A DNA stretch of 46,773 nucleotides, taken from a virus. Both the position numbers and the translations under genes were made by a program. The DNA is taken from the IMG/VR virus record IMGVR_UViG_3300009009_000019, positions 1-46,773 of that record; one strand, 5' to 3'. Within the stretch, counting starts at the first letter, position 1. Every line of letters begins with the position of its first letter. The notes under the pieces were generated by a model that was given only the letters and a program-made list of their open reading frames with translations, was not told where the DNA came from and did not search any database. Of the stretch, positions 1-46,773 are shown one piece after another.

Positions 1-2071
1 CCTTTTGTAAAGCTACTTCTTCTTTCGTCCCTTGCACTTCCGTCCTGGCGTTTGGCTCACCACCTTTCTCTAAGGTCGTTTCTTTCCACGCTGTCTCAGT
101 CCACTTTCTATTGCTAAGCGAAGACATAGTCCCAACATTACCAACCTCAGCCATAGCGTCAACCCAGCTTTTGTGTTCTGAATGACCTATAACAACCTCT
201 CCGTCCTTAAAGTAAGACACTCTCCAATTACCTGTGATCTGATGTTGGTCCTTATCGTAAACACCAGGAGCAGGTGTTTTAGTAACTATTGCAATCTCAC
301 CTTTATCAGAGACAAACTTAGCTGGCTTGTCTTTAGACGCAATGGTATACTTTCCAGTCGTACGGTTTAACGCTTGTCCTTGATCGTTATACTGTACTGC
401 TTTCTTCCCCGGCTCGTACAAAAACTCACCCTCCTGCCCTTTTGTAAAGCCAAGCTTCTCATAGAACCCTTCAAGTCCTTCTTGCTTAGTCGGGTCAAGT
501 GCCTCTGGCACTAGGCGTAGAGGTAGCTTCGTCTCGTCTGCTAGCCGCATCACTCCTTGTATAAACTTCGTCCCCGCACCTGTCCCAGCCTGCGGATTCT
601 CGACGTTGTTTAACAGGATGCCGTCATCCCCAACAAACACAGACCCTCTGATACTTGGGTCTGTTGCGCGCAGCCACCCGTCCCTACCTAACTTTCCGGC
701 TTGCCGGACCAGTCCCGCACCTGCCTTCACAATGTGTGCCGCAAGTATCTCTGGGTCCACACTCTGCACTCCACCACGTCTCTTAATCGTATCTTGTGCC
801 CACTGCTGCGCTGCTTCGTAAGCACTCTTCACTGGAGTCGACTTCTTCGTTGGTACGATCTGCTGCTTAGTTAACGTTTCTCTCAAAGACAGTAAGTCAT
901 CCAACGCCGCAGGCTGCTTCGCACGTTCCTCTTCTGCTAGGCGTGCTGCAAGTTGCTCACTAAATAGTTGCTCTAATGGTATTTGTGCCTGCCTAGCTGT
1001 AGGCAACGGCTCACCACCACGGAAGCTAATCTGTCCACCTTCATTAGCAAGGCGTTCTGGTGTCGGTCCAACAGCAGATGCTTCTTGCACCAACGGCTCT
1101 TCTCGCCGTAACGGCTGTTCCAACGGCTTCAACGGCTTCGGTTGTTTAGGCCCTATTAGCAACGACTTATCTATATTCCTTCCTTCTGTCGGCATGAACT
1201 GAGTCGACCCCTCAACCGCACGCTTGACATCTGTCAACGTCGGTATAATCCCAGGGCCTTTAGGCAACGGTGCTTCTGGCATGTCGGCTAAACCATGCTT
1301 CAACGCACCCCTTGACATCAACCCACCAAGTGCCAGCCCAGCAGCGCCACCGCCAACCTCTTGCGGCGTCTTTGCACTAGCTAACCTATCAACCATTTCA
1401 GGCAACGCCTCTGCAATCGACCCACCAAAAGCTACAGGTACAGGCTTAATTGGTCCAACTTTCAGTGGCAACAACGCAGACTGCAACAGCATCTTCGGCG
1501 ACGTAAGTCCCTCTGCTGTTCTAGCAGTCTCTTCCACTGCGCCTAGTCCAGTCTCCAACGCCGTGTTCAACAACGAAGGATTCTGTCTCAACTTCTTATA
1601 CGTCTCGGCAAGCAACGCTTCGTCGATCAACTTAAGCACGCCGACATCTGGCTGCGTTATCGTCTGCTGCGGTGGTCCAACAAACGTTTCAGGTGTCAAC
1701 TCTGGTGAAGCTACTGGTGCAGTGCCTTTCCGTAGCACGTCACCAAAATAGTTAACCATGTCTACTCCTACTTGTCCAACTTTATCAAGTGCTGGACCAA
1801 ACACTTTACCAGTCATCTGCGCCATCGGGCTATAGCCAACCAACGGCCCTAAGAAAGGTTGTTGCTTTAGCCGTTGAAACGCATTAGGAGCCTCCGGCAC
1901 TTGGTCAAGGTTTGCCCCCATCGTCGCCATGTTCGCAGCGAACTGTCCCCACTGGCCTACCTTAACTCCAGCATCAAGGCCAGCCTCTAGTGCGTTCCAT
2001 TTCGTGGAACCAACCGCCTTGAAATCCTCCCAAGGAGCCGTCGTAGCAAAGTCTTCCCAAGGTGCGCTCAT
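1..2071 (-). CDS. Large internal virion / polyvalent protein, N-terminal part (open at left edge)
   Basis: The frame starts at the ATG at 2071, which overlaps the previous gene's stop as ATGA, and stays open for 690 codons to base 1. The N-terminus repeats an A-P-W-E-D-F motif (about residues 3-17), a signature seen at the start of large phage polyvalent or internal virion proteins. The middle is low complexity, rich in Pro/Leu/Lys. Near residues 505-560 there is a GNAT-like segment: G-A-G-T-K-F-I-Q resembles the acetyl-CoA loop, and F-Y-E-K-L-G-F resembles the last GNAT helix. Gene order after the other internal virion genes suggests an ejected internal protein. It probably continues in the minus-strand frame at the right edge of the window. 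Function beyond this is inference. Confidence 0.8.
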   Translation of the reverse strand, partial: MSAPWEDFATTAPWEDFKAVGSTKWNALEAGLDAGVKVGQWGQFAANMATMGANLDQVPEAPNAFQRLKQQPFLGPLVGYSPMAQMTGKVFGPALDKVGQVGVDMVNYFGDVLRKGTAPVASPELTPETFVGPPQQTITQPDVGVLKLIDEALLAETYKKLRQNPSLLNTALETGLGAVEETARTAEGLTSPKMLLQSALLPLKVGPIKPVPVAFGGSIAEALPEMVDRLASAKTPQEVGGGAAGLALGGLMSRGALKHGLADMPEAPLPKGPGIIPTLTDVKRAVEGSTQFMPTEGRNIDKSLLIGPKQPKPLKPLEQPLRREEPLVQEASAVGPTPERLANEGGQISFRGGEPLPTARQAQIPLEQLFSEQLAARLAEEERAKQPAALDDLLSLRETLTKQQIVPTKKSTPVKSAYEAAQQWAQDTIKRRGGVQSVDPEILAAHIVKAGAGLVRQAGKLGRDGWLRATDPSIRGSVFVGDDGILLNNVENPQAGTGAGTKFIQGVMRLADETKLPLRLVPEALDPTKQEGLEGFYEKLGFTKGQEGEFLYEPGKKAVQYNDQGQALNRTTGKYTIASKDKPAKFVSDKGEIAIVTKTPAPGVYDKDQHQITGNWRVSYFKDGEVVIGHSEHKSWVDAMAEVGNVGTMSSLSNRKWTETAWKETTLEKGGEPNARTEVQGTKEEVALQK
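1994..2010. repeat. Copy of recurrent palindrome, inside a coding region
   Basis: GTTCCA, loop TTTCG, TGGAAC. This is the only copy of the family found inside a gene, about 60 bases after the start of the giant protein gene. Its flanks (AGTGC on the left, CAACC on the right) resemble those of the copy at 36555. Confidence 0.7.
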
Positions 2072-2955
2072 GGAACTTTTTCCCAGTTGTTTTTATCTGC
2101 CGGATCACCACCCAGGAACCGATAGCCTTTCATAACTGTCCCAGGAGCAGGTCCGCTCTTAGTCTGCACAGACTGTTGCGCCGCAGGCACATTCTGCATA
2201 AAGTTCGTCGCAGCACTACCCATACTGCGTAACGTCTCCGGTGGTATCGCCCCAGCCTCAAGCATAAAGCGACCAGATGGAACCTGATTCGTCACTTGCT
2301 TGTTCTCTACAAACGGATTCCACTTACCTATCGTACTAACTTGATTAGTCGTCTCTGGTACAACTTGCGGGTTAAAGATCGACTGTCTTAACGCAAGTGC
2401 CGTCCCCACCGGAAGCGACTGATTCGCAACCGCTTGCCCAAACTGTGCATCCCTCTGCAATAACGACTGTCCAGGCAGCAACACTGGCCGATGGTTATTT
2501 TCGTCCGCTGGAACCTGATACTTTCCTTGGTTCAGCATCGTTGGCACCGACGACCCAAGTTCGTTTCCTGCCGTAGGTGTCAGCGGTGCTAATGGCTTCG
2601 GTGCACCTTCCGCAGCAGCCTGCGCTGTATAGTACATCCCTCTTGACTTATTCAACTCTTTTAACATCTCAAGCTGTGCATCAGCCCTTTTGTTAGCTTC
2701 TGCCTGCTGTGTAGCACGCGCCGCCCTATCCGCTATGTGCTGGTCCAGCATCGACTTTTGATACTCTCCCGTCTGCCCCAACTGCTCCCTCTGCAACCCT
2801 AGTCTTTGCTGTTCCATCATCGACTGCTGCATGAACTCTCTATCTCTCTGTGCAAGGGCAGCTTTCTGCTGTAACGCTTGTGCATAGATAGCACCTAGAT
2901 TGTTTGACGTATCTGCGGCTGCAAGCCACGGATTGACTGTGCGTATGTAAGGCAT
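2068..2955 (-). CDS. Internal virion protein (podovirus type)
   Basis: 295 residues. A long Gln/Ala-rich helical N-terminal half (about 20-125) gives way to a Pro-rich, extended C-terminal half. The C-terminus ends in a Y-R-F-L-G-G-D-P-A-D motif followed by N-N-W-E, a closing motif I associate with podovirus internal core proteins. It sits between two other internal-virion-like genes and the giant polyvalent gene, to which it is joined by an ATGA overlap. No enzyme motif is visible. Role inferred: a component of the ejected core that helps DNA cross the envelope. Confidence 0.7.
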   Translation of the reverse strand: MPYIRTVNPWLAAADTSNNLGAIYAQALQQKAALAQRDREFMQQSMMEQQRLGLQREQLGQTGEYQKSMLDQHIADRAARATQQAEANKRADAQLEMLKELNKSRGMYYTAQAAAEGAPKPLAPLTPTAGNELGSSVPTMLNQGKYQVPADENNHRPVLLPGQSLLQRDAQFGQAVANQSLPVGTALALRQSIFNPQVVPETTNQVSTIGKWNPFVENKQVTNQVPSGRFMLEAGAIPPETLRSMGSAATNFMQNVPAAQQSVQTKSGPAPGTVMKGYRFLGGDPADKNNWEKVP

Positions 2956-2962
2956 AAACTTA

Positions 2963-3631
2963 TCAAGGGAACATTACACCATAAGGATTAACACCAGGCG
3001 CGAAGGCCGTACCAGCAGAATTAAATGTAGTCCCTACTGGAGCAGCAGAAGCGGATACACCACCACCTAAAGCAGAACCTATTCCAGTAACCATCCCAGC
3101 AGCCCCAAGCAACTTACCTATACCACCTAACGTATCTCCTTTATGACTCGCATCCTGTAACTCAAGCGGCAGCACATTCGCACTCCCTGCTGCCATATTT
3201 CCATATATCGACTGCATCTGTGCTGCTCTCGCGTTTTTGATTGCTTGCTGCAACTGCCAGTCGCTAAGGCCGGTGAACTGTGCCCTCTGCTGACTCGCCA
3301 ACCCTTTCGCCGCCTTCTGTCCGGCTTCGCCGACAGCGGTCTGTGGTGTTGTCTGTAAGGTCGACGCAACACTAGAGCCTAGCGGCACCGCCTCTGCTCG
3401 GTTATAGTCTGCCTGCCTTGTCTGCTGCCCCTGTTGGATTTGAGTGTCTGCCTCATCACGTCCTCCTGCCTTCAACGACGCCGCAAACTCCCCTCTCGAC
3501 TTCTTCCGCAACGCCTCCTGCCGTGCCAACTCCGCCTTAGTCGCGCTCTCTGCTGCGTTCTTCGCCTGCTGCTGGCCAGCGACTTGTAGGCCCGTCCCGA
3601 TAGCCGCTAGTATTAGTGGTAGCCAAAACAT
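2963..3631 (-). CDS. Internal virion protein with N-terminal hydrophobic segment
   Basis: 222 residues. The N-terminus (W-L-P-L-I-L-A-A-I-G-T-G-L) is a short hydrophobic segment, followed by a Gln/Ala/Lys-rich helical region (about 20-80) and a Gly/Ala-rich C-terminal third. This layout resembles T7 gp14-type internal virion proteins, which form the outer-membrane part of the ejection channel; that equivalence rests on layout and gene order, not on a conserved motif. The gene lies one base after its upstream neighbour. Confidence 0.65.
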   Translation of the reverse strand: MFWLPLILAAIGTGLQVAGQQQAKNAAESATKAELARQEALRKKSRGEFAASLKAGGRDEADTQIQQGQQTRQADYNRAEAVPLGSSVASTLQTTPQTAVGEAGQKAAKGLASQQRAQFTGLSDWQLQQAIKNARAAQMQSIYGNMAAGSANVLPLELQDASHKGDTLGGIGKLLGAAGMVTGIGSALGGGVSASAAPVGTTFNSAGTAFAPGVNPYGVMFP

Positions 3632-3632
3632 A

Positions 3633-4229
3633 TTAACCTCTTACCGTTACTGGTGACTGTGTCAAATAGTTACCGAAGCCATAGGTTCGTCCGTTCTGCT
3701 GTTGCTGCTGTCCTAACTGATTTGCTAAATGTATCCTCGCCCAGTCCTCTAGAAACCCACCAACTGGCTGAAAGGCGCTTGGCATAGTAATGGTGGCCGC
3801 TGCACGAAGGGCCTGTTGTGACGCCTGTGACGGATCAGCACTCGCATTTAGTTGACTCACTAACGCACTTCTCTGGTCCTCGACTTCACGCCGTAAGTTC
3901 TGCGCCTCACTTGCAGCGGTGTCAACTATCCCACGTTGCTGCCGTGCAATGTTCTTGTCTAGACCCTCAACAGCCTGATTTGCTGCACTCGACTGAAGCA
4001 GACCTTTATCAGCCAGGCTAAACGCCAGCCTATCCTGCATCGCCTTTGCCTCACTCCCCAGCACCGGCATAGCATACGACTTATACGCGTCTGCCCTCTG
4101 ATTGTAAAACTCAGGCGTGAACTTGGCAAAGGTACTATCTATCCCTTGCATTCCCGCCGCTATGTCCGCCTGTCTCTGTTGCTCTTGCGCGCGTGCGTAA
4201 GATCCTGTACCGCTAGAACCACAACCCAT
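3633..4229 (-). CDS. Internal virion / core-associated protein
   Basis: 198 residues beginning M-G-C-G-S-S-G, a Gly/Ser-rich start common in small podovirus internal proteins. The rest is strongly helical and Gln/Ala-rich (about 15-130) with a poly-Gln patch near 178. There is no membrane segment and no catalytic motif. It sits four bases after the GNAT-like gene in the tail-to-core block. The cysteine at position 3 is not preceded by a signal peptide, so I do not call it a lipoprotein. Confidence 0.65.
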   Translation of the reverse strand: MGCGSSGTGSYARAQEQQRQADIAAGMQGIDSTFAKFTPEFYNQRADAYKSYAMPVLGSEAKAMQDRLAFSLADKGLLQSSAANQAVEGLDKNIARQQRGIVDTAASEAQNLRREVEDQRSALVSQLNASADPSQASQQALRAAATITMPSAFQPVGGFLEDWARIHLANQLGQQQQQNGRTYGFGNYLTQSPVTVRG

Positions 4230-4232
4230 AAA

Positions 4233-4607
4233 TCACCTTTCAAGTTTTTTCACGAACAGTGTTGTTGTTATTGTCTGCTGGTAGCCGAACTTCGGCATGT
4301 AGGTAAAGAATGGCGATGACTCCCAACACGGCACACAAACGCAATCAGCACCCACAGCCTGAAGCACATCTTCAACGAAACATAGTGCATTAACCGACGC
4401 AGGTGCCTTGACCTTTTTACTATCTGTCCACGCAAGCACCAACGGCACAGCACCGACAGACAAATACCCCACAATCTCTCCGTCTTGCTCCATCACGTGT
4501 GTCGGCTTCAGCACCACATGGTTATCTTCAGCCGCTCTCTTCGTCAGCGTCTCCATGTCCTCCTGTCGGACACGGCGCACTCGCATAAACTTCTCCATAA
4601 GATTCAT
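4233..4607 (-). CDS. GNAT-fold protein (T7 gp13-like position)
   Basis: 124 residues. The N-terminal R-V-R-R-V-R-Q-E-D-M is a typical GNAT beta1/alpha1 start. It is followed by a strand with G-Y-L-S-V-G and a C-terminal F-F-T-Y-M-P-K-F-G-Y, the usual GNAT terminal helix and strand. The classic acetyl-CoA Q/R-x-x-G-x-G loop is not evident, so it may be a structural GNAT fold. T7-like phages carry a small GNAT-like gene (gp13) between tail and internal core genes, the same place as here. Starts by ATGA overlap with the tail nozzle gene. Confidence 0.65.
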   Translation of the reverse strand: MNLMEKFMRVRRVRQEDMETLTKRAAEDNHVVLKPTHVMEQDGEIVGYLSVGAVPLVLAWTDSKKVKAPASVNALCFVEDVLQAVGADCVCVPCWESSPFFTYMPKFGYQQTITTTLFVKKLER

Positions 4608-5749
4608 CGTTCGACTTCGTTGTAGTAAACTATCACCGACGCAACTTTTGCGGCTAGTGCCGAGGTGCTAACCAACTTCACTGAAAAATGTGTTCCAACA
4701 CCATTAACCATCAGGCGTCGACGCGCAAGTGTTGAAGACGTCACAGTGCCTACTTCTGTGTAGACGTCACCTTCAAAATCCACGCTGAAGTAAACCGTCC
4801 ACGTCCCCTGAATAACCACATCTAAAGAAAAGTACTGCTTCCCGGTCCCCGGCTTACCTGCGTCCATCCACGGGAGTGTCATCGTCACCTGCGCTGCATC
4901 GTATCCGTTGATCTTGTAAATCTTGTTGTTCGTTGCCCTGACGTAAACCGCTCCGTCCAGAACCACAAACTTTTCAAACGTCACCGACCCGTCCACCGTC
5001 GATGGCAGAAACGTACTCCACGCCACAACCTTCGCTTGCGGGAAGTAGGACAGCACGTAGATCGTGTCTTTCAGAAATAACAGATACTGACTCTTATTCG
5101 GCACGAACGCCGCACACGCATTCTCCTTCAGCACAGGATTACTCCCAGTCGCCTTCGCGGTCACAAGTCCATCAACCGCTGAGCCGATGTCGACGACGTA
5201 CGCATTGTTACTACTATCTCGCACCCGCACACTCCGCACCCCGCTATCATGTAACATGAATATGTCCAAGTCCCCGATCTGCTGCACACTCAACGGTGCA
5301 TACGTCCCTATCCCATTAAGAATCTGATCTTGTACATAGCTACTAGGCGCTGCTGCGATAGTCCAAATCTGCGTCGTATTCCTCGCTATCAACGCGAGCC
5401 GACCCTGATACGGCGCGACCGCCACAAGGTTTTCTGTCGCTGCAACCTGGTTCGTCGAAATGACATACCCCGCTCCGGTATTCTGCTGCTCGAACTGTGT
5501 CGGCACCGCCGACGCCGAAAAAGCCCACCGACTTCCAACAACAAAGTTGAGCTTGTTCTTTAACGTCCTTGCAAAGGTAGGCACTAAACCAGTTACGTCT
5601 CCAAAGCCGAACGTATATTCGTCATCTCCCGCTGCAAGCAGCAACGTCCATTGGTCTCCCGCCTCCCAAGTGCCATCAAAGGTCACACGAGTAAACTGGC
5701 CATAACCAGTCGTTGGTCCAAAACCACCACTAAACGCAAAGGTAGACAT
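4604..5749 (-). CDS. Tail nozzle protein, C-terminal half (gp12-like)
   Basis: 381 residues, beta-rich, with a propeller-like centre: a Q-G-R-L-A-L-I-A-R strand followed by T-Q-I-W-T-I, then G-D-L-D-I-F-M-L-H-D-S-G-V-R-S-V, typical of podovirus tail tubular protein B. The start overlaps the stop of the upstream gene as TAATG. That gene has the matching N-terminal module, and together the two add up to about the length of one T7 gp12-type nozzle protein. It probably forms the distal tube. The split into two genes is discussed as a finding. Confidence 0.7.
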   Translation of the reverse strand: MSTFAFSGGFGPTTGYGQFTRVTFDGTWEAGDQWTLLLAAGDDEYTFGFGDVTGLVPTFARTLKNKLNFVVGSRWAFSASAVPTQFEQQNTGAGYVISTNQVAATENLVAVAPYQGRLALIARNTTQIWTIAAAPSSYVQDQILNGIGTYAPLSVQQIGDLDIFMLHDSGVRSVRVRDSSNNAYVVDIGSAVDGLVTAKATGSNPVLKENACAAFVPNKSQYLLFLKDTIYVLSYFPQAKVVAWSTFLPSTVDGSVTFEKFVVLDGAVYVRATNNKIYKINGYDAAQVTMTLPWMDAGKPGTGKQYFSLDVVIQGTWTVYFSVDFEGDVYTEVGTVTSSTLARRRLMVNGVGTHFSVKLVSTSALAAKVASVIVYYNEVER

Positions 5750-7062
5750 TAGGGAGTTCCGTAGGTTAGGACAACGTTAATCCAATTTGTGTAAACAACA
5801 TTAACTGGTGTATCAGTGCACTTACATCGAATCTGAAATGACACAGATCTATCCACCCTCAACGACTTACTAAACGAAGCCGTTGCCGTGCCTTGTCCGT
5901 TGATTATGATGCTTGCATCACTTGTCTCCCACACTTTCGTTACTACACCTGTCGGTGCAGTTAACAACACTGTTACAGTGGGACTAACTATCTCTTTATA
6001 ATAACTGCTTAAGACAGTATCTGTCGTACTCAACGCAGCCTCACTCAACGCAACCGAAAACGCAGAAGGAGCTACACTAGCAACCGCTCCGCCACTGCCA
6101 CCGACAGTCACAACCAACAAACCAACCAACGTACCATACGCTATCGGGGCACTCACCACAAGCGTGTCGCCATCTGCCTCCGCAGTATAACCGGTTGTGT
6201 GCGTGTTAATCGCAAGTGCGATAGCAGACGCGGTATCACCTACATCTGCAAGGCCAGCAACGGTCTCAGCCGAGTGCAACCGAACATACCCACCAAGAGA
6301 ATCTGGTCCTTCAACCAAGAATGTCGAGTCTGCTGTACTTGACGTGACGATAAACGTCGCCGTTGCCGACTCCCCTGCGGAGGCACTCTGCCCGTCGTCA
6401 ATCTGCGACACCACAAGCGTACCATCGTCAGTTGTTACACTCTGAGTGAGCGCAAACGAGATGTTTGTTGGTGACTTTAATTCAACGTAGTTATTAACCA
6501 ACGTAACTTGCCAGCCAGTCAAGTCTGTCAGTTGCCCTGCAAGCTGCGCAGCAAGTTCCACATTCGATGTCAGCCCGACTAGTACCTCACCATTCACGAA
6601 CTGCATCACCGGACTACCATCGTAAAACACGTAGCTATCCCCACTCGTGTACGTCGCCACCACCCACGCCTTGTCGCCGAACTGTGCACTACACGTCACC
6701 GCTGTTATGCGGTGACGTGTATCGTCATACGTCACACCCTGCACTACCTCTGGATGCACAAGCTGCTGGTACGTCACACCCGTCGGCGCTGTGATATACG
6801 GCTCGGTCACTCCATCCGTATACGCTGACCCAAACACCAGTAACCCAGTCGACACCTCTTGCAGCCCAAACGTCCCCTGGTTCTCATTGCTGTCCAGCAC
6901 ACTCACATCTGCAAACGCTTCAAACGCTTCTCTCTTTTCAACCTCCCCACCTTGGTTCACGAACGCATTCTCTAGCGTCTGTAACGTCCCTGGCTGGGAG
7001 GTCAGTTCGTCTTTGCGGCTATCTAGGCCGTACTTAAAGTTCTGGATTGCAAGATATTTCAT
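5749..7062 (-). CDS. Tail nozzle protein, N-terminal half with Ig-like insert
   Basis: 437 residues. The first 50 contain F-K-Y-G-L-D-S-R-K-D-E, then P-G-T-L and L-E-N-A-F-V, then G-G-E-V-E-K-R-E-A-F. This is the standard opening of tail tubular protein B (a linker into a propeller with a conserved Asn and basic residue). The rest is Thr/Val/Ser-rich beta sequence, including domains near 170-330 that look like inserted Ig-like or tail-spike-type repeats. It is first after the palindrome at 7067; the GGAA in the palindrome's right arm lies a few bases before the ATG and could act as a weak ribosome site. Confidence 0.65.
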   Translation of the reverse strand: MKYLAIQNFKYGLDSRKDELTSQPGTLQTLENAFVNQGGEVEKREAFEAFADVSVLDSNENQGTFGLQEVSTGLLVFGSAYTDGVTEPYITAPTGVTYQQLVHPEVVQGVTYDDTRHRITAVTCSAQFGDKAWVVATYTSGDSYVFYDGSPVMQFVNGEVLVGLTSNVELAAQLAGQLTDLTGWQVTLVNNYVELKSPTNISFALTQSVTTDDGTLVVSQIDDGQSASAGESATATFIVTSSTADSTFLVEGPDSLGGYVRLHSAETVAGLADVGDTASAIALAINTHTTGYTAEADGDTLVVSAPIAYGTLVGLLVVTVGGSGGAVASVAPSAFSVALSEAALSTTDTVLSSYYKEIVSPTVTVLLTAPTGVVTKVWETSDASIIINGQGTATASFSKSLRVDRSVSFQIRCKCTDTPVNVVYTNWINVVLTYGTP

Positions 7063-7066
7063 GACG

Positions 7067-7083
7067 GTTCCAGTTAATGGAAC
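7067..7083. repeat. Recurrent palindrome, copy before tail nozzle genes
   Basis: GTTCCA, loop GTTAA, TGGAAC on the plus strand, with CACACT following. It lies between the lysis block (last stop at 7087) and the nozzle start at 7062, separating two blocks of the late arm. Confidence 0.75.
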
Positions 7084-7086
7084 ACA

Positions 7087-7365
7087 CTACTTCACCACTT
7101 TCAGTATCTCGGCAATGGCGTTTAGCGCGGCCACGGTGTTCGTCCCGCTGCTCTCCTGCGTCAGACTTCCGACGCTTGCGCCCTGGGTCTTTTCTGTCTG
7201 GCTCGCCTTGAAGTTCGCGAGTTGCGACTTTGAATCAAAGAACGTCCAGCCCGTGACTTTCGTTGTGATCGTGGTTGTCTCTCCATTTCGTACGTCCGTT
7301 TGTTTGGTTGTGAAGTGTGCGCAGCCGCAGAGGGCCACGACGGCGAGTAGTGCGATTGTTTTCAT
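7087..7365 (-). CDS. Small lipoprotein, lysis block (spanin-like candidate)
   Basis: 92 residues from the ATG at 7365, which overlaps the previous stop as ATGA and has GGAG about nine bases upstream. The N-terminus is a lipoprotein signal, K-T-I-A-L-L-A-V-V-A-L-C-G-C, with a lipobox ending at Cys15. The mature part is hydrophilic, Thr-rich, and ends in a short helix. It lies at the end of the holin-containing block, so an outer-membrane spanin role is possible. No coiled-coil partner with an N-terminal anchor is certain, so the role is inference. A longer start at 7380 is less likely. Confidence 0.65.
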   Translation of the reverse strand: MKTIALLAVVALCGCAHFTTKQTDVRNGETTTITTKVTGWTFFDSKSQLANFKASQTEKTQGASVGSLTQESSGTNTVAALNAIAEILKVVK

Positions 7366-7763
7366 GGTTGTTTTCTCCATTCGTTTTCAAGTTTCCAGTG
7401 GTTAGTGTGGCTGCTAATTGGCACTTCGTAGGTGAACACTCGCGGCCCGGCGTCTTGCACGGTGATTGTCACTCTGCGAACGACGTTACTCGCCTGCCAG
7501 CGTTCGGTCGCGGGTTGATACTGGCTGCCGGCGTGCAACGGGCGGTGGGTGGCAATTCCCGGACTTTTACTGAGCATCACACAAATTTCGCACCCCTCCC
7601 CATTATACCACTCGAATACATTGGTGACAATGCAGTCGGACTTCTGAACGCCGTTAGTATGTTGGTAAGCGAAGCACGAGCATCCGCAAACCCATCGCAG
7701 AATCAGGTAGGCGCACGCGCTATAAATGAACGTAATGCGTAGGTTGCGTTTGGCTATTGTCAT
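7362..7763 (-). CDS. Cys-rich protein with N-terminal membrane segment
   Basis: 133 residues. Residues 10-32 form a hydrophobic segment containing several cysteines (C-A-Y-L-I-L-R-W-V-C-G-C-S-C), followed by a soluble domain with more Cys and a basic, Trp-containing C-terminus. It overlaps both neighbours as ATGA (upstream 7760, downstream 7365), which argues that it is truly translated. Its position between a holin-like gene and a lipoprotein gene fits an inner-membrane spanin or lysis accessory, but no long coiled coil is visible. I do not recognise the family. Confidence 0.55.
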   Translation of the reverse strand: MTIAKRNLRITFIYSACAYLILRWVCGCSCFAYQHTNGVQKSDCIVTNVFEWYNGEGCEICVMLSKSPGIATHRPLHAGSQYQPATERWQASNVVRRVTITVQDAGPRVFTYEVPISSHTNHWKLENEWRKQP

Positions 7764-8113
7764 GGTGTCGTATCTCCTTCTTGCTGAAACCAGCCGAGTT
7801 TTTGCTCGATGCGTTTCAGAAATTGATTATGGATGAACCACGCTGCGCAGGCGGCAACCAGGCCGAGCACGATCATTTTGGTTAGCCACACCCGCAGTAG
7901 TTCGCCTGGCGGACGTTCGGAAAGCAGCGGGAAACACGCCATTCCCGCAAGCAACACCGCTCCGGGAATCCACTTGTTATCCACGAATGGGAGCAGCTTG
8001 AGCGCGTATCCCAGCGCGATGCAGACGATCAGCACAAGCACCCCCACGGGCGCACCCATCAACGCATCGTTCCAGCGATAGAATGTTTCGAGTCCTGTTA
8101 TTGTGTTGGTCAT
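7760..8113 (-). CDS. Holin-like membrane protein
   Basis: 117 residues with three predicted membrane segments: about 22-40 (V-G-V-L-V-L-I-V-C-I-A-L-G-Y), 49-63 (around I-P-G-A-V-L-L-A-G-M) and 78-96 (M-I-V-L-G-L-V-A-A-C-A-A-W), with a charged Gln/Lys C-terminal tail. The I-P-G between segments one and two is seen in several phage holin families. It lies between a 34-residue lipoprotein gene and a coupled downstream gene in a lysis-type block. Expected role: permeabilise the inner membrane to time lysis. Confidence 0.7.
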   Translation of the reverse strand: MTNTITGLETFYRWNDALMGAPVGVLVLIVCIALGYALKLLPFVDNKWIPGAVLLAGMACFPLLSERPPGELLRVWLTKMIVLGLVAACAAWFIHNQFLKRIEQKLGWFQQEGDTTP

Positions 8114-8114
8114 T

Positions 8115-8219
8115 TCAATACCTCACAGGTGGCGGCGGCGTGATCGTCACGTCGCTCTGGGTTGTTGCACAGCCGGCCAAGACGATGGCCAGCAGAATCA
8201 CATACGCATATCGGTACAT
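8115..8219 (-). CDS. 34-residue proline-ended lipoprotein (Rz1-like candidate)
   Basis: A short reading frame from the ATG at 8219: M-Y-R-Y-A-Y-V-I-L-L, then A-I-V-L-A-G-C, a clean lipobox with Cys17. The mature peptide is only about 18 residues, with T-P-P-P-P-V-R-Y at the end. Outer-membrane spanins of the Rz1 type are short, proline-rich lipoproteins, so this is a good candidate. It overlaps the end of the upstream hydrolase-like gene by 22 bases and stops one base before the holin start, as expected for a real gene in a packed operon. Confidence 0.65.
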   Translation of the reverse strand: MYRYAYVILLAIVLAGCATTQSDVTITPPPPVRY

Positions 8220-8653
8220 AGCAATAGCTCCTGCGGAGTTGGGTGTATTTCCTCCATCCGCAACTGAAGATCAAAGAACCGCAGCCGGTCGGGGGTTTCT
8301 CGCAGAACTGCAATCGTGATGTTGTGTCCCTCTGGCCACTCGCCACCGAGAACCGCATAATCCAACCAGCCCACAGCCAACGAGGTTTTTTGGCTTTTGG
8401 TTCTCCGGTGTGCGCCCTTGGCCCACATGGACACCCACTCGCCCATGTTCTCACAGTCCCAACCATCTTCCTCGTACGTCAGATCGAGCTTGGCCATACT
8501 GGAGATGCACCAGTCCGTGAACTCCCCTGTCAGCCACTCCACAGACGGCAGCGAATACATGAAGTCCGGGCAACTGATGGCCTTGGTCGGCACTCCAGCC
8601 GCGACCAGCAGAGCCACCAGCGACGGGCGTTGAATAAGTTGAGGTTCGTTCAT
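8198..8653 (-). CDS. Putative Cys-His-Asp hydrolase (endolysin candidate)
   Basis: 151 residues from the ATG at 8653 (ATGA overlap with the previous stop; an ATG at 8659 is the alternative). The order W-D-C-E-N-M, then L-A-V-G-W-L-D-Y, E-G-H-N-I-T-I and F-F-D-L-Q-L matches a papain/transglutaminase-like fold found in some phage proteins related to the MOA lectin peptidase domain (Cys near 68, His near 117, Asp near 134). In a lysis block this suggests a wall-degrading enzyme, though no lysozyme or amidase motif is present. Assignment is from motif spacing only. Confidence 0.45.
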   Translation of the reverse strand: MNEPQLIQRPSLVALLVAAGVPTKAISCPDFMYSLPSVEWLTGEFTDWCISSMAKLDLTYEEDGWDCENMGEWVSMWAKGAHRRTKSQKTSLAVGWLDYAVLGGEWPEGHNITIAVLRETPDRLRFFDLQLRMEEIHPTPQELLLCTDMRM

Positions 8654-8985
8654 GGCCATAGTTTCGAGATAGCAATACCAATCAAACTACTGATGGCCCC
8701 ACTACCCACCAGCAAAGCTGCAATCACTCGTCCGCTGGCCCGCGCCTCCAACCTCGTATCCTCCAGCGAGCGCAACCGCTTGTCGTGCGCTTCCACGGCT
8801 ACTTGCAGCGGCACACATGTCCCCGGCGATGGGCACAGCTTCATCATCGAGAGCCGGTTATTCGTTTCGTGCTGTGCTGACTCAATCCCCTTCAACCGCG
8901 CTCGCACTTCGGCCAACTGCTCGTGGTGCGCTCCAACGGTTGTTGTGATAACCGCTACTTGAGTCCTCACATCGTCGTGGCTCAT
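8650..8985 (-). CDS. Coiled-coil protein with C-terminal membrane anchor
   Basis: 111 residues. Residues 10-45 and 60-80 are heptad-rich (E-Q-L-A-E-V-R-A-R-L-K-G-I-E and H-D-K-R-L-R-S-L-E-D), separated by a short Cys-containing loop. Residues 87-108 form one membrane helix ending at the C-terminus. This resembles XhlA-type haemolysin/holin accessory proteins, which work with holins in lysis. It is coupled by ATGA overlap to the hydrolase-like gene downstream. Confidence 0.6.
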   Translation of the reverse strand: MSHDDVRTQVAVITTTVGAHHEQLAEVRARLKGIESAQHETNNRLSMMKLCPSPGTCVPLQVAVEAHDKRLRSLEDTRLEARASGRVIAALLVGSGAISSLIGIAISKLWP

Positions 8986-8988
8986 GTG

Positions 8989-9345
8989 TTACCTCTTTAC
9001 GATGTCCAGTGCTGCTGGTTCGTCGGCAGTTTCCACAATCAGCGTGCGCTTGCCTTCAAGCGGAAACGTCTCGCTGCTCTTGAGGAAGCCGCACACACCT
9101 GACACCCGCAACTCGCAAGTCCCGGGTTGGATAGGGGTCAAGCACACCTCGGCAGGGTTAATCGGGTTTGTGACGAAACCAACCACTCCTAGCGGGTCCA
9201 CGCTCCACACGACCTTGTCAATCCGACTCGCGCCGCGAACCGGATTATTTGGATCAAGTGCCAATGGTTTCCCAAGCGAGTTGACGGCTTGTGTGTAAGC
9301 GTATGTCGGGGGATACAGTGTAACTTTTAGCGGTTCAGTGTTCAT
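8989..9345 (-). CDS. Small Ig-like (BIG2-type) domain protein
   Basis: 118 residues, beta-rich. A V-V-W-S-V-D-P strand, a L-T-P-I-Q-P-G-T-C-E-L-R-V-S-G segment and a C-terminal L-I-V-E-T follow the order of bacterial Ig-like group 2 domains. Two or three cysteines could pair. Unlike its upstream neighbours it has no signal peptide. It sits between the beta-helix gene and the lysis block, and may be a tail-fibre accessory or the first gene of the lysis block. Function unknown. Confidence 0.55.
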   Translation of the reverse strand: MNTEPLKVTLYPPTYAYTQAVNSLGKPLALDPNNPVRGASRIDKVVWSVDPLGVVGFVTNPINPAEVCLTPIQPGTCELRVSGVCGFLKSSETFPLEGKRTLIVETADEPAALDIVKR

Positions 9346-9355
9346 AGTTGTCCTT

Positions 9356-10927
9356 TCATCTCAGAATTCCTACGCGCAAAGTGGTAGCGCGGACGCGCTT
9401 CGTTGTCACGGTGCGGTCTCTGTATGCCAGCGGATGCGGATATACTAATGGGGTGTAATGGCTCGGCTCGGGAATCCTCGCGTTGAAATAATCTCGGCCA
9501 GCCTTCACCAGGTTGGTGATGTAGTAACTGCACTGCTCCGTGTTGTCCGCCAAACCAACATCCACAGCAGCACCATTGACGGTGTTACTCCAGAAATAGC
9601 AAGGCCACAACGTTTGATTGTTAGAAAAGTTCGTTCCAGTCAGCGCGTAGGACGATATGACACCAGGCTGCTGATTGGCAGGCCAGCCGTATTGATCGGT
9701 GTTGCTATCCAGGGCATTGGTCAGGATCAAATCGGTATCCGTCATCCCGATAGCGATGAAATCGTGCCCGATAGTGGTTCCGCTTGAGTACGCCGTTCCG
9801 GCTCCCGGACCCAGATTGATGGCGTTGAACGTGTTGGTGATGGTCTCCGCAACCGAAGAACCAATACGGATGTAGCCTCCGCCATACCCCGAGATGCTCC
9901 CTCCATCCGGCACGTTGTTTGTGTAGCGGTAGGTTGTGAAGCCAACCGTGAAGCTCGACCAGTTGGTTGGATTGCCGTCAAACGACAAACCCAACCCAGT
10001 CGTCCCCCAATCATAGTTTGTGTAGTTGATGGTGAAGGCATATCCCGGCACACCGCGAGGTAGTGGCACTCCAACGTAAAGGTGCGCGGGCGGGCACGAT
10101 CTGTAGTACTTCAATTGCGCAAATCCTGCCGTGGTTGCGTACACAGTGTTAGAGAAAAGCACGCCGCTGCCTCCGCGAAACCCCAACACCCACGGCCCGC
10201 CGCCGCAGTTGGTAAAAACATTGTTGTAAATCTCCCATGATCGGGCGGACGTGTCTCCGGAGTCGTAACCATGCACTCCGCTCGGAGTGTAACCATCACA
10301 AAAATTGTGGCGAAAGACCAGCGATGCTCCATTGTAAGCGTCGAAGAAGCCGTTGCCCGGATAGCCGTTCGCATAGAACACGCAGTTCTCCGCGTAGGCT
10401 GCATTGGTCGTGCCAAATGGGATAACTTCGCTTGCCCAACTGGTGTAATCCCCTCCCTCGAAATCAATCGGCTGCGCCGACACGCCGGTGTTCACAAAAA
10501 CACAGCGTTCAACCAGACCTTTACTCGTCGTGATACCGCGATACGGAGTGGTCAGGTGCAGGTTGTAATAGTGCGTATGACCATAGCTGAAGAATCCCCC
10601 GTTGTTCCCGGAACTGCCGATGCACGTCATGTCTGAAACGGTGATGACGTTCGTTTCCGAGTTCTGAAATAAGAACGTATATTTGAAATTGCCGGACGTG
10701 ATCGTGGTTTGATTCGTGCCGGAGCCACGCAGCCAAAACGACTTGTAGAGCGGTGACGTGATCTGGTTGGTGATCGTGCAACTGCCGGGAAGAATTTCAA
10801 CCACATCACCCTCAGCCACCGCAGCAATGGCCGCACGAATGGCCGCGTCAGTGCAGGCGACCTGATTGGTCGCGGCGTGGCTGCCAAGCACCATTCCAAG
10901 CGCAGCAATGAACAGGATAATCTTCAC
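9356..10927 (-). CDS. Secreted-type right-handed beta-helix protein (depolymerase / fibre candidate)
   Basis: 523 residues from the GTG at 10927. GGAGG lies five bases upstream, and the GTGA overlaps the stop of the LamG gene, so this start is preferred over the longer one at 11026. Residues 1-18 are a signal peptide (K-I-I-L-F-I-A-A-L-G-M-V-L-G-S-H-A). The body has a pectate-lyase-like parallel beta-helix: repeated E-R-C-V-F-V-N-T-G, E-N-C-V-F-Y-A-N-G, F-R-H-N-F-C-D-G, I-Y-N-N-V-F-T-N. Phage beta-helix proteins often bind or cut surface glycans. A Sec signal on such a protein is unusual. Confidence 0.75.
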   Translation of the reverse strand: MKIILFIAALGMVLGSHAATNQVACTDAAIRAAIAAVAEGDVVEILPGSCTITNQITSPLYKSFWLRGSGTNQTTITSGNFKYTFLFQNSETNVITVSDMTCIGSSGNNGGFFSYGHTHYYNLHLTTPYRGITTSKGLVERCVFVNTGVSAQPIDFEGGDYTSWASEVIPFGTTNAAYAENCVFYANGYPGNGFFDAYNGASLVFRHNFCDGYTPSGVHGYDSGDTSARSWEIYNNVFTNCGGGPWVLGFRGGSGVLFSNTVYATTAGFAQLKYYRSCPPAHLYVGVPLPRGVPGYAFTINYTNYDWGTTGLGLSFDGNPTNWSSFTVGFTTYRYTNNVPDGGSISGYGGGYIRIGSSVAETITNTFNAINLGPGAGTAYSSGTTIGHDFIAIGMTDTDLILTNALDSNTDQYGWPANQQPGVISSYALTGTNFSNNQTLWPCYFWSNTVNGAAVDVGLADNTEQCSYYITNLVKAGRDYFNARIPEPSHYTPLVYPHPLAYRDRTVTTKRVRATTLRVGILR

Positions 10928-11727
10928 AAGCCCTCCAGGTAATACGAGTTGTAAAGCGCAGTGATTTGCGCCTGCGACAGTTCGCCGGAATAAACAGCCA
11001 GCCCGGCGAGTTTTCCGTCGAACCACAGACTTGCTCCTCCATTTCGAGCGCCGACATACACAGGATTCGCTGCATACTCAGCAGCCGTATCCTTGTTAGC
11101 TTTCCATTCCTCGTCGGTCTTCTCAACAGCATTGACGTAGAACTTGAAGTTTCCACGAGTTGAAGAGTTGTCTGCCACCACCACGAAGTGATTCCACGCT
11201 CCTGTGTTCGGAGCAGTAATCGCTTCCATAAGATAGTATGCGCCAGATGTTCCTCGCACAGCCGCCACAAGCGCACCATCTTCACCGGCAATGTACACAT
11301 TCACCCTCGAAGTCCCAGACCACATTGAACTATTGTGTTCGTAGATGCTCTGGTCAACATTGGTCGCGTCGAACCAAGCCCGGAAAACGATTGTGATAAT
11401 GTTGGTCCCGAAAGTGAGATTGCTGGGTGTGCTTCCCGCTGTTGATGTCCTTGCGTCGTCAGAACTCCCGTTAAACTCCAGGGCATAACCGCTTCCACTC
11501 GGTCCCGTTACCCAGTCAGCGTCAATAAACCCCCGTACGCCCACCACATTGGTCAACTCCGTTCCCGCCCCTTCGGTCATCTTCCACCACAAAATATCCG
11601 GCGTTGGAGCGGTAACTCCGGTTGTCTTCTTCACCGCCGACCCTTGAAACGCCGTCGTGCGCGTGAAGCTCTGCCCAAAAGCAGAAAGCAGAAAGCAGAA
11701 AGCAGAAACGAAAATGAGCCGTTGCAT
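10924..11727 (-). CDS. Secreted-type LamG / concanavalin-like lectin protein
   Basis: 267 residues. The N-terminus (L-I-F-V-S-A-F-C-F-L-L-S-A-F-G-Q) is a signal peptide encoded partly by four tandem copies of a 7-base repeat. The rest is a single LamG-type jelly roll: A-L-E-F-N-G-S-S-D near 70, I-V-F-R-A-W-F near 105, W-N-H-F-V-V-V-A-D near 165, K-F-Y-V-N-A-V-E-K and, at the end, L-A-G-L-A-V-Y-S-G-E-L-S-Q-A-Q-I. LamG domains bind glycans. It is followed by the beta-helix gene with a 4-base overlap. Confidence 0.75.
   Translation of the reverse strand: MQRLIFVSAFCFLLSAFGQSFTRTTAFQGSAVKKTTGVTAPTPDILWWKMTEGAGTELTNVVGVRGFIDADWVTGPSGSGYALEFNGSSDDARTSTAGSTPSNLTFGTNIITIVFRAWFDATNVDQSIYEHNSSMWSGTSRVNVYIAGEDGALVAAVRGTSGAYYLMEAITAPNTGAWNHFVVVADNSSTRGNFKFYVNAVEKTDEEWKANKDTAAEYAANPVYVGARNGGASLWFDGKLAGLAVYSGELSQAQITALYNSYYLEGL
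11681..11708. repeat. Tandem 7-base repeat (GCAGAAA x4) in a signal peptide
   Basis: Four perfect head-to-tail copies of GCAGAAA (plus strand) encode the hydrophobic core of the LamG protein's signal peptide. Because seven is not a multiple of three, gain or loss of one copy would shift the frame. Confidence 0.85.
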
Positions 11728-11729
11728 GG

Positions 11730-13256
11730 TCAGTTGTTACTCAAGATGGCCACCGCTCGTTTGCAGTTTATTCCGTTCGTTTGCGATGCGAACGCCACGT
11801 CGCATGTCAGTCCGGCGGGAATAGTGATTGCGGTATTCGTCATTCCGCCGAGGACGCGAATCCCCGCCACTTCGACGCGGAACGTGATGTTGCTGTCAGT
11901 GCCATTTGTCAGAAGCATCGAAGCTGTCCACTCGCCAGCAGAGGCCAAGCCAGTCAGATTTGTGACGGAGCAGTGGTTTGTTAGCGAGTAAAAGTAGAGC
12001 GGCGTGTAGCCGTTCCCCAGGGCAATGCTGTTCGTTGGGCCAGCCCATGCTTGCGTACTCGCACCAACGATGTTCGTGGACACGAGGTATACAGGTCCGG
12101 TGAAAGCGTTGCTGCCATTCCAAATGATGTTTCCACTGTTCGTTCCGCCAACAATTCCAGAGGGCTGGATGTTCGTGGCCAAGGCTGCATTCCAGTGGTT
12201 GGAGATAATCAATTCCGTCGTCTCGACTGTATCCACCGTGTTTGTCCCGGCCACGGTGAGATTGCCGCTAAGATAGTTAGACTGGCCCAGTCCGATGAGG
12301 CTGCCTCCAAGTAGAGTGTTGCCTTCATTGTCCACCGAAAACGTAACGCCATTCGTGCTGGAATGCACCAAAGCCGAAGACCACAGCCCATTCACATAAT
12401 AGGATCCCATGTCCCAAGAATCCGCCTGTCCGTCCATGACGCTGGACACGGTTATACCACTCATCACATTGGTCTCGCCCCCTGTGGTATCGTGTTGCAT
12501 AACAAAGTTGATATCCGCCGACTTGGTATCTCCAGCAAAGCCATACAATTTGCCGCCTCCACTTAGTGTTGTTGGAGTATTGCTGGCTGTGTAGTAGTTG
12601 ACATGATCCCAAACCCACACATTGGACAGACCCGCACCTTTCCCAAAGTAATTACTCGCTGTCACGCTGCCCGCAAACGTCACGGCCCGCGTTTCGTTGT
12701 TGGTGAGCGCGCCGGATGTAACTCCTGTGACATTTGTCAATCCAGCGCCGTTGCCGTAGAAACCGCTCGACGTCACGCTCCCCGTCGTATTCACCTGATT
12801 CGTAAGCTCTCTGGATACAGAAAGCAATGGCACATTCGTTGACAACCGAGCATCTGCCAGGGTACCAGTGGTGAGGTCTGAGGCATTAGTTGTAGCTTTG
12901 TCGCTCAAAACGTTGGTAGAAAGGCTCGCCCAGTTGGTCAAGTTTGCGGCTCCTATTTGCCAAGGCGCGTTCGTTACCGCCAGATAACTGATGTTGGTCT
13001 GTACTGTCTGCACACCGGACAATCCTGATCCGTCGCCGTAGAGTTTACCGAAATAGTTCGACAAACCCAATGCGATAAGATTTCCGCTAAGTTCTATCTG
13101 ATCAAACCGCCCCGTCTTCACGTTAGCGTAACCCCAAGCATTCGTTTCTCGGCCAAGGCCGCTTTGGCCGTCGCCCCGCGGCACGAGGTAGTTCGTTTGC
13201 GCCTGGACGGCTTGCGCTAGTGTGAAAAATAACAAAGCGAAGAGTCTCATAATCAT
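11730..13256 (-). CDS. Secreted-type repeat fibre protein
   Basis: 508 residues. Signal peptide at 1-20 (L-F-A-L-L-F-F-T-L-A-Q-A-V-Q-A-Q). The following segment, L-V-P-R-G-D-G-Q-S-G-L-G, then N-A-W-G-Y-A-N-V-K, resembles the opening of trimeric tail-fibre stalks. The motif G-D-G-S-G-L-S-G-V recurs as G-N-G-A-G-L-T-N-V and G-K-G-A-G-L-S-N-V, a repeat typical of fibre-like proteins in Verrucomicrobiota and relatives. The C-terminal half is Asn/Thr-rich beta sequence. Probably an extended fibre or stalk. An internal ATG two codons in (13250) is also possible as start. Confidence 0.7.
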   Translation of the reverse strand: MIMRLFALLFFTLAQAVQAQTNYLVPRGDGQSGLGRETNAWGYANVKTGRFDQIELSGNLIALGLSNYFGKLYGDGSGLSGVQTVQTNISYLAVTNAPWQIGAANLTNWASLSTNVLSDKATTNASDLTTGTLADARLSTNVPLLSVSRELTNQVNTTGSVTSSGFYGNGAGLTNVTGVTSGALTNNETRAVTFAGSVTASNYFGKGAGLSNVWVWDHVNYYTASNTPTTLSGGGKLYGFAGDTKSADINFVMQHDTTGGETNVMSGITVSSVMDGQADSWDMGSYYVNGLWSSALVHSSTNGVTFSVDNEGNTLLGGSLIGLGQSNYLSGNLTVAGTNTVDTVETTELIISNHWNAALATNIQPSGIVGGTNSGNIIWNGSNAFTGPVYLVSTNIVGASTQAWAGPTNSIALGNGYTPLYFYSLTNHCSVTNLTGLASAGEWTASMLLTNGTDSNITFRVEVAGIRVLGGMTNTAITIPAGLTCDVAFASQTNGINCKRAVAILSNN

Positions 13257-13262
13257 ACCAAG

Positions 13263-15614
13263 TTATTGAATCACCACCACGCCGTTGCTGACGGCCAATG
13301 ATACATTTGTGCCAGCCACAATATCTCTCAGGCGCATTGTTGCAGCGGCCTGTATATTACTCCTCCATGTCGTTGGCGCAGTATTTCGGTCCCTGTTCTT
13401 CTGGATGGCTTGCGTCCAAGAGGCCACGCCATTAAGCCCAATGTCCTGCTTGAAAATTAACAGATCGCTAACTCCCATTTTTGAAAACAAAGAACCTCCA
13501 GCCTTAGACCCGACTGTCAGCGGATATGCTGGTGAAGAAGCCGACGCAGAATAGCCGTTAGTGAAGTGCGTATAGTAGGGATTGCCGTCCACGTATGTCC
13601 TGTAAACTCTATAGATAGCGGCTGGATTGGTGTACACGAAATCTGTCGAACAACTCACGGCGATCGTAGTCCATTGATCCACTGGGAGACTGACCAAGCA
13701 TTCGTTCACAAGCCAATGCCCTGCGCCATCAGAGACGCTGAGACAAAGATAGTTTGGGCCGTAGGATCGTGCAATATGGATTCCGGCATTCGTGTTGGCG
13801 TAGTTACAGGTATCCAAAATGGGGTCCATGCTCCCTGCCGTGCCTGCGTGGTAAAGGCGCATCACGATTGTCCACTCGCTGCCGTCGTGAAGGAACTTCC
13901 AAGAATCCGGGTCTTGAGCCACCAGATTTTGATTGGTGCCGTTGAACCACAGATTGCCGTCTAAGTGGACCATTGGCGGAGCGGCAGCGTTGGTCAGTGA
14001 CTCTCCGTTATAGCCTGAATCAACCCATATCTCCCCATTCGCCTTGCCAGCCAGACTGGATTGCATATAAGCCGCAAACGGAGTGCTGATATTGGTAGAG
14101 GCTGGGATTGTCTGCGTCGGGATGCTCGAATCCAAAACGTCAAAGAAGATGCTCGAATTCGTTTGAGTGAAATACGGATCGTGGGAGGATTCACCATAAA
14201 CGAATCCCAACTTCCCGCCGCCCAGAGTAACAAATGTTCCCATCTGAAAGGCGTTGTAATACATGGGATATTGCGTGAACAGTTGCGTCCAGGTGGCCCC
14301 CTCATCGTACGATTGAAAAAGCCCAGTGCTATTCGCGTCCGTTCGCGTCGCCAGCAGCCACTTATTTCCTACCACCGTAAAAGCAGCGGGTGGCAATGTT
14401 CCAGTGCATTGGTTTACGTCAACGGATGCGAGAGCACTCCAAGTTGCTCCGTCGTCGGATGAAACTCCCCTGAATAGTCTGTTGGTACGCGTGCCTATCG
14501 TAGTGGATTCCCAACGGAACAGCCCCACCAGCCGCTTATCAAAGGTTTCTACAACAGCAACCTCTGAGATGTTTTCATTGCTCCACTGCGCCCAAGTCCA
14601 CGTCAACCCAAAGTCTGACGAGGTATATGCCCCAGGATACCACTCACCTTGATCTACTCCAGGAGCCGCTTGACGGAAAAAAAAGGCAGGAACAATCAGC
14701 TTACCACGTTGGCTATAAACCGGCAGAGAACCCAAAGCAACACCCCACGTATTCGTCCCGTAGATGTTCGTGCCAACTGGATTTGTCAACTCAACCGGGT
14801 GCGACCAGTTTACCCCGTCATTCGTTGACCACGAATACCCCACATGCCAATCGTCAATGCTTAGGTCATAGGGATGACTAGTCGAAGATAAATAGCTCAC
14901 CGCAGCAAACAGCCGGCCATCTGGCATGCGGATTGGTGCAAAATACATGTAACTGTTGTTGGACACTCCGCCATCGGCCAACGCCACAGTCGGCGTCTGC
15001 CATGTGTGTCCGTTGTCGTAGGATACCGCTCGATTTACGCTGGCGTATGGCGAGGCGTGGGAAACCATGTCGAGGTAGTACGCCTGCACGGAGTAGGTTT
15101 GTGGATTGTAGACGGCGGCTGGAAAGGTGTTAAACGCACCATTGGACACGATGACGATGCTCGATGAACGTTGCGGTCTGGACGTGGTCACAGGATCATT
15201 CAGTAACATGGGATAAACCTGCAACTTTGATTCAAGAGGCCATGAATACCGATCCACTCCGCCCAAGGTCAGGGACGAAAAGTTGTTTGTGGCCACGGCA
15301 GAGTTAAGAGTTTCCGGCGTGACATAGTCTTGTTGCCGCCAATTCGAGTTGTTCGTTCCGCCGACGAGCCGCCATTCCGTGGCGGTATCTATCTGGTAGC
15401 AGGTCATTCCTTCCGTTCGTCGAGCGGCTGGTAAGTTCGTTCGCGCCAGAGCATTTGCCACCTGCTTAGGCGTTCCCTTGATTTCACTGGCGTCGGCTAA
15501 TGCCCACGTCATGTTCGTGCTACCTGTTCCGATTGTTGACAGAACAGCTATATCAGCCACCACAGACGACGAAATGAAGATGCAACCAAGCAGGATATAG
15601 ATTCGTGTTTTCAT
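13263..15614 (-). CDS. Secreted-type sialidase-fold propeller with C-terminal LamG domain
   Basis: 783 residues. Signal peptide at 1-20. Residues 40-105 form a tail-protein-type module (E-G-M-T-C-Y-Q-I, then W-R-L-V-G-G-T-N-N). A six-bladed propeller follows with five Asp boxes (S-x-D-x-G-x-T/N-W) at about 198, 263, 332, 385 and 435. E-V-A-V-V-E-T-F followed by L-V-G-L-F-R matches the sialidase strand that carries the catalytic Glu and an Arg, so activity on sialic acid or a similar sugar is plausible. Residues about 560-750 form a LamG-type domain (W-F-N-G-T-N-Q, W-T-I-A-V-S). Likely a receptor-cleaving or receptor-binding protein. Confidence 0.75.
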   Translation of the reverse strand: MKTRIYILLGCIFISSSVVADIAVLSTIGTGSTNMTWALADASEIKGTPKQVANALARTNLPAARRTEGMTCYQIDTATEWRLVGGTNNSNWRQQDYVTPETLNSAVATNNFSSLTLGGVDRYSWPLESKLQVYPMLLNDPVTTSRPQRSSSIVIVSNGAFNTFPAAVYNPQTYSVQAYYLDMVSHASPYASVNRAVSYDNGHTWQTPTVALADGGVSNNSYMYFAPIRMPDGRLFAAVSYLSSTSHPYDLSIDDWHVGYSWSTNDGVNWSHPVELTNPVGTNIYGTNTWGVALGSLPVYSQRGKLIVPAFFFRQAAPGVDQGEWYPGAYTSSDFGLTWTWAQWSNENISEVAVVETFDKRLVGLFRWESTTIGTRTNRLFRGVSSDDGATWSALASVDVNQCTGTLPPAAFTVVGNKWLLATRTDANSTGLFQSYDEGATWTQLFTQYPMYYNAFQMGTFVTLGGGKLGFVYGESSHDPYFTQTNSSIFFDVLDSSIPTQTIPASTNISTPFAAYMQSSLAGKANGEIWVDSGYNGESLTNAAAPPMVHLDGNLWFNGTNQNLVAQDPDSWKFLHDGSEWTIVMRLYHAGTAGSMDPILDTCNYANTNAGIHIARSYGPNYLCLSVSDGAGHWLVNECLVSLPVDQWTTIAVSCSTDFVYTNPAAIYRVYRTYVDGNPYYTHFTNGYSASASSPAYPLTVGSKAGGSLFSKMGVSDLLIFKQDIGLNGVASWTQAIQKNRDRNTAPTTWRSNIQAAATMRLRDIVAGTNVSLAVSNGVVVIQ

Positions 15615-15617
15615 AAT

Positions 15618-16184
15618 TTACTGAACTGAAACGCTGTAACTGCCTTCAAGAATGTACTGGGTGCGATAGGTTCGGTATTGCAGACCGTGAGCCGTGTTAG
15701 TGGTAAGAATCAAACCCGTGTCTTGTCCAAGGGGCGTCCAAAAAGCCGCCGTTCCCCAAGACATAGGGTGGGACCAGTAAATGTATTCCATCACTGGCGT
15801 GTAATTCTGCGCCGCTCGCACGTAGGTATTCGTCGCCACCCCGGTCAACAGATTCGTCACCTGATTATCTGTGAGCGTGGCATTGGTACTGTAGCCAGAG
15901 TAGAAATAGTAGTTCGTGCTCGTGCCACCGCCTCCACTTCCACCAGCAACTAGTTGCCAATCACCAACGTCATTCAACTCCCACACTCCATTAGTTGTAA
16001 TAGTAATCGAACCACCAACAATCGGATTACCGTTTGTGTCCAACAAACTCACCAAGTTCGTAATGCTAAACTTATTCGCATTCATGTCCGACTGCAACTT
16101 GCCGTTCCGAATCGGGAAAGTCTGAGCGAAGACGCTTCCCGACGCAAGAAGAGTCGCTAAAACAAGTCGCAGTGTGGCGTTCAT
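15618..16184 (-). CDS. Secreted-type fibre-like protein
   Basis: 188 residues from the ATG at 16184, which overlaps the previous stop as TAATG. A signal peptide (L-R-L-V-L-A-T-L-L-A-S-G-S-V-F-A-Q) precedes F-P-I-R-N-G-K-L-Q-S-D-M-N-A-N, the G-x-L-x-x-D-x-N-x-N-x-x-I-x-N-L motif seen in phage tail-fibre stalks. A Gly-rich linker (G-G-S-G-G-G-G) near 93 separates a Thr/Asn-rich C-terminal domain. Likely a fibre segment. A start at 16208 would bury the signal peptide and is disfavoured. Confidence 0.7.
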   Translation of the reverse strand: MNATLRLVLATLLASGSVFAQTFPIRNGKLQSDMNANKFSITNLVSLLDTNGNPIVGGSITITTNGVWELNDVGDWQLVAGGSGGGGTSTNYYFYSGYSTNATLTDNQVTNLLTGVATNTYVRAAQNYTPVMEYIYWSHPMSWGTAAFWTPLGQDTGLILTTNTAHGLQYRTYRTQYILEGSYSVSVQ

Positions 16185-16651
16185 TATTTGTAAGAGTAAC
16201 GAAACCAAATATTACTTGCAATGGCTACGCCGTAGTTTGTAATGTTATACAAACGAATCCAGCCAGCCTCACCAACCTCAAAGCCGGTTGAAGTAAACTG
16301 AGGCTCTGTGACGTTTGTCATGGCCCAAGTGACATTTGTCAGTGACGTCCAATTCGTCTTGTCCAGTGAGGTTTGAAACAAAAAGGATAGTTCATTAGTC
16401 GCAGTAGACGCTGGAGTCGTTTGCAACAAAAGGCCGACAGACGTTGCTGTCACAGCAAACGGCTGTTGCATCTGCTCTACGTAGTTTGTTGGCGCATTCC
16501 ACGTAGAGCAGGCGGTTATTAAGTCAGTGTCAACCTCTAGTTGGTAACCAGGCGCATTCGTTTTAACAAAAGGCGCAAACGTAGCCTTATACTGCGCTTG
16601 CGTAGCAACAACCGAACCTACAAAAACTAAAACAAGCAACCACTTTTTCAT
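16184..16651 (-). CDS. Secreted-type beta-sandwich protein
   Basis: 155 residues from the ATG at 16651, chosen over 16675 because it places K-K-W-L-L-V-L-V-F-V-G-S-V-V-A-T-Q-A at the N-terminus as a clean signal peptide and has AAAGGA seven bases upstream. The mature part reads as one beta-sandwich (F-L-F-Q-T-S-L-D-K-T-N-W-T, then W-I-R-L-Y-N-I-T-N-Y), in the style of discoidin or BppU-type accessory domains. First gene after the palindrome at 16669 and first of the signal-peptide gene block. Specific function unknown. Confidence 0.7.
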   Translation of the reverse strand: MKKWLLVLVFVGSVVATQAQYKATFAPFVKTNAPGYQLEVDTDLITACSTWNAPTNYVEQMQQPFAVTATSVGLLLQTTPASTATNELSFLFQTSLDKTNWTSLTNVTWAMTNVTEPQFTSTGFEVGEAGWIRLYNITNYGVAIASNIWFRYSYK

Positions 16652-16668
16652 TTCTTTCCTTTTGGTGT

Positions 16669-16685
16669 GTTCCATGAAATGGAAC
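16669..16685. repeat. Recurrent palindrome, copy before the secreted-type fibre block
   Basis: GTTCCA, loop TGAAA, TGGAAC, preceded by GGTGT and followed by TAACT on the plus strand. It lies between the adaptor gene (stop 16689) and the start at 16651. Confidence 0.75.
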
Positions 16686-16688
16686 TAA

Positions 16689-17606
16689 CTAATTTGATAC
16701 CTCATACTCAAGATAGTAACCGGCGGCATCAGGCGCGGCACTAAGGGAGTAGTTAAAACCTGAGAGCGTCAGTGACGTCTTCACAGGGGACGGAACGATC
16801 ACAAGGCCGGCAGACGGTTGGCTAACCGTAGCTCTAACGCTTGTCGGAGTGAAGCCAATGTTGTACGCTACCGAGCCAGTGGCTTCACCTACTGTCAGAG
16901 CGACAGAGCCGGAATGGGACATATATGTTGATTGTGCAGCACTTGAACCGATTAGGATGGTTTCACGTTCACGAACCTCCCTTGGAACAAGGGAGAAGGT
17001 ACGGTAACGTTGTTGACTAGAGGCGGATAAGCTAGCATACAGTGAAGCTGCTAACGCAGCAGCACGCTGTGCGTCAGGACGGTTACCTGCTGCTTTGATG
17101 TCCGCCGCAACGGACAACACCAAAAGCATATCGTCAAGGTTACAGAGGTCTGTATCGCTTGCAAGAGTATCGAGAACCTTCTGCCCTACAAACCGAACAA
17201 CCTGCGCTGTCAGCGGCACTGGCCACACTTCAAACGTCGTAAGGGTGTAGTGCGCCCACCGCTGTATCGGATCACTCGCTTCAAGAAGCTCGCTGTTGAA
17301 GGTGTTTAGTTCGTCTACCCCTATGCCATAGTCGACCTCGCGCCACGTGCCGTTATACTGCGCCTCCACTTTCAGTGGGCGGTTGTAGTTTATAGCCGGC
17401 TTCGCTGCTGTCCGCACACCGCCGGAGACGTCCACAGACGCTGTGTAGGTTAGTTCACTCCAATCCCGCAAAGCGGCTAGAAACTTCTGCTTGTTCGACA
17501 ACTGCACCTTCAACTCTGCGTCGGTGCCAGAGCCGACAGATGTCGACGCCCCGATCTCACCCTTTAGCATTGTGACGAGAGTTGAAAGTGCAGTTCTTGT
17601 CGCCAT
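16689..17606 (-). CDS. Head-tail adaptor / connector (gp11-like position)
   Basis: 305 residues. The N-terminal two thirds follow the pattern of phage adaptor proteins: helix around F-L-A-A-L-R-D-W, then N-R-P-L-K-V-E-A-Q-Y-N-G-T-W-R-E-V, then F-E-V-W-P-V-P-L-T and V-R-F-V-G-Q-K, then a D-L-C-N-L-D-D-M-L-L-V-L-S-V helix with an Ala-rich hairpin. The C-terminal 90 residues are a beta domain (V-A-L-T-V-G-E-A-T-G). It would sit below the portal and receive the tail tube. It lacks a signal peptide, unlike its downstream neighbours. Confidence 0.6.
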   Translation of the reverse strand: MATRTALSTLVTMLKGEIGASTSVGSGTDAELKVQLSNKQKFLAALRDWSELTYTASVDVSGGVRTAAKPAINYNRPLKVEAQYNGTWREVDYGIGVDELNTFNSELLEASDPIQRWAHYTLTTFEVWPVPLTAQVVRFVGQKVLDTLASDTDLCNLDDMLLVLSVAADIKAAGNRPDAQRAAALAASLYASLSASSQQRYRTFSLVPREVRERETILIGSSAAQSTYMSHSGSVALTVGEATGSVAYNIGFTPTSVRATVSQPSAGLVIVPSPVKTSLTLSGFNYSLSAAPDAAGYYLEYEVSN

Positions 17607-17607
17607 A

Positions 17608-17949
17608 CTACGTAGAAGTAACGGCCTCTCGACCAGTTAGAGTTTCGCTGTCGGGTACAGCTTGTGTCACAGAGGCTAACGCCTCCTCGAAGGACGCAGG
17701 AAAGCGAGGATTGGCAGAGCCAAACAGTGCGTTGACAACCTTCCTCGGGTACTTATGTGACAAGCGTGCAAGCTCAAAAGCAGGAGAGCGTTCGACGTCA
17801 GCAGTTTCCTCAACGACGGTCACTGCACTACCTTGCACTTTCTTGTTAAAAAGACAAGCTAGAAGCTGTGCCTCTGGTGGGGTGACAAGGAGCTTCGGCA
17901 CATCGTTCTTGTGCTCGTCGAGTTTTAAACGTATTGTTGCAGTTTTCAT
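17608..17949 (-). CDS. Small protein downstream of capsid genes
   Basis: 113 residues from the ATG at 17949 (M-K-T-A-T-I-R-L-K-L-D-E-H); a start at 18000 would run through a strong hairpin and is less likely. It has P-K-L-L-V-T-P-P-E-A-Q-L-L near residue 17, an E-rich middle and P-A-S-F-E-E-A-L-A near 87. No signal peptide, membrane segment or known motif. It ends one base before the adaptor start. Could be a head-completion or assembly factor by position only. Confidence 0.6.
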   Translation of the reverse strand: MKTATIRLKLDEHKNDVPKLLVTPPEAQLLACLFNKKVQGSAVTVVEETADVERSPAFELARLSHKYPRKVVNALFGSANPRFPASFEEALASVTQAVPDSETLTGREAVTST

Positions 17950-17963
17950 GTATGTGGGGAGAA

Positions 17964-17985
17964 GGTGGGGCCGTTTGGCCCCACC
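17964..17985 (-). terminator. Strong hairpin after the capsid block
   Basis: Perfect 9-bp stem GGTGGGGCC with loop AAAC (minus strand) and GGCCCCACC. It follows the capsid-linked gene stop (17997). The bases after it are TTCTCCCC, not a T-run, so it may be a terminator of limited strength or an mRNA-stabilising hairpin that lets the capsid message accumulate. Confidence 0.55.
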
Positions 17986-17996
17986 TGTTGCATCGT

Positions 17997-18638
17997 TCAC
18001 GGAACGAAGTAGTTGTACTTAATCGCCTTAACTACGTTCGTGTAGGCCATTCCGTCAGCGACGGTATAGCCCAACAACCTAAGTGCCTTCGCTCCCACAA
18101 ACATCGAGGCGTCGATGTTAGTGGCGACGGTTGTGTTAATTGTCGCAGAAGGAGTAATGGTAAACACAAGGCGCGAGCCTGTTCTGCTGTCTTCATTCTC
18201 ACCGTCCCACACAGGTGCGAAGGTGATAGTGCCGACAGCACTAGCGTGTGCTGGGCCAACGGTTACACTGATATTTCCAACCCAAGGACCTGGGTGAGGA
18301 GTGATACCAGAAGCTTGGTTTGTCCCACCAGCCGGCTGGGAAACCACAGAAGGCAGAACTAGCTCAACCTCACCACAGAGGTTAAAGTTTGTGCCTGAAG
18401 AGTTTGTGCCCCAGACCCTGGCACCTTGCCAGTTAGTCCATACAAGGTATGTGTCGTTCACAGCAAGGCCACCTGCGTAGACTGCTGATAGGTTCGTCAA
18501 CACGTTGTCGGAGGAAGCGTACAACACGTTAGTGCCGACGGTAACCGACTTAGCGTTGAGGAATGAAATGCTACGATGCTCGGCAAACACCTGCGTTGCA
18601 AGCGCCGCCACAGCGAGGAAGAGAACCATCTTTTTCAT
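17997..18638 (-). CDS. Secreted-type protein encoded directly after the major capsid protein
   Basis: 213 residues. Residues 1-19 form a clear signal peptide (K-K-M-V-L-F-L-A-V-A-A-L-A-T-Q-V-F-A). The mature part is beta-rich with Asn/Thr-rich turns (G-T-N-S-S-G-T-N-F). It follows the capsid gene by 18 bases, a place where phages often encode head decoration proteins, which do not normally have signal peptides. AAAGGA lies about 11 bases before the ATG. Role unknown: decoration, or an exported protein. Confidence 0.65.
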   Translation of the reverse strand: MKKMVLFLAVAALATQVFAEHRSISFLNAKSVTVGTNVLYASSDNVLTNLSAVYAGGLAVNDTYLVWTNWQGARVWGTNSSGTNFNLCGEVELVLPSVVSQPAGGTNQASGITPHPGPWVGNISVTVGPAHASAVGTITFAPVWDGENEDSRTGSRLVFTITPSATINTTVATNIDASMFVGAKALRLLGYTVADGMAYTNVVKAIKYNYFVP

Positions 18639-18656
18639 TAGCTAGTGTCCTTTCTC

Positions 18657-19745
18657 TTAGACCGCAACTTCGTACACACCGTGGCAGTTAAGCTGAGTGA
18701 CTTCGAGGCCACCAGTCCATGTCATGCTGCGCAGGAAAACCGCAGCGTTGTAGGGTCGCTCTGGGTCGAGGACCTTGTTTTCTTCGTTCGCCATCGGACG
18801 GAGCCGCAGGCGACGAGGATCAATGACGTAGCAGCGAGAGCTAAGGTTGTTGCTGTCGAGCCACGGGTCATAACGGAAGGTACCAAGACCCTTCATCGAG
18901 ATGTCGGTCATGCCGATGTCGTTCTTCCCGTTGTTGACGAAGCCCTCTTGGGTGTAGATGCCTTTCTCGTGAACCTCGTCCGCAAGAGCGTCGAGGAAGA
19001 CGCTACCGCACAAAGCCACCGAAGGCCTACCTCCCCACCGCATGAGCTGACGCAGTTCAGAGCGGAGCTTACGGGTTAGCGTTTGGTCAGTTCTGCTTGG
19101 CGTGATCGCCGGGCCAGTGTTGGCGCTTTCAGCAAGGCCCGTCAAGAAAGCACGATGCCGCCACCACGTGTAGTCAGAGCGTACAAGGCCAGCGGTGGTG
19201 CCGGTGTTGGGTGTGTCGGTCAGCAACGCAGTGATTCCAGGGACTTGTTTCGAGCCTGACCCATCACCCCACAACATATTGTTCATGCTAATGGCCCAAG
19301 ATTCGGTAAAGTCCGCAATGCGGGCCTTGAACGTCCCGCCTGCAATACGCACCGCCTCAGCGTTACTATGGTTCTTCATAGAACCATCGTTAGTCACCGT
19401 GATACCATCCTTCTTGAGTTCGGTCCAGGTGATAATAAGGTTCGCGACAACCTCGTACCAAGCCACCTGCGCTCGCCGGATGTTCTCCGCTTGGTCAAAC
19501 TCGAACAACTGGTCCTCACTGTAGCCTTGGAAGAAGCCAGTAGTGTCGGACATCATAGTTCCCTGCACAGCGGTAGAGATGTAGTCTTTACCGCCTGGGA
19601 ATGTTTCTTTATTTGCGTCCAGAATTTTCAGTAGTGGACGCTCCTGCAAGGCTTGCATAAGCGGACCGTTTTTGACGTAGAACGTCAGAAGGGCGTTTGC
19701 AAGGTCACCTGCAGCACTCATACCGATTGTAGTAAGTGTTGCCAT
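18657..19745 (-). CDS. Major capsid protein
   Basis: 362 residues. N-terminal helix around A-A-G-D-L-A-N-A-L-L, then a W-Y-E-V-V-A-N-L-I-I-T helix, a conserved N-N-M-L-W-G-D-G-S-G segment near 155 and R-R-L-R-L-R-P-M near 322. This matches HK97-fold capsid proteins of podoviruses. It is placed directly after the scaffold gene and forms the icosahedral shell. No Shine-Dalgarno motif is obvious upstream. Confidence 0.85.
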   Translation of the reverse strand: MATLTTIGMSAAGDLANALLTFYVKNGPLMQALQERPLLKILDANKETFPGGKDYISTAVQGTMMSDTTGFFQGYSEDQLFEFDQAENIRRAQVAWYEVVANLIITWTELKKDGITVTNDGSMKNHSNAEAVRIAGGTFKARIADFTESWAISMNNMLWGDGSGSKQVPGITALLTDTPNTGTTAGLVRSDYTWWRHRAFLTGLAESANTGPAITPSRTDQTLTRKLRSELRQLMRWGGRPSVALCGSVFLDALADEVHEKGIYTQEGFVNNGKNDIGMTDISMKGLGTFRYDPWLDSNNLSSRCYVIDPRRLRLRPMANEENKVLDPERPYNAAVFLRSMTWTGGLEVTQLNCHGVYEVAV

Positions 19746-19748
19746 ATG

Positions 19749-20798
19749 TTATACGTACTTTCCACCAGACGCCACAAGATTGATGACATCGTCAGGAGTC
19801 TTGGGTGCTGGAAGTGCTGTGGTGGAGGTACCGACAGAGGTAAGGGTACGACTGACCGAAGGCCTTGGCGTCAGGCGCCCAATACCTTTTGTTACATTCT
19901 CATACGCTTGCTCTGCAAGACTGATAACGTCTTGCTGAGTTTTTACCTGCGCGCTTTGAAGCATGGTGTTGAAACGACTTTGCACAAATTCCCACAGGCC
20001 GTCTGGCTCACTTGCGTTCACCTTTGGCTTGAAGTCTGGGTTTGTAGCGCGCTTCGCTTTATCCCAACTATTCACCGCTTCAACCATCGAGTTGCGAGAG
20101 CGAGTCTGTTCGGTTTCGATAGACCGCAGACGTCGTTGCTCCTCGACTTTTTGTTGGGCGAGTGTCTTGTTGAGTTGCTTTGCACGCTCTAGGCTGATCT
20201 TGCCTTCGTTGACCTCCTGTTGCAGGTCCTCGGGCAAGCCATCGCCGTTGACATACTGCTGTAAAACCTGCATGACCGGGGTCAATCGCTCAAGCGCCTT
20301 TGCTGGGTTTGTGTTCAGCAGAGCAGTTAGCTCAAGGGCGTCGTTTAACTGAGCATCAGTGATGCTGTTTGCTTCGCAGTATTGGTTCAACTTCACCACC
20401 CGCTCAGCCATTGGTTTTAGAGACTCAACCTCTTCACGGAGTGTCCTTGCCTCTTCGACCTTCTGCTGCCAACGGGGGTGCGCATGGAATGGTAGGTCTT
20501 CGACCTTTTCTTCTGTCTGCTCCGCCTTAGCGGGTTGTGGCACAGGTGGCGACTGTGCGTCGCTGTCTTTCTTTTCTTCGGCTGGCGGGGCCGACAGCTT
20601 GGCAGATAACTCACTAATGACCTTATCTGCTGTCTGTTCGCCTTCCGACGGAGACGGGGCCGTCGTAGAAGCTGGCGCTTCTGTAGGTTTAGCGTCTGTT
20701 GTGCTTGCCGGTGTAGACACCACCGGCGTCGCAGTTGCCTCGACTGACGGGGTCGTGGTCTCTTGTTTAGCGTCGAGAGTTTCAGTGTTGGGATCCAT
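19749..20798 (-). CDS. Scaffolding protein
   Basis: 349 residues, highly charged and low complexity. Residues 1-100 are Thr/Pro/Ala/Glu-rich; 110-240 are predicted coiled coil (K-V-E-E-A-R-T-L-R-E-E-V-E-S-L-K), with a long helix K-V-E-E-Q-R-R-L-R-S-I-E-T-E-Q; the C-terminal 90 residues are Thr/Ser-rich. Composition, length and position between portal and capsid are those of a phage scaffold that is removed during head maturation. The start overlaps the portal gene by 17 bases. Confidence 0.8.
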   Translation of the reverse strand: MDPNTETLDAKQETTTPSVEATATPVVSTPASTTDAKPTEAPASTTAPSPSEGEQTADKVISELSAKLSAPPAEEKKDSDAQSPPVPQPAKAEQTEEKVEDLPFHAHPRWQQKVEEARTLREEVESLKPMAERVVKLNQYCEANSITDAQLNDALELTALLNTNPAKALERLTPVMQVLQQYVNGDGLPEDLQQEVNEGKISLERAKQLNKTLAQQKVEEQRRLRSIETEQTRSRNSMVEAVNSWDKAKRATNPDFKPKVNASEPDGLWEFVQSRFNTMLQSAQVKTQQDVISLAEQAYENVTKGIGRLTPRPSVSRTLTSVGTSTTALPAPKTPDDVINLVASGGKYV

Positions 20799-22794
20799 TT
20801 TGGACTAGTGTGGGTTGTCCGCCCTCCACCGGAGGTGGTGCGAGGGCAGGTTGTTGTGGTTGCGGTGCAAGCGCCATTGGAGGTGGAAAGAATTCGGTAA
20901 CGTCGAGCTGTTCGTCGAGGCGCTTTACCGCTTCGCGGATAACAGCCTGTGGGCTAGCGCCCGACTGCAAAAGCGTAGGTGCCATCCGCTCGAAGTTGGA
21001 GATTTCAACGGCCTTGTTAGGGCGGCCGCTAGACGCGGCCTTGACTGTTAGATACACTTCGTGCAGGAAATAGTTCCTCTCGTCAGGAGACTCAGGTAGC
21101 GCCGCGCCTGGACCAGCAACCTCTTTTGCTGTCTGCAACGAGAAAGACTTCAGCATTAGCTCACCGCAAGCCTCACTAAGTGCCGCGTTGAAATCGTCAA
21201 GGTCGTCAACGTTAGACGACACCGTCGACATCCTACTCTGCTCCGCGATAGTTTGACCTGTGGCGGTTACCTTCGGTGAAGGTTGTCCCATGTTGGCGTC
21301 TTGTAGACCAACAGAGAAAAGCATGTCTTGCTCAAGGGCAGAAGTGTCGTACAGCGTCGGATTGATCTCCTTAACACCGAGAGGCATTATCAACTTTGTG
21401 ATGTCCTCACCGGGCTTCACACCTTCCAGACGCACAACGCAATGCGGGTCGCCGTTGACGATACGGCTGATGTCCTCTTCACTAAGATCCGCAGTGGTAA
21501 CATATTTAGGCAGGTTCGCCTTCCGGTGTTCCCGAAGGGCGTCGCGGGTGCGATTCCACTCCTTTTGCACACTCCGTAGGACGTCCACGTCTGATAGAGG
21601 GAAGACGCTAACAAGGCCAGGTTCGATCTCAGCGGCGTTGAACGTCAGAGCAAAAAGCGGATAGAAGCCACGTAGGGAAGGCTCTATCGGTGCTGGAGGG
21701 TCGACGTAGTCGTTGTATCCGTCAAGCACGAACAAGCGGCACTTCGTGCGGCTGTCAAAGACCTCAAACACGCAACCGAGACTGTCTTCACTAACAGCAT
21801 TAGGCGCCATGCCACCACGTTGCGGTTGGCTCTTATCCGCACTCGCTTCGCAGGGCTGTCCTTGGGCGTCGTACTGTGTAAAGCTACCCCGCACGGCTTC
21901 GCCATTTAACTCAAAAAACTCAATGATTTCCTCGATCGGTAGGAGATATTCTACCGCCACCCACCTGGCACCGATAAAGCCTCGCAGACGCCTGCACTTC
22001 GGATCAGGTATGATAGACGTTGAGGCCGGGAAGTCAAACACCAGCCGCTCTCGCATCTCACTATCAGAAGAGTCATACCCAAGCGACTGCACTAAGGTAC
22101 GTAGCTGCTCTGCTTCCGCACTGTCCTGGTCAATGGTCCCGTCTGCAAGCTGCGCAGCAAGTGACTTTGCCCGCTTCGCTCTCTCCACAAGGTTGTCTTT
22201 CGACGCGTCTGTGGTTCCGACCAGCGACTCCGCGTTCCGCACAACGCTAACGCGTGCAAAAGCAGCACCACAGATAAGCACACGGTTCACCAGGTCCTTC
22301 ATCTGACATTTGTAGTCGGGGGTCTGATGATCGGTGTTCCATGTATGAAGGCACGTAAGTGTTTTTCCGACTCGCTCTACCAGCTTCTTGTTAGCGTAGC
22401 CTTGCTCATAATCACTCAGCAAAGCAGATGCTTCTACGTCCGTTGGGTCCAGCATCAGTCTCTGCGCTGCGTCTAGAAGCTCCTCCTGCGTGCCGCCCCA
22501 GAGGACGTAGTCCAGGCGCTCACGTCGCTTCCACTCGGCCTGAGGATCGCGTGCATACAGCACCGCACCCTTTTGGTTTACCATTCGAAGAGTCAGATTA
22601 ACCGTATAGCGGTCGTCATGCGCGCTTGTCTGCCCGTTCCATTGCAGGCCAGCAACAAACTTAATGTTGTCCCGCATCCTGGCGTATGCCTCTTTGTGAA
22701 ACTTCTTCGCGTCCTTGATGCGTTGGACCCACTTCTCAGCGGACGACTTCACCCGTTCGGGTGGCTCAAAGACGTTAGAAGAGAGTGTGTCCAT
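20782..22794 (-). CDS. Portal protein
   Basis: 670 residues. N-terminal helix W-V-Q-R-I-K-D-A-K-K-F, then F-V-A-G-L-Q-W-N and Y-T-V-N-L-T-L-R-M-V-N, typical of the portal family. The middle contains E-Y-L-L-P-I-E-E-I and S-V-F-P-L-S-D-V-D-V-L-R-S-V, and a helix with T-A-T-G-Q-T-I-A-E-Q-S-R. The C-terminal 35 residues are Pro/Gln-rich. It forms the dodecameric DNA gate at the head vertex. Its ATG overlaps the terminase stop as TAATG. Confidence 0.85.
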   Translation of the reverse strand: MDTLSSNVFEPPERVKSSAEKWVQRIKDAKKFHKEAYARMRDNIKFVAGLQWNGQTSAHDDRYTVNLTLRMVNQKGAVLYARDPQAEWKRRERLDYVLWGGTQEELLDAAQRLMLDPTDVEASALLSDYEQGYANKKLVERVGKTLTCLHTWNTDHQTPDYKCQMKDLVNRVLICGAAFARVSVVRNAESLVGTTDASKDNLVERAKRAKSLAAQLADGTIDQDSAEAEQLRTLVQSLGYDSSDSEMRERLVFDFPASTSIIPDPKCRRLRGFIGARWVAVEYLLPIEEIIEFFELNGEAVRGSFTQYDAQGQPCEASADKSQPQRGGMAPNAVSEDSLGCVFEVFDSRTKCRLFVLDGYNDYVDPPAPIEPSLRGFYPLFALTFNAAEIEPGLVSVFPLSDVDVLRSVQKEWNRTRDALREHRKANLPKYVTTADLSEEDISRIVNGDPHCVVRLEGVKPGEDITKLIMPLGVKEINPTLYDTSALEQDMLFSVGLQDANMGQPSPKVTATGQTIAEQSRMSTVSSNVDDLDDFNAALSEACGELMLKSFSLQTAKEVAGPGAALPESPDERNYFLHEVYLTVKAASSGRPNKAVEISNFERMAPTLLQSGASPQAVIREAVKRLDEQLDVTEFFPPPMALAPQPQQPALAPPPVEGGQPTLVQNGSQH

Positions 22795-24287
22795 TAGAAG
22801 TCGCGAGTGCGGAGCTTACTAGCTAGCTCCCTCTCTTTAACGTTTTTCTTCATCCACCCAAGCGTGATACCTTGTGGCAGGGGCCACTGGCCTAAAAAAG
22901 GCACCTGCGATCGGCGCGCTTTTGTCATATCAGCCAGGCCCAGACCCAAGAGTGCAATCGTGTCAACAAAGTCGTCATGCGTCCCGTGGTCGAAGGTAAG
23001 TAACTCATGCATCGCGTCAGGGAGCCATGACTTAGCAAACCGTGGAAAGCGAACCTGCCCCTGGGCCATACGGCCACGAATCGACTGTGCGCGAACGCGC
23101 TTCTTTGCTGTAGCCGACACCTCTTCGATGTAAGCATACACACCCTCCTCCCGCATCCGCTTCTCTAGAAACGGACCTATGCTTTTACTGATGTGGTCAC
23201 GTCCTGCCCACCACGTTAGTGGCTTACGCCTACGACACACCTCAAGCATTGCCTCCACAACCTCGTCCGTCTTCGCTCTCTTCCACCAAACATCTGGCAG
23301 TATCCACAAAACACCCCGCTCGTCAACTCCTGCACTGACGATGCAGGTAAGGTCCCTCTCTTGCTCAAGGGAGACAGCGTGGTCACTTGCGGTGTAAATG
23401 TGCAGGTTGGAAGGAAGTTCGTCGGGATCGTATAAGTGGTCTGTGATCCAGTCACGATGGAAGAAGTCACCCTGCTCTGGTGTGGGGTCTTGCTGGTAAA
23501 GAGAAGAGAAAGTCTGGTCATTCTTTCGTGCCTCCCGCACAAGGTCAGAGTTGAACCACTCCGGCCATAGAAGCTCGCCAGGCGACCGTCCGAGAGGGTC
23601 GTTGTCTTTCGCGATGAGAGGTAACGAAACGACTTCCCACTCACCACGTTCAGAAGCTAACAGCCTACCAGCTAGGTCTTCCTCGTGGCGACGAGTTTGA
23701 ATAAGAATAACTGCGCCACCAGGCTTTAGACGAGGAATGAAGTCAGAGCAGTACCAGTCCCACTGCTTGTCCCTAACAACCTTACTGTCTGCGTCCTCCT
23801 GGGAACCGATGGGGTCGTCGATAAGGCCAAGGTCGGCGCGGTGACCGGCAATACCGGCGCCGACACCGGCACAGAAGTAGATGCCGTTGTTAGTCGTGGA
23901 CCACTCGCCTGCGGCCTGGCTATCCGCACAAAGGTCCATGTCAAGTGTTAGCTTGTGCTGCTTGACGATGTTGCGACCGAAACGACCGAATTGCTCTGCG
24001 AGAGTGTGGGCGTACGAGGCAGCGAGAATGCAGCGACCAGCTTTACGGGCCAGGTACCAAGGAGGGAAAAGACGACTTGTATAGGTACTCTTAGCCGAAC
24101 CTGGTGGAAGGAAAAGTGCTAGCTTACGTATTTCTCCTCGTTCAACCGCCTCAAGCTTTTCTATGACAAGACGATGGTGTCGCGCCGGCTCGTACCCACA
24201 GAGGCGAGCCCACTCACTCAGCGACGCGAGAACGCTACGACGTCTTAGTAGCAGTTCCGCTGCGCGCGATTGTTTCAAGCTCGGCAT
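22794..24287 (-). CDS. terL: Large terminase subunit (packaging ATPase/nuclease)
   Basis: 497 residues. Walker A L-P-P-G-S-A-K-S at 60-67, Walker B L-G-L-I-D-D at 153-158, and a coupling motif Q-T-R-R-H-E-E-D near 197. The nuclease domain begins at A-S-D-H-A (Asp302) and ends with H-D-D-F-V-D-T near 437-443, giving the acidic metal-binding set. It packages DNA into the prohead through the portal and cuts it. The start overlaps the small terminase gene by 53 bases. The packaging class (headful, cohesive or other) cannot be told from this alone. Confidence 0.92.
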   Translation of the reverse strand: MPSLKQSRAAELLLRRRSVLASLSEWARLCGYEPARHHRLVIEKLEAVERGEIRKLALFLPPGSAKSTYTSRLFPPWYLARKAGRCILAASYAHTLAEQFGRFGRNIVKQHKLTLDMDLCADSQAAGEWSTTNNGIYFCAGVGAGIAGHRADLGLIDDPIGSQEDADSKVVRDKQWDWYCSDFIPRLKPGGAVILIQTRRHEEDLAGRLLASERGEWEVVSLPLIAKDNDPLGRSPGELLWPEWFNSDLVREARKNDQTFSSLYQQDPTPEQGDFFHRDWITDHLYDPDELPSNLHIYTASDHAVSLEQERDLTCIVSAGVDERGVLWILPDVWWKRAKTDEVVEAMLEVCRRRKPLTWWAGRDHISKSIGPFLEKRMREEGVYAYIEEVSATAKKRVRAQSIRGRMAQGQVRFPRFAKSWLPDAMHELLTFDHGTHDDFVDTIALLGLGLADMTKARRSQVPFLGQWPLPQGITLGWMKKNVKERELASKLRTRDF

Positions 24288-24756
24288 TTGACAGAGACTC
24301 CAAGGAGCCTACCTTTTGCTCGATGGATTGTTTTGGTTTTCCAAGAAAACGATCAACTAGATACTGTGAGACATTCGCGACAACGTTCTTCGGTGCGTTT
24401 TCGTCGTCACGTAGCTCGATGAGTTTGTAGACACTGTCCTTCGCTGCGGTTTCGATAACACCAGCGAGTTCGTCCTTTCCTGCTGCGTCGAGTTCGTCTG
24501 CAAGGCGCCGACGTGCCCACGGCTGACGCAAGACCTGCGAGATCCACGGCTCAGTGTAGTTCGTCGCGAGAGCGATCTCCTTGTTGCTGTGCCCTCTAGC
24601 TTTCAACCACAAGATCATCCGGTGCTCTGGGCGCTCGTGGAGTATTGCCAGATTCGGCTCCGTCGGATTAAAGAAATCCTGCGGCCTTTCCTCCGTCTCT
24701 TCAAACATCCCGCGAAGCGGGCTGTTCTCGTAGAGCTGTGTGTTCGTCTCGTTCAC
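24235..24756 (-). CDS. terS: Small terminase subunit (DNA recognition)
   Basis: 173 residues from the GTG at 24756. A helix-turn-helix at about 53-85 (G-H-S-N-K-E-I-A-L-A-T, then W-I-S-Q-V-L) would bind the packaging site. It is followed by a helical oligomerisation region and a charged tail. It is first in the late arm, about 50 bases after the extended palindrome at 24802. No Shine-Dalgarno motif is visible. The assignment rests on HTH plus position directly before terL. Confidence 0.75.
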   Translation of the reverse strand: MNETNTQLYENSPLRGMFEETEERPQDFFNPTEPNLAILHERPEHRMILWLKARGHSNKEIALATNYTEPWISQVLRQPWARRRLADELDAAGKDELAGVIETAAKDSVYKLIELRDDENAPKNVVANVSQYLVDRFLGKPKQSIEQKVGSLESLSNAELETIARSGTATKTS

Positions 24757-25404
24757 GTTAAGTCACGAGGGACGATACTCCCGGCGCATGGCGTCGTTGT
24801 GAGTCTATTCCAGCTACTGGAACAGACTCTTTATTGCGAAGCAGGCAAAGCGGTTGCTTCAGCAAGTGCGCCAGCACTTCAGCGGGCAACCCCTCCCTCT
24901 CTCCTTCTCTCACTTTCTCTTTATCTCTTATACTCATTTTCCCCGCTACTTTATCACCTTCCCGCCAGCCCCTCTAAAGAGATTCCGTTCCAGCGAGTCT
25001 AGGTCAAGTTGAAATTTTTGGTGCGGTTGGGGGAGAGGCTTCCCTGCCTATAAAAGACCACCGTGGGGTGGGGACTGCCGGGGGTGGGTCGGCTGAAGCC
25101 GAGGCGAGCCAATGGGAGTCGCACGCGTGACGCGTAGGCGGGTGCGCGGATGCGTGGGCGTGACGCGCAAGGGGACAAGCGGGAGTCGCCTGGCATAGAC
25201 GATGCTGCGCAGCACACGGCTTGCCAAGCTGGGCGCAAGCGGTCAATGGCATGAAGATTGCTGGCAAAGCAAACGGTGTGCCAAAAGGCTGTCAGCAGAG
25301 CAAATAAAGATAGAATTACCCCTTGCCTCTTGCGAGGGAATGAGGGAAGATAGCGCCAGCCTGACAGCAAGGCCAAAAGCCAAGCGAGGCAGAAAGCAAG
25401 CAAT
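24757..25404. other. Gene-free region between divergent arms
   Basis: About 650 bases between the late-arm start and the first early gene. It contains the extended palindrome (24802-24828), a long CT-rich tract at about 24890-24950, and a G-rich segment at 25020-25190 holding paired direct repeats: GGGAGTCGC at 25114 and 25181, and CGTGACGCG at 25126 and 25159. Promoters for both arms are expected here, but I see no confident -35/-10 pair. Reading frames on either strand have biased, repeat-like protein sequence and are not called genes. Confidence 0.6.
24802..24828. repeat. Recurrent palindrome, extended copy before terminase
   Basis: AGTCTATTCCA, loop GCTAC, TGGAACAGACT: an 11-bp stem with one A/C mismatch. 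It is the longest hairpin of the family, positioned about 50 bases before the terminase operon start. Confidence 0.8.
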
Positions 25405-25602
25405 ATGCGATGGTCTATTTTATACGATAAGCGAACGGGGCGAAGAATCGCCTATATCGGCTTCCCTAGCCAAGCGAGCCGCGCAAAGCGAATATGGCTA
25501 GACTTTAGCAAGCTGCCATTACGGTCTAATTGGCCAGACATGCACGGCATTGCAGAGAAAGGCAAAGCGGATATTCATAATAACGAAATTGGCTTGTTAT
25601 AG
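25405..25602 (+). CDS. Small basic early protein
   Basis: 65 residues, basic, with W-S-I-L-Y-D-K-R-T-G-R-R-I-A-Y-I-G-F near the start and W-L-D-F-S-K-L-P-L-R in the middle. I do not recognise a family. The ATG follows GAAAGCAA, a leader shared by several early genes here. As the first plus-strand gene after the divergent region it is a candidate host-takeover gene, but that is inference from position. Confidence 0.55.
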   Translation: MRWSILYDKRTGRRIAYIGFPSQASRAKRIWLDFSKLPLRSNWPDMHGIAEKGKADIHNNEIGLL

Positions 25603-25648
25603 CTTAGCCCCATGCGCTGGCGAGCACGGCGCAAAGGCTAGGCTATAA
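25597..25648 (+). terminator. Hairpin at the end of the first early gene
   Basis: TTATAGCTTAGCC at 25597 pairs with GGCTAGGCTATAA at 25636 (12 of 13), with a GC-rich inner loop. It overlaps the stop codon of the preceding gene. There is no T-run, so it may be a weak terminator or a processing site. Confidence 0.45.
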
Positions 25649-25689
25649 CTTAGCTCTGGCACTAAGCCAGAAACAGAAAGAGAAAGCAA

Positions 25690-26097
25690 ATGAAGCAAGC
25701 AAAAATCGAAACAACGTTTGGAAGCATCAGCTTCACGGCTGAATTGAGCATTGATCCAGATGCCGCTATTCTTATGGCGGCAAAGCATGACCTATATCAT
25801 CGCATCAATGGAAAGATCGAAAAAGCGATGGGAGGAACGCGAGAAGTTGACTATAGCAAGGAGACGGCTGATAAGCTCATCGCCGCCTATAAGGCGCAAG
25901 GAGTGGCAATTAGCAACGTCAGAGCCTATGCGCCTTCCCCTGCGGCGGCGGCGGCCTATAAGGTCGCAAACGAGAAATATGACAAGCTAGTTGCGAACGG
26001 CAAGCTGCAATCGCTTTGCGATGCGATGGGCTGGTTAGAAGACGGCAAAGTGCCAGAGCGCAGCAAGGTTGTTGCGCTGATACACAAAGGGATGTAA
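25690..26097 (+). CDS. Early protein of unknown function
   Basis: 135 residues. The leader ends GAAAGCAA directly at the ATG. Helical, Ala/Lys-rich, with D-A-A-I-L-M-A-A-K-H-D-L near 29 and A-P-S-P-A-A-A-A-A-Y-K-V near 90; the end is W-L-E-D-G-K-V-P-E-R-S-K. No signal peptide or membrane segment. Base use differs from the rest of the arm (many GCAAGC/GCAAAGC words), hinting at a separate origin. Function unknown. Confidence 0.7.
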   Translation: MKQAKIETTFGSISFTAELSIDPDAAILMAAKHDLYHRINGKIEKAMGGTREVDYSKETADKLIAAYKAQGVAISNVRAYAPSPAAAAAYKVANEKYDKLVANGKLQSLCDAMGWLEDGKVPERSKVVALIHKGM

Positions 26098-26142
26098 GAG
26101 CCAATCCGGGAGGCTCAGAGCCTTAAAAGAGAAAGCAAAACT

Positions 26143-26346
26143 ATGTTAAACTTTGACGAAAAGCGCATAATCGCCTTAGTAGCGAAAGAAATTGCAAAGC
26201 AGCTTGCAAAGCAGCTTGCCGAGCAACTTCCCTCTGAAAAGCTAACGCAAGCAATTAGACTGGCAGACAAGGCGTTACAACTTCGCAGTGAAGCCTGTAG
26301 CTTAGAGCGGAAAGCACGCGACATCATTCTAGGCAGGCAGCAATAA
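26143..26346 (+). CDS. Small helical early protein
   Basis: 67 residues, almost all amphipathic helix: A-K-E-I-A-K-Q-L-A-K-Q-L-A-E-Q-L then D-K-A-L-Q-L-R-S-E-A. It carries the same GAAAGCAA leader as its neighbours. It could form a small coiled-coil oligomer. No function can be assigned. It is followed 23 bases later by a copy of the recurrent palindrome. Confidence 0.6.
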   Translation: MLNFDEKRIIALVAKEIAKQLAKQLAEQLPSEKLTQAIRLADKALQLRSEACSLERKARDIILGRQQ

Positions 26347-26368
26347 CCTCTAGCCTCTCCCTTCAGGG

Positions 26369-26393
26369 GTGTGTTCTAGTTAATGGAACACAC
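26369..26393 (+). repeat. Recurrent palindrome, extended copy after early genes
   Basis: GTGTGTTCTA, loop GTTAA, TGGAACACAC: a 10-bp stem with one T/G wobble, followed by TCTTTTG. This copy looks most like a rho-independent terminator on the plus strand. Confidence 0.75.
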
Positions 26394-26438
26394 TCTTTTG
26401 CTTTATAGGCTCTAAGGCTCTAAAGCTCTATCTGTAGC

Positions 26439-26741
26439 GTGCATCGTGCTTTGTATGTTGCGTGGTTTCGACCCCCCCCCTATGGCAGGCTAAAAGCCTC
26501 AAAGGCTCAATCCCTCAAAAGGCAAAATAGTTAGAAAGGCTAAAATCCATTACAGAATCGAAAAAGGAGCTTTTACAGTAGTCTAAATTTTTTTTTTTTT
26601 TTTTTTTGATTGGTGAATTTTTTTTCCGCCCTTTGGTTAAGTCAGGGAGGCTCTTAGTTTGGAAGCTAGGCAATTTTTGCCGCTTTTGCCTTTTGGGCAT
26701 GGGAGGGGTCGAAACCACATCATGTATCATGCACCATGCAC
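26439..26741. repeat. Large inverted repeat around a poly-T tract
   Basis: A perfect 14-bp pair, GTGGTTTCGACCCC at 26462 and GGGGTCGAAACCAC at 26705, is extended outward by GTGCATCGTGC / GCACCATGCAC (10 of 11). It continues inward imperfectly for several tens of bases. The spacer of about 230 bases contains T20. Confidence 0.75.
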
Positions 26742-27269
26742 GAACTCTGCCCTGCAGGCCTGCCCTGCGGGCAAAGCATGGCTTATGCCAAGAGCATGGC
26801 TCTGCGAGCCATAAGCTAGCTAGCAAGCTGAGCCTGCCCTGCAGGCCTTAGGGCTTGCCTCTCATGCGAGGACCTGAGATAATGCGGGCGAATGAAGCAA
26901 GCAAGCCTTCTAGCAAGCCAGCCAGCCAAGCGATGCAATCGCCTTGCCCCTAGCCTATCGGCTTGCCCAGCGCAGCAAGGCGGCGCGCCTGTGCTGCCTA
27001 CCTATATTGGCTCCCCGCTCCGCAAAGAATCCCTCTTTCCCTCGGATGCTTTGCATCCGTTCAATTTCCCACCCCACGCCTACGTTCCGACCTTGGAGTC
27101 TCAAAAAACAGACCGGACAACGGCGATGCTCGCCGGGCATACGTTCCCCGCAAGCACTATCGCAGGTCCAACTACGCTCCTAAAGGGAACGGCACGACGT
27201 AATCGCGTAATCGTGGCGGTGTCGGGTGGGTGCTTTCAGCGACGGTAAACAAGTAAACAAAAGCAAGCT

Positions 27270-27428
27270 ATGACAAAGTCAGTAGAATGGAATGGTTATT
27301 GGAAGATGACTTGGTGCTTTGATTCGTTCAAAGCTTACCAGAAAGCCAAAGTAAGGTTACAAAGAATAGGGCGGCATATCCACTTTAACGACAACTTCTG
27401 GTATTTCGGCATCTCGTTTCGTATATGA
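27270..27428 (+). CDS. Small protein, Trp/Phe-rich
   Basis: 52 residues: M-T-K-S-V-E-W-N-G-Y-W-K-M-T-W near the start, a basic middle K-A-K-V-R-L-Q-R-I-G-R-H, and F-N-D-N-F-W-Y-F-G-I-S-F at the end. Leader AAAAGCAAGCT precedes the ATG. The stop overlaps the start of the next small gene as ATGA, which supports real translation. The family is unknown. Confidence 0.6.
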   Translation: MTKSVEWNGYWKMTWCFDSFKAYQKAKVRLQRIGRHIHFNDNFWYFGISFRI

Positions 27429-27538
27429 GTGCAACATCCTTCATGCTCCTTTTCCTTTGGGCAGCAAAGGCCACAGCCTACCTGGCTGTAGCGTTTCTGG
27501 CCGCAGTTGTGGCGCTGCATTGGCCCATCAAAAAGTGA
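27425..27538 (+). CDS. 37-residue single-pass membrane protein
   Basis: M-S-A-T-S-F-M-L-L-F-L-W, then A-T-A-Y-L-A-V-A-F-L-A-A-V-V-A-L-H-W, ending P-I-K-K. Almost the whole protein is one hydrophobic helix with a basic C-terminal tail. Coupled by ATGA to the gene before it. Tiny membrane proteins in early phage regions often act in superinfection exclusion or host membrane changes; here the role is unknown. Confidence 0.6.
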   Translation: MSATSFMLLFLWAAKATAYLAVAFLAAVVALHWPIKK

Positions 27539-27582
27539 TTTGTGGCACGTCGCCACGAAGTAAGCAAAAGAAAGCAAGCAAA

Positions 27583-27963
27583 ATGAGTAAACATACATAT
27601 AAAGAACGATTAGTCGCTGGCCTGCTGGCCGACGGCTGGAGACGAGAGCAACACACCGGAGCAAAAGTGCCAGGATACGTCAAGCCTGGCATGAAGAAAG
27701 TGTTCGTGGGTGTCAACGGCGCGCTCCGCACCGGGAGTTGCAAGTCGAGTTCATGGTCCGTAGGAGACCCGACTAGAGTGACAGTGTTCTACAAAAAGCT
27801 TCTCGACTTGGGTGACGCAGCACTGGCCACGCCACAAGACAAGCTGTTCGCTTTGCTGACTAGCGACGGCAGCACCATCGAGAGTGTCGCGCCAACGCAA
27901 CAAGTTTCACCACCCGCTGCTTGCGCGGGCACTCAGGACGCAAGTGTTGAGTCGTCCAGGTGA
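27583..27963 (+). CDS. Conserved phage-type hypothetical protein
   Basis: 126 residues from the ATG at 27583 (leader GAAAGCAAGCAAA). The N-terminal 75 residues have the pattern R-L-V-A-G-L-L-A-D-G-W-R, P-G-Y-V-K-P-G, K-K-V-F-V-G-V-N-G-A-L-R, then a F-Y-K-K-L-L-D-L-G helix. I recall similar small proteins in phage early regions without known function. The C-terminal 50 residues are low complexity. No catalytic motif. Confidence 0.65.
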   Translation: MSKHTYKERLVAGLLADGWRREQHTGAKVPGYVKPGMKKVFVGVNGALRTGSCKSSSWSVGDPTRVTVFYKKLLDLGDAALATPQDKLFALLTSDGSTIESVAPTQQVSPPAACAGTQDASVESSR

Positions 27964-28010
27964 GTAGTCAACACACCGCGCACGCCCGGGTAAAGGCGTG
28001 CATTACCTTT

Positions 28011-28187
28011 ATGAAAAAAATATACATAATTCTATTTGATCCAAACTACGACGCCCCAAGCGTCGTAGGTGTGTTTAAGACGTTAGAAGAGGCAGAAGCG
28101 TATGTTAAGAACGAAAGAAGCTCAAGTGAGTTTAACGCAGAGTGTGAAGATTTCCAAGTTCACGAAGTGAACGTGCCTTGGTTATGA
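28011..28187 (+). CDS. Small acidic protein
   Basis: 58 residues: K-K-I-Y-I-I-L-F-D-P-N-Y, then V-V-G-V-F-K-T-L-E-E-A-E-A-Y-V-K. A single alpha/beta unit of a kind common in phage genomes (strand, loop, helix). No function assignable. The ATG at 28011 is chosen because the frame upstream lacks any feature. The stop overlaps the next start as ATGA. Confidence 0.65.
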   Translation: MKKIYIILFDPNYDAPSVVGVFKTLEEAEAYVKNERSSSEFNAECEDFQVHEVNVPWL

Positions 28188-28606
28188 AACATAAAGCCTA
28201 CAACCCTCTTAAGCTGTCCAACAGCTTCCGTAGCAAGCACCTTGTGCGGACCTACGTCCACGAGCGCAACAGCTACCCGATGACGGACAGCGACAAGGCA
28301 AAGCTTACAATAGCTGCTTCGCGGGATAAGTTTGTGGCCTTGTGTGAACAGCACAGATACGTCCCGCCTATGCCAAAGACGGATTGGCGCTTTGTTGACA
28401 ACGGGCCTTATGGACAGCCTAGTGGCATACCTTCTTTCTTTGGTCGCCTTGTGGCTACCAACGGTCTTCTATGTCTCATAGAGACCATAAGCGGGCTGGT
28501 GTGGTCTCACAGCGATAGCTTTAAGCCCGACAAGGCAGAGAAGGCAGAGCGTCGCGCGAAGAAGCAAACAAAGTTTGACCTTCTCCTTGAGAAACTTTTA
28601 GCATGA
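28184..28606 (+). CDS. Hypothetical basic protein
   Basis: 140 residues, basic at both ends. H-K-A-Y-N-P-L-K-L-S-N at the start; W-R-F-V-D-N-G-P-Y-G-Q-P-S-G and S-F-F-G-R-L-V-A-T-N-G in the middle; a Lys/Arg-rich helix (A-E-K-A-E-R-R-A-K-K-Q-T-K) near the end, possibly for nucleic-acid contact. ATGA-coupled on both sides. No family recognised. Confidence 0.65.
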   Translation: MKHKAYNPLKLSNSFRSKHLVRTYVHERNSYPMTDSDKAKLTIAASRDKFVALCEQHRYVPPMPKTDWRFVDNGPYGQPSGIPSFFGRLVATNGLLCLIETISGLVWSHSDSFKPDKAEKAERRAKKQTKFDLLLEKLLA

Positions 28607-28788
28607 AAACAAACTGGACAAAAGAGTATTTTCTTGAGCGCACAGGTCGTCTACCAGAAAACGACGATCTGGACCGTGTAAATTGTAAGGACGCTGGAAA
28701 ACTTGGACATAATGACTGCGGCGTCTGTATGCACAACTATCCCATGTTTATGTGCCCAGTCTGTTTTGGTAAAACTGAAACAGATTAA
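28603..28788 (+). CDS. Small Cys-rich (zinc-ribbon-like) protein
   Basis: 61 residues with C-K-D-A-G, then C-G-V-C-M-H-N and C-P-V-C near the end. The two C-x2-C pairs could bind one zinc ion. The start overlaps the previous stop as ATGA. It ends eight bases before the first tRNA-like element. Small zinc ribbons in phages often modulate host transcription; here that is only a possibility. Confidence 0.65.
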   Translation: MKTNWTKEYFLERTGRLPENDDLDRVNCKDAGKLGHNDCGVCMHNYPMFMCPVCFGKTETD

Positions 28789-28795
28789 CCTTTAT

Positions 28796-28895
28796 GACTC
28801 CGTGGCGGAAAATACAGACGCAGAGAAGACGCACAAAGCTCTCGGGCTGGTTGCTTAGCGTCACCAGCCTTGCAGGTGCAAACCCTGTCGGAGTC
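28796..28895 (+). tRNA. tRNA-like element 1 (class II shape, no standard anticodon)
   Basis: 100 nt. GACTCCG pairs with CGGAGTC as a 7-bp acceptor stem. TGGCGG...CGC forms a Leu-type D-arm, but the D-loop lacks GG. GGCTGGT/ACCAGCC forms a long variable arm. GCAGG-TGCAAAC-CCTGT is a T-arm with an altered loop. The expected anticodon arm is replaced by a 4-bp stem with a 13-base loop that contains a duplicated AGACGCA. No encoded CCA. It may be degenerate or a tRNA mimic. Confidence 0.45.
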
Positions 28896-29427
28896 ACTCC
28901 CTTTGCCGACCTATGCAAAACACGTAGGAACAGCACAAACTGGACGTTGAACCATCCCGTCCAGAGTAAAACCCAAGGGCAAGCAGCGGACAATAGTAGC
29001 TTCGGCTGGTCCGCAGTTCTAACTGCTCCCTCTGGCGACACTACACAGCGTATGTGCAGCATGGAAAACTATGTAAGGAGAACGTTAAAGGTGAACACGT
29101 GCGAAAGCGAAAACCTATCACTTTTATCACCCGCGCCTGTGCTGGCCGAGCCGCAACCTTGCGGAACAAGGTTAATCAGCAACCGCTGCGGCGAAGAGCA
29201 AGAGAGCACATGCCTGCGAAGCAAGATCGTTTGCACCAGGACTCTTGCGGCGGGTGGTTTCTTTTTGACGGCAGCGACGATGGAGAAGATATGATGTTGC
29301 AACATCAGCTTCACGGATTAGGCGAAAGCCGATTAGCCCCAATCGCTACACTGTCGTCAACGGCGGTGCTGACGAGTCAACAGCTTAAAGACAGAGCTTT
29401 GAATCTGTCGCCGTCACCTAACTTTAT
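28896..29427 (+). other. Stretch between tRNA-like elements
   Basis: About 530 bases without a confident gene. Two overlapping frames are open (81 codons ending at 29294, and 174 codons from 29054 to 29578 that runs through the next tRNA-like element). Neither has a leader or clear protein pattern. Short hairpins occur, for example CTGGACG / CGTCCAG near 28940 and an AGC-TTCG-GCT tetraloop inside GCGGAC / GTCCGC near 28990. Confidence 0.4.
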
Positions 29428-29529
29428 GAGCGCGTGGCGGAATGAAGACGCAAGGGTGCAGTCTTGTGGACGGTCAACTGCAATGGTAATCCAGTCCACT
29501 TATAGGTTCAAATCCTGTCGTGCTCACCA
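29428..29529 (+). tRNA. tRNA-like element 2 (class II shape, encoded CCA)
   Basis: 98 nt plus ACCA. GAGCGCG pairs with CGTGCTC, followed by ACCA. The D-arm is TGGCGG-AATGAAGA-CGC (no GG in the loop). The variable arm is GTGGAC / GTCCAC. The T-arm is ATAGG-TTCAAAT-CCTGT with a normal T-loop. The anticodon arm is GCAAG-GGTGCAGT-CTTGT, giving an 8-base loop instead of 7, so the anticodon is uncertain. Preceded by TTTAT like the other two elements. Confidence 0.55.
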
Positions 29530-29536
29530 TTTTTAT

Positions 29537-29667
29537 GGGCGCGTGGCGGAATGTAAAGACGCCGGTATCTTGGCTTAATGCGTATGTGTGACAACGACTA
29601 TCAGAAGCGCCAAGCACAAAGGACTGAAGTTAAGCACACAGTTGCAGGTTCAAATCCTGCCGCGCTC
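29537..29667 (+). tRNA. tRNA-like element 3 (class II shape, enlarged middle)
   Basis: 131 nt, starting seven bases after element 2. GGGCGCG pairs with CGCGCTC; the D-arm is TGGCGG-AATGTAAAGA-CGC; the T-arm GCAGG-TTCAAAT-CCTGC is perfect. The anticodon and variable regions are replaced by about 80 bases with competing pairings (GCC-GGTATCTT-GGC; TGTGTG / CACACA; CTTGGC / GCCAAG). No normal anticodon can be assigned, and there is no encoded CCA. Confidence 0.5.
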
Positions 29668-29688
29668 GCCCTTTAACCACAAACCACA

Positions 29689-30003
29689 ATGAACGAAAAC
29701 TCTACGGCGGACACGCCTGCTGAACTAAAACACGCAATCCGTGACCACTTTCGTGAGGAGGCGGAACGGCTCCGCGCCGACTTAAAATGCGAACGCGCCC
29801 GCATGGTGTTGCTTGGCGGCGATGCTGTCATTGCCGAGCGTATGCGCGCAGACAGGGCAGAAGCAGAACGCGACGAACTCCACGCCGAGAACGAGCGGTT
29901 GCGTCGTGACTTCCACAACATTCTTTACATGGTAAACACCGGAGCGACCAAGGAACAACTGGTAGTCCGCATCACCGGTGCACTGGAGGAAACTCAACCG
30001 TGA
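29689..30003 (+). CDS. Coiled-coil protein
   Basis: 104 residues. From about 10 to 75 it is a continuous charged coiled coil (F-R-E-E-A-E-R-L-R-A-D-L-K-C-E-R-A-R, then R-A-D-R-A-E-A-E-R-D-E-L-H-A-E-N-E-R-L). A short C-terminal globular tail has T-G-A-T-K-E-Q-L-V. Such proteins are common in phage middle regions, often as structural spacers of unknown role. The next feature is a structured gene-free interval. Confidence 0.65.
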   Translation: MNENSTADTPAELKHAIRDHFREEAERLRADLKCERARMVLLGGDAVIAERMRADRAEAERDELHAENERLRRDFHNILYMVNTGATKEQLVVRITGALEETQP

Positions 30004-30011
30004 CCCCTTTT

Positions 30012-30104
30012 CCAAACCAAGCTCCTTACCAAAGTCCACCACCTTCAGGTGGCACATTCTTGGATCGAGTCAAACTGAACGTAAAGCATAACAGCTTGGT
30101 TTGG
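30012..30104 (+). ncRNA. Structured intergenic element closed by a 12-bp stem
   Basis: CCAAACCAAGCT at 30012 pairs perfectly with AGCTTGGTTTGG at 30093. Inside is a hairpin CCACC-TTCA-GGTGG (about 30039-30052) and a CCAA/TTGG stem around it, giving a branched 93-nt fold directly upstream of the gene at 30116. It could be a leader RNA that regulates translation, a processed small RNA, or a DNA recombination site. Confidence 0.45.
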
Positions 30105-30115
30105 ACCCTTTACCT

Positions 30116-30307
30116 ATGAACCAAAAACGTCTATTCCAGTGTCAGGACAGCCACTGCCTTGAGTTTATAGAGGCAAACTACAAGCCTGATACCTGCCCAC
30201 GCTGTCACACAGCGAAAGTTGTTGAAATATGTCCAGACTGCCTAGAGCCTCTGGACAAGAACGAGGAGTGCTCTAAAAGGTGTGTTCCAGGAACTGGAAC
30301 AGACTAG
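30116..30307 (+). CDS. Small zinc-ribbon protein
   Basis: 63 residues from the ATG at 30116. C-Q-D-S-H-C near 9-14, C-P-R-C-H near 27-31, C-P-D-C near 40-43, and two further cysteines near 53-57. The C-x2-C pairs suit one or two zinc sites, in the style of phage rubredoxin-like or transcription-factor-like peptides. Its last codons overlap the palindrome at 30284. It precedes the ligase gene. Confidence 0.65.
   Translation: MNQKRLFQCQDSHCLEFIEANYKPDTCPRCHTAKVVEICPDCLEPLDKNEECSKRCVPGTGTD
30284..30300. repeat. Recurrent palindrome, copy before DNA ligase
   Basis: GTTCCA, loop GGAAC, TGGAAC, with TGT before and AGACT after. It overlaps the last codons of the zinc-ribbon gene and lies 20 bases before the ligase start. 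Confidence 0.75.
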
Positions 30308-30319
30308 AAAGCTAAAGCT

Positions 30320-31213
30320 ATGCGTCCGTTGAAAGCAGCAAAGAAACCTCCTGGAATGCCTTTCGAAGAGTTCTTGTCCTTGCTTCGCTTCCCTTGTCTA
30401 GCGACTCCGAAGATAGACGGTATCCGCTGTCGCACCTATCGCAGCGACGTCGACCACCTTGTCCACACATGGACCAACAGCAACAAGCCTATCGTTAACA
30501 ACCACGTCCGCTGGACCATCGAACGCCTTTGTCCGCCTTGGCTTGACAGTGAGTTAACAACTGGCACCAACTTCCAGTCCACAACAAGTGGCCTCATGTC
30601 ACAAGGTGGGCGACCTGAGTTTCGTATGTGGGTCTTCGGTTGGGGCTGGGACAACCGTAATATCACCTACGCAGACGTGGTACCGGTGCTGGAAAACATG
30701 AAGCTCCCACCGTTCTGCACAAAACTGTTGCCGAAGTGGCTTGACAACCTAGACGACCTACTCGCCTACGAACAGTGGTGCCTCGCTAACGAGGCCGAAG
30801 GCGTGATGGTACGTCAGCCAGACAGCCCATACAAATACGGACGTTCGACCCTCAAAGAACAGTATCTCGTCGCTATAAAGCGTTTCGAGGACGCAGAGGC
30901 GACTGTCATCGGCTTTGAAGAGCAGATGCATAACGAGAACGAGCCTACGGCTGACGCACACGGCTTGACGGAAAGGTCAAGTTGTAAAGCGAACCTTGTG
31001 CCTGCTGGCACACTCGGCTCTCTTGTCGTCTCCTACGAAGGCACCACGTTCCGCATTGGCACTGGATTCGACTCCGCACAGCGGAGTGAGATATGGTCTA
31101 ACCGCCTTCGCTACCTCGGTTCCACCGTAAAATTTAAGTACCAACAGCACGGCACAAAAGACAAGCCCAGAATCCCTGTGTTTCTGGGCTTTCGACACAC
31201 TGACGACCTATGA
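30320..31213 (+). CDS. ATP-dependent DNA ligase (T7-like, small)
   Basis: 297 residues. Adenylation motif K-I-D-G-I-R at 31-36 (Lys31 takes the AMP). Motif IV E-A-E-G-V-M-V-R near 157-164; motif V L-V-A-I-K-R-F near 182-188. The C-terminal OB-fold has G-S-L-V-V-S-Y-E-G and V-K-F-K-Y. It seals nicks in replication and repair. Length and compact form match phage ligases without an extra N-terminal DNA-binding domain. First gene after a palindrome; ATGA-coupled to the next gene. The leader AGCTAAAGCT is purine-rich, without GGAGG. Confidence 0.9.
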   Translation: MRPLKAAKKPPGMPFEEFLSLLRFPCLATPKIDGIRCRTYRSDVDHLVHTWTNSNKPIVNNHVRWTIERLCPPWLDSELTTGTNFQSTTSGLMSQGGRPEFRMWVFGWGWDNRNITYADVVPVLENMKLPPFCTKLLPKWLDNLDDLLAYEQWCLANEAEGVMVRQPDSPYKYGRSTLKEQYLVAIKRFEDAEATVIGFEEQMHNENEPTADAHGLTERSSCKANLVPAGTLGSLVVSYEGTTFRIGTGFDSAQRSEIWSNRLRYLGSTVKFKYQQHGTKDKPRIPVFLGFRHTDDL

Positions 31214-31485
31214 GTATAAACTTCCACGCTGAAGCACAACAGTTCTGCCGTAGGCATAGCCTCACAGACGTTGCGTCTATCGAAGCTGCAATGCGTAGCA
31301 TTGCTAATATATGTCTCGCGGACATCGTACAGCGCCTTATTGACCTCAACAAAGAGATCGAGGACCTACGGCGCTTGCTCGGTAACCCGCCTTACAAACC
31401 AAACATACAGCTTTCTCTCTCACGTGAGAAACCAGAACCGGAGCCTGGACAACTTAGCTCCACAACACAAACAGACAAACAGTAA
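31210..31485 (+). CDS. Small hypothetical protein after ligase
   Basis: 91 residues. Helix around F-H-A-E-A-Q-Q-F-C-R-R-H and I-E-A-A-M-R-S-I-A, then a short coiled coil D-L-N-K-E-I-E-D-L-R-R-L, then a Pro/Glu/Thr-rich tail. ATGA overlap with the ligase gene. No domain recognised; it may work with ligase because of the coupling, but that is inference. Confidence 0.65.
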   Translation: MSINFHAEAQQFCRRHSLTDVASIEAAMRSIANICLADIVQRLIDLNKEIEDLRRLLGNPPYKPNIQLSLSREKPEPEPGQLSSTTQTDKQ

Positions 31486-31491
31486 AGTAGT

Positions 31492-32100
31492 ATGAAGAAA
31501 GACACCGTAGAAGTTCGTAATGGCCTCAAGTTCACCTGCGACGTCCCCGAGAGCGCAGCGGAATACGACAAGCTCGCGCCCAAGGGTGTTGGCACCTGCG
31601 TCAGTGACGCAGTCGACAACATCTGGTATCGCAGCTTGTTGCCGCGTGCGTGGAAGGGTCTCGCAGCGAAGCTGTTGGAGCTTCACAAAATCCCACTGAA
31701 GACCAAACCCCGCAACGACGGTAAGAAGGACGCGAAGGGCAACCCTATCATGGTCGCGGCAGAGTCGCCGGTGCAGTACGTCGACCGCGTCGCCGCAGAG
31801 AAGAAAGTCGACCCTACGACCTTCCAGTCCTTGGTCGACCAGTTCGTTGCCCCCACACTCAAGTTCGACCTTACCGTCCGTGAAGCACAGCCTCGTGAGG
31901 CCGGCGCTGGTAAGGCGAACCTCGCGCTCGCGCGAACCTACCTCGCTGACCCGAAGGCTCTCGCTAGGGTCACGAAGAACATCGAGAAACTCACCGGGAC
32001 TAAGGTCGTACTCACCGGCACCCCGGAGGAAAACGAGAAGGCCCTCGCTCTCGGTATCAAGGCGTTTATCGCCGCGCAGACAAACGCCCTCACGGCCTAA
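31492..32100 (+). CDS. Hypothetical protein with its own terminator
   Basis: 202 residues, basic, alpha/beta. T-V-E-V-R-N-G-L-K-F at the start; a Lys-rich stretch (K-T-K-P-R-N-D-G-K-K-D-A-K) near 77; repeated A-L-A helices at the end. Codons are strongly biased to C-ending forms, suggesting high expression, and a perfect 11-bp hairpin follows. No signature I can name; a DNA-binding or structural role is possible. Confidence 0.65.
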   Translation: MKKDTVEVRNGLKFTCDVPESAAEYDKLAPKGVGTCVSDAVDNIWYRSLLPRAWKGLAAKLLELHKIPLKTKPRNDGKKDAKGNPIMVAAESPVQYVDRVAAEKKVDPTTFQSLVDQFVAPTLKFDLTVREAQPREAGAGKANLALARTYLADPKALARVTKNIEKLTGTKVVLTGTPEENEKALALGIKAFIAAQTNALTA

Positions 32101-32111
32101 CCCACAAACAA

Positions 32112-32143
32112 GAGAGGGCTGGTTGTCCAGCCCTCTCCCTTTG
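32112..32143 (+). terminator. Rho-independent-type terminator
   Basis: GAGAGGGCTGG, loop TTGT, CCAGCCCTCTC: a perfect 11-bp GC-rich stem followed by CCTTTGTT. It lies 12 bases after the preceding stop codon. Confidence 0.75.
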
Positions 32144-32145
32144 TT

Positions 32146-32325
32146 ATGCCTTCCTACATCCCTCACATCTCGATGGACCCACACGTGCGTTACACCTGCT
32201 CACGTGCTTGGGACACACCATTCTGCGCTGCGCCTAAAACGCGTAAGCAAAAAGCTATAAAGCTCCAGCGTAAACCAAAAAAGCAAAGCAACCTACAAAA
32301 GCTACTAGCACTCCTCACCGCATGA
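32146..32325 (+). CDS. Small basic protein with two Cys
   Basis: 59 residues from the ATG just after the terminator. H-V-R-Y-T-C-S-R-A-W-D-T-P-F-C-A in the middle, then a Lys-rich helix (K-T-R-K-Q-K-A-I-K-L-Q-R-K-P-K-K) that would bind nucleic acid. The stop overlaps the next start as ATGA, supporting translation. The family is not recognised. Confidence 0.6.
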   Translation: MPSYIPHISMDPHVRYTCSRAWDTPFCAAPKTRKQKAIKLQRKPKKQSNLQKLLALLTA

Positions 32326-32822
32326 ACACACTCCCTCACCGCCTACGCGAGTCCTCTTTCCGTGTCTACGAGGACGTCATCTCCGCCGCAGTGAACGCTT
32401 TCCCAAACACAACAACCATAGACCCCTCGTCTCTAGGCAAGTCTTCCGACACCGTCGCCTGTCGTCTCCGTGACGCAATAGCAAGCTACGACCACTTCCG
32501 GTGGTCCCCATCTAAAATAAACCTCATCCGCTTCCTTGACGTCCGCCCGAAGCTCGTGGTCTCCCAAGACAAGACCACCGGCGCCGTTGTCATCGGCCCG
32601 CGACAGCGGCACCACTTGCAAGCACCACCTACAATCTCTGCTCTCGTCGGTGACAAACCACTGACGCATGCAATCTTGTCTGCTCTCCTTCTTCTCCACG
32701 AAGAGGGTGTCATAACCGAACCAACCAAAGTCACTGGCACTCCGCCAGATGAAACCATGCTATCGCACTACCCCAACGTCCGCGTTGAGGTCTTCGACAG
32801 CACTTCCTACATGCTCCTATGA
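32322..32822 (+). CDS. Hypothetical protein, possible winged-helix
   Basis: 166 residues. Helical N-terminus (Y-E-D-V-I-S-A-A-V-N-A-F-P), then T-V-A-C-R-L-R-D-A-I near 45 and V-V-I-G-P-R-Q-R near 88, with a helix-rich C-terminal part (H-A-I-L-S-A-L-L-L-L-H-E-E-G). The alternation could form winged helices, but no specific match. ATGA-coupled at both ends. Confidence 0.6.
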   Translation: MNTLPHRLRESSFRVYEDVISAAVNAFPNTTTIDPSSLGKSSDTVACRLRDAIASYDHFRWSPSKINLIRFLDVRPKLVVSQDKTTGAVVIGPRQRHHLQAPPTISALVGDKPLTHAILSALLLLHEEGVITEPTKVTGTPPDETMLSHYPNVRVEVFDSTSYMLL

Positions 32823-33139
32823 ACCTAAAGAACCCATACCCGGCCTCTGACGGCTTGGACCTCTACCGTGTCAACGCAGAAGCCTCCCGCGACGACGTAA
32901 ACCTAATCAAATCTGTCTTCCCCGACGGCAAAATCAACACCATCATTAACCTCTTCATCTTCTCACTCGCCCATGAATGCCGAACAAAGCAATACGACTG
33001 CACCAACCGAAACGACCTCATTACCAGTATCCAACGCCGATGCCCCACGTCTGGGTCTGCTTCAGCGGGACCCGACGACAATGTCGGACGAAGAACTAAT
33101 GCAGTTCGTTCTCGAAGTGCGAGCAAAGCGAACGTCTAA
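32819..33139 (+). CDS. Small protein overlapping the next gene
   Basis: 106 residues, ATGA-coupled to the gene before it. The first 75 residues read as a real domain: S-V-F-P-D-G-K-I-N-T-I-I-N-L-F-I-F-S-L-A-H-E-C, a pattern of small phage proteins with a helical core. The last 30 residues are Ser/Arg-rich and lie inside the next gene's frame. The overlap (about 167 bases) is unusually long. Confidence 0.55.
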   Translation: MNLKNPYPASDGLDLYRVNAEASRDDVNLIKSVFPDGKINTIINLFIFSLAHECRTKQYDCTNRNDLITSIQRRCPTSGSASAGPDDNVGRRTNAVRSRSASKANV

Positions 33140-33257
33140 CCAGCTCGCTGCGGAGCTACGCCCACAGCGTAAGGCGGCGTCAGCCGCTTCGACGTCAAAG
33201 CGTGCAGCTGCACTAGCTAGTCTACTCGCAGACACCGACGAGGAGGATGCGTTATGA
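32973..33257 (+). CDS. Small protein with charged helices
   Basis: 94 residues. Thr/Ala-rich start, then D-P-T-T-M-S-D-E-E-L-M-Q-F-V-L-E-V-R-A-K-R, a helix-rich middle, and a Lys/Ala tail (T-S-K-R-A-A-A-L-A-S). The next gene starts in its stop codon (ATGA), so it is probably translated. It starts inside the 32819 gene in another frame; one of the two starts may be wrong. Confidence 0.55.
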   Translation: MNAEQSNTTAPTETTSLPVSNADAPRLGLLQRDPTTMSDEELMQFVLEVRAKRTSNQLAAELRPQRKAASAASTSKRAAALASLLADTDEEDAL

Positions 33258-33547
33258 ACTCACCAAAAGACGACGGCGGACCAGCCTTCCCAATAGTAGC
33301 AGCACCGCACCTTCTAGCTAAGCAACTTAGTGTAAAAGAATACGAAAAAGCAGTTTCTGGCATGTCCCTCCGTGACTGGTTCGCTGGTATGGCATTGCAA
33401 GGAATTGCCTACTCTGCGACCGCTGTATCCATTGAAGCGGCAAGAAACGGATTGAAGTGTCCAGTCTGGGACACATCCCTCTGGGCCAGCCAATGCTACC
33501 AAGTAGCCGACGCCATGCTAGCAGAACGAGAACGGAGGCAGTTATGA
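33254..33547 (+). CDS. Conserved small phage protein
   Basis: 97 residues with a pattern I know from many phages: D-G-G-P-A-F-P near 7, then G-M-S-L-R-D-W-F-A-G near 36, and at the end Y-Q-V-A-D-A-M-L-A-E-R-E. Function unknown in the family as far as I know. ATGA-coupled on both sides. Confidence 0.75.
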   Translation: MNSPKDDGGPAFPIVAAPHLLAKQLSVKEYEKAVSGMSLRDWFAGMALQGIAYSATAVSIEAARNGLKCPVWDTSLWASQCYQVADAMLAERERRQL

Positions 33548-33933
33548 TGCCCGACGCACAACGAATCGTGATTGCGGAGGTGTGTGGGTGGAAAAGAGTT
33601 CCAGAACGCGACCATCTGCTGCCAGACGGTGTTCTTCAAGCATTGCCCGAATGCTTTGTGCATGATGAAGAAGAAACTGTTTGGACTGAGCACGATCTTC
33701 CCGACTACCTCAACGACCTCAACGCCATGCACGAGGCGGAGAAGACGTTAACAAAAGATAAAACAAAACCACTCAGCACGGATCAAAGATGTCTCTTTAT
33801 TAACCACCTAGGAAAGATTATTGGTTGTTGGACAGTAGTCCACGAGCACAATACTTTGTTTCAGTTAGCTCACGCCACCGCCGCACAACGCGCCGAAGCG
33901 TTCCTACGAACTATTGAAAAGTGGAAGGACTAA
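33544..33933 (+). CDS. Phage ABA-sandwich-like small protein
   Basis: 129 residues from the ATG at 33544 (ATGA overlap). E-V-C-G-W-K-R-V near 10, D-L-P-D-Y-L-N-D-L-N-A-M-H-E-A-E near 49, and R-A-E-A-F-L-R-T-I-E near the end. The spacing resembles small phage proteins called ABA-sandwich domain proteins, whose role is unknown. Assignment by pattern only. Confidence 0.6.
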   Translation: MMPDAQRIVIAEVCGWKRVPERDHLLPDGVLQALPECFVHDEEETVWTEHDLPDYLNDLNAMHEAEKTLTKDKTKPLSTDQRCLFINHLGKIIGCWTVVHEHNTLFQLAHATAAQRAEAFLRTIEKWKD

Positions 33934-33937
33934 CTAT

Positions 33938-34018
33938 ATGACAATCGCAACAGTCCTATTCTTCCTTCTGCTATACGTCGCCTTCATCGGTTTCATTGAA
34001 GAAGGGATAGGAGACTAA
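33938..34018 (+). CDS. 26-residue membrane peptide
   Basis: M-T-I-A-T-V-L-F-F-L-L-L-Y-V-A-F-I-G-F, then I-E-E-G-I-G-D. A single membrane helix with an acidic tail. Its end supplies GGAG seven bases before the next ATG at 34021. Too short for certainty, but it fills the gap between two genes exactly. Confidence 0.45.
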   Translation: MTIATVLFFLLLYVAFIGFIEEGIGD

Positions 34019-34020
34019 CC

Positions 34021-34935
34021 ATGCAACCGTTTCCCTCGCAACCCATCCTCTTCGTCGACAACAGCCTGATTGAACTCATCACCACTTGCCCGTGGAAAGC
34101 CTACGCAGCCGTTATGCTACGCCGGCGGCGTGGCGGTGAAGAACCTGCCTTACGGCAAGGCAGCCACGTTCACAGTGCCCTTGCCTACCGCTACCGCCGT
34201 GAAGCCATCGGCTTACCGTGGTCCGGCGACGTCCAACAACGCATCCTCGCAAAACGCTACGAGCAAACACCCTGTGAAAGTGAAGAGTGGCGTAACCTTG
34301 ACTACGCTAGTCAAATCATCTGTGCCTACAACGAACAATACCCCTTCGAGCAGTTTGAGGTCATACGTCACGGTCCCCACTCCTTCCCCTTTGTCGAACG
34401 CCCATTCGCTGTTGAGCTACCAGAGAAGATTGACGACATCACTATCTTCTACGTCGGTCGTATGGACCTCGCTGTGCGAGACAGCAACGGACATCTCTAC
34501 GTCATGGACCACAAGACCACGTCAGTGCTTGGCGACACCTACTGGGACGACGCCTTCATGTCAGAGCAACAGCATGGTTACTGCTGGGCACTACGTGAGG
34601 TCTTGGGTGAAGAGCCAGTCGGCTACATAATGAATGTCCTTGCTGTCCGTAAGCCCTCGAAGACCGGTAAAGGCGTCGAATTCGCCCGACGTACCTACCC
34701 AACCCGCGAGCCACCGGGCAAGCTAGACGAGTGGTACTCCAACATGGTCCTCCAGGTTCGCACCTTCCTACACCACTTCCGTAACAGTCTCTGGCCCCGA
34801 CACCACAAGCACTGCATAAGCAAGTACGGCAGGTGCGAATTCTACCGCGTCTGCGAACTCCCTGAACACAGTCGCTCCGCTGCTCTCGCGTCTAGCGCCT
34901 TCAAGGACAATGACTGGTCTCCCCTTTACAAATAA
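34021..34935 (+). CDS. PD-(D/E)XK nuclease with Cas4/AddB-type Cys set
   Basis: 304 residues. The nuclease core has G-S-H-V-H-S-A-L near 47, G-R-M-D-L (Asp149) and Y-V-M-D-H-K-T-T (Asp163, Lys165), the D...DxK set of the Cas4/RecB nuclease family. Four cysteines (Cys23, and Cys265, Cys272, Cys278 near the end) are placed as in Cas4 and AddB, where they hold an iron-sulfur cluster. It is followed within about 400 bases by a Sak4-type ATPase, suggesting a recombination or end-resection module. GGAG seven bases upstream. There is no CRISPR array nearby. Confidence 0.8.
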   Translation: MQPFPSQPILFVDNSLIELITTCPWKAYAAVMLRRRRGGEEPALRQGSHVHSALAYRYRREAIGLPWSGDVQQRILAKRYEQTPCESEEWRNLDYASQIICAYNEQYPFEQFEVIRHGPHSFPFVERPFAVELPEKIDDITIFYVGRMDLAVRDSNGHLYVMDHKTTSVLGDTYWDDAFMSEQQHGYCWALREVLGEEPVGYIMNVLAVRKPSKTGKGVEFARRTYPTREPPGKLDEWYSNMVLQVRTFLHHFRNSLWPRHHKHCISKYGRCEFYRVCELPEHSRSAALASSAFKDNDWSPLYK

Positions 34936-34936
34936 T

Positions 34937-35125
34937 ATGACCCCAGACGAATTCGTAAAACGCCTCAACGACACCCACAACGAAATGGCCCTAGAGGTAG
35001 CTACTGTTCTCGACCGTCACGGATTCAACAAAGAGTGGCGACGGAAGCGTAGCTACCTTGAAGTCTTACACAAGTACGACGAGCTAAGAGAAAAAGATTT
35101 TGACCACGACAACCGTGGTCTCTAA
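34937..35125 (+). CDS. Small hypothetical protein
   Basis: 62 residues from the ATG at 34937, one base after the nuclease stop. Helical, charged: D-E-F-V-K-R-L-N-D-T-H, then W-R-R-K-R-S-Y-L-E-V-L-H-K-Y. No motif. Position between nuclease and ATPase genes is the only hint at its role. Confidence 0.55.
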   Translation: MTPDEFVKRLNDTHNEMALEVATVLDRHGFNKEWRRKRSYLEVLHKYDELREKDFDHDNRGL

Positions 35126-35136
35126 CCAAAACAAAC

Positions 35137-35301
35137 ATGAACGCAAACACAAAAGACAAACTGATACAGTTCGTTGAACAAGTTGAGCAAGCTACAATGG
35201 CACAGCTTCTCACGTTAGGTGGTGTCACAGTCATTTCCGTCATTAACGCTGGCGAAGTACTAAAGAGTGCTCTAAACACTGACGAAACTATCTTGTCATG
35301 A
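35137..35301 (+). CDS. Small hypothetical protein before the Sak4-type gene
   Basis: 54 residues: L-I-Q-F-V-E-Q-V-E-Q-A-T-M-A-Q-L-L, then V-T-V-I-S-V-I-N-A-G-E-V. A helical peptide with no known motif. A-rich leader (ACAAAACAAAC). The stop overlaps the ATPase start as ATGA, so it is probably translated. Confidence 0.55.
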   Translation: MNANTKDKLIQFVEQVEQATMAQLLTLGGVTVISVINAGEVLKSALNTDETILS

Positions 35302-36038
35302 AAAGCACCTCTGACGCCCTTGTCGACAACACCATGTCTCTCCTCCTCATGGGACCACCTGGAGGGGGCAAGACCACCTTTGCACTCCAATGGCCCGGCT
35401 TGTGGGTCGCTGACTGTGACCAGAACCTCTCCGGACCGCTTCGATACCTAAAGCAAAAGGGTCAACTCCCCACTTTCTCCTACGATCGCATCGCCTTCGA
35501 CGATAACGACGCTCCGCTGGAGTCCTTTAGTAAGCAGTGGGAACGCCTCGAAGCCAAGACCAAAGAGGCCCAGCGCACATCTTCGGTCCGCACTATCTTC
35601 ATCGACAGCCTTACGCACGTCGACCGTATCCTCTATCAGCACTGCTGCGAGAAGCAAGGCGTCAAAGAACTTGAGTGGCAACAATGGAACATGTACAAGA
35701 ACGCCCTCTACAAGTTCATCATGTCTATCCGTGCCAGCGGCAAGACTCTTCTCGTCGCGTGCCACGAGAAGATCGAGTACGACAAAAAAGGCCAGGTAGA
35801 GAAGTACACTCCTGTCGTCTCCACAAACCTTAAGGACTACTTCTCCTACATGTTCACCGACGTGTGGCGTTGCACTCTTATCGACGCCGGAGGCGGGCGA
35901 CTTCGCGCTACCGTCACAACGCATCCAACACAAGTGTCCGACCTTAAGAACTCTTTGCTGTTAGGCAAAGAGATCGAGGCCACGTACAGCGCAGTGCAAC
36001 TGGCGCTTGACAAGTTGCAAAACCAAAACAAACAGTAA
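35298..36038 (+). CDS. Sak4-type RecA-fold ATPase
   Basis: 246 residues. Walker A G-P-P-G-G-G-K-T at 19-26; Walker B T-I-F-I-D-S near 99-104; A-D-C-D-Q-N after the first strand and V-A-C-H-E-K sensor near 154. The layout is that of Sak4-family single-strand annealing/RecA-like phage proteins. A DUF669-like gene directly follows, the usual partner. It should load on single-stranded DNA to promote annealing or recombination. ATGA-coupled to the gene before it. Confidence 0.8.
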   Translation: MKSTSDALVDNTMSLLLMGPPGGGKTTFALQWPGLWVADCDQNLSGPLRYLKQKGQLPTFSYDRIAFDDNDAPLESFSKQWERLEAKTKEAQRTSSVRTIFIDSLTHVDRILYQHCCEKQGVKELEWQQWNMYKNALYKFIMSIRASGKTLLVACHEKIEYDKKGQVEKYTPVVSTNLKDYFSYMFTDVWRCTLIDAGGGRLRATVTTHPTQVSDLKNSLLLGKEIEATYSAVQLALDKLQNQNKQ

Positions 36039-36054
36039 AACGAAAGCAAAACAA

Positions 36055-36513
36055 ATGAACGATCAAAACGACAACATCCTAAACGAAGACCTTGGTGGAG
36101 TCGACATCTCCTTCCCGGTCCTCCCGAAAGACACCTACCTCATGACCGTCAAGGAGATGGTCAAGACGTGGTCGAAAAAGGTTCCTGAAGACCAACGTCG
36201 CCCTGGCACCGAGAACATGATTAACGTCCTGCTTAAGACCGTCGAGCCGGCTACCAGCACCACTGGTCAGCCCGTCGCTCCTGGCTTCCCTGTGCGGGAC
36301 CGTATCATGCTCTCCTTCCAAAGTGACGAAGCTCGTCGCTTCGGTAAGCAGAAGCTCGCGACGTTCCGCCAGGCGGTGACTGGCACCAAGGCCGGTGCGT
36401 TTGAGCCGCTGTCGCAGTACGTTGGCAAGAACGTCCGCGTTACCCTCAAGGTCGAGGACGCCGATGGCGATTACGAGGCTCGCAACGCAGTCGCACGGTA
36501 CGAAGTCCAGTAG
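36055..36513 (+). CDS. DUF669-like single-strand DNA-binding partner
   Basis: 152 residues from the ATG at 36055 (leader GAAAGCAAAACAA). P-K-D-T-Y-L-M-T-V-K-E-M near 25; D-R-I-M-L-S-F near 82; K-N-V-R-V-T-L-K-V-E-D near 124, then A-V-A-R-Y-E-V. This order of beta strands with a central helix is that of DUF669 proteins found beside Sak4 genes, thought to bind single-stranded DNA. It lies 17 bases after the ATPase stop. Confidence 0.7.
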   Translation: MNDQNDNILNEDLGGVDISFPVLPKDTYLMTVKEMVKTWSKKVPEDQRRPGTENMINVLLKTVEPATSTTGQPVAPGFPVRDRIMLSFQSDEARRFGKQKLATFRQAVTGTKAGAFEPLSQYVGKNVRVTLKVEDADGDYEARNAVARYEVQ

Positions 36514-36522
36514 CCCACAAAC

Positions 36523-36559
36523 GGAACACACCAGAGGTCCGATCCCTCTAGTGTGTTCC
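36523..36559 (+). promoter_or_regulatory. Long hairpin sharing its 3' arm with a palindrome
   Basis: GGAACACACCAGAGG at 36523 pairs with CCTCTAGTGTGTTCC ending at 36559 (14 of 15). The last bases of the right arm are also the left arm of the palindrome at 36555, so both hairpins cannot form at once. This is an attenuator-like layout between the DUF669-like gene and the next block. Confidence 0.6.
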
Positions 36560-36571
36560 ATTACATGGAAC
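36555..36571. repeat. Recurrent palindrome, copy before the methyltransferase block
   Basis: GTTCCA, loop TTACA, TGGAAC, with AGT G before and CAACT after. The GGAA of the right arm lies eight bases before the ATG at 36577 and could serve as its ribosome site. Confidence 0.8.
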
Positions 36572-36576
36572 CAACT

Positions 36577-36858
36577 ATGCTCCCTCTCTATCTCCCTTGG
36601 TCAGTTGAACTTCTTCCGCGTGACGAAGGCGGACCACAGCACTGCTTTCTCTGTAACTCTCTTGGCACTGTTATTGCATCTTTCAACGACGCCTCTGTCG
36701 CCGACTCTGTCGCTCTGCGTGTAAACCTTCACGACGAACTCTTTAAGCAACTAGAAAACGCAGAAGACCAGATTGTCGACCTTGTAGAGAGCGTCGAGAA
36801 AGCTGAGAAAGAAGTCGAACGCCTTGACAAAAAACTACAAGAATACCAAAGCGCATGA
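36577..36858 (+). CDS. Small coiled-coil protein
   Basis: 93 residues from the ATG at 36577. The start contains P-R-D-E-G-G-P-Q-H-C-F-L-C-N, one C-x2-C. The second half is a coiled coil (D-Q-I-V-D-L-V-E-S-V-E-K-A-E-K-E-V-E). Upstream starts (GTG at 36553, ATG at 36565) fall inside the palindrome and are less likely. ATGA-coupled to the ParB-methyltransferase gene. Confidence 0.6.
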   Translation: MLPLYLPWSVELLPRDEGGPQHCFLCNSLGTVIASFNDASVADSVALRVNLHDELFKQLENAEDQIVDLVESVEKAEKEVERLDKKLQEYQSA

Positions 36859-38216
36859 CAACACTCCCCCTCTCCTCTATCGTTGTAAACGAACGCATTC
36901 GTTATGAAGACGAAGACATCGTCGACCTCGCTGCTTCTATTAAACGCCTCGGACTTCTCCAGCCTATCCTCGTTGATCAGAACAACGTGCTGCTTGCCGG
37001 GTTTCGCCGCTACACTGCGTGTAAAACGCTTGGATGGACTGAAATTCCAGTGCACCGTCGTGAGTCTCTCACCGAAAGTGAATACTTCGAGGTCGAACTC
37101 GAAGAGAACTTTCGTCGGAAAGACTTCACCTGGCAAGAGACCGTCGCCTCGGTCTGCAAAATCCACCGCCGCAGAACGCAACAAGCTATTCTCGCTGGTG
37201 CGAAGTGGTCTCAACAAATGACCGGCGAACTCCTCGGCGGCTACAGCGACAGCTACGTCTCTAACTGTCTCATGTTAGAGCCACAGCTACCAGCCTTAGC
37301 CGAGTGCACCACCATCACCGATGCAGTCCGTGAGCTTTATCGTAAGAAAGAAGACGAAGCAGTTGCGATACAAGCTGCTCGTCTCCGGGCTGGGATGTCT
37401 CAAGACACCGACCCTTTTGCCTCACCTGAAGAGGGTCTTCTCGGCACCGGTGATGTCTTTATCCCCGCCTCCGACACCAGCGACGCCTCTATCGAGGTCA
37501 ACCTCTCAAGCACCTGCTTGCAAGGTGACAGCATCCGTGACATCCTCCCCAAGCGGCCCGACGCATGTGTCGACCACATCATAACCGACTGGCCTTTCGC
37601 CATCAACATGTCTAACATCCAACAAAGCAGTGCTGGCATGGACGTCAGTCGCACAGCAGCCGCTCACGACGTCGACGAGAACCTCGAACTACAGCGACTT
37701 GCTGTGGTACAGTTCTACCGCATCCTACGTCCCGGCGGCTTCTGTGTTATCTGGCACGACGCGATGTGGTTCCGCTGGACACACGACATCTGTGCTAACG
37801 CCGGCTTCACCGTTCAACGCTGGCCCATCGTTGGCTGTAAACCTTCCGCCCAAAACACTTGCGCAAACATCAACATCACCAAAACAACCGAGCAGGCTAT
37901 CGTCATGCACAAAGGTGTAGCGTCTCTACCAAAGGTAGTCTCTTCAAGCTGGTTCTTCATGCCGCCACCAGAAGAGAAACTCTCCAACCCCTTCGCTAAG
38001 TCCTTCGAGGCGTGGGCATACATCATCGAGGCTGTTAGCATAGAGGGGCAGACAATCCTCGATCCGTTTGCAGGCGAGGGCACCTGTCCCCTCGCGTGTC
38101 TACGTCTCATGCGCAAACCCATCGCTATCGAGAAAGACCCCACGCACTACACCTACATGCTCACGTCCGTGCGCGACTGGTGGCAAATCAAGTTCCCCAA
38201 CGCTAAGTTTATATGA
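36855..38216 (+). CDS. ParB-like / DNA methyltransferase fusion
   Basis: 453 residues. Residues 1-95 form a ParB/Srx-like domain: G-L-L-Q-P-I-L-V at 33-40, A-G-F-R-R-Y-T-A-C-K-T-L-G near 48-60, and E-E-N-F-R-R near 83. Residues about 218-440 form an amino-methyltransferase: T-D-W-P-F (244-248) in place of the usual D-P-P-Y/F motif IV, then D-P-F-A-G-E-G-T (403-410) as motif I, the beta order. It likely methylates phage or host DNA; the ParB part may read the target. The Trp in motif IV is unusual. Confidence 0.8.
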   Translation: MTTLPLSSIVVNERIRYEDEDIVDLAASIKRLGLLQPILVDQNNVLLAGFRRYTACKTLGWTEIPVHRRESLTESEYFEVELEENFRRKDFTWQETVASVCKIHRRRTQQAILAGAKWSQQMTGELLGGYSDSYVSNCLMLEPQLPALAECTTITDAVRELYRKKEDEAVAIQAARLRAGMSQDTDPFASPEEGLLGTGDVFIPASDTSDASIEVNLSSTCLQGDSIRDILPKRPDACVDHIITDWPFAINMSNIQQSSAGMDVSRTAAAHDVDENLELQRLAVVQFYRILRPGGFCVIWHDAMWFRWTHDICANAGFTVQRWPIVGCKPSAQNTCANINITKTTEQAIVMHKGVASLPKVVSSSWFFMPPPEEKLSNPFAKSFEAWAYIIEAVSIEGQTILDPFAGEGTCPLACLRLMRKPIAIEKDPTHYTYMLTSVRDWWQIKFPNAKFI

Positions 38217-38446
38217 GCACACAACGTACCGACGCACAAGAGTTTTTACTTTACGACACAAACTCACCTACAGAAGTTGTCTCTTCTGCTTTTGCACGAC
38301 GTTTGAAAGAAGAGTTAAACTTGCTAGAAGAAGAAAACAAGAGGCTGACTAAAAGTTACTGCTTGTGTGAAGACGACCGACTACAACTTAGTAAACAACT
38401 CGACGATCTTCGAGAACAAGCAGCAAGCCGCGACGACGGACTCTAA
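38213..38446 (+). CDS. Small coiled-coil protein
   Basis: 77 residues. A long helix, R-R-L-K-E-E-L-N-L-L-E-E-E-N-K-R-L, then D-D-R-L-Q-L-S-K-Q-L-D-D-L-R. ATGA overlap with the methyltransferase gene. No catalytic feature; likely an oligomerising accessory. Function unknown. Confidence 0.6.
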   Translation: MSTQRTDAQEFLLYDTNSPTEVVSSAFARRLKEELNLLEEENKRLTKSYCLCEDDRLQLSKQLDDLREQAASRDDGL

Positions 38447-38458
38447 CGCTAAATTCGT

Positions 38459-38896
38459 ATGAATACAACACCTACAACGGCGGTTGTCTCCAGTGAGATG
38501 GTTCGGCGACTGGCAGAGGACTGGGAACGTGAAGCTCTGGAGATGGAAAAGCAAAGCGGCGACAGAAACAACGACGTGTCACACGCAATCCGGTGGTGTC
38601 GTCATGGGCTGTTGAGCGCAAAGGGAAAGTCGCCGAACGATCAACTGACCCGCGACGACGGGCAGGGCCCGCACGTCACAACGAAAGTAGCAACTGAATC
38701 GGCCAAAAGTCGTCGAGATCCAGTGGCTGGTTCGGTGATAACCGTTCTCTTTTGTGGGGATGACACAGTAGGATGGACGGCGAATGCTCAGTGGGCAATG
38801 CGCTGGGAAAACCAGTTGCGTGGACGGTGGAGTCAGCCTTTGCGCGAGATCAAACCACATTCTCCGAACGACCGAACTGATCCGCGTGGCGGTTAA
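38459..38896 (+). CDS. Hypothetical protein, possibly extended by inserted DNA
   Basis: 145 residues. The first 58 look like a normal small phage protein (E-M-V-R-R-L-A-E-D-W-E-R-E-A-L-E-M then H-A-I-R-W-C-R-H-G-L-L). From there on the sequence is Arg/Gly/Trp-rich and unlike phage protein, and it coincides with DNA flanked by an imperfect direct repeat (38633 and 38864). The original gene may have ended near 38640. The stop at 38896 may be accidental. Confidence 0.45.
   Translation: MNTTPTTAVVSSEMVRRLAEDWEREALEMEKQSGDRNNDVSHAIRWCRHGLLSAKGKSPNDQLTRDDGQGPHVTTKVATESAKSRRDPVAGSVITVLFCGDDTVGWTANAQWAMRWENQLRGRWSQPLREIKPHSPNDRTDPRGG
38633..38886. repeat. Region flanked by an imperfect 22-bp direct repeat
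   Basis: CCGAACGATCAACTGACC at 38633 (continuing CGCG) recurs as CCGAACGACCGAACTGATCC at 38864 (continuing GCG). The roughly 210 bases between them are GC-rich, with TTCGGTGATAACC near 38732 and GGCGGTTAAC after the second copy. It looks like an inserted piece of repeat-type DNA, possibly of host origin. Confidence 0.5.
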
Positions 38897-38935
38897 CAAA
38901 CCAACGAATGTGATAATCTCTAACGTCCGTTTCGT

Positions 38936-39163
38936 GTGACCTCCCACATTATCCCCTACGCGAGTGGCTACTACGAGGCTGTCCTTGACGAACAAGGTGG
39001 TCTCGTAGAGCTACTCTTTTTCCTGACCCCTCGGGAGCGTCGTGGGGAAAGTGTTAAGCTAGACGAACAACCACTCCAAGCCCAAGACAAAATCGGAAAG
39101 AAGCTACGTCCCTATGTCCAACGTCCCAAACCTACACCCCAAACTTCACAACCAGAGCTATAA
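38936..39163 (+). CDS. Small protein before polymerase
   Basis: 75 residues from a GTG at 38936. S-H-I-I-P-Y-A-S-G-Y-Y-E-A-V-L-D near the start, L-L-F-F-L-T-P-R-E-R-R near 27, and a Pro/Gln-rich tail. It overlaps the polymerase start by 50 bases. No family recognised. The GTG start is uncertain because no ribosome site is visible. Confidence 0.5.
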   Translation: MTSHIIPYASGYYEAVLDEQGGLVELLFFLTPRERRGESVKLDEQPLQAQDKIGKKLRPYVQRPKPTPQTSQPEL

Positions 39164-41762
39164 GCTCGCCGTCGTCGGCGAAGCCCCAGGCAAAGACGAA
39201 GTCTCCATCGGCCAACCCTTCGTCGGTATGTCCGGCCAGCTACTCTCTAAGCTTCTCAGTCGCAACGGCATCATCCGTGACGCCTGTTTCATCGGCAACG
39301 TCTGCCAAGCCAACCCTCCTGGCAACGACATCAAATACTTCTCTTTCGACGGTCCTGAAATCCAAAACGGCATAACCCAACTCTCTAATGACCTATCTAC
39401 ATTTCGTCCGAACCTATGTCTCCTGTTGGGCAACACGGCACTCCGCGCTTTCGGTCTCCCACCAGCGGTTAGTAAGTGGCGTGGCTCTGTTGTTATTGGC
39501 ACTCTTGCTGGCACCCGATACAAAGTGCTTCCTTCTATTCATCCTGCTGCTGTGTTGCGGGACTATCCGCAGTGGTTCTGCCTCGACAGGGACATCCGAC
39601 GTGCAAAGCACGAAGCACTCACACCCGACTACCACCCTCCCACGCACACCTTCCACGTCGACCTCTCCCCCGAGCAAGTTCTCGAACAACTAGACCAGGT
39701 CAAGCAGTCGAAGCCACTCATCGCGATCGACATAGAAGGCTACGTCGACAACATGTCTTGCATCTCACTCGCCCCGAGTGCAAGCGAAGCCTTTATCGTC
39801 CCAACGACCGCCTCCTTTTGGGGTCCACCAGAGAACGAGGCACGTATGTGGAAGGCACTAGCTGGTGTACTCACCGACCCCACCATACCAAAGGTTCTGC
39901 AAAACTGCATGTACGACCTATTCGTCCTCCAGTACAGCTACTCCATCGCCGTTCGGGGCGTCGTCGACGACATCATGTACAAGCACTGGGAGTTGCTGAG
40001 TGAGATGCCGAAGTCTCTCGCCTTTCAAACTAGCATCTATACCTCAGTGCCGTACTACAAGCAAGACCGTCATAGCAGCGACCTCCGCACCTTCCATGAA
40101 TACTGCTGCAAAGACAGTGCTGTAACGTACGAGATCAACACCGTCCTCGACAAGAACCTCAAGGGCCCACCTCTCGACAACTACCGCTTCAACCTAAAGC
40201 TAACTGAGCCTCTTCTGTACATGGAACTCCACGGTATGCCCTACGACAAAGAGAAAGCGTCTGCACGCCGTGCGTCTCTTCTTGTCCAGGCAAACCGCTT
40301 GCAGTACGCTCTCAACGAAATCGCTGGCTTCCCCCAACCAAAGACAAAAGACGAATGGTTCAGGCAGCTTGTCTCGCAGTGCTGTTTCGTGCGTTTACAA
40401 AGCGAAGTGACTTCTCTTGACCAAGTCCTCTTCAACTGTAAAATGACCAGCTACGCAGAGGCACAGCAAGCCATCGGTATTCTATCAAAGGACACTCTAA
40501 GTCTCGCTGACGTCGGTGAGCTATCTAGTCTCCTTAGCGTCGGCCTCAACGTCGAAAGCCCAAAGCAGATGTGCGACTTCTTGTACAGGCAACTCGGCCT
40601 TCCTGTCCAGTATAAAAAGGTCGGCGGACGTCTAACCGATAGCGAGACCTCAGACGTCCTATCTCTTTTGGTGCTGTACAAAAAGACAAACGACCCAACA
40701 CTCAAACTCATCCTCCAACTCCGCGGCCTCCGTACCCGTGCCGAGACCCTCACTGCTGAAGTTGACCCCGACGGTCGTATGCGTTGTGGTTTTAACCTCT
40801 TGTCTACCGACTCTAAGGGAGACGAGACTGGCGGTGGTGGGGCCACATCGACCGGTCGCTTAAGCTGTTCGACGTCCCCAACGGGGAGTGGCTTCAACCT
40901 TCAGACAGTAACCAAAAAGGACCGCGACTGCTTCCCTGCCGAGCCGGGCATGTGGTTCTTCCAGTGCGACTTAGCCGGTGCGGATGGCTGGACAGTTGCA
41001 GCACATTGTCTGTCTTGTGGTGACCCAACAATGATGGAAGACTACAAATTCGGTCTCAAGCCAGCAAAGATAATCGCACTCCTCTACCTTAAAGGTTCTT
41101 CTGTCCTCCGTCTCCCTCGCCACGACCTCAAGCCACTGTGCAACGAAGTCGATCAAGACGGCTGGCTTTACTTTGCTAGTAAGCGAGTGCAACACGGCAG
41201 CAACTACGGCATGAAGGGTCAGACAATGTCCAGCCAGATTCTCAAGGACAGCTACAAGCTATTCGGTGAGCCGACGTTTGTCGAGCCTCACGTCTGCGAC
41301 CAACTTCAATCGCTCTACTTCATGCGGTACCCTGGCATCCTTGCATGGCACGACCGCACTAAACACCGCTTAAAGACAGACGGCTACCTCATCAGCGCCT
41401 CTGGCCACAAACGTACCTTCTTCGGACGCCGTAACGACCACGACACCCTCAAACAAGCCCTCGCGGAAGAACCTCAAAATAATACAACGTATGCAACCAA
41501 CCTCGCCTTACTTCGGATGTGGTTCGACCCAGATAACAAAGTGGTACGATCCGATACCAAATGTTCGCTGGTCATCCAACCCCTCCACGCAATCCACGAC
41601 GCCATCACCGGCCAGTTCCCTCGCTCCCGGACAGCTTGGGCGCTACCTCGTATTCGGTCATACTTTAACAACCCCATCACAATCGCCGGTCAACAAATCA
41701 TCATTCCTTTCGAGGGTCATTACGGCTCTTCGTGGGGGAATCTTAAGGAAGGTGTAATATGA
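39114..41762 (+). CDS. Uracil-DNA glycosylase / exonuclease / family A DNA polymerase fusion
   Basis: 882 residues, three domains. Residues 15-165: uracil-DNA glycosylase (family 4/5 type), V-G-E-A-P-G at 21-26, F-V-G-M-S-G at 36-41, and I-H-P at 142-144. Residues 200-345: 3'-5' exonuclease with D206/E208, D268 and Y330/D334, all intact. Residues about 550-882: polymerase; motif A starts Asp619, motif B K690-R...N-Y-G (Tyr698), motif C I-H-D-A (His828, Asp829). The usual motif A Glu is Asp (624), and the motif C Glu is Ala. It is the likely replicative polymerase, with uracil removal built in. Confidence 0.9.
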   Translation: MSNVPNLHPKLHNQSYKLAVVGEAPGKDEVSIGQPFVGMSGQLLSKLLSRNGIIRDACFIGNVCQANPPGNDIKYFSFDGPEIQNGITQLSNDLSTFRPNLCLLLGNTALRAFGLPPAVSKWRGSVVIGTLAGTRYKVLPSIHPAAVLRDYPQWFCLDRDIRRAKHEALTPDYHPPTHTFHVDLSPEQVLEQLDQVKQSKPLIAIDIEGYVDNMSCISLAPSASEAFIVPTTASFWGPPENEARMWKALAGVLTDPTIPKVLQNCMYDLFVLQYSYSIAVRGVVDDIMYKHWELLSEMPKSLAFQTSIYTSVPYYKQDRHSSDLRTFHEYCCKDSAVTYEINTVLDKNLKGPPLDNYRFNLKLTEPLLYMELHGMPYDKEKASARRASLLVQANRLQYALNEIAGFPQPKTKDEWFRQLVSQCCFVRLQSEVTSLDQVLFNCKMTSYAEAQQAIGILSKDTLSLADVGELSSLLSVGLNVESPKQMCDFLYRQLGLPVQYKKVGGRLTDSETSDVLSLLVLYKKTNDPTLKLILQLRGLRTRAETLTAEVDPDGRMRCGFNLLSTDSKGDETGGGGATSTGRLSCSTSPTGSGFNLQTVTKKDRDCFPAEPGMWFFQCDLAGADGWTVAAHCLSCGDPTMMEDYKFGLKPAKIIALLYLKGSSVLRLPRHDLKPLCNEVDQDGWLYFASKRVQHGSNYGMKGQTMSSQILKDSYKLFGEPTFVEPHVCDQLQSLYFMRYPGILAWHDRTKHRLKTDGYLISASGHKRTFFGRRNDHDTLKQALAEEPQNNTTYATNLALLRMWFDPDNKVVRSDTKCSLVIQPLHAIHDAITGQFPRSRTAWALPRIRSYFNNPITIAGQQIIIPFEGHYGSSWGNLKEGVI

Positions 41763-42064
41763 CTATACCTCTTTGTCCTACATGCAATGAGCGAATGCTG
41801 ATCTATAACGCGCACACAAAGACACACGAGTGCCACAAATGTAACCCTCCTTGGGAAAAGACAGGTATAATGAAAGAAACTATGAGCGACAAACCTACCA
41901 TTAAATACCTCACCTACCGTTTCACCCTTAAAGAGTGGAACTTCGTCATGTGCCTCGCCACACTAAACATGCCTTTCCCTGCTGCCGCTTCCTTCGTCAA
42001 GAACCTACGTCGACGAAAAAACTTGGCGCTTTTTATACTAGAATACAGACATTTCGTCGAGTAG
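41759..42064 (+). CDS. Zinc-ribbon small protein
   Basis: 101 residues, ATGA-coupled to the polymerase gene. C-P-T-C near 6-9 and C-H-K-C near 25-28 form a zinc ribbon. The second half is a helical domain with F-V-M-C-L-A-T-L-N-M-P-F. It could be an accessory of the replication proteins on either side. No named family. Confidence 0.65.
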   Translation: MTIPLCPTCNERMLIYNAHTKTHECHKCNPPWEKTGIMKETMSDKPTIKYLTYRFTLKEWNFVMCLATLNMPFPAAASFVKNLRRRKNLALFILEYRHFVE

Positions 42065-42067
42065 TCT

Positions 42068-42084
42068 ATTCCAGCAACTGGAAC
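42068..42084. repeat. Recurrent palindrome, copy before helicase-like gene
   Basis: ATTCCA, loop GCAAC, TGGAAC, preceded by AGTCT (42063-42067) and followed by ACACG. It begins three bases after the previous stop codon and 18 bases before the next start. Confidence 0.8.
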
Positions 42085-42101
42085 ACACGGGAACCAAGGC
42101 T

Positions 42102-43286
42102 ATGTCTTTTATTCAGAACTTTATCAAGTTTAATTCTGGCAACGAATGTCCCACCCCTTATGTTATGTGGACCGCCTATGGTATGCTCTCCGCTACCATC
42201 GGCTACCGTGTCCACCTTGACCTCTCTCACTTCTCCGTCGTCCCAAACATCTACGCTCTTCTAGTCGGCCCCTCCGGCGGTCGCAAGACCGTAGCTCGTG
42301 ACGCAGGTGTTCGCCTCTTGCTAAAGGCCGTCCCTGACATCGTCCTCGCTGGTGACAACGAGACCTACCAAGGCATCATCAACTACATGCACAGCGACAA
42401 CAGTAGTCGTCGCTTTATCAACCTTGAAGGCAAAGAGGTTTGCTACAAGCCCTACTGCGTCTTTGCTCCAGAGCTAATGGACTACCTTCAGCTAAACCCC
42501 ATCGGAATGGTTGCGTTCCTGACTAACGTCTACGATAGACGCCTCTACACCTATCGTCTCAAGAACGAAGAACACATCCTGGAGAATCCCTACGTCGTCA
42601 TGTGCTCCTGCTCTACGCCAGAGTGGCTTACTGACCAACTAAAGGCAAAACAATTTGCGGAGGGCTACGGTCGACGCACCATTATCGTCTGTCATAGCGG
42701 CATCGTCAAGAAGAAACCTTCCATGTCGAAGGAAGAGTTTGAAGCAGGCGAAGCCTGTAAGGTTCGCTTATCTAAGATACAAAACATCATCGGCCCAATG
42801 ACTTTAGAGCCTGCTGCCGACAAATTCTTCTGGGATTGGTACCTCGGCACCAAAGACCCAGACGACAAATTCCTCCGTAACTGGTACAGCACAAAGCACG
42901 TCAACGTCCTAAAGGTCTCGATGCTCACGTCTCTAAGCGAGCGAGACGACAGAGTAGTAACAAAGGACTACGTCGAGATGGCTCTCGCACTCCTCGACGA
43001 CGTAGAGTCGAAGCTCTCAATGGTGACTGACCTTATGGGCCGTAGCGAACTCACTGGCCCTGCTGCCAACATCATGTCCGTCGTTCGTGCCCACAACGGC
43101 GTCATACCAAAGAAAGAACTCCAGCTAAAGACCTTCAAAGACTTCCGCAGCACCCTCGAACAATGGCAAGTGATCGACCATCTAAAGCAAACCGAGCAGC
43201 TAGTCGAACTCTCGGACCCAAAGAACGACAAGATAAAACTCCTGTGTCTTCCATCTCTCGTCGTCAAAAAAGAATCCACACCCTAG
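42102..43286 (+). CDS. DUF3987-like P-loop ATPase (helicase/primase-associated)
   Basis: 394 residues. Walker A V-G-P-S-G-G-R-K-T at 55-63, followed by a RecA-like core with a conserved D-N-E-T-Y near 90, A-P-E-L-M-D near 122, and G-Y-G-R-R near 188 (arginine finger candidate). The C-terminal part is helical, with a winged-helix-like N-G-V-I-P-K-K-E-L region. This matches DUF3987-type proteins, which occur in phage replication modules in place of a classical helicase. It is likely the replication ATPase. A separate primase is not visible. Confidence 0.7.
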   Translation: MSFIQNFIKFNSGNECPTPYVMWTAYGMLSATIGYRVHLDLSHFSVVPNIYALLVGPSGGRKTVARDAGVRLLLKAVPDIVLAGDNETYQGIINYMHSDNSSRRFINLEGKEVCYKPYCVFAPELMDYLQLNPIGMVAFLTNVYDRRLYTYRLKNEEHILENPYVVMCSCSTPEWLTDQLKAKQFAEGYGRRTIIVCHSGIVKKKPSMSKEEFEAGEACKVRLSKIQNIIGPMTLEPAADKFFWDWYLGTKDPDDKFLRNWYSTKHVNVLKVSMLTSLSERDDRVVTKDYVEMALALLDDVESKLSMVTDLMGRSELTGPAANIMSVVRAHNGVIPKKELQLKTFKDFRSTLEQWQVIDHLKQTEQLVELSDPKNDKIKLLCLPSLVVKKESTP

Positions 43287-43402
43287 TGAGTGTGGTTCTT
43301 TTCGTTCTAGGCTTCTTCGCAACCCTCTACGCTCTCGCTATTTCCGTTGTCCTGGCTGGAAAGGCGTTTGTACACCTGCTCCAAGAATTTCTGGGACCAT
43401 GA
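43286..43402 (+). CDS. 38-residue membrane protein at the end of the early arm
   Basis: From a GTG at 43286 overlapping the previous stop: S-V-V-L-F-V-L-G-F-F-A-T-L-Y-A-L-A-I-S-V, then L-A-G-K-A-F-V-H-L-L. One long membrane helix with an amphipathic tail. It overlaps, in opposite direction, the end of the polyvalent gene (43338). Plausible as a terminal membrane peptide, but unproven. Confidence 0.4.
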   Translation: MSVVLFVLGFFATLYALAISVVLAGKAFVHLLQEFLGP

Positions 43403-46400
43403 GTGGCAAGCCAGCAGCGTCATGTGCCTTAAGTATATCCACCAAGTTCTCCAGTGTAATCGGTGAGGCCAAATCACTAGCTAAGCTTAGCGGCGTAATC
43501 GGCCCACCACTACCTGACTTCCCTTGTACACTATTCCATATCGTTCCTGCCAGCGGAGACGCCTTCCCTTCAAGCAACTGCCCCAACGCCATCTGATACT
43601 GCAACTTCCTCTTGCTGTCGGTTCTCGGACTCGTCGCATACCCTTTCGACATCTGTGCCAGTGGTCTCCACGAAGCACTTAGCCCGCCTCCGAAGTCTAT
43701 CGTCGTCCCGTCAGGGAACTGCACCTTCAGAAGGTCTGACGCTGTCGGCGTGTCCACATTAAAGTCTAGGCCCCAGTTGAACAACTCATTCCCTAATGCT
43801 ACAAGCCCAAGCAACCCAGCCCAAGACGCGACAGTCGCAAACGTCTGCCTCGCTGCTTCCTTGCCAACTGCATTCCGTTCCGTCAACATCGACTTACCAA
43901 GTCGATACGGCAGCTCGTACCGCGAAACCGCATACTTCTGTGAGAATATAAGTGCATTAACTATCTCACTCCCTCTTATATTCCCACGTCCTCCCGACGC
44001 ATTTATCAACAACGCAAGCTCATGTCGTGCCCTGGCTAACTCATCTTTGTCCGTTATCTTCTTCATTAGGTCTGAGTCAACCTGCTTAAACACCTCGCGA
44101 CGTAGCCAGTTCATGTACGTAACGAACCCTCTCTCACTTCCGCCCAGTGCCATCGCATACGCCTTCGGCAACGCCAAGATCGCCTTACCTCTCTTCGTCA
44201 ACCCTTTAACATCTTGCAACCTCTGCACAAAGTGCGACCGATACCCTTCTTCAGTGTTCTGCAACGTTCTCGACGCCGTCAGCCCCTCCGACTCAGGCAA
44301 ACTAAGCCCTGCGTCTTTCATGATCTGGGTATACGGATCATTCCTCCACGACCTTTCTAACTCCATCGTGAACTCCCTATTCCCAAACGCCTTTAGCGAC
44401 ATCTCAAATGCCTTAAGTGCCACTTTCGGATGTGCCATCGTCAAGAAATACCCTTGCCTCAACGGAGCACTCAAATCAAACCCAGTCTTCATGCTCTTTA
44501 ACGCGCCACTCACTTCAGCAAACATATGCCACGCGCCTGTGTTCCTACTCGCTTTCCGAACAAGTTCCTTCGCAACCTGCGGTCCAAAGATACGCTCAAA
44601 CGCTTCTATGTGTGATGGGATAGGTAGGCGTCCGTCTTCAATCAAGTCGCGAAACGCATTCCCTAAACTAATCGCCTTATGACCATACCCACCAACTTCC
44701 TTATGTCCGATTAGGTGGTGAAACAAGTTTCTAACCTCTCCAGCCGACAGCTTCTCACCGAGCGGCTCAAGATCGACACGTCCTAACTCACCAGCTACAG
44801 CTCTGTTTAGGTCCTTCAACTCCGACAACTCTGGAAACCTCCCAAAGAACTCTTTCATCACTGCCTCGTTCCGTTTCCTTGCTTCTTTCTGTAGCTCAGT
44901 TGTCTTCTTCCGTGCCGGACCTGCATCCCGTATTGTCTTTGCAAACATGTCCAACGCTGTCTGCGTCGTCGGCTTCTCTGACTCAAACACTCTCTTTGGC
45001 ACATCAGAGCCAAAGTGTCTCTTCATCAACCGTTGCCAGATGTTACCCGACTGCTCTAACTGTACCTTTATCTCTTTTGCGGTTGTTGGTGGCTTGTCGT
45101 CGGTCTCGACCTTCGGTGCGGCCTTCGCCGCAGGCGTCTCTTTCTTCGTCGGTGGCATTAACGCACTCTCTAGCCTTCTACGTGCCGTCGCCTCGTCAAA
45201 CGAATAACTCGCGTTCTTCTTCCAGTAGTCGAGGGTCTCGTCAACTAGTCGCTTAACTTCCTTCCCTGCGTTTAAACCGTCAAGAGCCGTTCTAATTCCT
45301 GTGTTCCACACCGAAGTAGCTATACCAGCCACTACACGAGGGTCTGGTAAAGAGAAAAGCAGACCACCTTCCTGCTTAACTATCAACGCCTCCAACCTCT
45401 GCACAAGGTTATCCTTCCCCGTCAAGGTAAAGGGCTGCTTTGCCGTGACCTCTTTCACCTTCTCCAGTGAGTACGACCTTGCACTCACGTCTGTCTTCGG
45501 CGTGCCGTCAGGGTTGCGGAAGATGAGGTCTTTACGGGGACTTAGTTTTTCTCCAGGTGGATTAGGCGCACCAAATAACCCACGCGTTTCTGAATAAGGA
45601 TTTGCTTCAAACGCATTCTTATGCTCCCCAAAGCTCACTCTCTCCCCCTTCTCTCCTGTCAACTCTTCGAGGATACGAGGGAGAGTGGTGTCGTAGTGGA
45701 AACGCATTCCCTTCGACTGCTCAATGTCTGCCTCAATCGCTCTTGCACCACCAGAACCTTCTTGTCTTCCGACAGCTGCTTGATCGTGCATCTCCGTCAA
45801 CATCGCTGTCTCCGCGTCACTCACCGCCACCCTTTTCGCACCCTGCTCCTTCGCGTGTTCTATTGCGGCTTTAAGGGCGAGACGCTCATAGCCAACTGCA
45901 GTTAGAGGCTCAACCTGCTTTGCATACTTTTCGGCATCTGCACGAGACAACTTACTTCCAAACTCAGGATGGCCGGAAACTTGATAAGTGCCATCGTGAT
46001 TGTTTACAATGATGTCTCTCTGAACCTCCACGATATGAAACGTATCCCCTTCCATGTAGCCACGGACGAAGGCGAGGGTGTTGGGAGGGAAGGAGTGGGA
46101 AGAAGGAAACTTCTCGCCATCACCACCAACCTTCAAACTCTCAACATCTAAGTCGCCGCCTTTGCGTCTTTTCACCACCGCAATCTCCACATACCCCTTC
46201 ATCTCGCCTTCGGGTTTAGGAGCGATGGAGGACCAGTGAGCTAAGGGTTCCTCTTCTCCGGTACGTGCCATAATCTCTTCGCCTACTTTTACTTCCAGAG
46301 CTTTATACTGCACACCTTTAGCGATGTCGGTCTCGTTCCAATGATATACATTTCTCAAGTCATTTGCATCGCGACTGTATAATAGCTCTTCTGCTTTTCG

Positions 46401-46773
46401 TCTGGGTAGATTATCTCGCCACTCATGAGTCATCCGATCAAACTCTCTTTTTACGTCGCTCACTTTTCTTACCGTTTCTAACTTCCTCACTTCCACCCTC
46501 GGTCCATTCTCCTGTGCCCACCTCGCAAGCTCCTGCGGACTCTTCTGGCCCTTGACCTGCTCTTCGATCCCTGCTTCTTTCAGCAACGTCCACTCCGTCG
46601 ACTTCTCCCCTAACTTATTCCGTAACCTATTAACAAGCTGCACCGCATCCACCGGCTTCGTTACATCCCCAAACCCAATCTTCTTTGGATCAAGCAACAC
46701 CTCTCCTGCTTGCAACGTCAGTCCTGCGCGTTGCTGTCCCTCCTTACTGTAAAACTCCTGCATCGGCGTAGGC
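43338..46773 (-). CDS. Large polyvalent / internal virion protein, C-terminal part (open at right edge)
   Basis: The first ATG is at 46763, but the frame is open to the window edge, so the true start lies outside; at least 1141 residues are seen. Residues about 80-330 contain modules seen in phage polyvalent proteins (a H-D-G-T-Y-Q-V-S-G-H strand, then Y-E-R-L-A-L-K-A-A-I-E-H-A-K). Near 750-800, G-F-D-L-S-A-P-L-R-Q-G-Y-F and the surrounding helices match large polyvalent-protein associated domains, which include membrane helices (about 990-1010). It is probably the rest of the giant protein that begins at 2071. It would be carried in the virion and ejected. Confidence 0.8.
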   Translation of the reverse strand, partial: PTPMQEFYSKEGQQRAGLTLQAGEVLLDPKKIGFGDVTKPVDAVQLVNRLRNKLGEKSTEWTLLKEAGIEEQVKGQKSPQELARWAQENGPRVEVRKLETVRKVSDVKREFDRMTHEWRDNLPRRKAEELLYSRDANDLRNVYHWNETDIAKGVQYKALEVKVGEEIMARTGEEEPLAHWSSIAPKPEGEMKGYVEIAVVKRRKGGDLDVESLKVGGDGEKFPSSHSFPPNTLAFVRGYMEGDTFHIVEVQRDIIVNNHDGTYQVSGHPEFGSKLSRADAEKYAKQVEPLTAVGYERLALKAAIEHAKEQGAKRVAVSDAETAMLTEMHDQAAVGRQEGSGGARAIEADIEQSKGMRFHYDTTLPRILEELTGEKGERVSFGEHKNAFEANPYSETRGLFGAPNPPGEKLSPRKDLIFRNPDGTPKTDVSARSYSLEKVKEVTAKQPFTLTGKDNLVQRLEALIVKQEGGLLFSLPDPRVVAGIATSVWNTGIRTALDGLNAGKEVKRLVDETLDYWKKNASYSFDEATARRRLESALMPPTKKETPAAKAAPKVETDDKPPTTAKEIKVQLEQSGNIWQRLMKRHFGSDVPKRVFESEKPTTQTALDMFAKTIRDAGPARKKTTELQKEARKRNEAVMKEFFGRFPELSELKDLNRAVAGELGRVDLEPLGEKLSAGEVRNLFHHLIGHKEVGGYGHKAISLGNAFRDLIEDGRLPIPSHIEAFERIFGPQVAKELVRKASRNTGAWHMFAEVSGALKSMKTGFDLSAPLRQGYFLTMAHPKVALKAFEMSLKAFGNREFTMELERSWRNDPYTQIMKDAGLSLPESEGLTASRTLQNTEEGYRSHFVQRLQDVKGLTKRGKAILALPKAYAMALGGSERGFVTYMNWLRREVFKQVDSDLMKKITDKDELARARHELALLINASGGRGNIRGSEIVNALIFSQKYAVSRYELPYRLGKSMLTERNAVGKEAARQTFATVASWAGLLGLVALGNELFNWGLDFNVDTPTASDLLKVQFPDGTTIDFGGGLSASWRPLAQMSKGYATSPRTDSKRKLQYQMALGQLLEGKASPLAGTIWNSVQGKSGSGGPITPLSLASDLASPITLENLVDILKAHDAAGLPLMVPEILGAGVQTPFQPGQRK

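Follow-up and report, generated by a model that had tools for sequence, protein, structure and literature searches.

Phage RNAs with tRNA-Leu-like ends, variable structured centres, and no standard anticodon arm

Three tRNA-like elements, E1 to E3, are found at positions 28796 to 29668 of the window, a 46.8-kb virus fragment. The same ends surround wholly different centres in dozens of unrelated phages, so these elements look like an undescribed phage RNA family and not like broken tRNAs. Their architecture, as read from the sequence comparisons, is that of a selected chassis whose ends are retained from phage to phage around a centre that lacks an anticodon arm and is exchanged. As to function, we consider it an evenly balanced possibility that E1 to E3 are phage-specific, nondecoding chassis derived from tRNA-Leu that display exchangeable structured RNA and probably act on host factors. 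No published description of this family was found in the literature searched, the scope of which left out preprints and most subscription journals. The features of the region are as follows.

28796-28896, + strand: E1, tRNA-like RNA (acceptor/T-arm scan, helix search)
28796-28802/28889-28895, + strand: E1 acceptor stem, GACTCCG/CGGAGTC
28803-28821, + strand: E1 D arm, TGGCGG...GACGC, loop AAAATACA
28822-28871, + strand: E1 centre, with the variable hairpin at 28844-28851/28863-28870
28828-28832/28858-28862, + strand: possible loop-loop helix of E1, GACGC/GCGTC
28872-28888, + strand: E1 T arm, GCAGG-TGCAAAC-CCTGT
28896, + strand: E1 nucleotide 73, A73
28897-29425, + strand: structured, apparently noncoding stretch (MFE z-score of -2.09; 2 of 100 shuffles equally good)
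29267-29418, + strand: possible fourth, more divergent tRNA-like element (by eye and MFE fold; weak)
29428-29529, + strand: E2, tRNA-like RNA with encoded CCA (Rfam RF00005, 29.6 bits)
29428-29434/29519-29525, + strand: E2 acceptor stem, GAGCGCG/CGTGCTC
29435-29451, + strand: E2 D arm, TGGCGG...GACGC, loop AATGAA
29457-29462/29477-29482, + strand: E2 helix S1, TGCAGT/ACTGCA, would cross S2
29466-29471/29494-29499, + strand: E2 helix S2 (variable stem), GTGGAC/GTCCAC, would cross S1
29502-29518, + strand: E2 T arm, ATAGG-TTCAAAT-CCTGT
29537-29668, + strand: E3, tRNA-like RNA (Rfam RF00005, 29.4 bits; exact D-arm match to the family)
29537-29543/29661-29667, + strand: E3 acceptor stem, GGGCGCG/CGCGCTC
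29544-29562, + strand: E3 D arm, TGGCGG...GACGC, with the family-consensus loop AATGTAAA
29569-29574/29609-29614 and 29585-29590/29635-29640, + strand: predicted crossing helices CTTGGC/GCCAAG and TGTGTG/CACACA in the 81-nt E3 centre
29644-29660, + strand: E3 T arm, GCAGG-TTCAAAT-CCTGC
29668, + strand: E3 nucleotide 73, G73

Rereading of the sequence and a helix search confirm the positions given in the initial annotation, as well as the 7-bp acceptors, TGGCGG-type D arms, and T arms that it described in all three elements; the T arms have 5 bp. The acceptors are perfect, with one G-U pair each in E2 and E3; the TTCAAAT T loop is present in E2 and E3 (TGCAAAC in E1), E2 alone encodes CCA, and none of the three D loops contains GG. 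A scan of the window for a 7-bp acceptor contiguous with a T arm recovers E1, E2, E3, and one chance match within a gene, whereas six dinucleotide-shuffled versions of the + strand yield no elements. For the D-arm string, the number expected by chance is 0.07. E2 and E3 only narrowly exceed the cut-off of the Rfam tRNA model (29 bits). ARAGORN with default settings calls no tRNA in the window, no Rfam family other than tRNA exceeds its gathering cut-off, and no ribozyme family matches. On the + strand, the elements are flanked by small open reading frames (ORFs) at 28603-28788 and 29689-30003 and are situated upstream of the genes encoding a ligase, an exonuclease, a Sak4-like annealing protein, a ParB-methylase, a polymerase, and a primase. 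In the ParB-methylase (36855-38216), a single protein combines a ParB-like nuclease half with a DNA methyltransferase half. Searches for near relatives of this phage returned none with the ligase as the query, and the relatives found with the polymerase (L003 and L004) lack the E1-E3 region.

The ORFs between E1 and E2 (28897-29425) have no PHROG or Pfam family match. Protein coding of 28794-29294 or 29054-29578 was considered and rejected, with no PHROG or Pfam match and a frame composition that differs from that of the adjacent genes. In the possible fourth element, GACGGC (29267-29272) pairs with GCCGTC (29410-29415), and the latter strand is adjoined by a T-arm-like hairpin, GACAG-10 nt-CTGTC (29390-29409), and followed by ACC; no relatives of this element were found.

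A scan of IMG/VR for the D-arm string, with G at both 18 and 19 excluded, identifies 104 contigs, about 40 of them with a complete element, i.e., with a matching acceptor and T arm. After removal of seven ordinary decoding tRNA-Leu, the set comprises 46 distinct nondecoding elements, including the three in the window. An independent scan for the T arm and 3' acceptor alone (TGCAGGTTCAAATCCTGCCGYGCTC) yields 33 stretches, 21 of them already known; all 12 new ones have a matching 5' acceptor, an altered D arm, and no ordinary anticodon arm. The T-arm-only and second-type scans together add about 20 contigs. The altered D arm can be a 5-bp hairpin, GTTGC-GGAA-GCAAC (L180 and L182), and the member at 647-856 of L174 carries a hairpin (AACATC...GATGTT) inserted in its D loop; thus, the D arm is also able to take an insert. 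Element length varies from about 73 to 273 nt.

The family looks virus-specific, since the only match to the D-arm string in 85,000 prokaryote genomes (L173) is a coding coincidence, located within an open coding frame and without a T arm. Some members are found in or beside ordinary tRNA arrays (L022, L029, L055, L078, and L079), and there is no constant neighbour gene: in neighbour clustering, at most 6 of about 42 loci share any family. The cultivated Leptospira phage LE1 (L061; 73,623 bp; NC_048892) carries a member at 20090-20215, between gp16 and gp17, that has no annotation in the record and has a D loop identical to that of E1. Its relatives L186 and L187 show a compensating acceptor change from G7-C66 to A7-T66. 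In Pseudanabaena phage Pam2, a Leu-like element of 149 nt contains GG and has an expanded centre, and Pseudanabaena phage PA-SR01 has the 5' half of an element only. Stretches of about 900 to 1,500 nt mostly without annotated genes adjoin the tRNA-Leu-like elements of PA-SR01 (L189, 2002-2912) and Pam2 (L190, 365-1900). BLAST searches of named phages with a short element gave nothing but T-arm matches among the best hits.

The ends of these elements are conserved to a degree (85% identity across members) that contrasts with the centres. Pairing in the acceptor, D, and T stems reaches 98.6% over 32 distinct sequences, a percentage biased upward because an element was recognized only if its acceptor and T stem paired. 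That search does not account for the diversity of compensating pairs: there are 84 double-compensated cells in the stems, compared with 17 after shuffling, stem covariation is 0.530 versus 0.151 for shuffled sequences, and two-sided changes are seen at 12 of 16 pairs. The conserved chassis includes the acceptor stem, a 3-bp D stem, A14 A15, T48, and the T arm; D-loop A14 A15 is invariant, as in the A15-U48 core pair of tRNA-Leu, and nucleotide 48 is T in all 46 members. The discriminator is mostly A73 (26 of 40), with G, T, and C also found. A D-loop G at positions 16 to 19 occurs together with T55 in 43 cases and its absence with G55 in 10, with 0 exceptions. Because the two covary so strictly, the main type probably keeps the G18-U55 contact through its single D-loop G and has lost G19-C56.

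The centres, counted from C25 to the T arm, are 23 to 223 nt long and have no sequence relation to each other (47.3% identity between members, 46.5% after shuffling). They nevertheless fold better than their shuffles (MFE, Stouffer z of -7.2 versus shuffles). Helices with a 3' strand that stops 2 or 3 nt short of the T stem are strongly overrepresented (z of -5.3 and -4.5), those that stop 1 nt short of it weakly so (z of -2.1), and offsets of 0 and of 4 to 11 give no significant signal. In tRNA-Leu, the variable stem ends two nucleotides before the T stem. Statistically, then, the centre is structured and retains a Leu-like variable stem. The long variable stem described initially is a simple hairpin only in E1; in E2 and E3, its 5' strand sits in the loop of the anticodon arm. 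The same is true of many members: a helix begins shortly downstream of the D arm, and its loop contains this strand, which would make the two helices cross. When the variable stem is kept constant, a crossing helix is favoured over shuffles overall (Stouffer z of -2.8) and singly in E2 (P = 0.035); that of E3 is not better than shuffles (P = 0.22). These values are suggestive of a possible anticodon-arm/variable-arm pseudoknot in the predicted folds of E2 and E3. Centre topology varies among members, and therefore no single cargo fold is conserved. An antisense-guide reading was rejected: the longest complement of a centre to Escherichia coli rRNA is 11 nt and that of E1 to E3 to their own genome is 10 to 11 nt, in both cases the same as for shuffled sequences.

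The elements share with decoding tRNAs a 7-bp acceptor and a 5-bp T arm with a T loop. They lack the G18 G19 that would pair with U55 C56 (no GG in E1 to E3), and an anticodon arm at the canonical offset, with a 5-bp stem, a 7-nt loop, and T33, is found in none of the 46 members and in all seven ordinary controls. This bears out the initial statement that a standard 7-base anticodon loop is absent and, for the same reason, leads to the rejection of suppressors with odd anticodons; the 8-base anticodon loop assigned to E2 is in fact a 14-base loop closed by TGCAGT/ACTGCA. Compared with phage class II tRNA-Leu (RF00005), the family has the same acceptor, Leu-type D stem, T arm, nucleotides 8, 14, 15, and 48, and variable-stem linker but differs in the missing anticodon arm and G18G19 and in having centres that are unrelated between members. 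The member at 10556-10653 of L015, the centre of which still permits a Leu CAA-like anticodon loop (GGTTG-TTCAAGA-CAATT), is perhaps a transitional form from tRNA-Leu. Two ordinary decoding phage tRNA-Leu (L064, - strand, 7565; L046, - strand, 9356) have the D loops AACTACCA and AATTACTA and the T loops TGGGAAT and TGGGAGT, respectively; here, both the canonical GG and the canonical TTC are replaced, and C19-G56 may be a swapped pair.

The elements of tmRNA are also partly recognizable: a tRNA-like end, a replaced anticodon arm, and pseudoknots, which are only predicted in the phage elements. The latter, however, are small, keep the D stem, and have no conserved reading frame or tag; the window has no match to the tmRNA model (RF00023) and the elements have no conserved ORF. 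A tmRNA-style embedded peptide was rejected, as the commonest D loop reads ATG TAA and thus no frame is conserved. A true tmRNA (RF00023, 117.6 bits), with an unusual tag peptide predicted by ARAGORN, is found on the - strand of L039 (3202-3532), a phage contig with a family member of its own. Theta ribozymes are likewise structured, pseudoknotted RNAs associated with phage tRNAs and adjoin them with the cleavage site next to the tRNA (PMC10879173); they flank the tRNA, whereas in this family the structure replaces the tRNA interior.

Judging from alignments between contigs, the elements are transferred whole between unrelated phages, and in related phages the ends persist and the centre is exchanged. 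L010 and L079 have in common one 145-nt stretch of 97% identity, which is exactly the element, and nothing else. A second (type II) chassis, GACTCAG-CG-GCGTGG..ACACGC...GGTGCAATTCC..CTGAGTC, with the 3' part CTGAGTCACC, is found in 12 contigs (L071, L180, L182, and L192 to L200). In L071, L180, and L182 it adjoins the first chassis, and E1 takes an intermediate place between the two types. Type II elements are arranged in arrays with AATTT spacers; their centres are unrelated, 29 to 142 nt long, and show no positional signal of the variable stem. In L071, L194, and L196, the flanking genes are 79 to 83% identical and the type II element ends are 89 to 96% identical, but the centre is not common; thus, centres have been replaced between fixed ends.

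Decaying tRNA genes, as proposed initially, or selfish recombination sites resembling attP-like 3' tRNA ends would account for the lost anticodon, and integrase targets do resemble a tRNA T arm and 3' acceptor. As a general account, this reading is already refuted, and it is highly improbable for E1 to E3, because the same unusual D loop, the invariant nucleotide 48, and strongly covarying stems recur across dozens of unrelated phages; in addition, the L089 and L099 elements are identical although their flanks are only 93% identical, and the 5' half, unneeded by an att site, is retained. The least credible reading is that of tRNA genes with a small intron of an unknown kind that decode after splicing. 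Most centres do exceed the normal tRNA length, and ARAGORN calls one element when introns are allowed, but several centres (23 to 37 nt) are as short as in ordinary tRNAs and still have no anticodon arm, no member has one at the canonical offset, and no conserved splice motif is seen.

With decay and suppression set aside, tRNA mimics acting on host factors are the most plausible of the three options offered initially. The main rival to a displayed centre, itself rather unlikely, is that activity resides in the acceptor/T-arm end, which would act as a sponge for host enzymes directed at the 3' ends or the elbow of tRNAs, such as CCA-modifying or acetylating toxins or a tRNA-sensing defence, with the centre as filler that folds away. 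Conservation is highest in the top half, which the scan without the D arm found on its own, and phage tRNAs are a known evasion route from tRNA-targeting defences (PMC10264068; PMC11555353). A sponge, however, leaves unexplained the wholesale replacement of centres and the intact transfer between phages, and the centres are structured beyond chance, with a precisely placed variable stem. LeuRS does not read the anticodon, and the elements could be nonproteinogenic aminoacyl-tRNAs, charged probably by LeuRS and diverted to a nonribosomal reaction. This is quite improbable, although the Leu-type D arm, A15, T48, a 2-nt variable-stem linker like that of tRNA-Leu, and the prevalence of A73 speak for it. 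The nonproteinogenic tRNA-Gly of Staphylococcus aureus, used for the cell wall, likewise has GG at 18-19 replaced and A51-U63 in the T stem (PMC4052509), the latter being a weak EF-Tu T-stem feature that is found in 29 of 32 aligned members. Those tRNAs, however, are chromosomal, of normal class I length, and serve peptidoglycan, and they have an intact anticodon, the arm for which is absent from the phage elements. Moreover, the discriminator varies, neighbour clustering places no amino acid transferase or synthetase gene beside the elements, and variation of the centre should be unnecessary. This charged nondecoding tRNA, like the intron and decay, is less likely than the sponge.

Under the preferred reading, that of a chassis displaying exchanged RNA, host tRNA maturation enzymes (RNase P, 3' processing, and CCA addition) would release the RNA from the transcript of the array, and its tRNA fold would give it stability. 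Without G18G19 (G19-C56) and an anticodon, it would stay out of translation, and the chassis would present the structured centre in a manner comparable to that of the artificial "tRNA scaffold" used for the expression of cargo RNAs. The displayed part may bind or occupy a host factor, with counter-defence or host takeover the most likely role because of the fast turnover and horizontal spread. More tentatively, at least two tRNA-derived chassis with swapped cargo might form an arms-race library of hypervariable, horizontally exchanged RNA effectors or decoys against host factors, which, if true, would be a natural counterpart of the engineered tRNA scaffold.

The family represents a class of phage small RNA genes that tRNA finders and annotation have overlooked, LE1 being an example. 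Should its members prove to be tRNA scaffolds with a cargo, they would constitute a new type of phage RNA effector; should they prove to be sponges, the host enzymes that read the tRNA top half would come to light. Either reading separates the parts of a tRNA that serve maturation and stability from those that serve decoding, and a cultivated system exists.
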